From: Fragilariopsis cylindrus CCMP1102
Taxonomy: Eukaryota; Bacillariophyta; Bacillariophyceae; Bacillariales; Bacillariaceae
DNA: 64,000 nt
Assembly (NCBI GenBank): GCA_900095095.1
Contig: FMBT01000290.1
Span: 248,001-312,000 of the forward strand
Direction: 5' to 3'
Below, piece after piece: positions 1 through 64,000 of the stretch. Within the stretch, counting starts at the first letter, position 1, and every line of letters starts with the position of its first letter. The position numbers and the translations under genes are program-made. The notes under the pieces were generated by a model, which saw only the letters and a program-made list of their open reading frames with translations, made no database searches and was not told where the DNA came from.

Positions 1-1
1 T

Positions 2-142
2 GGTGAATTAAAAACGTTCAAAAAACCAAAGAAGGTCGTCGATGGTGATTATGAAGGTAAATGGGAAGTTGATGCTCTTGACATACACCAAGCAGAGGAG
101 AAGGCAAAGGGGGAGGCAAATGAACCTAAAAAGTTGAAATAA
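2..142 (+). CDS. 3' end of an unknown gene (partial)
   Basis: The reading frame is open from the window edge to a TAA at 140-142 and gives 46 residues. The end is hydrophilic and Lys/Glu-rich. A D-G-D-Y-E-G-K-W-E stretch weakly recalls calnexin/calreticulin-type repeats, but this is too little to assign a family. The last four residues are KKLK, which would fit a dilysine ER-retrieval signal if the protein were a type I membrane protein; no membrane segment is visible in this fragment. The start and most of the gene lie outside the window. Confidence 0.45.
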   Translation, partial: GELKTFKKPKKVVDGDYEGKWEVDALDIHQAEEKAKGEANEPKKLK

Positions 143-618
143 AGAGGAAGGATGAATGAATGAAAAGAATCCAGCATATATATATATATATACGTACACA
201 ACTGGAACGATGAAAACGAAAGGATATAAACTCTTTCTCGATAGGTTCAACACATATTATAATTAGTATATCATTATACTGTATACAAGTTTTTGTTACA
301 AGTACTACTGATTTGTTACTATATATACACCATTTATAATTACAGCATAGAGCTACAGTACTTGTTCTTCGAGTAGTTTCGTTGCTAATACATTTTTTGC
401 TTTATCATTCCGTGAGTCGAGTCCCGCTTGAATACGATTCAAAACAATTCTCAAAATGCCGAACAAACGAGAAGACATAAAAAGCAAATCCCATTTTTAT
501 GAGAGAAGATGGGATTTCGAGATGATTGCACTCTTCAACTCTCACCTTCAGCTAGCCATCATTCCAACTAAGTTAAAAGAGGTCGTGACAGTATAGTAGT
601 ACACTACTTTTATCTTTC
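143..618. other. Intergenic region with a TA tract
   Basis: This is AT-rich spacer between two genes on the same strand. A TA dinucleotide tract lies at about 176-192. I see no RNA gene or further coding exon. Confidence 0.5.
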
Positions 619-1203
619 ATGGTATCTGATAATGCTACGGCAGCGGCGAGAGGCCGATGTCGAGACATCGACGATGACGACGTCCCCAACAACAACACAA
701 GCAATCCAGCAGATGAGCATATAATTTATATTTCTCGAAAAGTCGGAAAGGCTAATCCAAAACGTGATGCTCTATTATTTTTTGGATTTTTAATGTTCGT
801 ATTTCTAATTTCATATCAAACAGGAGATGTTGGATACAGTATGAATAGTGATAATAATAATGCTTCTAACGATGATAATGACAATGATGACAATAACGGT
901 GGTAACAAAAATAAGAATAATAGCAATCGTCGTCATCATTCTTCAGCAGCAATTAATGGATGGGGAAATCGACGAAAACAATTAAGGCGTGCATTATTGA
1001 ATCCCTTGGTGACTATCATGAACAATTATCTGAGTAGAAATGGTATTAATAACAGTGACGATTTACATAATTGTGATTATTATTTAGGCTCATCGTCAAT
1101 GATCTCATCATCATCATCCTACGAGGATGATGATGATGGAGGGTCATCATCCTGGGGAATATTTGCAGGAAGAAATTATCTAGTAGGGGAATTAATTTTA
1201 ATG

Positions 1204-1235
<32 letters not shown>

Positions 1236-3137
1236 CCATCATCATCGTACCACCCAAAAAGATAATAATGAAGAAGAAGAAGAAGAAAAGAAATCTTTCC
1301 AATCAATAGCGACAATAATACAACCACTGTCTTTTCTTCTTAAACCGCATTCAATATTATCAAACGTAAGATGGGATTCTATTATTTCGTCTTCATCGTC
1401 GAAGGAGGAGGAGAAGAAGAAGACTGAAGCATCATCATCATCATCGTCATCGTCATCCCTGGTAGCCACACGAGATATTAGAGAAGGAGAAGAACTATTT
1501 CTTTCATGGAATGATCATCCGTATTATAACTCTCTACAGTCGTCGTCGTCGTCCTCCTCCTCCTCATCCTCAACTTATTCCTCCCCAATACTTAATGGCG
1601 ATGGTGTTAATAATAGCGATACATCTTACGATTATAACTTCGCCAATCGTTTACCTACTCTTGAACATTACCGTCGAGCTGATGATCTTATTAGGGATGC
1701 TATATCTGTATACTTGAGCAGCAGCAGTAGTAGCAACAACAACAACAATAATAATAGTAATAATAATGGTGATACTCAAGAAATCAACAACAATAGAAAC
1801 AAAAATAATAATCGCCGAAACCAATACAGCCACGGTGGTAGAAACAATGCAAGATGGAATAAGAACAATGCAAAAGCAAAGAAAAAGAAACAACAAAAGA
1901 ATAATATTTTGATACATCAGGATATAAAAAGTGGATTACTTTTATTGCAACGAGCTGTTGCTCGATATGATCATCCGTTAGTAGCAAAATTGTTACCCAC
2001 CACGGAACATGCATTAAAGAAGTATCATCAGGAATATAATAATATTATTGATAAACCGTCATCATCGCTGTTGTCGACTCCGATGTCGATATTGGGGTCC
2101 TTAAACAATAAAACTGTTGTATCCTTAGCAGTGAACGCTCAATGCATGAGTCATATTCGATGGGCAAAGTCATCATCAACATCATCATCATCACCTGCGC
2201 CGACACCACAGATTGAGAAGGACATCACGACGACAGTAGGAGAAGATAATCTCGACGATTCCTTCTCATCATCTTCTTCATCGCAACCCCATCAACAAAT
2301 AGTGTCAAAGGCAAATGGGTTCCTACATGGTGATGTATTGGCTATAGTGCCACTTTTGATCTTGCAAGATGCAACATCATCTATAGAAGAGAAACATGAT
2401 GATGAATCATGTTCTGCATCGTCATCATGTACTACTGCTATTGTTGACACTTGCATTCCCTTACAGGAGCAGTATTCAGCGAGGACGTCGTTGTCCTCTT
2501 CCACATTGTCATTATGTCCATTATTTGGTATTCAAGAAGTCACTCAAGATCCAAAACGTGCCAATGTCAAATATATGTGGAGTACTACTAATGATGATTC
2601 TATTATGGGACAAAAAACACTGCGATCATTCCTACTAATATCATCGGAAGAGGAAGATCACAAAGAAAGACAATTGCAGCTAAAAGGAACACTATTAAAG
2701 GTAAGCTGGGGGAGGGGAGGGAGATGGACGTCTCTTCTATTTTTCAAAATGGAAGAAAATAACAGGAAAAGTCAACTCGCTCACTCTTCACAATAAAAAT
2801 ATTTTTTCTATCGTTTTTATTTCTTTGATACAGAAATATCCTCTTTCAATGACCTGGAATTTGGTAGCATTACGAGATATTCAGCAGAATGAAACAGTAT
2901 GTATAATCAAAGACCATACATTATAGATGTTGATCTCGCGAATGTGACGATGTCTTTGTTAATTTTTTATTGCGTCTCTCTGTGCCGTTTTCCCTCAAAA
3001 GGCTCATTTCGTCCCTTTCCTTTTTGCTTTGATTTGCTTTGATTCCTTCGTGATGAATAAATAATCATAACCAGCTTGTTGTTTATCAACCCGAAAACAT
3101 CCTTCATGTCGACACTAAGTTGAAGATAACAACGTGA
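619..3137 (+). CDS. SET-domain-like protein with N-terminal membrane anchor (3 exons)
   Basis: Exons are 619-2700, 2834-2896 and 3075-3137, both introns in phase 0, giving 735 residues. A hydrophobic segment near residues 52-66 (LLFFGFLMFVFLISY) suggests a membrane anchor. The motif GIFAGRNYLVGELI and, after a long insert, LVATRDIREGEELFLSW look like the start and end of a SET fold. A second, weaker pair follows: GFLHGDVLAIVPLL, then across the introns LVALRDIQQNETLVVYQP. This suggests two degenerate SET-like units. Homopolymer runs (14 His near 1205-1246, and Ser, Asn, Asp) interrupt the domains. The catalytic Asn-His-Ser/Thr core of active SET methyltransferases is not recognisable, so activity is doubtful. 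The exon choice is supported because splicing rebuilds the second RDI..E motif. Confidence 0.6.
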
Positions 3138-3399
3138 GATGAATAAAAAGCTGTTTTTGTCTATAAGAAAACGTTGAGTGCACCGGTAGTAGATACATGT
3201 GCGAAGAATGGTTTAGCTCGGAAGATGATAATTAGTTTAGGATTAAAAAGATCTTCCTTAAATTATCGCTGGAGGAAAATGCGATAAGATTCCAGCATCT
3301 CTCGCAGAGCACTAAACTATAAACACTACTAGTACTTTAAGTATATCGATTAAATATAATATGACTCTTTTTTATTTTGATTAAGCAATTATCTATATT

Positions 3400-4743
3400 T
3401 TATCGTCTCCACAACCCGTTCTGTTTTGCCGTTTGGAACATACCAACTATAGCTTCTTTTTCGGTCTGACTTATGTCGGGATGCCATATATCAACTAATA
3501 AAACAACCCTCGTTTCGTTTGTATCATTCCATACCTCATGATCGTATGCATCGTCTAATACCAAAGCTTTGTTGGTTTGATACGATCGTATCGAATTCGC
3601 TACACGTATTCCACAATATGGAAGTCCAGTCTTTACGTTGATATCATCATTGTCATTATCATCACCATCTTCCTTCTTCGAAGATGATACAACAATTGGT
3701 AAATGTATACGTAGTCTAAGATTCGTTGGTGCATTATGCGGGGCTATTTTTGCATCCGGACCGAGAGAAGAAAAGAAAGAAAATCCAAATGGCGTACCCT
3801 CAAAGAGTTGATGATTATTATTCGATTGACGCAGTCCCTCATTTATAATCCTTGAAGTTTCGGGAAATTTTAAGACGAAATGGCCCTGAATGTTTCTACA
3901 TATGCATTGTTATCGGTTATCGGATAGAACATAGTACAAGTGATGTGAGAAAAATTTACTTCATTCTCGAAAAAATTTGAATAATACACGCTATTTCTCA
4001 TTCCATTTTTTTCTATCTCTTACCCTTTTGATAGGTACGTGTACCAATCCCACTGCCCTTCGTGTAATTTACTATTATCTTTATTATTGTGATCTTGAAG
4101 ACCATCATAATCTGAATTCATTGTTGGTGCGACACGTAAATATTCTTCTCTGATAGTATCAACATTTGATTCTAAATATTCCACTACTTTGGTTACCATA
4201 GGATCGTTGTATGCGATCCGCCTGGGTTGTGTTGAATTTTCAGGAGAATCACTCGTCCAAAATGCTTCGTTCGCATGAATCAAAATGAACAACAACAACG
4301 AAAACAAAGCAAAAGACGCATTACAAGAAAATATTTTTCCTTCATTTTTGAGTACATTACTTGCATTATTATTTGTGTAGAACACACTTTTCTGATTCTA
4401 TTTTAACGACAAACAAAGAAACAAAACAAAATATATTTAATTTAGACTTACGTAAAGAACGCAATCCAGGCAAGAATAATAGACTTGGATGTGGTCGAGC
4501 TGCCGGTGTCCGTAACAGTGAAGGACCTTGAATGACGTCAACAGGCGCAGGTGGCATGTCAGCATCCCTGTCGATGTTGTTGTTGTCGTTGTTGTTGTTG
4601 TTTTCCGGCGCAGAAGATGAGAAAAAGTGGTTTGTCGTTGTCGTTGTTGTCGTTGTTGTCGTCGTCGTCAGTATCTTCGTAGCTAACGGCGTTATCCTTT
4701 TTGAGGAGATAATCCTACTCGAGTTGCGAAGAATCATCATCAT
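3400..4743 (-). CDS. Aspartyl/asparaginyl beta-hydroxylase-like 2-oxoglutarate oxygenase (3 exons)
   Basis: Exons are 4743-4452, 4264-4024 and 3895-3400; they join in phases 1 and 2 and give 342 residues. The family uses Fe(II) and 2-oxoglutarate to hydroxylate Asp/Asn residues. Visible motifs are FLPGLRSL.P near the first splice, IREEYLRVAP, IAPHNAPTNLRLRIHLP with the first iron-binding His, and VLDDAYDHEVWN with the second His, followed by R.VLLVDIWHP, which is diagnostic of the family. The N-terminus (MMMILRNSSRIISSKR) is basic and could be a mitochondrial presequence; a Thr run follows. The second acceptor was chosen because it restores PFWTSD. The stretch from 4264 to 4385 is also open and encodes a hydrophobic segment, so an alternative first exon is possible. 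Confidence 0.8.
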
Positions 4744-5635
4744 CTTGGGTCAATTCCTAGGTTAGAGATTCGTTTTACTGCTGGTTGATTTCCTGTAAAT
4801 AAAAGCTATCGATGTACACCACTCGTCTTGCCATTGACTATCCTATTCGATATGTTTTCTCTGAAGGCTGATTCACATTTTCAATTTGATGTGTTGTTTA
4901 ATTTTTCGCTTTTTCTTCCTAGTCGTCGTTAGTCCCGCGTGTTTGCGAAAAACAAATAAAATGAACAAAACAAAACAAAAAGAGCCCTCTTTCGTCTTTC
5001 AGAATTATCTTTACCAGTACTCTTTTTCGTATTTACTACCGTATTTGAGTATGTGTACAATTACTGTAATCCCTAGTCGATCCTTGTGTTGTTCTGTGTT
5101 ATGTTCTTTTTGCTTTTGTGTCGTTGTCGAGTTCTTTGCTGATCTTGTGGTGTGTGTTGTGTGTTTCGCTTTATGAGGAACGTTCCAGTATTTCTGTATC
5201 TCACTGTCTCACTGTCTCACTGTCTCACTGTCTCACTGTCACACTATCTCACTTTCACACTTCTTCTAAAGCGCAAAGAGAAGCGATTTGTTTGGACTTT
5301 GTTTTGATTTGTGGTACTCCGAGGAAAAAGAGAGAAGGATATCTACTCAACTTCAACGACTACTTTATTAAAAAGGATTTTCAGTTTTTAGGATTTGTAT
5401 TCTCGAAGAACTTTGAAGTACAATAGAGTATGCTGACACTCGAGTTTTTAGAATTTGTAAATTCCTTCTCGAAGTAAGTTAGATCTTTTCTCTAATTTAA
5501 TCAGGAACAATTCTGTAAAAGATTTTGTGTAACTATTATTCTATAAACCTTCGTCGCCTAATACTATATTGGTACAGAAGCAGATTTCTCAAACCTTCCA
5601 GCAGTGTGAATAATATAGTACTGGTCGCAAAAATC
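4744..5635. other. Intergenic region and 5' flank of the secreted-protein gene
   Basis: Spacer between divergent genes. It holds a run of CTCACTGT units and one arm of an inverted repeat (listed separately). Open frames here (for example 4886-5176) have no domain, no convincing start and poor codon texture, so I do not call them genes. Confidence 0.5.
5198..5272 (+). repeat. Left inverted-repeat arm with CTCACTGT tandem units
   Basis: Positions 5199-5238 carry about five tandem CTCACTGT units. Positions 5239-5272 are a perfect 34-base reverse complement of 6219-6252. Similarity continues outward in the form of GTGAGACAGT-like units on the other arm. The two arms enclose the secreted-protein gene at 5636-6136. 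Confidence 0.8.
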
Positions 5636-6136
5636 ATGTTCCTTCGTGTTGCTCTTTTCTTGCTACTGACTGGAATTGTATCAGTGACTGCCCAGTGTTT
5701 GTATGAAGGGGATGGTTGCAGTCGATGCTCTATTTCTGATGACGCCCTCGTATGGAATTTGGTGTGCCCCGATTTCTGTGGCCCTGGGCGCACCTTTACT
5801 TTTATTCAACTGGTATCATATGCCGACTTCAATGGTTTTCAAACACCCGTCTTCACGACAGTTACGGAGGTCAGCGGGTGCATCGATAATGACAACTTTC
5901 TGGCATTCTTGGATAGCAAGGGAGCATATATTTACAATTTTTCGAGGGAGCAACAATCCATACCAGGGACATGGTCGTGCCAAGAGGTGTGTTCTACCGC
6001 TGTTGACAACAAGAACAGCGATAATGTATCGACGAGCCCAATGCCCATATCGGATGATCCTCCTATCTCGGCGGCCCTTGTCAATACAGGTACTCTTGGT
6101 ATCTTGGTGATGGTTTTCCTGGCGTTGGTGTTCTAA
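5636..6136 (+). CDS. Small Cys-rich secreted protein, probably surface anchored
   Basis: The protein has 166 residues in a single exon. I start at ATG 5636 because it gives a clean signal peptide (MFLRVALFLLLTGIVSVTA before QC); the frame is open upstream to 5525 but without such a signal. The mature part has about nine Cys (CLYEGDGCSRC, LVCPDFCGPG, GCIDN, WSCQEVC), so a disulfide-bonded ectodomain is likely. The C-terminus is a hydrophobic stretch with no cytoplasmic tail (ISAALVNTGTLGILVMVFLALVF, shown here only in part by its ends ISAAL and LALVF), typical of GPI-anchored proteins. I do not recognise the family. The gene sits between inverted-repeat arms at 5198-5272 and 6219-6275, so it may be part of a mobile or invertible unit. 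Confidence 0.6.
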   Translation: MFLRVALFLLLTGIVSVTAQCLYEGDGCSRCSISDDALVWNLVCPDFCGPGRTFTFIQLVSYADFNGFQTPVFTTVTEVSGCIDNDNFLAFLDSKGAYIYNFSREQQSIPGTWSCQEVCSTAVDNKNSDNVSTSPMPISDDPPISAALVNTGTLGILVMVFLALVF

Positions 6137-6218
6137 GATGCCACTGCTTAGTGGTTCCGGCCTGCAACCGTGGGGAAGCATGGAACTTCGACTGGTAGAC
6201 GTTGTATTCAATACAATG

Positions 6219-6275
6219 CTTTAGAAGAAGTGTGAAAGTGAGATAGTGTGAAAGTGAGACAGTAAAAAGTGAGAC
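6219..6275 (-). repeat. Right inverted-repeat arm
   Basis: The first 34 bases (6219-6252) are the exact reverse complement of 5239-5272. The outer part (6253-6275) keeps degenerate GTGAGAC units matching the tandem units of the left arm. It begins about 80 bases after the stop of the secreted-protein gene. Confidence 0.8.
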
Positions 6276-6886
6276 GATAAAGAAAAAATTGACACGATAT
6301 CACTCAAAAAACTAAATAATGCCCAAAAAATAACTAGCAAATACAGTACTAGTAAAACTATACATCATTCAACTGTGTGCAACTCTATCAATAAACAATT
6401 TCTTTCAAAATTTGAAGGTTCCATCTAAACTATTATTCTACACAGATTTTATATATCAACATCCATAAGGTTCTACCCTAGCATATTTCCTGGTGAAATA
6501 GGCAACCTGATAGACTAAATTAGCATGTGTGAAATGCAGGTTAAAAAAATCAAGATTGACCATTGAACGTGTTAATAACACACGCTAAATTTTTACGCGA
6601 TAGCGCGGTTGAAATCAGCGTTGACCGGAGGAAGTAATATCGTGGGATCAATAAGGCAACATGGGTGCCTCTCGCGACTAATTTTCAGAATACATCATCT
6701 TCGATCAAATATGTGTTGGGACACCCAAGAATCCGTCATCTTCAGCACTAAGGAACGGCAATCGTAATCCTCGTGGCAACAAAAGAATAACTTATTGTAC
6801 CGTATGGCACATCCTTGATTTGATGAGAACCTATTGAGCGTCCGTTCGGTTTATTCCCGAGACAAGACCAAGATCCAATCCAAAAC
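6276..6886. other. Intergenic region
   Basis: AT-rich spacer between two genes on the same strand. I see no RNA gene, repeat array or credible exon in it. Confidence 0.45.
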
Positions 6887-7945
6887 ATGGCTGATTCCGA
6901 ATATAATAATAGAGGAGAAGAAATTAGAAGAAGAACAAAAACTCCAAACGCTATCAATATTTCTAATTCTATTCGTCACTCTAGTAGTGGTAGTAGGAGT
7001 AGTACTAACAGTGCTGTAAGTAGACAAGATCTCGCTGGGGGGCAAAAATATCGTGATGATGATAATGATGATAATGATGATGAGTATGATAATGATGTTA
7101 AAACCAATAATAAAAAAATAAGGTATTATTGGATATTATTGGTTCGAAAATGGAAACAATTTACATCCTACATCTATAATTCGACTGTTATTTTTGTAGC
7201 AGAATTTATATCTAATATATTATCACAACCAAATTTACAAGATTTATTTTGTGAAATTATTGTCCGTGCTATTAATGCATTTATGGATCAAGATGATATC
7301 GGTGCGAAGATGGATGATACAGCACGACGTGTACTTTATGATCGTGATAAAGCTAGACATACAGCTAAAGCATTAGGGAAAGAGGTTGTACCAATGGTAA
7401 CAGGGTAAGTCATATATGTATGTATAATGTCGTTATTATGATGTTATTGTAATCTTGTATTGTATTTCGTCAGTATCTGTTTCGTCGTCGTCGTCGTCGT
7501 CATCGCCGCCTTTTTCCTTTTTTTCCCCTCTCGACAGAGTCTTATTTGATCTATATTCACACATCTCACCATCTAACTTCTCTTTAACTACTGTACCATT
7601 TATCAATACTAAAACAAAACAAAAAGATTTGTTGGTGGTGTTGCTTCATCATTTACACCATCAGTTCTTAAAAAACGAAATAGGCAGCAGCAACAAAAAA
7701 AGAAGAATAAAGATCGTATTAAAAACGAGAGCAAGGATAGTTCCACCCTAACAATGTCAGGTGATTCCGAATTAGATGATCTTGATGAAGAAGAAGGAGA
7801 AGAAGAACATGAAAATGCAAACACAAACACAAACAAAGACCTGGAAGATGTTGTGATCGCGAGGACGACGATCGGTGCTCCTTCCCCTCCTGCTCCTCCT
7901 ACTGCTACTAGTAGTGACTTTTTTTCTTTCAAAAAATTCAAATAA
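6887..7945 (+). CDS. Conserved hypothetical protein (2 exons)
   Basis: Exons are 6887-7404 and 7627-7945 (GTAAGT donor, AAAAAG acceptor, phase 2), giving 278 residues. The N-terminal 75 residues are low complexity (Ser, then Asp/Asn). The middle, residues about 80-190, is well ordered: a basic and aromatic segment, then FVAEFISNILSQ, NLQDLFCEIIVRAINAF, DDIGAKMDDTARRVL and TAKALGKEVVPMVTG. The intron falls in the last motif and splicing continues it as GFVGGVASSF. The tail is a Lys/Gln-rich then acidic stretch ending in FSFKKFK. The amphipathic middle could sit on a membrane. I do not recognise a named family. Confidence 0.6.
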
Positions 7946-9822
7946 AATAGAATAATATGTATTGCTGTTGAAGCAAGTCGAAATAATGGGATAGGTACAT
8001 CTCTACTGCCAATCACATGGAATATACACTAAAGAAAACCCCTTTGTTTCCCATTTATCTTATTTTATATTTAACTCTTAAATTTCAGTTCTACTATTAC
8101 TTTTCCATTATTCTCGCAAAAACACAATATTTCTATCCCTTTATTTTTTCTAATTCCACAAGATAAAATTGTATGTACAATTATATACAAACTCAAATAT
8201 CCTTATTCATTTCATACTCATATCCATTCATCATGTATAACTTCAAAAGAACACCCTCAATCTTAATCTACTCTTAACCCCCCCCCCCCCCCCCCTAACA
8301 GTCACAATTGACCTTTCAGAACAATTAGCACTTGTACATGACTTCTTTCCATACAACTAACTGTGCTACTGTACTACCACTATCTTCACCATGCCCACGA
8401 CCACCAGCAACAATGACACTGTCTCCACCGTGCCCTCGATTCACCAACAACAATTATGTTACAACAGTTGTTGAATATGCATTGCCATCTCACAAACCAA
8501 CCCTATCTACCAGCTGACCACAATCCACTTGTCATTCCCTTGCTGTCAGATGTCACTGCTCACATAGAACCAAAAAGTTTATGACAGGTCCAAAACCGGG
8601 CATTTCTGCCTACAACTTCCTACAATATTTTTTTGGTTGGCAATACCAGCAATTTGTATACACTTTCATCTTCCTTACCAGGCATATGATATGCTGCGGC
8701 TGCCCAGACACTACCTCATTCTGCAAGAAGAATGTTCATTTTCTTCTAACACTGTATCTGTATCCTGGAGGATGACATGGTCAAAAATTATGCTCTACTC
8801 AAACATGAAATCCACAATTATTTAAAAATCTACCGCTCCATTCCTCTCTGTCTTAAAAAGATGAGAGGGACAACAGTTGACTGGCCAATTATTCTATGTT
8901 GTGGACCTCTCAAAACACATGGTAGATGCAACAACAACTAACTTGATTTGTTACCACAGCATCAACCTACCTTGCACTGTTGGCCAAGAAACATGCACAT
9001 GGCAAATGTGTCGTATGCAATAAATGTTACCTTGTTTTGCATAAAGCATGCGCTAAATTTAAAATTGGGACCTTCTCAATACATGGAGACATTAATGGGT
9101 CTTATCGTCATGGCAACAAAAATGGGTCAAAGTCTATTCCTTTCCTACTCTCTACTTTTTATGCAACAGGCCATGTACCGATGGCCAAGGCTATCACACA
9201 AGAATTCCCTTACTCAAGCTGGAGCAAAGTCACTCACTGGGTATCTCAATTTTGGACAAGGATTCCAACCATGTTTTTCTGGTAAATCAAAAGTTGAAAT
9301 CAAAGCAATATTGGAACAATTTCAAAAGGAAAACAAGGAAAGAAAGGATCGTGGGACATCATCTCTATCCACAATGAGGAAAATAAAACACCCCTCTTTC
9401 TGCTCTCTCTCTCTCTCTCTCTCTCTCTCTGCTCTCTCTCTTTGTTTGTTTGTTTCTTTCTACATTAAATTTTTTTCTGTCTGTTTTGTCACGTTCGTCT
9501 GCTTTGCACGTCAAGTAAGCAAACACACAAATTACGTAATAGTAGTAGTAGATACTACGATAGTACGTCGTGTAATCGCTGTGAGTTGAGAGGAGGATAA
9601 TACTGTATCACTCAACGGTAATAAAAATGTCTTCAAAAAATGTGATACTGGAGATGCTCGCTACAAAATGGATGTCGAGCCACCAAGTGAGTGAGGAATA
9701 TGCACGCGTCAGGTTCGCGAACTGGCAATTGTAAAAAGCCACTTACTTCAAACAACGGCCATATCAGAGCACCAATCATCAAGAGCTGCGCGTTCACCCT
9801 TCAAGCAAACTTTTTGTTTACT
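7946..9822. other. Repeat-rich intergenic region
   Basis: It contains an 18-base C homopolymer (8278-8295) and a CT tract (9403-9430). Between these lies broken coding-like sequence, listed separately. No intact gene is visible. Confidence 0.5.
8300..9350 (+). pseudogene. Decayed transposase-like coding sequence
   Basis: Short open frames in all three forward frames overlap and appear to continue one another (8332-8517, 8581-8825, 8948-9589, 8980-9285), which suggests an ancestral reading frame broken by stops and frameshifts. The best piece is at 8980-9285: KHAHGKCVVCNKCYLVLHKAC, a Cys/His cluster recalling the C-terminal Cys-rich motif of piggyBac-type transposases. Around 8840-8930 there is TTVDWPIIL. 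No catalytic Asp residues can be placed with confidence. It lies directly beside two non-autonomous DNA elements. It could instead be a decayed host gene. Confidence 0.3.
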
Positions 9823-9922
9823 GGGAGGCGCACTGTGAAGACGGTTTTTTCGCCAAAAAAAAGTAGCCACGCGCCAACTCTTTTTTTGAGGAGGATGCGA
9901 TGCAACTTAAAAAAATGACTCA
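9823..9922 (+). repeat. Left terminal inverted repeat
   Basis: 100 bases, the exact reverse complement of 11272-11371, including the lengths of its T6, A8, T7 and A7 runs. It starts GGGAGGCG and its inner end is ATGACTCA. Confidence 0.9.
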
Positions 9923-10009
9923 CTTTAAAAAAAAAAAAATTCAGTCACTTTGAAAAAAAATATTTCAGATTCATTTTCAATTTGCAGTTTTCAATAACTG
10001 CATTATGTT

Positions 10010-10507
10010 TTTTCTTCTGAAATTATTCTCTCTACACAATGCACTGAGATTAACAAGAGCCCTTAAGTAAAAAAAACCACTTTTGAAAAGTCCGAATTTT
10101 CGACCAAAAAAATAAATTTTCGCTGTACTCAATGGACTGAGATTAACACGAGCCTCTAAGTAAAAAAATCACTTTTGAAAAGTGCTAAGTAAAAATCAAA
10201 ATTTTCGACCAAAAAAATAAATTTTCGCTGTACTCAATGAACTGAGATTAACACGAGCCCCTAAGTAAAAAAAATCACTTAAAGAAAAGTCAGAATTTTC
10301 GACCAAAAAAATAAATTTTCGCTGTACACAATGAACTGAGATTAACACGAGCCCCTAAGTAAAAAAAATCACTTAAAGAAAAGTCAGAATTTTGGACCAA
10401 AAAAATAAATTTTCGCTGTACACAATGAACTGAGATTAACACGAGCCCCTAAGTAAAAAAAATCACTTTTGCTAAGTAAGTAAAAAAAATCACTTTTGAA
10501 AAGTAAG
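10010..10507 (+). repeat. Tandem array of about five 94-bp units
   Basis: The unit contains AATTTTCGACC, AAATTTTCGCTGTAC, CAATGAACTGAGATTAACAC, GAGCCCCTAAGTA and ATCACTT. The first copy is diverged, copies three and four are almost identical (period 94), and the last carries a short internal duplication of AAGTAAAAAAAATCACTT. The array lies inside the TIR element and has no open reading frame. Confidence 0.85.
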
Positions 10508-10650
10508 TTGAAAGTGCTTTATTCGCTAAGTTAAGTTAAAATATAATAATAATAATTTAATCAATGTATTTATAATTTTCATCATCTATTACTTGGTGAA
10601 CCATATGGAGCTAGTCTTTTGTACTTTTTCTTCTTTTCAATTGCTGGTAG

Positions 10651-11110
10651 TAGCAACAACTAGCCACTGGACACCAAAACGGATGGAAGATTTGAATAGC
10701 TGGTTGAATTTTAGTTTAGAAAACCGTTTCAGTCTTCTTTTCAGGGCCTTGGGGACTGGTTAGAAGTACCAGTGCAAGATTTGCTGGTGAGGAATTTTTG
10801 TTGCTGAAAAACAAATCCGATTTGAGGATGGTGGATATGAATCCAAAACGTAGCAGCAACTAGCCACTGGACACCAAAACGGATGGAAGATTTGAATAGC
10901 TGGTTGAATTTTAGTTTAGAAAACCGTTTCAGTCTTCTTTTCAGGGCCTTGTAGACTTGTTAGAAGTACCAGTAGAAGATTTGCTGATGATGAATTTTTG
11001 TTGTTGAAAAAAAATCCGACTGTTGTGTCTGTGATAAAATTGCGACCTAAAGGGTAGCTCCTGCACCAAAACGGATGGAAGATTCAGATCAAGCGTTCAA
11101 TTCTACTTTA
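10651..11110 (+). repeat. Tandem array with 200-bp period
   Basis: Two near-identical copies start at 10651 and 10851 (TAGCAACAACTAGCCACTGG and TAGCAGCAACTAGCCACTGG). A third, diverged partial copy follows, with CACCAAAACGGATGGAAG again at about 11064. It is inside the TIR element and is unrelated to the 94-bp array. Confidence 0.8.
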
Positions 11111-11271
11111 GAATAGTGTTTCAGCTTTAGAATAATATCTTGGGTATATGGTAACAGTATCAGCAAGTAGGGGGAAGAAGGTGTACAGTAGTACAGTAAT
11201 GATGTATGTTAATGGGATTTTATGATAAGAGAATAAGAGCTAAAAAAGAAAAATAATGCGCGAATTATTTC

Positions 11272-11371
11272 TGAGTCATTTTTTTAAGTTGCATCGCATC
11301 CTCCTCAAAAAAAGAGTTGGCGCGTGGCTACTTTTTTTTGGCGAAAAAACCGTCTTCACAGTGCGCCTCCC
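11272..11371 (-). repeat. Right terminal inverted repeat
   Basis: The exact reverse complement of 9823-9922. The dinucleotide TA follows at 11372-11373. Confidence 0.9.
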
Positions 11372-11498
11372 TAAACGTGTACAGTGTGCACAACGGAAGA
11401 AAAAAAATTCGATAGTAAGGCCAACTCAACAGTTTTTGTATAGAGTCGTATTTCGTTTCTTTTTAGATCACGTTCTTAATTTTTCATTTTCCATACTA

Positions 11499-11999
11499 CT
11501 GTACGCTTGGGTTGCAAGGTACACTAAAAATTTTAGAATGCGCGCAACCCCTATGATGTTATATATCATTAGCAAGCTCAACGGACAGAGATTCAGTTTT
11601 TAAAGCACTCCTGGCTTGAAAAAGTGTTTTCCGGAGAATAATTGAGTTTAAAAGAATAAGAAAGAATAAGCATAAACCTATTTTAACACAGTATAATTTC
11701 CCCTTTTTGTTGAGGAGTCAAAATTATGCGCGCATTAGTGCTTATCGCGCGTAACAAATAAAGGGGTTTAACGCATATTTCAGTCACGCCCCTCTGGGAC
11801 TGATTTGTACAAAACCCTTGTCTTTACTGGGGCGCTCGACACAAGCTTCAAAAATCCATTTAAAACTAATCGAAAAATACCACTGCACGCATCACATTCT
11901 GCGCCGTGCAGTGGTATGCTTACTAAAGCCCAATTCCGAATAATTCACAATTTTTTTGGGGTCGCAGCGCGAAGTGGCCCACGCAACCCAAGCGTACAG
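11499..11999. mobile_element. 501-bp MITE flanked by TA (Tc1/mariner-like)
   Basis: The ends are CTGTACGCTTGGGTTGC (11499-11515) and its exact reverse complement (11983-11999). A TA dinucleotide flanks both ends (11497-11498 and 12000-12001), as expected for TA-targeting transposition. There is no coding capacity. Inside, 11878-11889 and 11905-11916 form a perfect 12-bp hairpin stem (TACCACTGCACG) with a 15-base loop. It lies only 127 bases from the 1.55-kb TIR element. Family placement rests on the TA and size only. Confidence 0.7.
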
Positions 12000-12001
12000 T
12001 A

Positions 12002-12441
12002 ACACAAGTTTGGTACGCGCTTAAATGCGGGGCCAAAAAATCACACCAGACCAACCCCCAGGGGTAATAAAAAACAATTTTTTTTAAATGTTTGTTTGTG
12101 CTCAATATACAGTATTCACAAACGGTACTTCTCGAGGAAACTAGAGCGAAGATCAGTTTTAACATTGATATTTCTTCTCAACAAAAATAATTGACAAGAA
12201 CGCTGCAGTATCTCGTGTATCGAAGCAAAGAGAAAAGCAAAGAGAGAGAGAGAGGGAGAGATATATCTTCATTCTATTCCAGATTTCTAATCGAGGATCA
12301 ATACGACGCAATACAAAGAACGAAGGAAATAAAAGAAAGTTAACAACAATCGGATGTTGGAAGAGTGACTTTAGAGTATTTTCGGAACTTCCATCTATTT
12401 GTTGTTGTTACATTTATTAGAGAGAGAGAGAGAGAGAGAGC
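12002..12441. promoter_or_regulatory. 5' flank of the ubiquitin protease gene with GA tracts
   Basis: AT-rich DNA with GA-repeat tracts at about 12240-12260 and 12419-12440. The second ends one base before the ATG at 12442, so it must lie in the 5' UTR. A GA tract so close to a start could affect transcription or translation, but no specific site can be named. Confidence 0.4.
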
Positions 12442-15249
12442 ATGACTTATTTATCAAAAATAAAAATGGATAAGGATGAATATAATGGAGGTAATATAGA
12501 TATGGAGGGATCACCACCAATAATAAAACAACACAAAAATCATCATCATCATTATTATCGTCGGCGTTCCTCATCAACAACAACAACATCATTTCGATCC
12601 ATATCATCAAAGAATGGGGTACCAACAGCTGTTGCTTTAAAAGGTGGTGTCCGTGGTGGACATTCAGTTGTATCATCATCATCGTCACATCATTCACAAC
12701 ATCAACACCCATTAGGATTATCACCTGCAGATTATGGTGTGATCGGTGGTGGTGGTGTTTCAGGTGGTAGTGGCAGTCTTCATAGTAATAATAATAATGG
12801 TAATAGTATGAGTGCTGCTGAATATTGGCCGAAGGGATTGACCAATGTTGGGAATACCTGTTATGCTAATGCAGCCTTACAATGTTTGTTAAGTACAGCA
12901 TTAACAAGTGCATTATTAGATCCGAAAACTGTACCTATATTACGACGATATTCATCGAATCCAAACTTGCTTGCTATGGGTAGTGGAAGTGTTGATTCTT
13001 CGGATGAAAGTGATGGCGATGATGATGATGATGATGATAATACGACCAGAGCGACCAATGATGGTGATGATAACGACTATAGCGTTGGTCATGATATTGA
13101 TAATGATGAAGAAGATGGGATTTTCTTAGACAGTACTGGTGTTTCTCTTGGTAAATCTTTTTCACCGACACAATTCCTCCAAAATCAGAAACAAGGATCA
13201 ACAGCGATAGCAACAACAACAGCCATTCGTAAGTTAAGAAAAGAAGAAAAAAAGGCGAAGAAAGCAAGGAAGAAGAAAAAGAAAGAGGTACGAAGAGCTA
13301 AATTAGAAGATGCAGCTAAAAGAAAGGAACGCGAACGACAGAAGATGGAAGATAATTGTAAATGGTTAACACAGGAACTTACCAGTATCGCACAGGAGTA
13401 TATGGAAGATTCAAGTTCATCAATACGACGGCATTCAGTGGGAGGTGGATCAACATCAGGAGGAGGAGGTGGTGGGAGTAATAATAATAGTCAAGCATCT
13501 ATGATGGGTTGGTTATCCTCTTCGTATAATCAAACTTTGTCAGGTGCAGGACAACAGCAGCAGCAGCAACAAACACATTACGGAGTAGTGAATCCGGGAA
13601 GTATTACAAGACACCCAAACCGGCTATCACAATGTTTAAGTCCATACCAACAAGAAGATGCGCATGAGTTTATGCGTGCACTACTATCGAACCTCGTCAT
13701 GAATGGTCATAATCGACAACTATCGAGTTTATTTGATGGTCTATTAGAGAGTTCCGTTACATGCCAAACGTGTGGTAGGGCGAGTCTAACAAGAGACCGG
13801 TATATGGATTTGAGTGTTGACATTAATGATGTTGATATTAAAACATTAGATGATGCTCTGTTTGAATTTACAAAGGATGAACTACTCACTGAAGACAATG
13901 CTGTCTTCTGTCAAAAGTGTCAACAGAAACGATCGGTAACGAAGGGATTGAGACTTGCAACAGCACCGTCGATACTGGTATGTCATTTGAAACGATTCGC
14001 CTTCAACGATTATGGTCGATTAGTTCGTCTACATAAACGTATCGATTTTCCTCAACAGCTTGAAATTGGTGACTACATGTCCAATCTGAACAAAGCCCGA
14101 CCGCCGCCCTACGACCTCGTGGGTGTTCTGGTCCATCAGGGTCAAACATGTGCAAGTGGACATTATCTATCGTTCGTGAAAAAGAATGGAGAATGGTTCA
14201 AGTGTAATGACAGTGAAGTTACGAAAGTCGACGAAAGTACTGTGATGATGCAACAGGCATACATTCTTATGTATGAAGTTGCAGAAATGCGAGAAAATGC
14301 TTGCTTCTTACCAAAACCATATTGTAAGGAAGCATCCGCCATGTCCACGATTGAATCGTCGGACGATGCAACCGTATCCAAGGGAGACTTCTCGGCATGT
14401 GGATCGTACTATTCTGCAAGTGACAAATCAAGCAGTAGAAGGTCAACTAGTTATCGAGACGGGATAGGATCATACAATAATCCATATGGTGCCGATCATC
14501 CTCATAACAACAAAAACAGGACCAACAACACTGGCGACGAGTCTACAACGGAATCGATCATGAGAGTGTTGAGGGAGGCCGGTGTCACTCGTTTCATTTC
14601 AGATATCTGTTGTGAAAGTACAACTAGCGGTATCATTGAAGCGGAAACCCGTGTAAAGAATGATACTGGTGGTATGCACAACGATAATATCAATGATGTA
14701 TATTTCAACAGCAATAGTGGTAGATCGGAACGGAGACGTAATGTGAACAAATATGCACACGAATGTGAATCTGTTGACACTCAAGGTTCATTGATTCGAA
14801 GACAGTCACTAATGAAGAATAGGACACCAATCAATGTTTTAGAGGTACAACACAAGAGGAAACCTAGGAGAAATCACCGTTCTCAAACAGCTCCTCGTCA
14901 ACGTGCCGATTCCTTACAAGATACTGCCTTTCATATGGTAGCACCCTATTCTACATTCACCCCTCGAGCTGAAGGAGGAAAAGGTCATCCCAAGTTTTCT
15001 TCGAACGAGAACCTTTCAGCGTTTGGTGGTGACGCTGGGTCTGTATCATCGAAGAGTACAGTGTTCGGCGAAAAAGATTCTGTATCAACGAAGAGTACAT
15101 TGCGCGATAGAGAACGCCGAGAACGTCATTCATTTGCGACTACGCGTTATAGTATGTCTGGTAATGAAGAGTTACTACCTCCAAGAAAGCCTACTGGAGG
15201 AAGACATCGTAGTACAAGTGGAAAGTCGTCCAAATACACGAAGAAATAA
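12442..15249 (+). CDS. Ubiquitin carboxyl-terminal hydrolase (USP family)
   Basis: Single exon, 935 residues. USP enzymes remove ubiquitin from proteins with a Cys-His-Asp/Asn triad. The Cys box GLTNVGNTCYANAALQC is at residues 132-148 with catalytic Cys140. It is followed by a 200-residue low-complexity insert (acidic, Lys/Arg-rich, Gly/Gln), then YQQEDAHEFMRALL, and two CxxC pairs (TCQTCG, FCQKCQ) that form the USP zinc site. The His box GHYLSFVKKNGEWFKCND is near residue 573 and AYILMYE closes the domain. The order and spacing match USP36/USP42-type enzymes, apart from the insert. The C-terminal 300 residues are Ser/Arg-rich and disordered. The start could also be the second Met at 12466. 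Intact; substrate unknown. Confidence 0.93.
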   Translation: MTYLSKIKMDKDEYNGGNIDMEGSPPIIKQHKNHHHHYYRRRSSSTTTTSFRSISSKNGVPTAVALKGGVRGGHSVVSSSSSHHSQHQHPLGLSPADYGVIGGGGVSGGSGSLHSNNNNGNSMSAAEYWPKGLTNVGNTCYANAALQCLLSTALTSALLDPKTVPILRRYSSNPNLLAMGSGSVDSSDESDGDDDDDDDNTTRATNDGDDNDYSVGHDIDNDEEDGIFLDSTGVSLGKSFSPTQFLQNQKQGSTAIATTTAIRKLRKEEKKAKKARKKKKKEVRRAKLEDAAKRKERERQKMEDNCKWLTQELTSIAQEYMEDSSSSIRRHSVGGGSTSGGGGGGSNNNSQASMMGWLSSSYNQTLSGAGQQQQQQQTHYGVVNPGSITRHPNRLSQCLSPYQQEDAHEFMRALLSNLVMNGHNRQLSSLFDGLLESSVTCQTCGRASLTRDRYMDLSVDINDVDIKTLDDALFEFTKDELLTEDNAVFCQKCQQKRSVTKGLRLATAPSILVCHLKRFAFNDYGRLVRLHKRIDFPQQLEIGDYMSNLNKARPPPYDLVGVLVHQGQTCASGHYLSFVKKNGEWFKCNDSEVTKVDESTVMMQQAYILMYEVAEMRENACFLPKPYCKEASAMSTIESSDDATVSKGDFSACGSYYSASDKSSSRRSTSYRDGIGSYNNPYGADHPHNNKNRTNNTGDESTTESIMRVLREAGVTRFISDICCESTTSGIIEAETRVKNDTGGMHNDNINDVYFNSNSGRSERRRNVNKYAHECESVDTQGSLIRRQSLMKNRTPINVLEVQHKRKPRRNHRSQTAPRQRADSLQDTAFHMVAPYSTFTPRAEGGKGHPKFSSNENLSAFGGDAGSVSSKSTVFGEKDSVSTKSTLRDRERRERHSFATTRYSMSGNEELLPPRKPTGGRHRSTSGKSSKYTKK

Positions 15250-15610
15250 TATATAAGACATTGGTTTTATATCATTGTTTATTAAAAAAATTAGAGCTAA
15301 AATAGAAACATTAAAATAGAATCCTATATTACGATATTTCTTTATTTCGCTACTACTAAATATGCTATATTCTTAAAGTACGTTTTGTTTAAAATTTCCA
15401 ACGATACTTGCGGCTATTGGTAATTAGATGGAGCCAATCAACTAACTGTTCCAATAACAAAGAGGAAGGTACGTCTTGATAGCATCCACTTCTCATTGTC
15501 ACAACTAGCTACCGGTATGAAATGAGATTGGGAAAAGAAGCGTATAAACGTATAAACTTATTTTTCTTTAGACAATTGTTTGTACAATATTATTTATCTA
15601 TACATTATAG
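15250..15610. other. Spacer between convergent genes
   Basis: The 3' flanks of two convergent genes, AT-rich. No hairpin terminator or RNA gene stands out. Confidence 0.45.
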
Positions 15611-18600
15611 CTACTGTATCGTCATGGCATGCCACTTAGCTGCATACAGTGACTGTTGTGGACCACGTGCGATTAATTCATTGTGAGTACCCATCTCTAC
15701 AATAGATCCGTTCTTAACGACACAAATTTGATCAGCAAATCGTCCGGTCGCCCATTTGTTTGTTGTTAGTATTGTTGCAGCTCCCGTTAGACGTAAGTCT
15801 CGCAGCAATTGACCTTCTTCAACTTCCGAATGCATCATAGTTGGTTCGTCTAGTAAAAGAATCGAGCCGATTAGACTGTTTTCGATCTTATCATTGGATG
15901 CAAGTGCATTATCGTTGTCATAAATAGTTTGGGCTAAAACACGAGCAAGTATTAACTTGGACCATTCCCCAGGTGATAACACGGCGGAACGAGGTTTGAG
16001 GGAAGTAGGACGCAAGTCTTCTTCGTTTGCTGTAAATATGGTTGACGTTTTAGACGGAAGTCTCACAAGGAGTGTCCCGTAAAGACCAGTGATCTGTACA
16101 TTACAAAGTGCAGCGAAGACAAAGTGAATACAAATTAGGGTGGAGGTAAATAATGCTAGATAAATGATAACCGAAGAAGAAAAACAACAACAAACACGCC
16201 AATTAGACTTGACGTACCTTGAGTGCCAAGAGCATTGATGACTTTTCGGCAGAAGTTATCGTTCGTTGTAAGGGATTACTGCTGGGTCGGTGTTCACCTA
16301 CTGGCTCTAGGATTTCTTCCATGGTCCACCCAGTAAATAGGCTTGCCGAGTCAGCTATCATTCGAACATCAGAAAGGAGAATCCCCAAACGACGTTTCAG
16401 CATCATTCTATCCCACTTGGATACCTCTACACCGCAAATAGCAATGAACCCACGAACCTTATTCGTTGTTGTTGTTCGCTTCGGAGGGAATGTTAAAGCT
16501 TCCGCTAACGTTGTCAAAAGCCTAGTCTTTCCGTTACCATCATCTCCCAATACGGCAAGGATCTCTCCATTTTTGCACTGTAAATTGGCTCCACGGACGG
16601 CCCAAGCTCGCTTTGTCGTATGAGCAGCCCACAAATCTCGAACTACCATCCCTGCAGATGGAGAGACCGAGCCCATCACTTTCAAGTCTGCTTGACGTTT
16701 GTTCGAATCGTCCATCTCCTTCTTGGTGTTAACCAAGTCGGTTTGGAATTTCTTAATGAATGATATGTGCTCTGTTGCTTCCATCACTTTTTGAAGTGTT
16801 TGATATGCAAGACCAAGTAGAAAGAATTGCATTAAAGATACATCGAAAAGTGAGTCCCACCGAAGAATTGAAAAGGTTTTCGCCAATGATGGATTTTCGC
16901 CGGCAAGGAAGTGTGAAACAACCAAAGGTAAAACTGAGGCGAGGGCCGCTACAACGGTATATCCCATAAGACGAAGCAGTGAAGATAAAGCAGGACCGTT
17001 TGGTAATGATTCCTCTAATGGTGTGACTTGACTTGCTTGCCATCGGGCCAGAGCATTCTCCACGGAGCCATTCTCAGAGAGCATACTCAATCGACTGGCA
17101 CTGGATGTACCGAGTCTTGACCACTCTTCTGCACTTTCGAAGTTCGAAGTTGCTACATCTTCATTTAAATCGTCTGCGTTCGCCCATGCAGCAACTGCTC
17201 GTCTCTCCTCCAGTCGGGGTAGCAAGCTACAAATCAGAAGAGAAGCGAACATGGACAAATGAAAGGAAAATTGCATGGGATTGTCTAAAATGGTTCTGAA
17301 TGCTTGTGTGCTGTATCCTTCCAGGGTACGGAACAAATTCTGCATCAAACTAGAGCTAGCGCTTAAGAGAGTTTCCCATGGCAAAGGCCATTGGCGCCAT
17401 TCTTGTAACAAGGAAAGCTTAGTAACCGTAGAAGAAACAGCGATTAGTATTGGACCGACCCCAGAAACCGTCATGAGCGTCAAGGATGCTAACACGATTC
17501 CAATATAGGAATTCAGTCTTGCTTTTGACACAACGCTAGCAACTTCTTTTTTGGATGCTGAGGCGAGTTGACTAGGAAGGTTCCGATCCATCGGTGTTGC
17601 TGCCATAAGACGGAGATACAGTTGCGCATATTCAGATTCTTCTTTAACAGACGCGGCAGTGGATGATGCAACGGTATCAATCCTTCGATCAAAAATCCTT
17701 TCCCTTGTGTACTTGAACAAATATGCAAAGAGGAATGCAAAGAAAGACCATGATCCCATTATTAACTCATTTAAGATGGAACCAATCTTTGGAATTGTCA
17801 CTGAAAGTATATCATCCAAAGATTGGGGGAGAGATAATAAATCATCAAATCCTGTTATTAACTTAAAACCCAATATGATTGATACAATAACCAATGCATC
17901 CAATACCGCCTGATACCGTCCAATGACATTACTCGCTCGTACGTCCGTATCTCGTAGTAGAGAGTTAGTCTTTCCATCTTGACAGCGAGCTAGCATGCTT
18001 TCAATGAGAGGTGGTTGCTGATCTACAATTTTGTCATCTCGATCTGATCGGAACGACGGGGGTGACAACGACGATGATGATGGAGATGAATCTGATCGGG
18101 ACCTTCTGAAAAATCCAAAGAAGCCACCACCACCAACTTTCTCATCTTCGTCTGTTGAGTCCCATGCATCTAGACTTGCGTACTGGTACTTGTCATTCCG
18201 ATTTCGAAATCGAAATAACTTTCCCAGGTCTGGAATTGACGGTATCAATCGTCGCAATGCTCGTTTCCAAGAGGGCATATCGTATTGGTCGTGTTTCTTA
18301 TTTTGGGCCGAGTACTCTGGTGGCCTAGTCAATGGTCCCGGTGATCCTATTGACGGTTGTCTATTGTTTGGAGACGTAGGATATCTCTGCCCTTTCAAAG
18401 ACTCCGACGACGAAGAGGTATCCCAAGGTATCCTAGAACTCCTCGAATGCGGTTCTTGTTCCTTTGGTGGTTCTGGTCTAGAGGGATCGTAATTACTAAT
18501 GCTACCAAAATCTTGTGAAGAAGTTGATGATAGCGGACTATTGTACGACGAAGAAATAGGTTCCGTTCTTCTATTATTGGTGTTTCCTTCAACCATCATG

Positions 18601-20234
18601 CGTTGTTGATCGTTATTAGCGGGACGACCAGCACCATCGCCGTCGTTACCCCCGGAGGATGACGGCTGCTGTTGTGGATGATAAGGTGAAGATGTCGCTC
18701 CACCATTGGCTGACATTAACTTATTATTCTTACCAGAAAGCAAAATGTTTGCCGTCTGTTTTTGTTTTTGTTGTTGATTACGCCGTTCATTTTCTTCTCT
18801 AGCAATTTGATATTTTTGTCCGTATGGTTTCAACGGGATGGAGGTTGGATTAGGTGTACTTGCTGATGATAATCGACGTCTATTTCCTCGATTCCCCACA
18901 ACGCCAAATGATTTTGGTGCTGCAGCAGCAGCTGCAGATGCTCCAGATTGAGCTAAAGAACGGATCGTTGATGGTGATATCTTCTTCAGTTGGGACGATG
19001 ATCCTACCACTGTATTTGCAGCATTATTAACTAATTTGTGTGCTCTACCCGACATCGTTTCTTCAATACTCGCTAATTCATCCAATCCACGTTCAACTTT
19101 CCCCCACAAACCTTTTATAAATGTCGATGATGATACGACCGAAGAAGGATTAGTAGAAGAAGAAGATGGATGTTGCTGTTTTGCGTATGATCCTGGCGCT
19201 TGTTGTCGTCGTCGTGGATCAGATCTGCCCTGATAAACACGCGGTTGCATATTATGCTGCTGCTGCTGCTGCTGCTGCTGTTGTTGTTGATTCTTATGTT
19301 GATATTGATTCTGAATTTGTTGTTGTTGATGATAGCGATTAGTTGACGACGGTGTTTGTGGCGTAAAAGCTTGATCATCTTTATTATTGATTCGTTGTTG
19401 CTCTTGATACTGTCGTATTTGTCTACTTTCTTCTTCTACAGCTATTGCTATTTCCGAGATCTTATCAGAAGCAATAAATAACGACGGAGGAGGAGATTCT
19501 TCCTCATGTTTTGTTGATTTCTCTACTATCGTTGCTGCTGATGCTGATGTTGGAAAAGTAGTAGTATTATCCTCCTCGTTTTCAACAACGCGGCTATTTC
19601 CTATCGCTATTTCTCCTTCTCCTTCTTTCTCAGCGTTTCGAATCATACCGCTCATCATACTACTATTATTTTCTACCTCTTCGGGTTGTGTTGTTGTCGT
19701 TTGGGTTCTTGCCTGCTGGTCAACAGCACTCGTGGGTGGAGGAGGTGGGGGCGGAGGAACATACTTAACTTTAGGCGGCGGTGGTGGCGGTGGTGGCATC
19801 ACTGTATTGCTGTTATTGTTATTAATTTTGTCGTCGTTACTGTTACTGTTGCTGCTCGTTGATGATGCTGATGATATCGTTGATGATGTTGATAGGTTCA
19901 TCATCGAACGTGGTGGGGGTGGGGGCGGCGGCGGCGGTTTTATCTGTGACAAAATTCTCCCCCCACCTCCTTCTCCACCACTACTGGTTGCCGTAACAAA
20001 AACAACGACATCAGGTGGTAATGCCAGTAACAGGAATAACATAAATAATACGAACTGCATCCTACAAATCATGATCCTTATCCTGCTTCGGTGAGATGAT
20101 ACATCGTTATTATTGTTATTTCCCTTTCTAATATTCGTTATTATCGTCGTCGACGATGGAACCATCATCATCGTGATGAGATTGTCATCAGTAGTGTTTT
20201 TTTCACTATAACACTTTCCCATTCTATCTACCAA
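15611..20234 (-). CDS. ABC half-transporter with very long disordered N-terminus (2 exons)
   Basis: Exons are 20234-16218 and 16093-15611 (phase 0), giving 1499 residues. The N-terminus has a strong hydrophobic segment (MQFVLFMLFLLLALPP), so it enters the secretory pathway or a membrane. About 700 residues of Pro, Gln, Asn and Ser-rich low complexity follow. An ABC transmembrane domain spans about 760-1150 (for example ALVIVSIILGFKL, SYIGIVLASLTLMTVSGVG, LSSLLRLMGYTVVAALASVLPLVV in part). The single nucleotide-binding domain has Walker A GDDGNGKT near 1230, signature LSPGE near 1375 in place of LSGGQ, Walker B SILLLDEP near 1415, and LTTNKW near 1449, where the H-loop His is replaced by Asn. 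ATP binding looks possible but hydrolysis may be weak. The single TMD-NBD unit suggests a homodimer or partner. Substrate unknown. Confidence 0.82.
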
Positions 20235-21333
20235 CTACTTAAAATAGGAACTCGACTCTTTCACTCATAGGGGATTGTATCTTGGGTTGGCGAGTTTTTA
20301 ATTTTTTATGTGATGATAACGGTAAGTTACAGACCTTGTTGCTCGTTATTATTTATTTATTTGTCGATTTTTTGACACGCCGTGGTTTTTAGCTAGAGTG
20401 ATTTTATTCCACGTGTCACTAATCTATTTGTGAGCACTAAAGTATACTTGAAGTAGGCAGGGCACAAAATACTACAAAAGTATTGTGTATTATGTATTAT
20501 GTATGTTATGATTTTTTTAAAGGAGTTTCTTTCGAGGTGTATATTATACTCAAGTATGGACTCTTTTATACCAATAGTGGGCTAGTTTAAAGCATATACA
20601 TCAATCCAGGGAGCTACTCACATTTTTCCTTTGAGAGGTGCTCTCTGTCAGGCATTCCATCATGCATGGGTTTCATCTTCAATTTAATGCTAAGACAGTA
20701 ACATCATCTTACTACAGCACATGGCTTAATATTATACACATCAATCAATGAAGGTAGTTCTTCTGATATACTTGAACCAACTGCCAACAACTACACGGCC
20801 GTCCTTATAAAAACAAAAAATGTTTGAAACAAAACAAACAAAAAAGTCAATTTAAATACTAGAACACAGCCATGCATCATCAAACTAGCTATCCATTCCA
20901 TTCCAGTAGCCTCATCTCATAAATGATAATGCGATCTCGCTGATTGTTACTGTGTCATACTGTTGTATTATTTACTTCTTTCTTATTATTATATATCATT
21001 GACTGTGGTAGTGTTGGTGGAAAATGTATGAAAAATAGCGCGCTGGTCTGTCCTTTATCCATCGACGTTTAGCGTTCGCATGAGATTTCTTACTTTAGAT
21101 TTTGCCGTGAACAAACTACGGTGACTGTAGTTGCTAACGGTAAAAGAGCAAAAGCTCCTCGGAATGTCATGAAAAGCTTCGGAATGCAAACAATGACTCG
21201 AGATTAAAGATTACGTCGTATCTAACGCCAATAGAATAAATATCTTCTATTACGATAACTTCATATAAGATATCTTTTAAAGTCTAACTAGAAGTAACGT
21301 TAAGATTTTGGATATAGCGTTGCTCGCTCAATT
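20235..21333. other. Divergent intergenic region
   Basis: 1.1 kb between two divergently transcribed large genes, so both promoters should lie here. It is AT-rich with short A runs. I see no tRNA, repeat array or conserved exon. Confidence 0.5.
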
Positions 21334-24300
21334 ATGTCTATCCGGCCAGTTTCTCGTCGATTGCCTTCGTCGCAATCGGTATGGGAAGAAACGAATCTTC
21401 CTATGTGTGTTGTTGTAACACCATTTGAAGAACTTGAAGATGACGATGACAATGACAATGTAGATAATGCGAAAGATGCAAGGTCAAATAAGGTTGTTAC
21501 AAAATCAACTTCATCAGCAAGGTCAGGTGGTGAAAATGCCTACTTTCCATTTGCACAACCAATATCTGCTGTACCAAAATGTTTAGATTGCGGCGCTCCA
21601 CATCCAACAAATGCAACTCATTTTCGTCCATCACGATTATCATCACGGATGTTATGTTATTTTTGTGGTGAAACATCATCAACGATGTTAACTGACCAAC
21701 AGGATGTACGTGCTGATGAATATTTAGATCCTGATACGTATGATAAAATTCCATTCCCTGGTAATAATAAAAGTAATGATGAAGATTATGATAGTGATGA
21801 TGATTCCTCCGATGAAAGTGTGGACGATGATAATTACAAAACAAATTGTCTTGAATTTCGTGTTCCAGTTGAGGTGAAAAAACTAAAACGGAATAATAAT
21901 AGTAGTAATAACAATGATGGTGGTAGAAAGCATGGTAAAAAGAAAGGAACAAGTCGCGATGGTAAGAACTACAACAATAATAGTCCTAATACTATTTCAA
22001 CATGGCAATTACCCGCAATGGTATGTCCACCAGTATGGTGGATTGTTGTTGATGGTACAGTTGGTGGTGGTCGGATTCGTGGCACGGCCGGTACATCACT
22101 AAATTCGTGTAATTCCTCATTAGACGCAACACGGAATTATTGGACAACAATAGGAACAACACTATCACGTACATTAGAAGAAATTCCACCTCATGTCCAT
22201 GTTGGATTAATTACTGCAACTGGTTCACGACTTGCAATCTGGGATCTAACATCTGCTGTACCACACGTTAAACAATATCCATATTCGTACGATCCGTCCG
22301 CAGCATCATCGGGTGGATTGGTACTATCCGATGGTGCTGGTGATAAGAACAAAAAAATCGATACTGCTGATGATACGGATGATTCGGATTCCTTTCCAAC
22401 ATGGGATTTATGTTTAGTTCCAGCGAATGGTCTATACAAAGCCAATCTTCAAGCTGCAATTCGTGCTATGGTTGATGGAGCTATTTCGGGTGTATTTCAA
22501 GATGAATCATCATCTACTGATGATGATGATAATAATGAAGAGAAAAAGGGACAAGGCAACGATGATGATGGGGTCGTTAAAAGTAGTGGTATTCCCCTTG
22601 GACTAACCATAGAAATCATTCTTGAGTTTATGGAACAAGCAAGTCATCCAGGACAAGATGATTATGACGAGGATGACGAGGATGACGACGACAGCGACAA
22701 CAACGATGATGATAGTGACGACGATGATGACGGCGAAAAGAAGAAGAAGACGACCGAATTACGATATGCCGGGGGTAAGATCCTTTGCTTGCTTGGTAAT
22801 CCTCCATTGGAAACAGCTCCACCGGCTAATGATAGTATGTCATATGTCAATCAATCGAAGTTTTATCAAGGTGGAGTAGCTGGTAAATGTTTCGAGGAGG
22901 AGGAGGAGGAGGAAGAAGACATGGAGAAACACAACAGCGATAGTGATGGTGGAGGAAAAAAGAAGAAAAAACATGGCGGAAACAACAAAAAGAAGAAAAG
23001 CAAAAGGAGGAATAAAATTGAGACTGACGATGCTTCACCCCCATTGCCTCCCAAAAATGATGGTAAGGATGTTATCGTAGATGAGGATAGAGATCTTACC
23101 GATCTTACACCATCAAATCTAAAGGATTATGCAATACCATTAGATCCTGATGATTTATTTGTTAAAATCGGACGACGATGCGCACAAGCTGCATTGGGTG
23201 TTGATTTGTTTGTTTTAGTCCCCGAAGAAGATGATGAGGGTCCGCCAGGAAGAAAAGGACCGTATAACGGGACAGCACAACAACGACAACACATCCCATG
23301 GTATGGATTACCGTTGTTAAGACCATTGTCAGAATTCAGTGGAGCACCTGGACCACTAATGTTTGGGACGGCAAACAGAAATAGTGACGACGACGATGAC
23401 AATAATGATTCTCTTAAACGTCTAAATGAAAATCTTCTTGCACGTACACCATGGCAAGCTGGGATGGTATTCGGAGCACAAATGCGTCTACGACTTTCAC
23501 CTGGATTCAAATTGGAATCTACACTGATCGAGATTGAACCAAATTCGGGCGAGTTGCAATTGGCACCATTCTTAACAACCGGAGGACTTGCCGGTCCGGC
23601 AACGACCCTTGGTCCTGATGATGATGATGCCGGTGGCGACAATAAAGAGGACGACGTTCCTGATGACAATGAAGGATTGTGGATTATGGGAACGTGTGAT
23701 CCTCATACCAGTTTTACTATTGATTTAGAAAATGATGGAGAAGAAGAAGTTCCAGATAGTTGTGAAATGGAAGGATTCGGTGTAGTTGATTTGAAACCGG
23801 TAATGCAAACATGTACATTATTCACCTGTGTCGAAACGGACGGTGCAGAACCGATACCGAATTATTACACCGTTTGTAAGTTGCGAGTAACGAGTGTATC
23901 ATTGTCTTTGGCTGATGATGCAGAATCGATTTATGATGCGTTAGATCCGGAGGCATTATCTGTTGTTATATATCAAAAGATTGCTCTTGATGCATACCTA
24001 ACAGGACTCGTCGACGCACAAAAAGCGTGTGAGATATGGATTCAATCTTTACTGGTATGTGTGTACCAATCTGCTTTACAGAAACAAGCAGAGTTAGAAA
24101 AAGAACAAATGGAGCAGGAACAAGAAAAATTGGAAATGGAACAACGGCAAAAGACGGAACGCAAACATCGAGGACGGCACAGATCCAAAGAGCCATCACC
24201 ATCATCGGACGATGAGGAGGATGAGGAAGACGACGAAGAAGATGTTACATCAGGCTTCGTGGCCTGCGAACGTTTACTAGACGAAGAAGGTGGAGATCTT

Positions 24301-25095
24301 GAGGAAGAAGAAGTTTTGATGGGTCAGGGCCATTCCAAGATTGGTGTTGTTCCATTATTGTTGTTTGCTATCATGCAATGTGACGCATTACGACCGTCCG
24401 ATGGAACTTTCCAACCTTCTATGGATGCTCGTCTCTGTGCGATTACTCAAATGGCATCGATGACACCTAAAGCATTAGCCAAAACTTTCGCACCATCACT
24501 TTCACTCTGGTCTATCAAAAACGATGCGCCTATCCTAGAAAGCTTACCCCTCAGTTATGATGGTATTTTAAGCGCTATTGATGGTGATGATGATGATGAT
24601 GATGATGGCGATGAGGATAAGAAAACCAACAATTTCGACGAAGAAGATGGCATTCTCCTATTGGAATCACCTCAATGTCTCACTTTATTCCGTGCCAGTG
24701 ATCTTCAAAATATCGACTTTGGACGAGACGGGACAGCACGACTTGATAATAGTACCGGAAAACGGAAACCTGTAAAGATCGGTTCGGAATTTGAATCCAC
24801 GATTTTGTCGGCTTTGAATGGATTCCGTACGTCGCCACCTCAGTCGAGTGAACTAGAAGGTTTTTTGGACCAAAAAAAAGGAGGAAACCTTGATGATATC
24901 CAAGTTTCTCCATCGGCATTCCTTTCGATGTTATTGGAGGACAAAACAACCTTTACTGGTGATCGTAATTTCATTGAATGGAAATCGAAAATTGCGGAGT
25001 TAGTTCGAGATGTTGTTGAGGTCGATGACGACGAAGAAGAAGTCGTTAAACCCGCTACTGGACTAAGAAGATTTCTTCCGTTCGGGAGAAAGTAA
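21334..25095 (+). CDS. Sec23-like COPII coat protein with acidic insertions
   Basis: Single exon, 1253 residues, much longer than the usual 760 or so of Sec23. Sec23 is part of the inner COPII coat that forms ER-to-Golgi vesicles. A zinc finger C-x2-C ... C-x2-C (CLDCGAP, MLCYFCGE) is at about residues 83-111. The vWA trunk follows with PPVWWIVVDGTV and VGLITATGSRLAIWDL, then a beta-sandwich and helical part with CKLRVTSVSLSLAD, ACEIWIQSLLVCVYQSA and GVVPLLLFAIMQCDALRPS. A gelsolin-like end (ILLLESPQCLTLF) completes the order zinc finger-trunk-beta-helical-gelsolin. Five or more Asp/Glu/Lys-rich inserts separate the blocks. It is divergent enough that a specialised Sec23 paralogue, rather than the housekeeping copy, is possible. 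Confidence 0.78.
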   Translation: MSIRPVSRRLPSSQSVWEETNLPMCVVVTPFEELEDDDDNDNVDNAKDARSNKVVTKSTSSARSGGENAYFPFAQPISAVPKCLDCGAPHPTNATHFRPSRLSSRMLCYFCGETSSTMLTDQQDVRADEYLDPDTYDKIPFPGNNKSNDEDYDSDDDSSDESVDDDNYKTNCLEFRVPVEVKKLKRNNNSSNNNDGGRKHGKKKGTSRDGKNYNNNSPNTISTWQLPAMVCPPVWWIVVDGTVGGGRIRGTAGTSLNSCNSSLDATRNYWTTIGTTLSRTLEEIPPHVHVGLITATGSRLAIWDLTSAVPHVKQYPYSYDPSAASSGGLVLSDGAGDKNKKIDTADDTDDSDSFPTWDLCLVPANGLYKANLQAAIRAMVDGAISGVFQDESSSTDDDDNNEEKKGQGNDDDGVVKSSGIPLGLTIEIILEFMEQASHPGQDDYDEDDEDDDDSDNNDDDSDDDDDGEKKKKTTELRYAGGKILCLLGNPPLETAPPANDSMSYVNQSKFYQGGVAGKCFEEEEEEEEDMEKHNSDSDGGGKKKKKHGGNNKKKKSKRRNKIETDDASPPLPPKNDGKDVIVDEDRDLTDLTPSNLKDYAIPLDPDDLFVKIGRRCAQAALGVDLFVLVPEEDDEGPPGRKGPYNGTAQQRQHIPWYGLPLLRPLSEFSGAPGPLMFGTANRNSDDDDDNNDSLKRLNENLLARTPWQAGMVFGAQMRLRLSPGFKLESTLIEIEPNSGELQLAPFLTTGGLAGPATTLGPDDDDAGGDNKEDDVPDDNEGLWIMGTCDPHTSFTIDLENDGEEEVPDSCEMEGFGVVDLKPVMQTCTLFTCVETDGAEPIPNYYTVCKLRVTSVSLSLADDAESIYDALDPEALSVVIYQKIALDAYLTGLVDAQKACEIWIQSLLVCVYQSALQKQAELEKEQMEQEQEKLEMEQRQKTERKHRGRHRSKEPSPSSDDEEDEEDDEEDVTSGFVACERLLDEEGGDLEEEEVLMGQGHSKIGVVPLLLFAIMQCDALRPSDGTFQPSMDARLCAITQMASMTPKALAKTFAPSLSLWSIKNDAPILESLPLSYDGILSAIDGDDDDDDDGDEDKKTNNFDEEDGILLLESPQCLTLFRASDLQNIDFGRDGTARLDNSTGKRKPVKIGSEFESTILSALNGFRTSPPQSSELEGFLDQKKGGNLDDIQVSPSAFLSMLLEDKTTFTGDRNFIEWKSKIAELVRDVVEVDDDEEEVVKPATGLRRFLPFGRK

Positions 25096-25782
25096 GAAAA
25101 ACTGCGCATCAACACCAATTGATTCCTGTGAGGAGAAGATTTAGAATATGAAAATAATTAATGATTGATTTGTATGTATTTGTGTGCCCCCTAAATGTGA
25201 AAAAAAATACTGATAAAATAATGACCATGGCAAAAGATACAACCATATTTAAGACGAAAAAGAAAAAATAATTCTCTAGAATAGTTTAAAGAAAGAAAAA
25301 AAAGATTGCATCAGAACAATAATGCATGTATTATCTATATTATTCATAGCTCTACTTAGTGAATACAATTTTCTTTTTTGCGTAGTACAGAATTATTTGG
25401 TGCGGTCGGCGTGTATTGCCAACGACGGCTTATGATTTTGTTATGTTTTGTTTTGTGTTCTCTTCAATTCGGAAACGAGACGGGTTTATTATACTTTAGC
25501 TTCTTCTACCTGCCGTATTATTACAAGTACCGTCTACTGTCTACCGTATACTGATTGACTTTAGAGCTTATCACTACGCAATATGAGTTTTATTACCATG
25601 GATGATCCATTTTCTTCAACCAGTAACAGTTCTCTTATTGAAAGCTATCACTAGCTCAGCTGACATGAATTCTTACCATATCAATGTTATCTATGAATTT
25701 TAAACAATAATATATAACACTCAAATAGATTATCCTCCTTCTTCGTTTACTCGTTCGTTTGCTCGAGGACTTTGATTGTTCT
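25096..25782. other. Spacer between convergent genes
   Basis: AT-rich 3' flanks. Nothing recognisable as a gene or repeat. Confidence 0.45.
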
Positions 25783-26529
25783 TCACCATTCCTGGCTAAG
25801 ACTGCCATTACTATTGTCGTTGCCTTCGTTTTTGTTGCTAATACTCTCATTAAGACGAGGTTTCATAACATTTTTCAGTGAATGATGTGGTATCCCTAAT
25901 TTAGCTGTCAATACCTTGCATCGAGCTCGAATACGTTGCAGTATTTCTCGAACATCTTCTTCTTCTTCCTTCGAGTCTATTTCTTTTTCGCTGTTGTTGC
26001 TATCATTATTGTATGCTTCTTCTTCTTGGTCATCATCTTCGTATTCCTCTCTCGATGATTGTTTTTGATCAGTACTACTACCGGAACGAAAAAGGCGTCT
26101 TCGTATCTCATCTTCATCGACTGGAAATTCACTAATAGCTTTTTCGAGTTTCGTCACTGATAATAACACTGAATCTACGAACGAAGACGATGATGACGAC
26201 GAGCACAATATCTTTTTTCGAACGGCTTCGATAAGACCCAACGCAAATCCAATCTCCATACCATAATCTATACCATTGCGTTGTCCAATAATACGACCAT
26301 CTTTATATCCGGTCAACAATCCTTCTTTCTCCCCCTCGGCTCTACCCTCATCGAAGACCGATGTATTGTTATTGTTATTGTTATTGTTATTAGTGCCATT
26401 TATTATCACTGTCCCGTCGTTGACATTAATGGTGGCAGCAGCAGTGGATACAATATCTCGTCCATCGAAGATATCATCGTCGTAAAAGCCATCGAGAACG
26501 TCGCCGTTTGTCCTTGCTTTTGATTCCAT
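25783..26529 (-). CDS. LTO1: Lto1/Yae1-family protein (ORAOV1-like)
   Basis: Single exon, 248 residues. Yeast Lto1 and Yae1 form an adaptor that brings the ABC protein Rli1/ABCE1 to the cytosolic Fe-S targeting complex. The diagnostic deca-GX3 motif is visible at about residues 61-98: a run of G-x3 steps, EGRAEGEKEGLLTGYKDG then RIIGQRNGIDYGMEIGFALG. The rest is Asn, Ser and Glu-rich, with a short conserved-looking helix VREILQRIRARCKVLTAKLG near the C-terminus. Lto1 proteins end in a Trp that docks to the targeting complex; this one ends QEW, which fits. No Yae1 partner is in the window. Confidence 0.82.
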   Translation of the reverse strand: MESKARTNGDVLDGFYDDDIFDGRDIVSTAAATINVNDGTVIINGTNNNNNNNNNTSVFDEGRAEGEKEGLLTGYKDGRIIGQRNGIDYGMEIGFALGLIEAVRKKILCSSSSSSSFVDSVLLSVTKLEKAISEFPVDEDEIRRRLFRSGSSTDQKQSSREEYEDDDQEEEAYNNDSNNSEKEIDSKEEEEDVREILQRIRARCKVLTAKLGIPHHSLKNVMKPRLNESISNKNEGNDNSNGSLSQEW

Positions 26530-27298
26530 TGTGCTTCTTCTAATACTTCTTTACGGCACCATTGTGTTTTGCAATCTTAGTATCTACTGTTTCGCGGAAA
26601 AAGAGAAAAATTCCCATCCACAGAGTAGGTTTTATTGATGTTATTTCTGAAAAGAGTGCGCGATTTTGTGTTATTTTCTCGCGCGAATTGGATCTTTTGA
26701 GTCGAATGAGTCAATAGATGAATCGGAAAAGCGAATACTTTCATTTACAGTACTTCAAGTAGGAGGTTGTTTATTGGGCGCGCCATCTTATGGAACGTTC
26801 TCTTCATTTTGTATCGAAAACACTACTTCCTGCTTTAAAAAGCATCTGTCAGAACTGCTTTCTGACGACTGGATCGCGATTATAAAACGGAGTAGTTGAC
26901 ACCCTTACTACTACACGACATCGTAGTACAGTTCCTACAACGCAATGCGATTGAGTGGGAAAGTACGTCCGGCGTGATACAAAAAATTACAAGGTTTTTT
27001 TGGATTCATTCAATCGTTCGTTTTCGATCTGAGATCTTAGTAATCGTTATTACAGAGCGAGGTCCTGTCAAACTCAACACGGTACTTCGTAACAACAATA
27101 GTTTCAAAGCCACTGTACTTTTTCAAACTGACTTTTTAGCTAGCAATCACCAGTTAAAAGATGTAAAATACCGCAAAATACCGTTACTCAACAATCCACC
27201 ACATAAATATAAAAATAATTAATCTTCAAAGTCAAGATTAATTGTACGCTCTCGGATCCTTTTCCCTTTACCCCTTTTAACCTTTTAAAACTTTCATC
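26530..27298. other. Divergent intergenic region
   Basis: 770 bases between divergent genes. It has GC-rich islands such as TTTTCTCGCGCGAA (about 26677) and GGGCGCGCC (about 26776), which recall E2F-type sites, but this is only a resemblance. Open frames at 26666-26899 and 26896-27222 lack support. Confidence 0.35.
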
Positions 27299-27518
27299 AT
27301 GCCTGGAACTAGTACATGCGCCGTCTGCGGCAAAGCCGGTAAAGCCGTTGCTTTCAAGGAAGAAACTATGGACAAGGTATGTTTTTGTTGTCATCATTCG
27401 TTGTCTTCTGATTCCGATTTGATTTGATTTGATTCGTTTTATTTGGAGTTCGATCAATCTAGCAATTTATGCATTGTGTTATACCTCATACACATTACGA
27501 CTTTTCACCCTCTCACAC

Positions 27519-27550
<32 letters not shown>

Positions 27551-27673
27551 ACGTCATTTGGTTTTGATTAAAAGATCCGTAAACATTTCAAGACCAAGAA
27601 GGAAGCGGACCAAAAGGCTTGCCGTAGTTGTAACATGAAGATGATTGCTGCCAATCGTACTGCTGCCAAATAA
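27299..27673 (+). CDS. 58-residue CxxC zinc protein (2 exons)
   Basis: Exons are 27299-27376 and 27575-27673 (phase 0). The start is the ATG at 27299 just after a pyrimidine-rich leader. Exon 1 encodes MPGTSTCAVCGKAGKAVAF and exon 2 ends ACRSCNMKMIAANRTAAK. The two CxxC pairs, 35 residues apart, would bind one zinc, and the protein is strongly basic (many Lys/Arg), so RNA or ribosome contact is plausible. The codon choice is uniformly like a highly expressed gene (GCC, AAG, ACC) compared with its neighbours. I do not recognise the family. The intron carries a CA repeat (27529-27550). Confidence 0.65.
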
Positions 27674-28712
27674 GTTCCAGTTTCTCACACACTACGAGAA
27701 ACGGACAAGACAACGAAGGAAAAATGATGGATAAATACATATATAAGGAACAAGAGGAACTGACACTACAAAGGGAACGGGATGTTTTGCAGGGTTGTCT
27801 TCTTTTGTCTTTGTTGATATTGGTTGTGTGTGGTTGGGGTAGACATAATTCGTTACTACAACACGAGTATTATTATATAGCTAATTTGAATAAATTTATC
27901 AAAGAATATAGACATATAAATATTAATATCCAAAACAGAACATTCACGTTCGGTTTTATCTTTCTGCTCATTACAACTGTATACTAGTATGTTATTGTTG
28001 CCATTCTACATTTCTTCAGTTGGACAGTATACAACAGCAGTCATAATGTCATCTCCTTTTCTGATTCAATCAGTAATAGTAGAATAACTTTCCCTCTCTT
28101 GCCTGAGTAAGAGGAGACCGGTAGTTTTGTTCAGTATATTATGCAGTATGGTACTACTCTACGTCATTGTATAATATATTTCAAATAGTTCGTCTTCCAG
28201 CATGTCAGTTTGGAGGAAAGCCCGTCGTATATCAGCTGCTATTGCAACATTCCAATTTATTTATCAATTGAATCAATCATACAAGATATCAGCAATGCAT
28301 ACTATAAAGAAAGAGCCAGTGGGTCTTGGATTTGAGAGTACGGATACTTCTTAGGAAGTGATTTTGACAATGAATATAAAGGATCTAAGTCAAATTGCTT
28401 GTGTGCCCTCCCTATGTCCTATTGGTGAGGCATCAGAAGAGAACAAGTCTATGACCTTCCAAGGTCTAGTCTTCTATGGACACATTCTGCCAGTATTACC
28501 AGACAGAGTGTTGTAAAGCTCCATAAAAAGAGGACTCTGTAGAGGATTCTCGGACAGGAAAAGGTGCAACAAGCAGGCAAATGATCATCAACATTTGAAA
28601 TGTCCTTCCTTGCGTGAATCATACCTTCTAAGCTAAGCAACTGTGACATGCATACATACATACATACATACATACATACATAAATACTGAAATAAAATCA
28701 GCAACTGGGATC
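27674..28712. other. Intergenic region with a CATA microsatellite
   Basis: AT-rich spacer. Positions 28651-28682 are eight CATA units. The reverse-strand open frame at 28449-28673 partly reads through this repeat and is not credible as a gene. Confidence 0.5.
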
Positions 28713-28967
28713 TTAATTGCTCTCTATGTTGTGTGCTATGGCCTCCATGGTTATCGACCCAACCATATATTCCTGAAACAATACCAGTACCACATCTCGT
28801 GTGTATGTCATCACATCCGGCAAACACAAAGTCAAGGCTGAGTTGACATCATTCCCCAATGCCCAATGCATCACTTTCTGATTCTTGTTCCATGAATCGT
28901 ACAACCAAGCATCGAGCCAAGATGACAGGACAATGGGTGTGTTCACGTAGACAAAGAAATCCCACAT
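28713..28967 (-). CDS. Short ORF in frame with, and just downstream of, the next gene
   Basis: 84 residues (MWDFFVYVNTPIVLSSW ... MEAIAHNIESN), with coding-like composition. It lies in the same frame as the membrane protein gene upstream, separated by that gene's TAA and ten more open codons. It may be a stop-readthrough extension, the remnant of a longer C-terminus, or chance. No domain is recognised. Confidence 0.3.
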   Translation of the reverse strand: MWDFFVYVNTPIVLSSWLDAWLYDSWNKNQKVMHWALGNDVNSALTLCLPDVMTYTRDVVLVLFQEYMVGSITMEAIAHNIESN

Positions 28968-28997
28968 TAGATCCTTGGTAGCCTTGTGCGCCGAAGA

Positions 28998-30059
28998 TTA
29001 GTTTACATTGCTGGTGTGAGTGAATCCAGGATTGTCAGGCATTTCAATGTAAATGCAATCATCACTCGAAAGCCGACTACTTTGTTGGTCTCGAGCTATG
29101 ACCCGTCCACCCTTTCCATGATATCCAAAAAGCGAGAACATGCAACGGGCAAGTAGCGCCATAAAGACATTTGTGAAAAGAAAAACTAGAAGACTGCGTT
29201 GCGTTGGAACCTCACCCAAGAACACGATGGCTCCTAGAACTGCAAATAAAGCACTACCAGGTTGTTCAAACTTCCACGGAGAATGATACGAATACGGACG
29301 ATATATGTACAATTGCTTGCTATCATCTCCGATGGTAATCAAAGAGTAGCCATTTGTGGGGTTTGAAACGTCTGTTGTTTTTGTCTTCCACCATTCTCCG
29401 TCGCGAGCTTCGCAATAATCCTGTAGCTGATTATAGACATCGGAGGATTTCAATGGAATATCAATCAGTTGTAGATCAGGCCCGAAGAGTTGAACGGTTG
29501 CAAAATACTCGTCGTTAACGAAGCCTGGTTCTTGGTCTTGTTGTTGTTCTTGTTCTTCGCCATCGTTTATACTTGTGTTGGAATTATGCAGACTGACGTG
29601 CCGAATGACACGCGAATCAGAGATCGTGGTTCGAGGTCCATATTCCAGCTTCTCGTTTCCTTCCGGATTGGTGGTTGCCTTCGAAAATCCAATAATCGAT
29701 GTGGGGGAAAAGGCATATCCGAAGTACCAAAACCAGAAATTTATGTAGAAGAGCAACAAAAAGGCGATCGAGTTTATCCGAAACCGATGGTACGCTTCTT
29801 CAACATTGCAACACGTCCACCACGGCAGTTCATCATCTGCGCTAGTAGTAGTATACTCATACGGTAAATCCGAATCCGAATACAATCCATCTATACATTC
29901 GAGGCAACAACAGTCGGCCCAATACTGATTCATCTCGGCGAGGGAGCATTGGCTATTGCATTGTTTCCAAAACCTTACCCTGCCAGTCGCACTATACAAC
30001 ACACCCCACAGAAGAAACACAAACCACAGAACAAGGACCCCAATTCTCATGTTTCCCAT
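28998..30059 (-). CDS. Unknown multi-pass membrane protein
   Basis: Single exon, 353 residues. An N-terminal hydrophobic segment (GVLVLWFVFLLWGVLY) is followed by a Cys-rich loop (CNSQC ... WADCCCLEC ... WWTCC), a second membrane segment (IAFLLLFYINFWFWYFGY), a soluble domain of about 130 residues, and a hairpin of two more segments (ALFAVLGAIVFLGEV, LLVFLFTNVFMALLARCMF). The Cys loop would face the ER lumen or outside. The soluble part contains a Gln/Glu run (EEQEQQQDQEP). I do not recognise the family. Start ATG at 30059 is well supported by the membrane segment. Confidence 0.65.
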   Translation of the reverse strand: MGNMRIGVLVLWFVFLLWGVLYSATGRVRFWKQCNSQCSLAEMNQYWADCCCLECIDGLYSDSDLPYEYTTTSADDELPWWTCCNVEEAYHRFRINSIAFLLLFYINFWFWYFGYAFSPTSIIGFSKATTNPEGNEKLEYGPRTTISDSRVIRHVSLHNSNTSINDGEEQEQQQDQEPGFVNDEYFATVQLFGPDLQLIDIPLKSSDVYNQLQDYCEARDGEWWKTKTTDVSNPTNGYSLITIGDDSKQLYIYRPYSYHSPWKFEQPGSALFAVLGAIVFLGEVPTQRSLLVFLFTNVFMALLARCMFSLFGYHGKGGRVIARDQQSSRLSSDDCIYIEMPDNPGFTHTSNVN

Positions 30060-30641
30060 ATTCGTACAACAATGCCCTCTTGGTTCTAAATAGTGTGTCC
30101 CTGATCTCTTGTTAGCAAACCTCGTCTCTGTTGCTACTACCGGTAGCTCTCTTCGTTGCTGAAATGAACCAGTCGATCGACGAAGTAGTTCTTACTTTAC
30201 TCGAACTTCGACGTAATATCCACTCGTGGATGGTCTGTCCTTCTATGAAGCTTCTATGAAAAAAATGAGAAGATTTCCATTCGTGCTTCATGAACTGCTG
30301 GCGCGTGCCCACCCAATAATGCTACTAGCCGTTTATTAACAGTTCGAAGTTTAACGATGTACTGTACTGTAAAAATCGCCCAAATTCGAATCTTCCACGA
30401 TCGATTGATCGTAATAACGAACATGGTATTTTCGTTCACCAATCAAAACAACTTCACTATTGCACTACAAAATATTGTATACAGTACGGAAGGAATTGAT
30501 AGTTATCCCTTTATCTTGCTTGCTTATTATTATGAGCCTAATATAACTGAACTGAACCATCGAATCGAATCGAATCGAACCATCATATCAATCATAATTG
30601 ACACATCTGAAAGTAGTAGAGAACATTACAATATCGTTACA
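30060..30641. other. Divergent intergenic region
   Basis: Spacer between divergent genes. The forward frame is open through most of it (from 30357) into the next gene, but without features; an upstream signal-peptide exon for that gene may hide here. Short CGAAT repeats lie near 30560-30580. Confidence 0.4.
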
Positions 30642-31814
30642 ATGGGATATACAAAGAAAACCAGTTCGGGTACTCCACAACTTGGAAGTAAAGGATGTTC
30701 TCTATGTGAAGATCGAGCTATACCAGCTAATCTTAATGCGCATGTTACTGATAGTCAAACTTGTGCTGATATACATCTTCAATTGGCTATGTTGAGGTAC
30801 GATAATGCCATGTGTGCGACGGGAATTGAAACATATCGGGAACTGTGTTGCACAGGGCCAGAAACCTCAGCCGGTAGTATCATGACAGCACTAGCCTTTA
30901 TGGTAGGAGCGCTTGTTACCGGAGCTATTCTGAAAAAGATTATCTGGAATAAAAAACGACGTATGGTTGAGCGAGTGCAGGATAATACAAAAGAAGAGCT
31001 TCCTGGGACCGTTAGCTTCAATAGTCATAGTAGTCGCGGTAAAAGTCGTGGCAGTCGTCTTGGCGGTAGAACCACTGCTGCTGACGTGGAAATGTCATCA
31101 TCACCATTATCATCATCATCAGCATGCTACCATAAGATGGAAGATCCTCCAAAGACAAAGTTTGAAAGTAATAATAATCATCCTCAGCATGGTAGTCGTA
31201 TAATACCAGGCAACAATAGGGCTTTAAGTCGCTCGAAAAGCCGTACACGAGACATTATGCAGCAACCTACTTATTCCAGAGATAATAATAGAAACGCAAG
31301 AGATCAGAATCATAGCCGCTCAAAAAGTCGAACACGAGACATAGTGTCGCAACCTAATCATTCCAAAAACAATAGGCCTGTTAGTCGCTCGAAAAGTCGA
31401 ACACGAGACAAAATGCAACAACGTACTCATTCCGGTGATAATAATAGAAACGTGAGAGGTCAGAGTCGCATCAGGCATGCAAGTCGCAGTCGTCCAAGAG
31501 ACAACAGAGATAGCGCCAGACCTGTCTCTCGAACGAGAGATAGAAGTCGTCCAAGAGATATCATTTCACAACATCATTCCAGAGACAGTAGACCTCAGAG
31601 CCGACCTGCAAGTCGTTCTCGTCCAACAAGAGATGATAGAAGCCGTTCTGCCGGTAGAGGAAGATCCTTAAGTCGTGGTAGAACGAGAGATGGTGGTGGT
31701 GGTAGAAGTAGAAGTCAAAGTCGATCGAGAATCATCAGACCTCCATTACAACATGAAGTGGAAATTTTTGGTAGCGACGACAATGGTCTTATGTTGCCCA
31801 CGCAACTTGTTTAG
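30642..31814 (+). CDS. Cys-rich membrane protein with RS-repeat cytoplasmic tail
   Basis: 390 residues from ATG 30642, chosen because ordered sequence begins there; the frame is open to 30357. Order: a Cys motif of the form C-x2-C ... T-C ... C ... CC (GCSLCEDRAIP, SQTCADIHLQL, NAMCATGIETYRELCC) at residues 18-70, a type I membrane segment (IMTALAFMVGALVTGAIL), then a basic tail with repeated SRSKSRTRD and many S-R dipeptides through residue 370. The Cys motif resembles repeated extracellular modules I associate with diatom proteins. RS-rich tails are usual in splicing factors, so one behind a membrane anchor is unusual. No signal peptide is visible with this start; a missed 5' exon is likely. 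Confidence 0.6.
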   Translation: MGYTKKTSSGTPQLGSKGCSLCEDRAIPANLNAHVTDSQTCADIHLQLAMLRYDNAMCATGIETYRELCCTGPETSAGSIMTALAFMVGALVTGAILKKIIWNKKRRMVERVQDNTKEELPGTVSFNSHSSRGKSRGSRLGGRTTAADVEMSSSPLSSSSACYHKMEDPPKTKFESNNNHPQHGSRIIPGNNRALSRSKSRTRDIMQQPTYSRDNNRNARDQNHSRSKSRTRDIVSQPNHSKNNRPVSRSKSRTRDKMQQRTHSGDNNRNVRGQSRIRHASRSRPRDNRDSARPVSRTRDRSRPRDIISQHHSRDSRPQSRPASRSRPTRDDRSRSAGRGRSLSRGRTRDGGGGRSRSQSRSRIIRPPLQHEVEIFGSDDNGLMLPTQLV

Positions 31815-32372
31815 TTATACTAGAGCCGGGCATAAATCATAACTGCTAATTGTTCAGAGGAAAAATGTCGTAACGCAAATGCAACAAGAAAGTATTTAAT
31901 CAAATATATATGTCAATCATTCGAGAACTAACTGTTCTATCCATAGAGCAAGTACTATATTGATAAAACAATATATAAATAAATAAATTTAAATTGCAGG
32001 AATATTATTTTATAGGCATTTCTGTTTACAATGGAAGTGGGTGAGCATTACCAACCACTGTAGCTTTGTCAAACTTGAGAATATACATATATATATATAT
32101 ATATACTATTCAGCTATACATATATGAATACTTCTTTGTCAAGCAACATTATGTATTTATATGCATAGAAAGTAACAACAAAAAATGCCATTGATAATGA
32201 CATTTTTTGTTCAGTATTATTTCTTATATCGCTACTGAGCTGATATGACGACGGAAATGATGTTGGTCGTCGTTACAAGAGTTACTTAATTGTTGGTGTA
32301 AATTCGCCTTTCGGTGGTACTTGTATTCCTTCCTTGCCTAAACACAAGTCATATTCATATTGTATTAATAAA
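31815..32372. other. Spacer between convergent genes with a hairpin
   Basis: AT-rich with a TA tract at about 32089-32105. Positions 32177-32192 and 32196-32211 form a 16-bp hairpin with one mismatch and a 3-base loop (AACAAAAAATGCCATT arm). Lying between two convergent 3' ends, it may help end or separate transcripts. Confidence 0.5.
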
Positions 32373-32861
32373 TCATCTTTTGACGCCATCGTTATCAGTA
32401 GTTGTAGTTGTTGTTGTTATTCCCTCTTCGATCATATATTCATGTAACATTGAACCTTCCGCAGGTTTCTTTTGTGTTTTTTCTAACATACTTTTCATAT
32501 AACATTCACGAAAGTTATCAAAATAATCATCACAATCATTATCTTCAACTGGATCTAATGATTTTCCTGGTAAAAATTTAGTTTCATAATGATCTCTAAC
32601 ACATTTACTCCATACACGTTTTTGTTTCCGACATTGATATTCAACTGATGATGATGACGGATTTTTTTTCTTTCTCTTTCTTATTATTGTTTTTGTTTGT
32701 GTCTTCTTTTCTTTCATAGCATCGTCATCGTCGGTGGATCGTAGTACGGTAATATCATTATTATTATTATTGTTATCGCCGCCTCCAATGTCACTGCTTC
32801 CTTCCTCTTTCGTTGACGGAAATGATGATGCCGATGATGATGAACTCTGACTTGATCCCAT
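32373..32861 (-). CDS. Mdm35/TRIAP1-like twin CX9C protein
   Basis: 162 residues from the ATG at 32861; the open frame upstream to 33044 has no supporting features. The C-terminal third has two CX9C motifs (C-RKQKRVWSK-C and C-DDYFDNFRE-C) with HYETKFLPGK between. The pattern C..K..W..C......KFL.G ... C...F..C fits the Mdm35/TRIAP1 family, whose members carry Ups/PRELI lipid-transfer proteins in the mitochondrial intermembrane space and are imported by Mia40. The N-terminal 95 residues are low complexity (Ser, Asn, Lys), an unusual extension, as family members are about 80 residues. MGSS at the start could allow N-myristoylation. The next gene makes phosphatidylglycerol phosphate, so both touch phospholipid metabolism, but the arrangement may be chance. 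Confidence 0.75.
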   Translation of the reverse strand: MGSSQSSSSSASSFPSTKEEGSSDIGGGDNNNNNNDITVLRSTDDDDAMKEKKTQTKTIIRKRKKKNPSSSSVEYQCRKQKRVWSKCVRDHYETKFLPGKSLDPVEDNDCDDYFDNFRECYMKSMLEKTQKKPAEGSMLHEYMIEEGITTTTTTTDNDGVKR

Positions 32862-33399
32862 GTTGTACTTTTTTTGTTGCCTCTCTTTCTTCCCTCTTCT
32901 CTTTATATCTATCGTATATGGACATGTACACGCACTTTCTACCGTTCGTTTGATGATGGCAATGGAACAAATGAAATCTCGTCTACACATACTTGTATAC
33001 TGTACTCGAATACACATAATACTGTACATCATCGTCATCATCATAGAAGAGCTTGTACGTACAAGCGTACGGACGGGATAGAAAAAATTGGAAAAAAGAA
33101 AATGTAAAAATTCTCGTGCCCTCCAAAAAAATGTGACTGGCCAACTCGTCCTCCGATCTTTGATGAACCTTGATCTTTAGATAAAAAGTGTGATGTTTGA
33201 CTTTGCTCTTGCATCATGCTGTCATGATGTACTCGTGTTTTTTGGTTGTGAAACTGACCCATCATTATGGACAAACTGTTTTGATACAATACAATCAACT
33301 TGATACAATCAACATATCCACTTTTGTCAATAAGCTAAGACAGGCAACATAATCCGTGTCTCATCACATCAGGTAACACGAAATTAAACTTTTTACAAA
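32862..33399. other. Divergent intergenic region
   Basis: Spacer between divergent genes. A TTGATACAATCAAC-like unit is repeated near 33277-33312. No gene recognised. Confidence 0.4.
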
Positions 33400-34584
33400 A
33401 TGGTCTTTATGATGTGGCAACAGCAGCAACGTGTATTGTTGTTGATTTCAGCAATTTTATCATCATCGACACCATCTACTATCGCATCTTCTTTTGTACT
33501 ATCGTCTCCTACCGCGATGATAGGTGGATCGAAAAGAGTCGTTAACAAGAACACACGTTACAACAATAACTACAATCCACTCCTTCACGTAACTGCGGGT
33601 GGTAGCCAAGCTGCTCCTGATGCTGATAGTCAAGAAGAGGGTAGTAGTGATGTCTCGCCGCCGTCACCACCACCACCAGTAGCTGCAGCGTCGTCTCCAG
33701 AAGCGGTTTCGGATGTTGCAACGAGTACTACTGTATCGTCATCATCATTATTTTTGGGACCAAATTCTCATCAACCACCAGGATTATTACGAAGTAAATT
33801 TCCAAAATTTCCTTGGTATAGAGTACCAAATTTATTAACTTACATGAGATGCTTAGCAATTCCAGTATTTGTTGGACTATTTTACTTACCTGCTAAATAT
33901 GCGAATGCCCATCTATATACTGGAAGTACCTTTGCTATTGCTAGTGCAACAGATTGGTTGGATGGATATTTAGCAAGACGATGGGATATAGCATCACCAT
34001 GTAAGTTTTAAAAAAAAACTAAGAAAAAAAACTGTAGTACATCGCTACTATTTCCCTTTCTTCATCCTCACGCCTACTACAACAACATAGTACAATAATC
34101 TGATATGAATCCTTTTCTTCCTTCTTCTTTCCCTGCTTCTGTAATCAAAATTGATGTAAAACATAAATGACTTATGTTATTTTATATTATAGTTGGAGCA
34201 TTTTTAGATCCAGTTGCAGATAAACTTATGGTAAGTACATCACTTATATTACTTGCTGGGCGATATGGGACGATTGTTGCAATACCAACATTGATTATTT
34301 TAGCACGGGAAATTGCTGTATCGGCATTACGTGAATGGATGGCATCACGTGGTGAAAGGAATGTTGTTAAAGTGGGCATACAAGGTAAAATTAAAACAGC
34401 ATTAACGATGGTTGCATTGACTATACTACTATTCGTACCATCCGCCGTCCAAACGACTGCACTTCTCTACAAGATCGGTATTCCTTTATTATACCTATCT
34501 GCTTTAGTTACAATTACAAGTGGAAGTGTTTATTTTATGGCTGCAGCACCAGCATTAATGGGGGCTAGTAGTACGAAAGAGTAA
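33400..34584 (+). CDS. pgsA: Phosphatidylglycerophosphate synthase, probably plastid (2 exons)
   Basis: Exons are 33400-34000 and 34193-34584 (phase 1), giving 330 residues. The enzyme joins CDP-diacylglycerol and glycerol-3-phosphate, the committed step to phosphatidylglycerol, a lipid needed by thylakoids. The CDP-alcohol phosphotransferase signature D-G-x2-A-R-x8-G-x3-D-x3-D is complete: TDWLDGYLARRWDIASP then FGAFLDPVADK, with the intron splitting the Phe codon, which confirms the splice. Several membrane helices follow. The N-terminus is a signal peptide-like stretch (RVLLLISAILSS) and then IASSFVLSSP, close to the diatom A-x-A-F plastid motif, then about 100 low-complexity residues. Intact. 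A mitochondrial paralogue is expected elsewhere. Confidence 0.9.
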
Positions 34585-35485
34585 TTAAAAATATAGTAAA
34601 TATACAGGAAGACAAAAAAAGAGTGGAAAAAGGCCGAAGCCAACCTATCGACTGTGGTATTCGATTGGTGATATATGTTATGGATACTAATTATTCGAAT
34701 CTGTTGTGTCGATCATAAAAGTTATAATTCTAAAAAAAAGATTAAATTTGAAAAAGTTATTATTGTTCGCTATTGTTCTGTAAGGACTAGTATGTTGGTT
34801 GTTGTTGTTGTTGTTGTTGAAGACCAATAGAGATTGATTTAGTATTACATTATTGGAGATGAGATTGGATATACCTCCTTGTATGTATCATATAATTTCT
34901 CTTCCCTTCATCCATCGTGATTGTGCTGCTTCTTCCATTCCCCATCTTTGTTCTGGAATTAATGATAAAGAATTCTCAAACAATTCCAGTAGGTCAATAC
35001 CCATTTTATTTATTTGTTGTGATGCAACTTGCCAACATGTGTATGTCTTCTTTACCATCAACTTCATTGGCAATTTCTACTTCAAGCTGATTATGTCTAT
35101 CACGAGAGAGTCCCCTGGTCATAATACAATATCGGAATAGTATATCATCAGGTCGTGGTGATCGATACAAAAAAGGGAGTCCAATTATTAAACTATATCT
35201 CGCGCATCAAAAAATTAACCAAAGTTCAACATTTAAACATCTACTACTACAATACTAGCATCAACAAACAAAGTATGACATACTATAGGGAAATTCCTAC
35301 GCTTAATATATATATATTCGTAAAGCTTTACTGATTCGGACTAAAGGTATCAATCTGAATTTATACTATTATCATGAGAAATGTTGCCTTTCGTAAAATA
35401 TAGTAATTAATTGATATCTATGATGTTGGAGCTAGATTTTCTTACAATTTAAAATATGCATGTAAGAATAAGTGAAGTATTATGA
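34585..35485. other. Spacer between convergent genes
   Basis: 0.9 kb AT-rich DNA with a short GTT run (about 34798-34820) and a TA tract near 35310. The open frames at 34853-35140 (+) and 34888-35073 (-) have no features I trust. Confidence 0.45.
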
Positions 35486-37356
35486 TTACTCGTCCATTGG
35501 TGGCTTCACTCCCATTTGCTTACCCGCTCTCATTACTTCGTCAACTAAAAGCAGCTGACTTGCTAGCACAGTAGAAAGATATAAAGACTGACGTTTGACT
35601 CGAACATTATCCCAAATACCTTCGTCACTTGGTAAGATGGCTTCTCCCGTCTTTACATCCAAACCGACCAGCATCTTCGAGGCGACATGCTCATCTTGTA
35701 ACTTGAGTAAAGTGTCCTGAACGTCTAGACCGGAATTATCAGCTAATGTTTTTGGAATGATCAATAGTGCATCGCAGAAGGCTTGAATGCCCAATTTTTG
35801 TTTGCCTTTAACAGTTGGTAGAACATTCATTTGCAAATGCATAGCTGTTGCAACTTCGAAGGCACCCGCACCGGAAACAACGGCGTTGTCCTCTAAGGCA
35901 TTTTTCAATGCTCTCAAACCGTCTTTAATCGCATCCTTAGCTTGATTGAGCGAATGTTCGTTGGGTCCCTGTAGGAGCATAGTACAAGATTTTGCACTTT
36001 TACAGTCTTCTACAAACGTAAACTTATCTTCCCCTAATGTAACCTGTGAGACCTTTCCGGCATAACCCAATTGTGATTCTTCAATATCCTGAAGAGAATG
36101 GATAGGAGATCCTCCACATGCTAACGTTAGACGTTCCATATTACGGCGTTTTGCTCTTCTCAAACATAAGATTCCCTCTTTGGCAAAGATGTCAAGACTC
36201 AATGGATCAACACCTTTTTGGTTAATAATGACAAAAGACTGGAATTGATAAAAAGAAAAATGTATTAAAGGAAGGCGGAAATGGAGATCCATAAGAAGAT
36301 GAAAAAATTCGTTTGATAGATTTGTTTCAAATATTAGCCGTCTTTCAGAGCTAGAAGCCAAAACAATCGCATACAAACCACCTCAATCATCCGAAACAAC
36401 TCTAAATATCACAACAACAACAACAACAACAACAACAATAATATATAATATATAATATATAGTATATAATTAGTACTTACTTCTCCATCCTTACAAACAC
36501 TTCTTTTAAAATCGATGATTTGCTTACACCGTTCGTCGAGCCATTTGCGTTCACTTTCTACCAACTTTTCTCGTTCTTCGGCTGAGGAATAATAGAAACC
36601 TGATTGTGTTTCGGTCTTTTCATATTCCAAAGTACAATTCAATGTCATTATTTTACAATTATGCAATACATCTGGCATATCCGGATGACGAGCACCATGA
36701 TCTAAAACGATACCGTTAATGAAACGCGAATCGTTGGTCGATCGTGACATAGGCATAACCTCAATACGACTTAAGTCGATCGGTGAATCAGCTCCCGCAT
36801 AAATACATTGAACGGCACTAACAAGTGATTCACTGAGAGAAAGACTGGAATCGTAATCGAGTTTCGTTGCAAGAGACGTCAATGCGATGCTAGTTAACAA
36901 GTCTCTATTGTCAATCATACTTTCACCTTCACCGTCCGCCGGGAAGGTCGTTTTAATTTCATTTAAATATTTGAGTGCCTCCTCTCTAGCCTTCTCTAAT
37001 CCCTCAACGAGGATTCTAGGATGAACACCCTCAGAGATATGTCTATCGGCTTGTCTAAGTAATTCTCCACACAATAATACCGTCGAGGTTGTTCCATCAC
37101 CGGTAATATCGTCTTGTGCTGTTGCGGTACGTGCAATTAAAATAGCAGTCGGATGTTGGATTTGCATTTCCTTAAGAAGAACTAATCCATCTTTGGTCAA
37201 TTTGAGTTGTCCTGCACCTCCGACTAAAAGTTTTAATGTCCCACGTGGACCAAGATTAGATTTCAACACATTCAATAGACCGACACCGGCGGCTACATTA
37301 ACGGCACGAGCCTGAGTTTTTGATACAATTTCGGCATTGGGATTAGCATCGAGCAT
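35486..37356 (-). CDS. CCT6: T-complex protein 1 subunit zeta (2 exons)
   Basis: Exons are 37356-36481 and 36238-35486 (phase 0), 542 residues, close to the usual 530 or so. It is one of eight subunits of the cytosolic chaperonin CCT/TRiC, which folds actin, tubulin and WD40 proteins. Group II chaperonin motifs are present: NLGPRGTLKLLV, KLTKDGLVLLKEMQIQHPTA, AQDDITGDGTTSTVLL with the ATPase GDGTT, IINQKGVDPLSL and VVSGAGAFEVATAM. QIQHPTA and INQKGVDP.SLD point to the zeta subunit. An AAC/ATA repeat in the intron lies just before the second exon. The end MGVKPPMDE fits the family. Intact. Confidence 0.95.
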
Positions 37357-37817
37357 TTTTTCTTATTTTTTCTTCGTTTTCTTTCGGAGTACGCGGTTGA
37401 CAATAACGACGATTATGGCAGGTTAGGTTATCTATCTACTTCGACTATGTTGCGGTAACAATGATTTACTACTGTAGTACTTCGTCAGTTAGTTGTGTGA
37501 ATATGTGAATGAAGTATTGCCTCTATCATTGTCATTGTGTTCGTTTTTTGTTGTGGTGGTTGCCGCGTTGCCGCAGTGCAGCACAGACAAGACTCGACTC
37601 ATTCGACTTCCAATCTAATTTTTGAAAAATTTGAATTTTATCATTTCTTTCCTACAAAAGCAAGCAATAACAACATCAAACCCACAAAACACAATCACAA
37701 GAACACAGGATTACAAACAAGCTAGAGTAACGCTTGCTGCATCGAAGCTTGATCGATTACAATACGTCTCCTATTTCCACCATCAGTTTCAACCTTCGTA
37801 TCATAAGCACTAGTACA
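37357..37817. other. Divergent intergenic region between CCT6 and RecQ
   Basis: 460 bases holding both promoters. No specific site is identified. Confidence 0.4.
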
Positions 37818-40800
37818 ATGTCGTCGTCAACGTCGTCATCCTCCTCTGCTACAATGAAGAAAAATAAGTCGTCGTTGTCTCAACTAATTCGAGAACGAGA
37901 TATGAAACGAGAAACCTTATCAAATCTCTTTGAGGAGAAAAAAAGGATAATGGATCAAATGAAGGCAATGAATGAAGATTTGCTTCAATTGGATGACGAT
38001 ATAGAGGCTTTAGAAGAAGCGCATGAACAAAAGCAGCAAGCCCAACGACAACAGCAAGTCCAACCAAATTCAAATTATAATTCATCATCGGCACATCGGC
38101 GGCAAATTTCACCACCATCACAAGTAAAATCGGAACCGACAACAGACTCAAACGATTCTTCAACATCGGTCGTATTGATGACAATGAACCCAGATGAAGT
38201 CCTTTCCGAACCGGATCAACCGACTCAGACTACACCACAGAGACAACAATTCGATGACGAGCAACTGACGGATCCTCTTACGTGGATGACGCAGGCAGCA
38301 GAAGGAGAAAGAGGAACAGAACCAGTAGCATCCACGTCCACAGTCGAACAACAACAACGACGACGACAGCTGCATCAGGAGCCCGCAGCTCCAGATTATC
38401 ACGATAATGACTACTTCTATGACGACGACGACGACGACGACGATAATAATAACAGTAAAGATGATGAAAGTCGTGTCAATTACAGCAACAATAACAATGT
38501 TACCGCTACAAACAACAATACAAATAATAATAACACATCGGCAAAGCTTCCTCCTTTGCAATTTGAAAATGTCAATGGTCCTAAAGCAGCCACTTCCATG
38601 CAACGTACTAAAGCGACGGGGACACTTGATAGCTTTATCGTTCGCAACACTTCGACACCAGCCGTATCATCATCATCATCATCATCGTCACGAGCCAACA
38701 ATGACTGTCCGTATTCTCAGCATGACATTCAACAGACACTAAGCCAATCATTTCGATTACAGAATTTCCGAGAGAATCAACTTGAAATCATTCAGTCTAC
38801 TCTTAGTGGGAAGGACTGTTTCGTTCTAATGAAGACGGGAGGTGGAAAGAGTTTGCTGTATCAGTTACCGGCTGTCCTTGAATTTCCAAAGATCACTTTA
38901 GTCGTTTCACCATTATTGAGTCTTATTCAGGATCAAGAAGATCAAATGAATGGATTCGTTCGTAACTCATGTGTTAGTTTTTCTTCGGGGATGAGCGTAA
39001 CTGAACAAAATGAGAACTGGAACAAAATTCGGGATGTAAATTCAGGTGTTATGATGATTCTAGTAACACCAGAACGGGTTTTCAAGAGTAACAAGCTCAG
39101 GTCAGAATTACAAAAGCTAGAAGAACAAAATCGACTTGGACGATTTGTTATCGATGAGTGTCACTGTGCTTGTCAGTGGGGGCACGACTTTAGACCAGAT
39201 TATGCAAAACTCCAGGTTCTGCGGCAGCATTTTCCACAAGTTCCAATATTGGCAGTAACAGCTACTGGTAAGACATTTAAACAGTTGTATCTTCGACCAT
39301 TGCCTAGACAAGACCAAACCAATTTCTTTGTAACTTGCTTTCTTACATTATTCTTTATTTCTACGACGTCGCAGCATCAGAAGAGGTCCGCAAAGAGTCT
39401 GCACAAATTTTTCAGTTATCTTCCGATCATACATTCTTCCGATCCACAGCCGATCGACCAAATCTTACCTACCAAGTACGACCAAAAGATTCCAACGTCA
39501 TTCAAGATATGACCGAGTTTATCAAGGAAAAACATCCACGTTCTGCAGGAATCGTATATACGTACTCAAAAAAGGATGCTGACACCGTTGCTAATGAATT
39601 GTGCCAACAAGGGATTGTAGCATCTTCCTACCATAGTGACGTGACTCCAGTCCGTAAGAAAGCGATTCATCAAAGTTGGATGCGAAATAGGACGCAAGTT
39701 GTCGTTGCCACAATTGCATTTGGATTGGGTATCAACAAACCAGATGTTCGATTCGTCTTTCATCACACTCTGAGTAAGACCCTGGAATCGTACTATCAAG
39801 AATCGGGAAGAGCAGGTAGAGATGGTAAACAAGCTGATTGTGTTTTGTTCTATACTGCGAAGGATGTACCAAGAATGTTGAAAATGATTGCACCAGATGT
39901 TAAGTTGTTTATGACAATGGTTAGGTACGCCCAACAGTTTGGAGATGACCGAGCTTGTCGGGCTCTTATTTTACGACATATGGGCGAACCTAATCAAGAT
40001 ACTGGAAATTTCGCTGGAGTTAGTGATGGGGTGGAAATCCGGGATGTTACGTCTCACGCAATTACTCTAGTTCGTGTTCTGATGCACTTACAAAATAAAA
40101 ATGTAACGTTGAACATGCTAAATGAAGAATGGAGAAAGAAACCAACGAACGCTTTAGATTGCGTAAAAGATAATCCTCCAAATACTGATCTTACAAAAGA
40201 AGATTGCGAACGAGTGATTATTGGTTTACTTGTAAATGGTTTTAGTAAGTTTTATTTATTTTTAATCAGCAGGAGGTCTTTACGTGTATTATATCATTTA
40301 CTCACTCAATTTCCTTTTCTTAAAAACTACAGTTGCGCCGACCTACCGATACACAAGTTACGGAACTGTTGTATATCTTGAATGTACAGAGAATGCAAGA
40401 AAGTTCATTGCATCCAACAAAGCAGTAATGAAAGTGCGACTCCCAAAAAAAGTGCGTGCGAAACGAAAATCGAATGCAAATACAACAACCCCGACGAGTG
40501 AAGATGGATGGATTGATAAAAGTGCGAAACGAAAGCGCACTTCAGAGGCATCAAAATCAAAAAAGAAAGTAACTACAAAGAAGAAAGCCACTACTTCAAA
40601 GAAAGTGACAAAAAAGAAGGCAACATCGAAAGCGAAAAAAGGAGCAGCGAAGGGGAAACCAAAAGCAAAGGAATCAGCTAGGGGGAAAGAAAACACCGAA
40701 GTGATCGAAATTGATGACTCTGATGATTCAGATTCGAGCGAACTTGAATTCACTACAGCAATAAAGGCTCGCCCAAGAAGATCATCTGTGCACTCCGCCT

Positions 40801-40910
40801 CTTCTGGTCACGTAGCTTCTTCTAGTAGATCTTCCAAAACAACAAATTCAAATAAATATGACAGCGATGATCTTTGGAATACTGATTCCGAAAATGAATT
40901 TGAGGGTTAA
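37818..40910 (+). CDS. RecQ-family DNA helicase (3 exons)
   Basis: Exons are 37818-39267, 39375-40244 and 40333-40910 (phases 1 and 1), 965 residues. RecQ enzymes unwind DNA 3' to 5' in recombination and replication repair. Start ATG 37818 opens a coiled coil (residues about 12-75), then a disordered acidic and Asn/Ser region. Motif I is LMKTGGGKSLLYQLPA (about 336-351), motif II VIDECHCACQWGHDFRPDY (about 443), and later IVYTYSKKDAD, TIAFGLGINKPDVRFV and YQESGRAGRDG (about 624). The RQC region keeps the helices but not the zinc site: YAQQFGDDRACRALIL then GEPNQDTGNFAG, where YC ... CRR ... C..C is expected. No HRDC domain is seen. The tail is Lys-rich (likely nuclear signal) and then acidic Ser-rich. 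Confidence 0.9.
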
Positions 40911-41572
40911 AGCATCCCAAACTAGTACAGTAGGATAGATAAGGTCGATATTATATATATATAAAATATGGTCTAAAATCTTACTTTTCAAATAAAATGC
41001 TAGCTTATAGTCACAGATCATATTCAAATTGAGTAAGATTGTAAATTTGTACTATATTCTCTATGCATCCTATTCCATACTATGATACGCTGAATTCCGA
41101 CATTTTCCGGTGGTCTTGTTTTCCGTCCGTTGTTACTCTGACTCTGACCCATATGCACCTGTACCAACATTGTGTTCTAAGGTGTGACAAACTCCGTCCC
41201 CCATATGTACCTAATGGTATAGTGGGCACAGAGAAGAAACCCGGTCCTTGGTTTGCAGGTATGTTAGTACTCCGCCCAGCTGATCAATTACAATCACAAG
41301 AATCTAATTCTAGTATTTTCTGATGATATTCCGTACACGTACTTGGTAGGAGTGTTTTTTTTAGTACAGTAGTAAAATAAGATAAAAATACAACACTAAA
41401 AAACGTATAGAGCGCCCGATTTATCTTTACCGTAGTAGTTAGTAGATTAATGCGGTATAATTATAATAGCAGTAGTAGCTATTTTAAACAAAAACAACTT
41501 TGCTATTTTAATCGATTTTAATAATAACATCTGTGTGTTCTTTAAAATATCCACTTTTACCGTAAATATTTA
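40911..41572. other. Spacer between convergent genes
   Basis: AT-rich, with a TA tract near 40952. Positions 41105-41215 contain a partial copy of the last exon of the 5-oxoprolinase gene, listed separately. Confidence 0.5.
41105..41215 (-). pseudogene. Partial copy of the 5-oxoprolinase terminal exon
   Basis: On the minus strand a short frame reads [14 protein letters not shown] and stops; the true last exon has [16 protein letters not shown]. At base level about 25 positions match closely (CTCTGACTCTGACCC and following). A further AGGACCGGG at about 41250 matches the start of that exon. It lies 360-470 bases beyond the gene's stop. It may be a tandem duplication remnant or an alternative last exon. 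Confidence 0.4.
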
Positions 41573-44500
41573 CTATGGTTCTAGACAATCATTTCCACGA
41601 TCCTCTGACTCTGACCCGTATGCTCCAGCCCCAGGCGTCTCGATGCGAAGACGCTCGTCGACTTTCCATGGAGTACTACACCTTCCACCAATATTCACGA
41701 TCACACCGTTCTTTCGAATGAGTAGATTTCTACCACACGTTCCCGGTCCACCTCCATTCATACCGTATGGCTGAAAAGAAGAAGAAAAGTGAAAGACATT
41801 AATAAGTACAGTTCAATATATCAAAGAAAAAGGCACAGTAGTCGTATGGAAAAACCCACAATGCTACTTACTTGTAGGACGCGTCTCTCACTGAGGATGC
41901 TAACAGTCAACGGACGAAGTGGTTCCATCTCTCGGATAACACCATCACCACCTTTGTGTTTACCCTTACCACCACTGCCTTTGCGTATCGAAAACTCCCG
42001 AAGAAGGATAGGATACCTGCGTTCAAGAATTTCTGGATCAGTAATCTGTAAAAGAGTGGAAAAAATATGAGTAAGACACTGATAAGTCGAACATCGAACG
42101 AGAATGATAATTGTTCATCGTTTGTCAGGAAGTTACTAGCTAATTTACGCACCCGAGTATTAGTACAGTGTGTATGTATTCCCGAGCGACCTTTCCATGT
42201 AGGCCCAGCTCCAGCCCCTCCTGCAATCGTCTCATAATATCCGAATTTTTCGTCGCCAAAAGTCAGGTTGTTCATACACCCTTGAGAGGCTGCACATGCA
42301 GAAAATGCCTTTAGCACGACATCAACAACCCTTTGAGATGTGAGCACGTTACCGCCAACAACACCAGCATCAGCAGATGGACTTAGCAACGAGTGCTCTG
42401 GAATAATGAAAGTGATCGGAGCTAAGCACCCTTGATTGAGCGGAATGTCTTGAGCAACCAAGGAACGAAGCGAATAAATAACTGCACTGTATGTGACTGC
42501 TGGTGGTGCATTATGATTCGCAAGCACTTGCGGGCCTGTGCCTGTAAAGTCGAAGATAGCGCTTCCTGTTTTTGGGTCGATTTCAACAGAAAGTTTGATA
42601 GGCGACCCATCATCCATATGATCGATAGCGGAAACCTTTTCACCATTTGTCGCAGCAAAATCCTTTAACATAACACGGACAGTTTGTTCTGCATTTTTTT
42701 GAATAAAATTCATGTATGATTCTACTACGTGTAATCCATTTTCGTGCACCAGCTCTTTCACAAGACGAATTCCGGAGTTATTTGCAGCAACTTGAGCTCG
42801 AAGATCACTGAGGTTATCTTTTAAATTACGGGTACCGGAGTTTCCAGGAATCAAACCGGGGGCCATTAGGATCTCTGTGACTCCCTCCTCTTGAAATTTC
42901 CCATCCTTGACCAGTTTGAATGCAACGATCATGGCTCCTTCATCTACAAGTGATTTTGAATGTGGTGGCATAGAACCAGGTGATATCCCACCAATATCAG
43001 CGTGGTGACCGCGGCTCGCAACAAAAAATATTACTTCTCCGTTGAAGAATACTGGAGTAATGGCTGTGATATCAGGTAAGTGAGACCCACCAGCAAGTTG
43101 TGGATGGTTCGATATAAGAACATCCCCTTCTTGGATTCCTTCTCGCTGTCCCCAATATTCGACTTGAAATCGGACAGCTGCTTGCATTGCTCCCAAGTGT
43201 ACGGGAATGTGAGGCGCATTTGCTACCAGACCGCCGTCCTTTGTGAAAAGTGCACAGGAAAAATCCAATCGCTCCTTCATATTAACGGAAATTGCAGTTC
43301 TCTGTAGGGTTTTACCCATTTGTTCAGCGATGCCCATAAATCGGTGTGAATATATGGATAACTGTACGGCGTCCTCTTTGACTTCTGTAATTTCATTCTC
43401 GGTATTGTTGGTGTCTTGCTGTTGTTGGCCAATTTTAATCTTCAAATCACCGTCTTGAGTAACAAAAGCTTCACAGTCTACCTCCAATACTACAATGGAA
43501 ATAGGCTGAACAATAATACCGGGTCCTGGAATATTGTGTCCAGGTTTAAGGTCCTCGATCTTGTATACCGGAACTTCTTGCCATCCTGTTTCGAAATATG
43601 CCTTTGTAAGACCAAGACTGGCAGTTGGAGTACCAATTGGTACGGGAGTTGGTGGAGTGGACAGGGTTTCTCCTGGAACGACAGCCCGAACACGGTAATC
43701 ATCAATTACAATCTCTCGATCCTGCAAGACGAATCCAAATTCTCGCTCATACAGAGCGATAAAGGACTCTTCAAAAGTAATATCCGGATTTCGAAGTATC
43801 ATTATGGCATTATCAGTACCTTCGTACCGCATATTCAAATACTCTTCGACAACAATACTATTTTCATCGTATCCTTGTTTCTTTAAAGCTTCAGTTGAAA
43901 CATGCTTCAAATGGGCAAGACGCTCTTTTCCGTTGGTAGATATGACACCTTTGTAGACTTCTGCTGCAGGCTCCTGATCCTCGTGTACAGCATCTGCCAA
44001 CAAAAGACCATATGCACTCAATACACCTCCATATCGGTGTACAAATACCTCTGACATTCCAAGCGCTTTTGCCATAGCACAAGCGTGCTGTGGGCCGGCT
44101 CCACCGAAACACGCCAAAATGTGAGTGGTAATATTGAAGCCCCTCATTTGAGTTAGATTTCGAATGGGACGACACATTGCTTCGTTGGCAACCTGTAAAA
44201 ATCCCCACGCCAGTTCGGCTGCCGATCGACCTTTTGCCTCCGGTAGTCGTTCCAATTCTTCAAATGCTAATCGTGCTGCGTCTGTATCTAGTGGTTGATC
44301 CTCGTTGGGACCAAATATATTTGGGAATTGTTCCGGTAGGACTCGACCTAGGACTAAGTTAGCATCCGTGACCGCCAAATACCCGTTCTTGCGATAACAT
44401 ACAGGTCCCGGATGTGCACCAGCGCTTTCTGGACCGACAATAAACATCCCCCGTCGGAGAAATAATCGAGATCCTCCACCGGCGGCCACGGTGTGAATAT

Positions 44501-45894
44501 CCAGTTGTGGACTGCATGCAAGAGAGATTGATAATATTTTTAAGCATTATTCGAAAAGGTTTTGAGTTTCACCTAAATAAAGCCAAACATAAGTAAAGAA
44601 AAACACAAAACCAGCATAGGTACTATAGAGGAGGAATAAAAATAGAACAAAGAATAGCTACTCACGCTTGGATGGATATACCAGCGGTGACCGACTCGAA
44701 AACATGCTCGAGATGTCCATCGAATCGTGACACGTCGGTACTCGTACCTCCCATATCGAAACCGATCACAGGTGTTTTAGTAGAAGTATTGTACGTTGTC
44801 TTGGCATATCCGACCACCCCACCTGCATCAACAAAACAAGTCAGGGTATAGCGGCAAAAAAATTTGCGCCGTTGGGGGAAAAGAACAAAAATAAGTCAAT
44901 CAAAGAACCGTTTTAAATCAAACAATAACCGATTAGTTCAAAGAAACTCACCAGCAGGGCCACTCAAAATAGCTTGATGTCCACCAAAGTCGTTCACTGG
45001 AGCTAATCCACCGTCCGACTTCATGAATTGCAATGGAACATCAGAAAGACGTTCGTCGAATCCACGCATAAAGTTGGATAGATATGTAGTAATTTTCGGT
45101 GTCAAGTAGGCTGCCGCACATGTTGTATGTCCCCGAGGTACTAATTTAATCATGGGCGTGACTTGATGACTCATAGAGATATGTTCAAAGCAGCCCATAT
45201 CACGTGCAAGATTCCCAACCATAACCTCATGATCGTGGAAGGTATAAGCGTGCATAAATGCGATAGCCAAAGATGTGATACCAGCATCACGTAATCTTTC
45301 TAGTTCGGTTTTCACTGCTATCAAATCAGGAACCTCTTCAACGAGAATACGTTCTTTAGTAACACCAACCTTACGAGTCATATCCTTCATCGGAGATCGT
45401 TCCAATAATTCCGAACAACAAAATTCTTCCAAAATAACTCGTTCCTTCACTTCCACTACTTCTTCATAAAGTAGACTAGGTGTTTTACAGGATAAATCGA
45501 AAATATCAGGACGAGCTTGATTGCCGATTTCTAACAAATCACCGAAACCTTTTGTTGTAACAAGTGCCATTCGTGCTCCCTGTCGTTCCAGTAAAGCGTT
45601 GGTTGCAACTGTGGTACCCATACGGATACTACCAATTCGATCTGTTTTCACCGGCTTACTACGAGGATACTCGATGCCACTAGCCGGCGAGTCGTGCTCT
45701 TGCAGTAATCGACGAATACCTTCCGTGGGAGCATCTTCGTAATGAGATGGATCCTCACTTAATAGTTTGAACACAACCTCACGGCCTTCGGGTAATCTAC
45801 AAACGACATCTGTAAACGTCCCACCACGGTCGATAGCGAAATGGAACTTGCCGTCGCCGCCGCCACTGATATCCATGCTGTCGTCGTTAGACAT
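41573..45894 (-). CDS. OPLAH: 5-oxoprolinase, ATP-hydrolysing (5 exons)
   Basis: Exons are 45894-44952, 44822-44666, 44511-42153, 42045-41872 and 41770-41573, joining to 1276 residues (the animal enzyme has about 1288). It opens 5-oxo-L-proline to glutamate using ATP, in the gamma-glutamyl (glutathione) cycle of the cytosol. The N-terminal half is the hydantoinase A domain: [17 protein letters not shown] at the start, [28 protein letters not shown] across intron 1, and [16 protein letters not shown]. The C-terminal half is the hydantoinase B domain: [61 protein letters not shown], and finally [13 protein letters not shown] and TPGAGAYGS. All introns are GT-AG and keep these motifs whole. Its divergent neighbour is a dipeptidase that could act in the same cycle. 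Confidence 0.95.
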
Positions 45895-46443
45895 TATTAT
45901 TGGAATGTAGAGTAGGTAGCTATCGAATAAATAGGGAAACAACAACCAGTAATAATGGAATTATGATGAAAATAAGTGATGCAATGGAGGTGAAAATACG
46001 AGATACGAGATAGTTGTTGCCTCACTGACTTGTTTGCATATGATATGTAGACCTCTGAACTTTTTGTTTTCTGAATAATCGGACCTCTTGTTTGATGTGT
46101 CGTGGAAGAAATGAAAAATCTTTCTACGGTACACGAAAATCTTTGTGTCGGGATTTTGATGTCGTGTCGATGCCATTCTAAAATTCGATGCGCGCTAGCA
46201 TGCAGCTCTGCTCATTATTGTGCGCGTAATATTTCGGAAATATAATACAGACGCTTTGCGAGAAGTCGGTGAAATAAATCCGCCAAAATCGCTTCCCTTT
46301 GATAAGAGCGCAAACTCCACTGCATTTCAACTTATTTTCCTCTCATTCAACATCGATTCTTCATTCCGTCGTCAACAGCTTCTAGCTTCTATCAACAGCA
46401 CACCCATCAATACGACACACCAATAGTAGACCAATTGCTCACG
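45895..46443. promoter_or_regulatory. Shared divergent promoter region of OPLAH and dipeptidase genes
   Basis: About 550 bases between two head-to-head genes of related metabolism, so shared control is possible. No specific operator is recognised. GCGC-rich steps lie near 46189-46225. Confidence 0.4.
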
Positions 46444-48021
46444 ATGGTGTCTACTGGAGTTACAGAAGTGAAAACTTTTTCCGATGAAGAATTTTTTAAT
46501 CTTGTGGATGAAAACACATCACTATTCATCGATGAGTTAGGCGAAACCGTTGCGATTCAATCCGTTTCTGCTGAATTGGAGGAACACCTGGATGATGTCA
46601 TACAAATGATGGAATGGGCTAGTACACGCATACAAAAACTTGGAGGGACAGTACAGATGGTTCCAAACCCTGCTGCAACATCAGACCGTCCACTCCCACC
46701 AATCCTTTTAGGAGAATTTAATACAAATGATGTTTCGAAGAAAACCGTTTGCGTATATGGACATTTGGATGTACAGCCTGCTAACATTGAAGATGGTTGG
46801 GACACCGAGCCATTTGTTCTTACTGAAAATGACGGGAAACTATATGGTCGTGGATCAACGGATGATAAGGGACCCGCCCTCAGTTGGTTATGGATCATTG
46901 AGCTACATCAGAAGATGGGTGTTGAACTACCAGTTAATATCAAAATTCTGTTTGAGGGAATGGAGGAAAGCGGTAGTGAAGGTGTATTTGAAGTAATTCA
47001 TACTGAAGGAAAACCGGGAAAGTTCTTAGATGACGTCGACTTCTTTTGTATCAGTGATAATTATTGGCTCGGAAAAAATAAACCTTGTATCACATATGCT
47101 CTCAGAGGATTAGCATACTTTCAACTTTCAGTCCAAGGTAGTACCCAAGATCTTCATTCAGGTGTTCTGGGTGGTACTGTTCATGAGGCAATGACGGACC
47201 TAATCGCATTGATGGGCACATTGGTAGATTCTAGTGGTAAAATTCTTGTGGAGGGTGTAATGGCTGACGTAGATCCAGTCACAAAGGAGGAAGAGGCACT
47301 ATATGATACAATTGATTTTGATATGGAAGAATATAAGGAAGATAATGGAATTAAAAGCGTCAGCGATAAACTCCTACACGATGATAAGAAATCACTTCTG
47401 ATGCATAGATGGAGATATCCCACGCTGTCACTTCATGGTATTGAAGGAGCGTTCAGTGGCAAGGGTGCAAAAACTGTGATACCAAGAGAAGTAATTGGGA
47501 AATTCTCTTTGAGGTTGGTACCAGATCAAGATCCAAAGAAAATTGAAAAATTAGTAGTAGATCATATTTCAACTGAGTTTATGAAACTGACTTCGCCAAA
47601 CAAAATGAAGTGTGAAATGCTTCACGGTGCTAATGCATGGATATCAGATACAAAACACCCCAATTACGAAGCTGCAGCCAATGCAATTGAAAAGGTTTAC
47701 AATGGAGTAAAACCAGATTACACTAGAGAAGGTGGCTCTATTCCAATCACTTCTGCCCTGGAGAATGCAACAGGGATGAACGTTCTCTTGTTGCCTATTG
47801 GTGCATGTGATGATGGAGCACATTCTCAAAACGAAAAGTACAACATCAGCAATCTCGTTAATGGAGTGAAGGTTTTGGGTATCTACCTTCACGAACTTGG
47901 AAAGATAAAAGGACCCAAACCGTCTTCGTGTAAATGTCCCGCTCCGTTGACCGAAGAAGAGTTGATGATACCGGGTGCATTTGCATTCATGCGTGGCTTT
48001 GGGTGCAAATGTGAAATGTGA
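46444..48021 (+). CDS. CNDP2: Cytosolic non-specific dipeptidase (M20 family, CNDP2-like)
   Basis: Single exon, 525 residues. These metallopeptidases cut dipeptides such as Cys-Gly, the last step of glutathione breakdown. Metal ligands are visible in order: VCVYGHLDVQPA, GRGSTDDKGPALSW, GMEESGSEG with the catalytic Glu, CISDNYWLG and DDGAHSQNEKYN. The lid domain contains STQDLHSGVLGG and MHRWRYPTLSLHGIEGA. Start ATG 46444 was chosen over the non-ATG opening at 46435. The C-terminus has an extension, CKCPAPLTEEELMIPGAF to GFGCKCEM, with two C-x-C pairs not found in the animal enzyme as I know it. Confidence 0.95.
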   Translation: MVSTGVTEVKTFSDEEFFNLVDENTSLFIDELGETVAIQSVSAELEEHLDDVIQMMEWASTRIQKLGGTVQMVPNPAATSDRPLPPILLGEFNTNDVSKKTVCVYGHLDVQPANIEDGWDTEPFVLTENDGKLYGRGSTDDKGPALSWLWIIELHQKMGVELPVNIKILFEGMEESGSEGVFEVIHTEGKPGKFLDDVDFFCISDNYWLGKNKPCITYALRGLAYFQLSVQGSTQDLHSGVLGGTVHEAMTDLIALMGTLVDSSGKILVEGVMADVDPVTKEEEALYDTIDFDMEEYKEDNGIKSVSDKLLHDDKKSLLMHRWRYPTLSLHGIEGAFSGKGAKTVIPREVIGKFSLRLVPDQDPKKIEKLVVDHISTEFMKLTSPNKMKCEMLHGANAWISDTKHPNYEAAANAIEKVYNGVKPDYTREGGSIPITSALENATGMNVLLLPIGACDDGAHSQNEKYNISNLVNGVKVLGIYLHELGKIKGPKPSSCKCPAPLTEEELMIPGAFAFMRGFGCKCEM

Positions 48022-48397
48022 TGACAAAGTAAAGTACAGTAGTGGATCCTTCGAATTTAAAAATGTTATGCTCTTTATAAATTCAACTATATTTTTTTGT
48101 CTAATCTAAGCCTTCTAGCTAAATAATATACTATATACAGGAATGTAATGTTTATTATTGTTATTGTTACTTTTATATGTAGGTAGTAGACAACCATTCT
48201 CGTTTATGAATGAACGAAATGGAATTTAATGGCATCGCAGCTGTATCCTCGTCCTGTATCCGATTTTTTCGGAGTTCATAATATATAAGATATAATAAGA
48301 ACTCTTCATTCATTCGTCACAGGAAGAATTTCATTTGTTCGATAAAGTTACTACCACCAAAAAAAACCAAAGAAAGAATGAGAATATAGCAACTATC
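48022..48397. other. 3' flank of the dipeptidase and selenoprotein genes
   Basis: Spacer between convergent genes. The selenocysteine insertion element of the minus-strand gene should lie here or further on. I found no structure with the full ATGA, apical AA and GA pattern; the nearest candidate is discussed under rejected items. Confidence 0.4.
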
Positions 48398-49294
48398 CTA
48401 AACTAGCTTCTTGAATACCGATAGAATTTCATCCGGTGGTTGAGCTCCACTAAGACTATATTTGTCATTGAAGATAAAGAATGGAACACCTGAAACACCA
48501 TACACACGTCGATATTCCTCTAACTCCTTCAAAGTTTCATTCTTGCCATTATTTGACTCTTCAAGAAATTCCTTTACGCTTACGTCGTCCATCATACCCT
48601 CCACCCTATTTGCACAATCAATAAGAACACTTAGATCGCCCATACTCTTTTCTTCTTCAAAGTATGCCTTAAATAAACTTTCGACGACCTTATCTTGTAA
48701 ATCGATTCCACCTACTTCTTTTGCCTTCCATATTAGTCTATGACTATCAAATGTATTACCGGTATAACCACCATAACTAAAATTAATTCCTTCTTTTAGT
48801 CCAGTTTCTTTCATCTGGGGGAGCATTGTATCCATCCTAGATTTACCAAATTTTTCCAAGTACATTTCCATCTTGTTCACTCCCTTTCCTTTCGGAGCAG
48901 CAGCATTTAATTGAAATGGTCTCCATATGACATTAAAATCAACATCCTTAAATTGAGGATCATCATTTGCCATCTTGATCGCTAATTCAAGTCGACGTTT
49001 ACCAATAAAGCACCAGGGTCAGACTGTATCAGAAACAACATCAATGTCAATGGTGGTGGTACGTTTTTTTGCTAGTGTGTCAGCATTTTCATTATTGGCG
49101 GCGGACATCATTCTTCTAATAGTTGTTGTTGTTGTTTTCGAACTGAACAATTTGCGAACGACGACGTTGTTGTTGTAGTTGCTGAAACGGTATTGTTGGA
49201 GAGCTGTAACTTTCCCAAAGAATACCATATAAGATATCACTATTGAGACAAGAAGTTGTTGTTGTTGTATTCGCAATCCCTTGCAAACATTCAT
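48398..49294 (-). CDS. DsbA/FrnE-type thiol oxidoreductase, probable selenoprotein (UPWC)
   Basis: 298 residues if TGA 49021-49019 is read as selenocysteine. The start is ATG 49294; a stop lies upstream in frame. The N-terminus is a signal peptide-like stretch (LLVSIVISYMVFFGKVTA). Residues 83-91 (IDVVSDTV) form the first strand of the thioredoxin fold, then U92-P-W-C95, then FIGKRRLELAIK. The rest matches DsbA/2-hydroxychromene isomerase-like (FrnE) proteins: VIWRPFQLN, GGYTGNTFDSHRLI, LFKAYFEEEKSMGD and the cis-Pro loop GVSGVPFFIFNDKYSLSGAQ. FrnE homologues have CPWC at the active site, so the TGA stands exactly at the nucleophilic Cys. The frame is intact on both sides. TGA ends other genes in this window, so this is not a changed code. 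A recent nonsense mutation or sequencing error (TGC to TGA) is the alternative. Confidence 0.82.
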
Positions 49295-49724
49295 CAATAA
49301 TAATAAAGTGAGATATACCGAATAATTTCCTCATTTAGAAATGAGCGAAGCGGCGAGATCGATCGGTGATAGAGTGAATTCACGATTGATAAAAAGATCG
49401 AGTATCTTGTCGTATCCCCCTTTACGTACCCCTCTTTAATCATCGATTTTGGGGGCAATCCTCAAACAAACAATATAATGTTGATCCGAATGACGAATGT
49501 TAAAATGGTAATTCATTAATCTCAATGACAATCTTCTTTCAAGCTAGCAAAGGCATCAGAGTTATTCATTCAACCAAGTGAAGGCGAAAGTGGAGACGAA
49601 GACAAGATTGCCGTTGCCGTTAATAAATAAATAGTCGTCAGACATCAGTTGAAGGAGAGATAAAGCAAAAATAGCTACAAGTAGGACGAACCGGCGATAA
49701 TATATCTAGCTGTTCAAATACATA
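49295..49724. other. Divergent intergenic region
   Basis: 430 bases between the selenoprotein gene and the FBPase gene. Nothing specific recognised. Confidence 0.4.
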
Positions 49725-51433
49725 ATGTATTACAACATTATACTTCTCGTTGCAGTATCTTTTTTGATATGCTGTGATGAAGTTGCAGGATTTATGGCTG
49801 ATTCTAAGTCGAATTCGTCACCGTCGATCAGAACCTCGTTGACGACGACGACGACGACAAAAATACCAATAAACTTAAAGTTCACAACACATACCTCGTC
49901 GTCGTCATCGACGTCGTTATTGATGTCATCTAAATTTGATTCAAAATACTATATACCTGCAGAACAGTCTGCCCGAAGTGGAGATTCTCCATCACAGTCT
50001 CGAATAACACTATCTAGATTTGTAAGTCATAGGCAATCTACTATTATGAAGAAATTTATTAGGTTGAAAACAGAAACCATTACAATCATATAATCGCTAC
50101 CACAGCATATAATACTTATGTATTATTAGCTTGTCATGGGTTTTACTCTTTTGTTACTGATTGGTTATTCTAACATCTGTTTGTTATTAACGGTATTCTA
50201 TTTTAGCTACAAGCGTACGTCAAAGATCATCCCGAGACTCAAGATTTAGAAAACATCCTGCTTGCTGTTGGGTTGGCATGTAAGACAATTTCTAACTTAG
50301 TCAATCGAGCCGGTTTGGTATACAGTATTCAACATAGTAACAATGATGACGTTACAGCAGCAGATGGTGGAATTAACGATGGAAGATATTATTCAATGAA
50401 ACGTCTTGATAAACTTTCTACGACGGTACTTAAAAATGCATTGAAGTTCTCGGGAACAGTCCAAATGATTTTACCCGAAGCTAAGGAGGTCCAAGAACAA
50501 CCCGATCAACATCAACCGGGTGTATTAATTGCGTACGATGAACATAATTTAGCATGTTTAGACCCGCTAGATGGCAGTGGTAATGCTGATGCTAGTATTT
50601 GTACGGGGACAGTCTTTGGTGTATTTGAAAAAGCAGACAGTGTCGTTGAAGTAGACGAAGACAATGTAGAGTCGTTACTGAAGGCTGTCCTACAACCGGG
50701 TAATAAGATGAAAGCGGCTGGATATTGCTTGTATAGTTCTGCAACCGTCCTTGTTGTTACGATAGGATCATCGGTGTATGGGTTTACATTAGATCCACAA
50801 ATACAAGAATTCGTCCTGACGCATGATAAATTGACTATTCCAGACCGTGGGAATGTTTATAGTTGCAATGAAGCCAATAGTGAGGGATGGGGGGATAGTT
50901 GGAAGAAGTATTTAAAGAATCTTAAACTTGGCCTGGGAGAAACTCAACAGCGATATGCACTACGTTATGTTGGTAGTATGGTCGGTGATATACATCGAAC
51001 CCTACTTTATGGAGGTGTTTTTGCATACCCATCCGATCGATTGCATAAACCACAGGGCAATTTACAATTGCTTTACAAGAGTGCCCCCCTCGCCTTCGTT
51101 ATGCACCATGCGTAAGTTAGCGTAAAATTAACAATATCGGAAAGTCAGAACTACTGCTGTACGCCTTAAATACCATCCGTTTTTGACCCATGATATTTTA
51201 TCCTCACCTACCTTTTTGTTTTATTTTTTGGTTCGTTAATAATCCTTCTTTCTTTTCTCAGTGGGGGCAAGGCCATGGATGAATCAGGAGACAACTTACT
51301 TGACAAATGTCCGGAACGTATACATCAAAAATCTCCTTGCTTCATGGGAAGTCCTGATGATATGGACGAACTTAAAAAGTATTTGACTGCATTAAAAAAA
51401 GGACGGAACTTAGTAGATAGATTCCTGAATTAG
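49725..51433 (+). CDS. FBP: Fructose-1,6-bisphosphatase, class I, probably plastid (3 exons)
   Basis: Exons are 49725-50021, 50207-51111 and 51262-51433 (phases 0 and 2), 457 residues. The enzyme releases phosphate from fructose-1,6-bisphosphate in the Calvin cycle or gluconeogenesis. The metal site ACLDPLDGSGNADASI matches the family DPLDGSSNID pattern. The substrate region RYVGSMVGDIHRTLLYGG, FAYPSDRLHKPQGNLQLLY and the spliced HHAGGKAMD are clear. The N-terminus (ILLVAVSFLICCDEVAGFMA) looks like a signal peptide with an A-G-F junction, fitting diatom plastid import; a Thr/Ser-rich transit part follows. The usual SEE acid loop is replaced by LPEAKEV, and the redox-regulated Cys loop of plant plastid enzymes is not seen, as expected for an atypical diatom form. 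Confidence 0.93.
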
Positions 51434-51756
51434 ACCAAAATAACGGGAGGACATACACTACTGTACCTCCTTATATTAGGTAGCTAGCTCTTGTATTGAG
51501 CGAGCCTCTTCTAGTTATTTACTTTCTCTATGAAAGTCAGAGATTATTTTGTTTTCTTTTGTTCCATTGTATTTTTATTATGTGCATATACTACATATTG
51601 TTCCTTATATAGAGTACTAAAATAAGAATGCAAGTGTAAATAAATTAGGTATTATATCATATAGCGTTATTTTTATTCAATATTTTATTTTGTTTCAATC
51701 CCATCAATCCCTCATATAAATAAATGTATATATATATATGTATATATACATATTAG
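51434..51756. other. Spacer between convergent genes
   Basis: AT-rich with a TATA-type microsatellite near 51725-51750. No gene. Confidence 0.45.
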
Positions 51757-52488
51757 CTAAATTCTAACAGCAACAGCATCAAACCATGCTGCTTCGTAAG
51801 CTTCTTCCGTAGCTTGAGCTGCAGCCTTGTGATATAAACCGGCCGTTACTTCAGTCATGTCCATGCAATTAGGAGCTTTTCTGTTATCAGCATGAAATTG
51901 TTGAATGCCAAGCACAATTTGATACGCTTGGTCCCTCATTTTTCGACGTCGTTCAACAGAATCATCTCTTAGGTCCACTAGTCCGCGTTTGCTGAACCCA
52001 TCGTGATCTTCGTACTCGATACCGCTGTTCATCAAATCGACTAATCCCCAACATTCTTCGTGGATATTATTCATTTCATCTCTACTCATATAGAGATCAC
52101 TGATTTCTTCTGGAGAATAGTCCCTAACATTAGGAATTTCTCTGACACGATCATGGAGGATGAATGACACATTGCGACGACGTCTTTTTACTACTGCTGG
52201 TCGAGTCTGCTGGTAATGATGCGCATTTTGTTGCAGGTTTTGTTGTACATTTTGTGAGCACGACTCTGGTCCGCCGACGGCTCCCTGAAATTGGTGACAC
52301 TCGTTATCTAAATCAAAATCTCCTTGGGAACACGATAATGGTGGAACGACTGCACCTTGAAATTGATGGCTGCCACAATGTTGATCTATACCGATACTAC
52401 TACTGCCACCGTTGGTACACAAAAAGTCTGTCTTGGACCCAAACAAAGATTCTAACATCGAGCTTGCGGTAGTGGAATGTGGAGGCAT
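51757..52488 (-). CDS. Lineage-specific hypothetical protein (diatom-type family)
   Basis: Single exon, 243 residues. The N-terminal 95 residues hold an imperfect internal repeat: HQFQGAVVPPLSCSQ then CHQFQGAVGGPESCSQ, and Gln-rich sequence. The conserved part starts at a basic patch and reads RRRRNVSFILHDRVREIP, NVRDYSPEEISDLYMSRDEM, then EECWGLVD, KRGLVDL and a helical end (AYQIVLGIQQFHADN, AAQATEEAYEAAWF). The pattern basic-V-x-F ... V..IP ... YS.EE...LY.S..E ... RGL recalls a family that I believe is expanded in diatoms and of unknown function. Likely intracellular; no targeting signal. Confidence 0.65.
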   Translation of the reverse strand: MPPHSTTASSMLESLFGSKTDFLCTNGGSSSIGIDQHCGSHQFQGAVVPPLSCSQGDFDLDNECHQFQGAVGGPESCSQNVQQNLQQNAHHYQQTRPAVVKRRRRNVSFILHDRVREIPNVRDYSPEEISDLYMSRDEMNNIHEECWGLVDLMNSGIEYEDHDGFSKRGLVDLRDDSVERRRKMRDQAYQIVLGIQQFHADNRKAPNCMDMTEVTAGLYHKAAAQATEEAYEAAWFDAVAVRI

Positions 52489-53721
52489 TTTTCCTTTATT
52501 GATTTTCTTTCTGTACTTTTAATTGACGTTTCAAATGATTAACTAGTAATTAGGCATTGAGTGTGGAATGATTGATTCTATCTTTTTATGATCTATTATG
52601 ATCTACCGGTATGTACAACAATTTGCAGGCGAATAGTGGATGCACTTTTAATTTAAGATTTCGGTAAATTGTGAGCGATGATCGTTAATGGCGATAATAT
52701 GCTGATTTGATTTGATTTGGGCGATTCAAAATTACAAAATTACTTATTTAGCGAGCATGTTAACACGAGCGAAATGTTAACACGAGCGAACATAAAAATG
52801 TGTGATTTAAATCCAGTCCCGGCTGCGAAAAATTAACATTGACGAAAGATGAAAATGAAGTTCACTACAGTAGTGTAATCTAGATAATAGTCCTATGAAA
52901 CATCCTAAGTAGTATGTATCATCATAAACTTTGTGACATTATGCACCCCCAATAAGAGAGCTCCAACTTTCCCACCCTTACAATGTTTTCCATATTCTGT
53001 ATTATCTGCTATTGTTATTACTATATCTGATTTGCATAGGAGATAATATTATTCTCATCTAGTTAGTAGTAGTAGGTCAGTAGTTGTTGTTTCGAGGTTT
53101 GTTGGCATGATGCCATGAGACCAATCTTTTGGGGATATAGGATATATGCAAGAATAGATTGCCATCACATCAAGGACACATCAATTCAAGTGCAATAAGA
53201 TTAACGAAGTCAGTGATATATCCTACCATATCAAATTACTACTATGTATGAATAAGAAGTGAAGAAATTGCAATATCTTTTAAAGTGCTTGCCCAGGTGA
53301 GTATAAAGTGCCTCATACTCATTTTCAAACATCATCACACCTAATACTCAGTCAGGCTTGTTGTGTATTATCTGTCTTACTAAGTTCCAGACACAAACAC
53401 ACACAAACAAACATTATAATGACTGAATTGCTAGTACAGAAATATAAATAAATATAAATCATGCATCAAAACTCAATTCTGCAATCTATTCAATGTCTCT
53501 ATCAGAGTAACTACTCAGAAGTATGAACCGTGTATTGTATGTATACTAAGGTATTAATTCAATTCATTTGAATTGATCTCATATTCTGGTTAACTACTAT
53601 TTTACTAGCTGCGTTGTACTTTAGTCATTGGATGCGATAAAAAAAGTTCCGTACTTTAGCTAGCAAATATCTTTTTGTACGCATATTATGTGAGTCAATT
53701 TAGAAAAATGATTGGTGCTAC
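52489..53721. other. Intergenic region
   Basis: 1.2 kb AT-rich spacer. A short direct repeat of GTTAACACGAGCGAA occurs at about 52758-52790. No coding exon or RNA gene recognised. Confidence 0.5.
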
Positions 53722-54717
53722 TCATTTTCCGTTTGCTTGTTGGTTCTTCTTTTTCAAAGACCTTATCCAATACATCATTGATAGAGGTGAAACGACGCAG
53801 CCGTTGATCAAGGCCAGGGTTAACAATGTTTGCAATCGCAGATTAGGTGGTAAGGAATCTGTAGTATCTTTGATCCGTGCTGCGGTATCAACACCAAGAT
53901 AGATCCATAATGCTGTAAAGGTCCAACCATGAAGAGCCGTACCTAATATGAACATCCACCATTTAATTGGTTTTAAAATAGAAGAACCAAAATTCTTCAC
54001 AGTTTCGGGGAAGCAACTTAGTTTCATTAGGATCAAAACAAGTAATGGATTTTCTTCTGTCGAAGTTTGTACTAATTGTAAAAATGTATTTGATGATAAT
54101 TTAGTATTGACCATTGTCGACAATGCACCACGACCTAATCCAAACGCTAAACACGCCCCCAATAATTTTCCAATCGCACTCCAATAAAATCCAGACCAAC
54201 CAAATACCATACCAGCAGCAGTTTCTACTGGAATTGTTGACATACCTAAAGTTTCCCATAGTGCCATTGCTAACGTATAAAACAATCGCGAATAGATGTA
54301 TGGCAAGTCATTTAATTTTTGTAGTGTTTGAACGGTCGTATCTTGTAGTTTTTGTTTATCAAATAGACCCATCCAGGTTGTCCGATAATGATATAGACCA
54401 TATAATGTAACGGACGATGCTACCAGCAAAGATCCGTTCTTGATTTTTTTCTGTTGCAGGGACGAAGAGGATGTGGCTGGCGATGGTGTTGGTGACTTGC
54501 TTTTCATTCCACCACCCCGAACGGATAGGACCATCTTTCGCTGTTTATATGGTAGTTGTTGCTGTGACGGCCTGATGATCGATAATGGGTTGACGAATAA
54601 ATCATCGGCTTGGCTTATCCATGGGATCTTTGTGATTGTTGTTGGAGCTGTTGTCGATAACGAAGCAGAAATCGTAGTTATTCCAATCCCCAGATAAAGA
54701 AACTGGAGGAACATCAT
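53722..54717 (-). CDS. VTT-domain (DedA/TVP38-like) membrane protein
   Basis: Single exon, 331 residues from ATG 54717; a non-ATG opening at 54729 was rejected. The VTT/SNARE-associated domain is clear: MALWETLGMSTIPVETAAG, MVFGWSGFYWSAIGKLLG, ACLAFGLGRGAL, then an amphipathic stretch, LLVLILMKLSCFPETVKN and two helices. Members act in ER or Golgi membranes (TMEM41B, VMP1, Tvp38) as lipid scramblases, and plastid members exist. The N-terminus (FLQFLYLGIGITTISASL) looks like a signal peptide, followed by a Ser/Thr-rich stretch and GGGMKSKS, so plastid import or ER insertion are both possible. Substrate unknown. Confidence 0.8.
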   Translation of the reverse strand: MMFLQFLYLGIGITTISASLSTTAPTTITKIPWISQADDLFVNPLSIIRPSQQQLPYKQRKMVLSVRGGGMKSKSPTPSPATSSSSLQQKKIKNGSLLVASSVTLYGLYHYRTTWMGLFDKQKLQDTTVQTLQKLNDLPYIYSRLFYTLAMALWETLGMSTIPVETAAGMVFGWSGFYWSAIGKLLGACLAFGLGRGALSTMVNTKLSSNTFLQLVQTSTEENPLLVLILMKLSCFPETVKNFGSSILKPIKWWMFILGTALHGWTFTALWIYLGVDTAARIKDTTDSLPPNLRLQTLLTLALINGCVVSPLSMMYWIRSLKKKNQQANGK

Positions 54718-55249
54718 ATTCAAAGGCAATTGCGTCTACTAGCTACTATGATACGACTTTTTTTTCTCGCTTTCTCTTGTTACACTTGACTGTATTTGTG
54801 GTTGTATGCTCAATGTCGACGGTCGACGGTATCTTATGTACAGGTGATAATACTGAATACTATTAATGAAATGCCGATGCGTGTAATTACCGGTGATTTA
54901 AATACCAGAAAATGAGAAGTACTTAGGCTAACGTTAGTTTTCTCGACAAATTCAAAATTTGAAAATTAAGATCCAGCCAGGACCATGTTCAATCTAGCTT
55001 GTTTCGGCGAATTAAAATTCACAAATTGAATAAATTAGTTTCTTTTCATTCAACCGAAATTTAATTCGACGAAACGCTAACGTTACGTTAGAGTGAACAT
55101 GGTCCAGACAAGATAAATTCTAAATTGAAAATAGGACAACCACCATAACAGTATCGACTTCTGGCTGTTTCTACTCTAATTTTGACTATGGTATCAAATT
55201 AATTTGTATCAAAGATCTGAGATTTTGTATTCTCTTTTTATCGTGTTAT
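54718..55249. other. Spacer with a short inverted repeat
   Basis: GGACCATGTTCA at 54980-54991 is repeated inverted at 55094-55105. GCTAACGTTA also occurs on both sides (about 54928 and 55070). The 126-base unit may be a small decayed element or a hairpin. No gene. Confidence 0.5.
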
Positions 55250-57012
55250 CTATATCCTCCCTCTCACAACACAATCCTTGTAGTTTGATAGAAACTCAAT
55301 GATCGTCTCTTCTGTGATATCTTGTTCGTCGCTTACATAGTAGTTTCCATCATTGGGTATATCCAACAATACCATTGATGGCAAATCTCCGATGGTTCCC
55401 AAGTTACAGGCATTTCTTATGTTAGAACAAAGCGCTGCATCGGCGTTACAGGCCCAATAAAATTTAACCAACTCGTCGTCACTTCTGTACTCTTCGGCAG
55501 CATCTCGTACCGCATATTCGATATCCATTTGCTCTTCTTCATCGCCACCCTCATGAAAAACAACCAGGCACTTATGAGTATTTATATCATCCGTCGTTTT
55601 ACAAAGGTCGCCCCAAGGTTTGGGATAAAATGGAAAATCTGTGATGTAATCTCCATTTTCAATCACTGAACGAACTTCAGAATTGATAACGGGACGGTCA
55701 CCAAAATTATCATCCTCATCGACTGGTCGCGGACCCAGCATGATCAGGGTAGGATATGAAGTGATTTCTAAACGCATCTCAAGACCTTCTCTCGCTTCTG
55801 TATCTTCATATGGAATAGCACAAAATGATGTTCCAGTGATAAATGTATCATAGCTTGCTTGCGATGCATCACCACTGACGAAGAGAAGCTGTTGTGTGAT
55901 TAGAAATAAATAGATTATATACCATGAGAATTATGTTTCACTTCTTTAATGAAAAACTGGGAATAAATTCCTACTAAAGAGCAGTGGAGATTTATCCTCT
56001 TTATTGCATACAGAGTTGATATAGTTACACCAAACGGAGTGTCACATTACTATTCTTTCTTATATTCATATAATACTTACTTCGAAATCTTGTCTCTTCT
56101 TTTTTAGAATGTTATATGCCTTTACCAACCACGGTGTGAATTCTTGAGCAAGTGCATCGGAATGAGATGCAAAGTATAGTAGAATATATTTTTCATCAAG
56201 ATCTATAGTAGGAGAATGATGCACTGATAATGATGATGATCTTGTGTTGTCGATATTAGATACATAATTTTTTGGTAGCAGATCAACAATACGATTCGGT
56301 CTCCAGGGGAAATATTTACCAGTTGGATCTTGTGTAAGTGCATCGACACCTTCTTTGGTTATAATTGTTCCATCCTTATCGATAACTACAAGATGAGGCA
56401 TATTATGAGCCTTTAATGATGCAATAAGCTTCGGTAAAGTCGCTATTGCGTATGGTAGACACCAAAATTGCGACACATTATCCTCTGTATACATATTGTA
56501 ATCTTCCAAACTTCTATCCATAGAAACAAAAATGACTTCAAATTCTTCCTTTACTTTATTATTAAGTTGATGAAATAAATGTAACTTCGGAAGAAACTTC
56601 GAACATGCTGTCCAAGGAAAAAGCATCGACAACAACGAAAATATACTGTGAGTATATACGCCATAACGGCGACAATACAAGTATTCATCCATACCAAAAC
56701 TTACGTTCTGACCAGTGTGCTCCAAAGTATAACACGATCTGTAATAAAAAGTAGAACAGCAAATATGACAACGATGAGCAGAATACATATACATCAACCA
56801 TAAATTACTACTACTGCATTTCATTTTACATGATGTCGAAATAAAAAGGTAAAAAAATAAAAAACAGTATCAACCATCAACCATCAACCGTAGTCTTCTT
56901 TGTCACTCACTCCTTTATTCGTTAATACTTGGACAGGATCCGCTGATATTTCCATGGATGGTTTCACAACTTCATCGCCAAGTAACGTAAAATCAAATTC
57001 TTCTTCTGCCAT
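55250..57012 (-). CDS. Nucleoredoxin-like protein with two thioredoxin folds, no CxxC (4 exons)
   Basis: Exons are 57012-56911, 56738-56705, 56607-56081 and 55888-55250 (phases 0, 1, 0), 433 residues. The tiny 34-base exon 2 encodes IVLYFGAHWSE and joins exon 3 as WSEPCSKFLPKL at residues 43-54; nucleoredoxin and tryparedoxin have WCPPC here. Thus the reactive Cys is Ser and only the resolving Cys remains. EVIFVSMDRSLEDYNMY, FWCLPYA, MPHLVVIDKDGTIITKEGV and DPTGKYFPW confirm the fold. A second domain (ILLYFASHSDALAQEF, LLFVSGDASQASYDTF, EITSYPTLIMLGP) has no CxxC at all. No signal peptide. It may be a redox-inactive binding protein. The exon choice is supported by phase and by restored motifs. 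Confidence 0.82.
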
Positions 57013-57719
57013 TATTTTCTTGAGAAATTCTCCAAAAATTAATAGAATGATATAGCAAATTGTTGAGTTCGTTCGTTCGTTCGTTCGTTCGTTCGTACAG
57101 TAGGAAGTATTTAATTATGTCGACTAGGAAAGTCTCGCGGGTTCATGGACACCAGTCAATTTCCCAAGCTAGAGGAATAGTCAGTCAACAGAGTCAGTCA
57201 CCGGGATTCTTGATCTACCCTTCGACACGCTACGCAAGAAGGCTATCGTTCTGATTCTACCACTCCACAAACAACACCAGCTCTACTAGATCCGAACGTG
57301 AAATAGATCTACTAATAATTCGTATGCACGACTTCTCCCTTCTAAACGCCTGCCGCCACAGTTATTCTCTAATGAAACAATAATCAACCCAATACAAGTA
57401 TGGTAACGGAAGAATGAAATATGTAGTCGTTAGTCGTTAGTCGTTAGTCGTTAGCAAGCAAAATCAAGATTATGATAATACATAACATTTTTTACACATA
57501 CGAATACTGCGCATCATGTTTGTTTTTGCACTTACTATATCCTACGACACATTCAATCACGTGTAATCGACTCACGAAAAAATCTTAGTAATCTTCGCTG
57601 ACTACATTATTACGTTATCTCAAAAGTTCGAAAGGCGTTGTTTTTGAACCTATCGGCACTTGTCGTCTTCGTAGTCATCAGCATTCATTATACTACACTT
57701 GAAGTATATTGTATACAGT
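57013..57719. other. Divergent intergenic region with two microsatellites
   Basis: GTTC is repeated about 7.5 times at 57067-57096. TAGTCGT is repeated four times at 57424-57454. Both lie between the promoters of divergent genes. No gene. Confidence 0.6.
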
Positions 57720-60444
57720 ATGTGGACAAAAGCAGGTACATCATCAGTCTTATATTCGTCGCTCATCGCTTTCCGTCCTATTGCTATCGCTGCATTTACT
57801 CCTGCTTCATCTATCATTGTCGCCGCTCGACCTTCTTTCTCTAGTAGAACTACACGTACCAACCAAATAGCAAGAAGATCCATGACTGATACCACCAAGA
57901 AAGACATTCACGATGCTGATGATCCGTACATTTGGTTAGAGGATGTTGAATCAGAAGAATCTTTATCATTTGCTAAAAGTGCAAATGAAAAATGTCTTGC
58001 TAGCTTAGGTAATCCAACAGGTAATCCAACATACGAGGGTGTTTTGAAAATTCTGGAATCAAAAGATCGGATTGCACATGTAACCAATCATGGACGCGAC
58101 GAAACTTCAGCTACCAGTAATAATCAACGTATTTTTTACAACTTCTGGAAAGATTCCGACCATCCAAAAGGTATATGGAGAAAAACAACAGAAGATGAAT
58201 ATAATAATCCAAAAGATGATCCGGTTTGGACAACAGTATTAGATATTGATGAACTTGCCAAGAAAGATGATATTAGTTGGGTATACAAGGGTGCATCATT
58301 ATTACCACGTGGCCGGGATAGTGATCCAATACATGGTGGGAAACTTGTTACAAGAGCATTGTGTAAATTATCACGTGGTGGATCAGATGCGGTACATTTG
58401 AAGGAATTTGATTTAATTACTCAAGATTTTGTTAGCGCCGATGATGGAGGATTTATTCTACCGGAGGCAAAAATTCGTGCAAGTTATAAATCACGTGATA
58501 TATTACTAGTAGGATCTGATTTTGGTGATGGATCATTGACAGATAGTGGTTATCCAAGAGTAGTCAAGGAATGGAATCGCGGTACATCAATTGATGATGC
58601 ACCTACTGTATTTGAGGGTGAATCAACAGATGTTGCAGTCAATGGATATGTTGCTGATGAAAGGAATTGGGGTGGTAATATATGGCAAGTCCATTCTCGT
58701 AGTATTACATTCTACACCAGTAAATATTGGATGGCAAAATTAACTGAAGATCATTTATTAAAACCAGAAGATCGTCCTACCGATCTTACAGAACCAGAAT
58801 TTAAGGAATTAGAAATTCAAGATGATGCATCCATAGACTATATTGGAAAGATTCTTTTTATTATTCTTAAATCAGATTGGACACCAAATGATAATACCGG
58901 TATAACATACAAACAAGGCTCTGTGATCTATTGTAGTTTTGAGAAGTTTTGGTTGGATGGAAAATCAGCTGTGGATTATACAATCCTTTTTGAACCAACA
59001 GAACAAACTGCATACGAGTACTTTACTGTAACAAAAAACTATCTAATCCTTTCAACGACGGACACTGTCAAGTCAAAATTAGGATTTTATAAACTTGATG
59101 ATTCCGGTACATCCCTATCATTGGTATCAGGTGGAGAAGAAACGGAGGCAAAAATCCGTGCTTGTAGTTGCCGTCCAATTGATTATCGCGAAAGTGATGA
59201 ATTTTGGTTCACAACCAGTGATTATACCACACCAAGTACATTGTATTCAGCTGATGCAAGTAAGATGGAATGCTCAGAATTATCCGATAGTAAGGAAGAA
59301 GATGCATTTATTGTACAAAAACTCAAGACGTTACCTCCTCAGTACGATTCCGATGGTCTATGTATCGAACAAAAGTTTGCAACAAGTAAGGACGGGACAA
59401 AGATTCCATACTTTATGGTACGAAAGTCTGACATTGAGCTTAATGGTAAAAATCCTACTTTACTGTATGGATATGGTGGGTTTGAAATTTCATTAGGACC
59501 TCGTTATATTTCTTCAGTTGGGACGGCTTGGTTAGAACGTGGAGGTGTTTATGTCGAAGCCAATATCCGAGGAGGTATGTGTCAAACTACAATATAAATA
59601 TCATTGTCTATGTTACAATAAATTTGAGATAACAATGATCCGTTTTACGTTTTACTCACTCTTTGTTTCTGCTGCTTTTTCTACTTCTTCATTCTTTCAC
59701 AGGTGGCGAATTTGGACCATCTTGGCACCAAGCGGCTTTGAAAGAGAATCGTAACAAGGCGTATGAAGATTTCATTGCTGTTGGTGAAGATTTGATCGAA
59801 GCTGGAATATGCAAACCCAAGACTTTAGCCGCTCGTGGAGGTAGCAATGGCGGACTACTCGTGGGAAACATGTATGTTATGAGGCCTGACCTTTGGGGAG
59901 CAATTCATTGTGCTGTTCCTCTATTGGATATGAAACGATTTCATACTCTTTTAGCTGGCGCCAGCTGGATGGGTGAATATGGAAATCCAGATGAAGACTG
60001 GGATAATTTCTTACACAAGTACAGTCCGTATCACAATATTGATGCTGACCGTACTTCGTACCCGCCCATGCTTGTAACGACAAGCACAAGGGATGATCGT
60101 GTCCATCCGGGTCACGCTCGAAAAATGGTTAAAAAGCTATGGGATTTGGGCGAAGGAAAAGATTGGCCAGTTCACTACTACGAAAACATAGAAGGTAGGA
60201 GTAGAACTATGTTGTCTAAACCGCCAATGATACATACTGCTATATAATTTGTCACTTAACAGTATTTGAATACGCGAAGTAGAATATTTCACAAAGCTCA
60301 CACTCTTCATTTTTCTACTCAATACGACGCAATGTTGCAGGTGGCCACGGAGGCGCAGCAGATGCAAAACAATCGGCCTTCATGAACGCTCTTGCTTATG
60401 ATTTCATGTTTGACACGTTGTCAAAAAATGCCAAAGGAGTCTAA
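57720..60444 (+). CDS. Prolyl oligopeptidase family serine peptidase (3 exons)
   Basis: Exons are 57720-59574, 59703-60194 and 60341-60444 (both phase 1), 816 residues. Family S9 enzymes cut short peptides through a beta-propeller cap and an alpha/beta-hydrolase domain. The N-terminal DPYIWLEDVESEESLSFA is the family opening motif. The nucleophile motif ARGGSNGGLLVG has Ser at about residue 666, the Asp lies in TSTRDDRVHPGHA, and the His in GGHGGAADAK near 785. Introns split Gly codons, and splicing rebuilds NIRGGGEFGPSWH and ENIEGGHGG. The N-terminus has a hydrophobic stretch and then IAAFTPAS, an A-A-F-x-P junction like the diatom plastid signal. All catalytic residues are present. Confidence 0.92.
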
Positions 60445-60613
60445 GATAGCCTTGGTTAAGTAATATTATAAGGAAAAATTGAGATATGGTGTATCATAAT
60501 ATTGAGGCTAGACCAACTCTTGACATTTTTTAATAATGAACATATAGCAGATTCCTAATAAGAAGATACTCTATAGATCGCATGTTAGAATGATTCCTTT
60601 CATGAGGACTGAA

Positions 60614-62692
60614 CTATCTACTTTTCTCTGCAGTTTCTTGTCTCCATACCGTATCCAACATAGCATGGAAAGCTACCGTTTCTAATTCTTTCTGATCATA
60701 GCTATTAGGGTCGTCACTTGTTTCACATTTTTCAAATACACCTCCCAAAACTTCTAAGCCTTCTGCACGAGCTTTTCGTACGTCTGGTGTTACACTTTGA
60801 TCATTCAAGACCATTTGTGCAGCTTCCTTCACAGTACTCGTTATATCTACTACCGTTTGTTGCCAAAGAAGATCCACAGCCACTTTTTGAAGATGTGAGT
60901 TTTTAAGTGCATCCATTGCCAATTCTTCAAGTTCTTCATCGCCTGCACTCTTATCAATAGCAGTACTGACATGAATATGAAAGTCTCTATTGTCTTTATC
61001 TCCACCGAACTTTAGGTTCTTTTCTATTATTTTATTGGTACCAACCTTCAACGCTTCGCTTTGCTTTTTAGCCCATCTACTAATGGATGGCATACCGATT
61101 CCAGATTCCAACGAGCCAAGAAAATGGATTGCGGAAAATGAATACACCTATATTATATTTAAGTAATTGCGATGTATGATAATGAGCTACCGAATACGCG
61201 AGCTTGATATATATATACATTATATAATCTTGTTTGAATAAACGACAAGGAAAAGTTCGTCTTTTGACGTATTTAAAAAGAATATATCGTACGACGACCA
61301 TGGCACAACACTTAGTAAAATCAATGCACATAAATTTAATTGACTTACCTTTCCAATAACATTAACCAATTCGATTCCATAACTCGCATCGCATAACAAT
61401 CGTACCTGTTCCTCCCAATCTTTCTTCGCAACATCTGGTGTACCATCTTCTGCCCATTTCTGAAGCCTTTCGGCAAGCTTAATAGCAAGACGCGTAACCC
61501 GTCTCTTCTGTAGTAATCTCGATTTGCTCATGGTAAGTTTAGATGATACCTCCGGACCGATCCTAACCGATGAAACAGCTGCGAGTTTACCGATATGATC
61601 ATTGAATTTTTCGGATCCAAACAGGAGTGTATATAACATCATAGGGTCGACATCTGGCCCATTATCGTCTTCATCCCAGAGCCCATCCCTACCGACTCGA
61701 TCATACTTAGCTCGTAACTTGGGATTCATTAGTACAGCGTATGCACGTCCGATCTCTTGAAATTCTGTTTGTGCCTCTGGATTTGCACCTGCACGGTCTG
61801 GAGAATACTTACGTGCGATATTAAAATACCTCCTTTTGATAACACTAGAATCAACATCGGGATCTAGACCAAATTTATCATAATAGTACATATCTTTCAC
61901 CTTATCGTTCCCCTTTTTGGGACGTATATCTTCTGGTAGAGCCATTTCACCTAATATATCTTCATCGTATAATGGTTCACCTTGAATCCAACGTTCTTCC
62001 TCTAATAAAAATGTCTAGTAGAAGAAATGGAAGATGAAACGAGATGCAAAGTTAGAAAGAAAGAAAGAGGAAAAAGCATCCCACGATATTGAAGGGGGAC
62101 TTTCGGTACAACGACACACGAGACAGAACCAATCACCATCAAAGGCAAGTCAAAGTCAACGTACTTGTTCCCATTTACCGGTTGCACCATTCCACCAAAA
62201 TCCTCGTGATGGTGCTATAACAGCGTTAGGAGTAGCCGTAGCGCCCTGAACTATTTGCGATACACCGGTAACTACACCACCTCCAAGAACATTCGCACCC
62301 TGAACCAAACCACAAACGATACCACTTGCTCCACCAGCAATGCCTCCAATAACTCCTGCTTCCTTATGACCTTCAGCACCCGCTACCGTTGGCATAAGCA
62401 CAACAGCTCCACAGGCACCGACCGCACCACGAAGAATATACCCTATACCACTCTGTAATCCTTCTGCGATATGTTTTGGTTTTGCTGTACCCATGATATG
62501 TTCCACTTCAGCATTAGCTAAATCATACTCTTCTTGTTCCTGTTTCGATCTTATCATAGCATCATCATTATCACCAGTGCCACCAGGAATTTCTGATGAT
62601 TCGGTAATATCTTCTTCAAGATCACTATTACTCTTACCCTTGAAGAATTGACTTGATCGCTTACCAAGGCCGAAACTTTTTCTGGTCGTCAT
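60614..62692 (-). CDS. Glycine-zipper plus J-domain plus DnaJ-X protein, SPD in place of HPD (3 exons)
   Basis: Exons are 62692-62165, 62014-61349 and 61147-60614, all phase 0, 575 residues. Residues about 75-165 form a glycine-rich domain (GIGYILRGAVGACGAVVL, VIGGIAGGASGIVCGLVQG, TGVSQIVQGATATPNAV) ending RGFWWNGATGKWEQ. The J-domain is at about 219-285: YYYDKFGLDPDVDSSVIKRR, then IARKYSPDRAGANPEAQ, where the HPD that stimulates Hsp70 reads SPD (residue 247 is Ser). The DnaJ-X domain follows: DASYGIELVNVIGK, a splice, GIGMPSISRW, and VDLLWQQTVVDITSTV. The paralogue on the other strand starts 670 bases away and has the same glycine-zipper domain. The Gly-zipper suggests membrane association; Hsp70 activation is doubtful. 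Confidence 0.85.
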
Positions 62693-63360
62693 TATAATAT
62701 TATGTTATTTGTATTGTGTATATTGTGTATCCAAGCGAAGGGAATATTGCCGACAAAACGATCCTTTCACTGCAACCGGTAGAATGATGTAGTATTAATT
62801 TTTTCAATTATTATTTCTATTATTACTATTACTATTACTATTACTATTGTTAATATTATTATTATTATTGAATTGATCGTTCTTGATGTTGATGGTACCA
62901 ATTTTTGCTCTCTCTCTCTTTTATGCTTTTATGCTCGACAATAAAAGAAAAGAGATAATAGAAATCAATACAACAAATAACTAAAGAGAACTTTTTTCGC
63001 GGACAATTTTCGGCCCATCAACATAGCGGTACTTACGCGACGGGGCAGTAGGATATTAGAGGTAACTAGGACCTACGAAGTACATTGAATATTACATACA
63101 GCTACGACTAAGAAATAAGAGAATGAATCGAAGGAATCGAATCGTACGAAATCATTCTAGTCGAAAACATTTAGTCGTGAAACATTCAACCCGAGCACTA
63201 TCAAGATTCATTCAAGATGGAAAGATTAACCACAAGCGATGATTCTTCTTTCTAACTACTGTATGACAAGATTACACAAATCACAAATCAAGAAAGAGAC
63301 ACAATCAAAATCAACAATAAAAATACAAATACAGGTACAAGTACGAGTACGAAAACAAAG
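62693..63360. promoter_or_regulatory. Head-to-head promoter region of the two paralogues
   Basis: About 670 bases between the ATGs of two divergent paralogous genes. It contains a TAT/TAC-type repeat (about 62815-62850) and a CT run (62911-62919). Both promoters must lie here; no specific motif is identified. Confidence 0.5.
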
Positions 63361-64000
63361 ATGACAGAACAACAACAGCAACAGCAGCAGCGACAGTCGG
63401 AAAATACCAAGAATAATGACGACGCGACGAGCAATAGCACGAGTGGCGACGACAAAAGCAAAGAAAAATCTAAAGAGGAACTTGAAAAGGAACAGATAGA
63501 AGCACAGGAACAATTGACCAGTATGGGGATAAAGATGCATAAAAAACCAAAAAATCTCCAACAGGGATTAATGAATGGTGTATCTAATGTTGTTGCTGGT
63601 GCAGTTGGTGGATTAGGTGTCGCTGTGATTGCACCAACAGTAGGATATGCAGCCGGATCAAAGAAGGGTGGTATTGGCGGTGGCATCCTTGGTGCTACTG
63701 CAGGTGCAGCAGTTGGGGTCCTAGGTGCGGCTGGATTTATTGTTGGCGGAGCTGTCGTCGGCGTGGTCAATGTTGCACGAGGTGTTGCAGCTGTACCACA
63801 ATCTATATCAGCTCCACGGAAAGGAAAATGGTGGAATGAAGCAACTAGTGAATGGGTTTCAACAGATCTCAAAGATATTCAAGTACCCGATAATGACAAT
63901 GATCTACTAGGAGGTATCGAAAAAGATCTAGATAGTAGTACTAATACAAACACGCCATCATCAGTCGGAGGACAAGTCGTCGTCAAAGATATGTACTATT
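63361..64000 (+). CDS. Glycine-zipper / J-domain protein, 5' part (cut by window end)
   Basis: The frame is open from ATG 63361 to the window edge, 213 residues. A Gln run and a Lys/Glu-rich part are followed by a glycine-rich domain at about 65-155 (QQGLMNGVSNVVAGAVGG, GGGILGATAGAAVGVLG, VVGVVNVARGVAAVPQSI) and RKGKWWNEATSEWVS. This matches the order and wording of the minus-strand neighbour (RGFWWNGATGKWEQ). The last residues, VVVKDMYY, match KVKDMYYYDKFGL just before that neighbour's J-domain, so a J-domain is expected beyond the edge. The frame on the opposite strand here is only its shadow. Confidence 0.8.
   Translation, partial: MTEQQQQQQQRQSENTKNNDDATSNSTSGDDKSKEKSKEELEKEQIEAQEQLTSMGIKMHKKPKNLQQGLMNGVSNVVAGAVGGLGVAVIAPTVGYAAGSKKGGIGGGILGATAGAAVGVLGAAGFIVGGAVVGVVNVARGVAAVPQSISAPRKGKWWNEATSEWVSTDLKDIQVPDNDNDLLGGIEKDLDSSTNTNTPSSVGGQVVVKDMYY

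Follow-up and report, generated by a model that had tools for sequence, protein, structure and literature searches.

The question raised by this locus is whether a TGA codon standing in frame at the active-site cysteine of a predicted disulfide-handling enzyme is read as selenocysteine (Sec), or whether it reflects an error, a mutation, a different genetic code or a leaky stop. The gene lies in the window, by which we mean the whole 64,000-nucleotide stretch of DNA analyzed, and the coordinates of its features are collected in Table 1. Re-translation confirmed the reading frame, the place of the TGA and the residue count given in the original prediction, all of which were correct. With TGA written as U, the protein starts with MNVCKG and reads through DTV, U92 and PWCFIGKRRLELAIK into 191 more residues before the TAG. 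U92 is the sole TGA of the frame, which contains no other internal stop.

Table 1 Features of the DsbA/FrnE-type gene and of its 3' flank
Feature	Coordinates	Strand	Remarks
CDS, DsbA/FrnE-type protein	48398..49294	minus	298 residues with TGA counted as a residue; ends in TAG
N-terminal presequence, residues 1-61	49112..49294	minus	hydrophobic stretch LLVSIVISYMVFF (read by eye)
DSBA thioredoxin-like domain, residues 84-292	48419..49045	minus	Pfam PF01323, E 1.5e-29
Proposed Sec codon (in-frame TGA, codon 92)	49019..49021	minus	first Cys position of CPWC
Active-site motif U-P-W-C, residues 92-95	49010..49021	minus	resolving Cys95 intact
Pro271 of GVPFF	48482..48484	minus	V270 and P271 invariant in alignment
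Gap to the convergent M20 peptidase gene	48022..48397	minus	376 nt; space for a 3' UTR
SECIS-shaped hairpin, candidate SECIS	48245..48329	minus	68 nt 3' of TAG, within the 376-nt gap

At the base composition of the gene, stops are expected at 7.6% of codons; the chance of finding 297 open codons is about 6e-11, and for the 206 open codons that follow the TGA it is about 8e-8. In the two remaining sense frames we counted 19 and 34 stops. The GC content per codon position 3' of the TGA (0.50/0.31/0.31) is coding-like. An intron that removes the TGA was considered and rejected, as no acceptor AG occurs from the TGA to the PWC codons (TGACCCTGGTGC), so that splicing could not drop the TGA and yet retain PWC.

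We then weighed two explanations under which the gene is of the ordinary Cys type. The first is that sequencing or assembly went wrong and the codon is really TGC or TGT, either of which is only one base away from TGA. The second is a recent nonsense allele, or a pseudogene that formed recently from a Cys-type FrnE gene, which agrees with the presence of a single stop. Both also agree with the finding, described below, that the 3' gap holds no canonical SECIS. The position of the stop argues against both, however. Single-base changes can create a TGA by 29 routes in this gene and any stop by 124, and the Cys92 codon provides one route in each case; a random TGA-making error would therefore strike codon 92 about once in 29 times (once in 124 for any stop), and the same odds apply to a nonsense mutation. 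A SECIS-shaped hairpin 3' of the gene also speaks against an error, which we regard as unlikely. A decaying gene is at odds with 298 codons free of a frameshift or a second stop, with the coding-like GC pattern beyond the TGA and with the retention of columns invariant among five bacterial homologues; this explanation seems very unlikely to us.

The family of the protein is well defined. The Pfam DSBA match runs across the TGA, and the best PDB sequence match is Deinococcus radiodurans FrnE (5cnw, E 1.3e-24, residues 74-294). Homology 5' of the TGA is short, the FrnE alignment beginning at residue 74. An AlphaFold2 model of residues 82-298, computed from an alignment of 8 rows with the TGA replaced by C, had a mean pLDDT of 90.8 and a pTM of 0.88. 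When this model was used as a Foldseek query, the five best matches were all entries of D. radiodurans FrnE, with TM scores of 0.82-0.84 by query; the best PDB fold match was again 5cnw (TM 0.84/0.79). In the alignment with the five bacterial homologues, P93, C95, V270, P271 and F273 are invariant, and the window protein retains the columns that are invariant among those homologues. Pro271 is presumably the cis-Pro of the loop that faces the active site in the DsbA family. By its domain, its predicted FrnE-like fold, its CPWC/CPFC-type site with TGA for the first Cys and its VPxF loop, the protein is assigned to the DsbA/FrnE thioredoxin-fold oxidoreductases. The active-site motif occupies the same position as the CPWC of D. 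radiodurans FrnE, with the difference that FrnE has Cys where Sec is proposed in the window protein. Some other bacterial homologues have a C-terminal tail with a pair of Cys; the window protein lacks this tail and has an N-terminal presequence instead.

The presequence is without counterpart in the five aligned bacterial proteins. Its hydrophobic stretch hints at import into the secretory system or into a plastid, and the presequence is possibly a targeting peptide. It should be noted that codon periodicity is weak over residues 1-61, so that the exact start is uncertain; the true start could be Met62/63 rather than Met1.

Around the TGA, the alignment with the bacterial proteins has no gaps (DVVSDTV-U-PWCFIGKRRL is aligned with DVVSDVV-C-PWCYLGKKRL of the first homologue) and bears out the original claim that the stop falls exactly on the first Cys of CPWC. 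This column is Cys in all five plasmid-borne homologues, which were hand-picked from 787 matching records, and in 12 of 12 loci from two further homologue searches; for one of these loci (L010) the CPWC was read from its translation. A survey of 198 genomes from the phylum to which a Lacihabitans record (L008) belongs gave 57 matches in 55 genomes and no internal stop in any of the 57; all 30 of the loci fetched from among these matches have C at both active-site positions. In total, Cys occupies the column in 47 of the 47 loci of prokaryotic type that were read. They amount to at most 46 distinct genes, as one locus (L023) comes from the genome that contains L008 and evidently repeats that gene. 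Cys is the rule at the codon-92 column in the prokaryotic-type homologues sampled, and TGA was not seen there. Among IMG/VR sequences, a single-protein query gave no relative, and an alignment query gave two loci, both of the Cys type. Degenerate patterns returned no UPWC stretch from IMG/VR and one UPFC stretch (L018), which was rejected, its frame being full of stops and its record being without a DSBA match. No eukaryotic relatives were found in the prokaryotic, viral and plasmid collections searched (10 of the 787 plasmid-search records were listed).

In the Euplotes code, TGA is read as Cys, and a genome-wide reassignment of this kind would account for a TGA at a Cys position. In the genomic setting of the gene, a chaperonin profile is covered jointly by two adjacent ORFs, the first of which matches CCT zeta; the split implies an intron, and the window is, as judged from CCT zeta, nuclear eukaryotic DNA. 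Further genes in the window also look split. The N-terminal part of a DEAD-box helicase (37818-39512, plus strand) and its Helicase_C part (39509-40381, plus strand) lie in overlapping ORFs that share an ATGA, and an intron or a frame error is likely in this gene (37818-40381, plus strand). A hydantoinase/oxoprolinase gene (41907-45894, minus strand) with domains A and B is divided over two ORFs, probably by an intron. A nucleoredoxin-like gene (55250-57012, minus strand), with a Thioredoxin_8 match and a weak Thioredoxin_6 stretch, is probably split by introns as well; its usual CPPC seems degenerate (GAHWSE ... ACSKF, read by eye). No tRNA was detected in the window by ARAGORN, and no Rfam family matched there at gathering scores.

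TGA is a normal stop in the window. It terminates 12 of the 30 ORFs examined (38 were listed), some of which probably run into introns, and it ends the convergent M20 peptidase ORF, which closes with TGATGA after a domain match that reaches profile position 201 of 206. Against a reassignment one may also count 125 Cys residues encoded by TGC or TGT in 16 ORFs (8515 codons), which is weak as evidence since, by the way ORFs are defined, none of the 16 can contain an in-frame TGA. We consider a TGA-to-Cys code to be extremely unlikely here.

Regulated termination or readthrough, with another amino acid inserted and a mostly truncated product, is a further alternative. A UGA followed by C is a leaky stop context, and the UGA of this gene is followed by C (TGACCC). 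Readthrough leaves unexplained, however, why the stop sits precisely on the nucleophilic Cys, and truncation at residue 91 would remove nearly the whole domain (residues 84-292). We judge it highly unlikely.

The TGA placed exactly at the key Cys of this disulfide-handling enzyme most likely denotes a selenium-containing form of it, and an in-frame TGA where the prokaryotic-type homologues have Cys is the positional signature of a selenoprotein gene. We also scanned frames no shorter than 150 codons that contain a TGA for U..C, C..U, U..S, U..T and U..U motifs. This gave 23 hits, among which UPWC is the only recognizable redox site (read by eye); the other 22 were stops of other ORFs, antisense frames (including a UYPC antisense to the peptidase) and low-complexity frames. 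The 28 other routes to TGA and 123 other routes to any stop, together with the rejection of an intron at the TGA and the uniqueness of the redox site, favor Sec by a factor of some thirty to one hundred over an error or a pseudogene, before priors. The gene is, in our assessment, probably a eukaryotic DsbA/FrnE selenoprotein gene in which UGA codon 92 is read as Sec. Sec92 had been put forward in the original prediction, and it holds as the best reading by virtue of position, family and the Cys column; the candidate SECIS signal is imperfect.

If so, Sec92 would replace the nucleophilic N-terminal Cys of C-P-W-C. By analogy with the family, it would attack the substrate or form a mixed bond, and Cys95 would resolve the mixed selenyl-sulfide; the protein would act as a thiol-disulfide oxidoreductase by cycling between a U92-C95 selenylsulfide and the selenol/thiol form, with the conserved VP loop facing the active site. 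A SECIS in the 3' UTR would guide the insertion of Sec, and the likeliest candidate for it is the hairpin 48329-48245, which has the general shape of such an element and not all of the canonical motifs.

This hairpin was compared with the canonical requirements of a SECIS, namely AUGA or GUGA, an apical AA or CC, the GA quartet and two helices, and no element in the 376-nt gap has all of these. The SECIS_1 model (RF00031) had no match at its gathering score across the window. At a relaxed threshold (E up to 10) and in narrower regions, no Rfam SECIS was listed; since all 4227 families enter into these E-values, a weak SECIS_1 score would not appear. Other sub-threshold Rfam hits (sR43, mir-973, snoU83 and PreQ1) were far below their gathering scores and were taken as chance. 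Nor did two motif scans of the gap find an [AG]TGA-AA/CC-GA element whose helix II is paired; one of them required 4 helix II pairs, which excludes register A, described below. The 11 candidates with AA or CC that this latter scan returned were rejected, as all are antisense within the M20 peptidase ORF. A control scan with RF00031 of one bacterial and 14 control genomes gave no match anywhere and is hence uninformative.

Free folding of 48345-48225 (121 nt), which includes the candidate hairpin, gave a minimum free energy (MFE) structure identical to the centroid, at -26.3 kcal/mol (z -2.53), with 3 of 200 shuffles as good. MFE folds of 110-nt windows on both strands (128 kb) were then scanned for an unpaired RUGA and GA flanking a helix and enclosed by an outer helix. 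Among the six matches, the hairpin 48329-48245 ranked first by pair count (13 + 15 pairs; 12 + 13 in the next). When the 376-nt gap was shuffled 1000 times with its dinucleotides preserved, any match arose 11 times, a match with no fewer than 10 and 7 pairs 5 times, and one with at least 28 pairs once; it should be noted that the scan criteria were set after the hairpin had been seen and without calibration against true SECIS elements. The second-best fold by pair count, at 2850 on the plus strand, lies about 50 nt 3' of the TAA of an ORF (619-2796, plus strand) that has neither a Pfam match nor an in-frame TGA, and is probably a chance structure. In a looser scan for RUGA/GA with an outer helix, a hairpin at the TGA at 47989 on the minus strand scored -17.3, against -16.6 for 48329-48245, the lowest of 200 shuffles being -15.55. 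This rival (47989-47927, minus strand) was rejected; it is antisense in the M20 peptidase ORF, its inner part measures 59 nt, and it is absent from the MFE scan.

The hairpin can be read in two registers, neither of which is canonical. In register B, AUGA (48309-48306) lies opposite CGAA (G at 48270) and helix II is well paired, with no apical AA or CC. In register A, GUGA (48320-48317) lies opposite GGAU (48261-48258) and helix I has 10 pairs; an AA (48306-48305) follows ten bases 3' of the UGA, directly 5' of a long mini-stem, and helix II consists of CGA/UCG (3 Watson-Crick pairs) and a purine-rich loop. The constrained energies are -22.5 for register B and -19.5 for register A. SECIS elements of Ostreococcus are described as having a G ahead of the core and long mini-stems (PMC2375036), and GUGA_AA SECIS elements are described for several algae and a sponge (PMC3473315). 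Since the canonical motifs were looked for and are incomplete, we term the hairpin a candidate SECIS, and on the basis of its predicted fold it is plausible as the signal. The original prediction had named the absence of any SECIS from the full 3' UTR as a result that would refute it, and here the outcome is divided: Rfam and the motif scans yielded no canonical SECIS, and the gap does hold a SECIS-shaped, non-canonical hairpin. One tentative possibility is that decoding uses a non-canonical algal SECIS with a long mini-stem and a tandem G.A core, its apical AA/CC missing or displaced, which standard models would miss.

The original view that Sec forms of DsbA-type proteins are mainly bacterial has been overtaken by the literature, in which eukaryotic Sec-DsbA/FrnE proteins are already published from algae and marine invertebrates. 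Of the Sec proteins of algae, DSBA is named as one of the most widespread, a point in favor of the Sec reading, and diatoms have 20 to 44 selenoprotein genes (PMC7539508); these algal proteins are Sec-DsbA forms, as is proposed for the window gene, and their SECIS elements were searched with SECISearch, whereas no canonical SECIS was found here. Sec-FrnE is described in Mamiellophyceae and M. viride (PMC6627142); these proteins share the family name and the Sec form proposed here, and the likeness is by description, their hosts being photosynthetic eukaryotes of the green lineage. Sec-DsbA is reported in two Ciona species and amphioxus (Branchiostoma), with one noted in Micromonas (PMC2874816, in the portion relied on here). 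These have UxxC, as is proposed for the window protein, and SECIS elements are shown there for the two Ciona species and Branchiostoma; they carry an apical AA or CC, whereas the well-paired register of the window hairpin has neither. Selected passages further give DsbA in six marine invertebrates, with the Sec form in four (PMC3473315), and list DsbA UxxC selenoproteins from marine microbes (PMC2398784). In the portion of PMC2375036 that covers the 16 selenoproteins of T. pseudonana, a thioredoxin-like protein is named and DsbA is not, a point against the Sec reading.

The kind is therefore known in eukaryotes, and the window gene is probably a further Sec-DsbA/FrnE, this one of a microbial eukaryote. 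Standard gene prediction would cut it short, as the list of ATG-initiated ORFs yields just its 191-aa tail. If the hairpin is a working SECIS, the accepted consensus would have to be widened for this lineage, and current models may be missing other selenoproteins.
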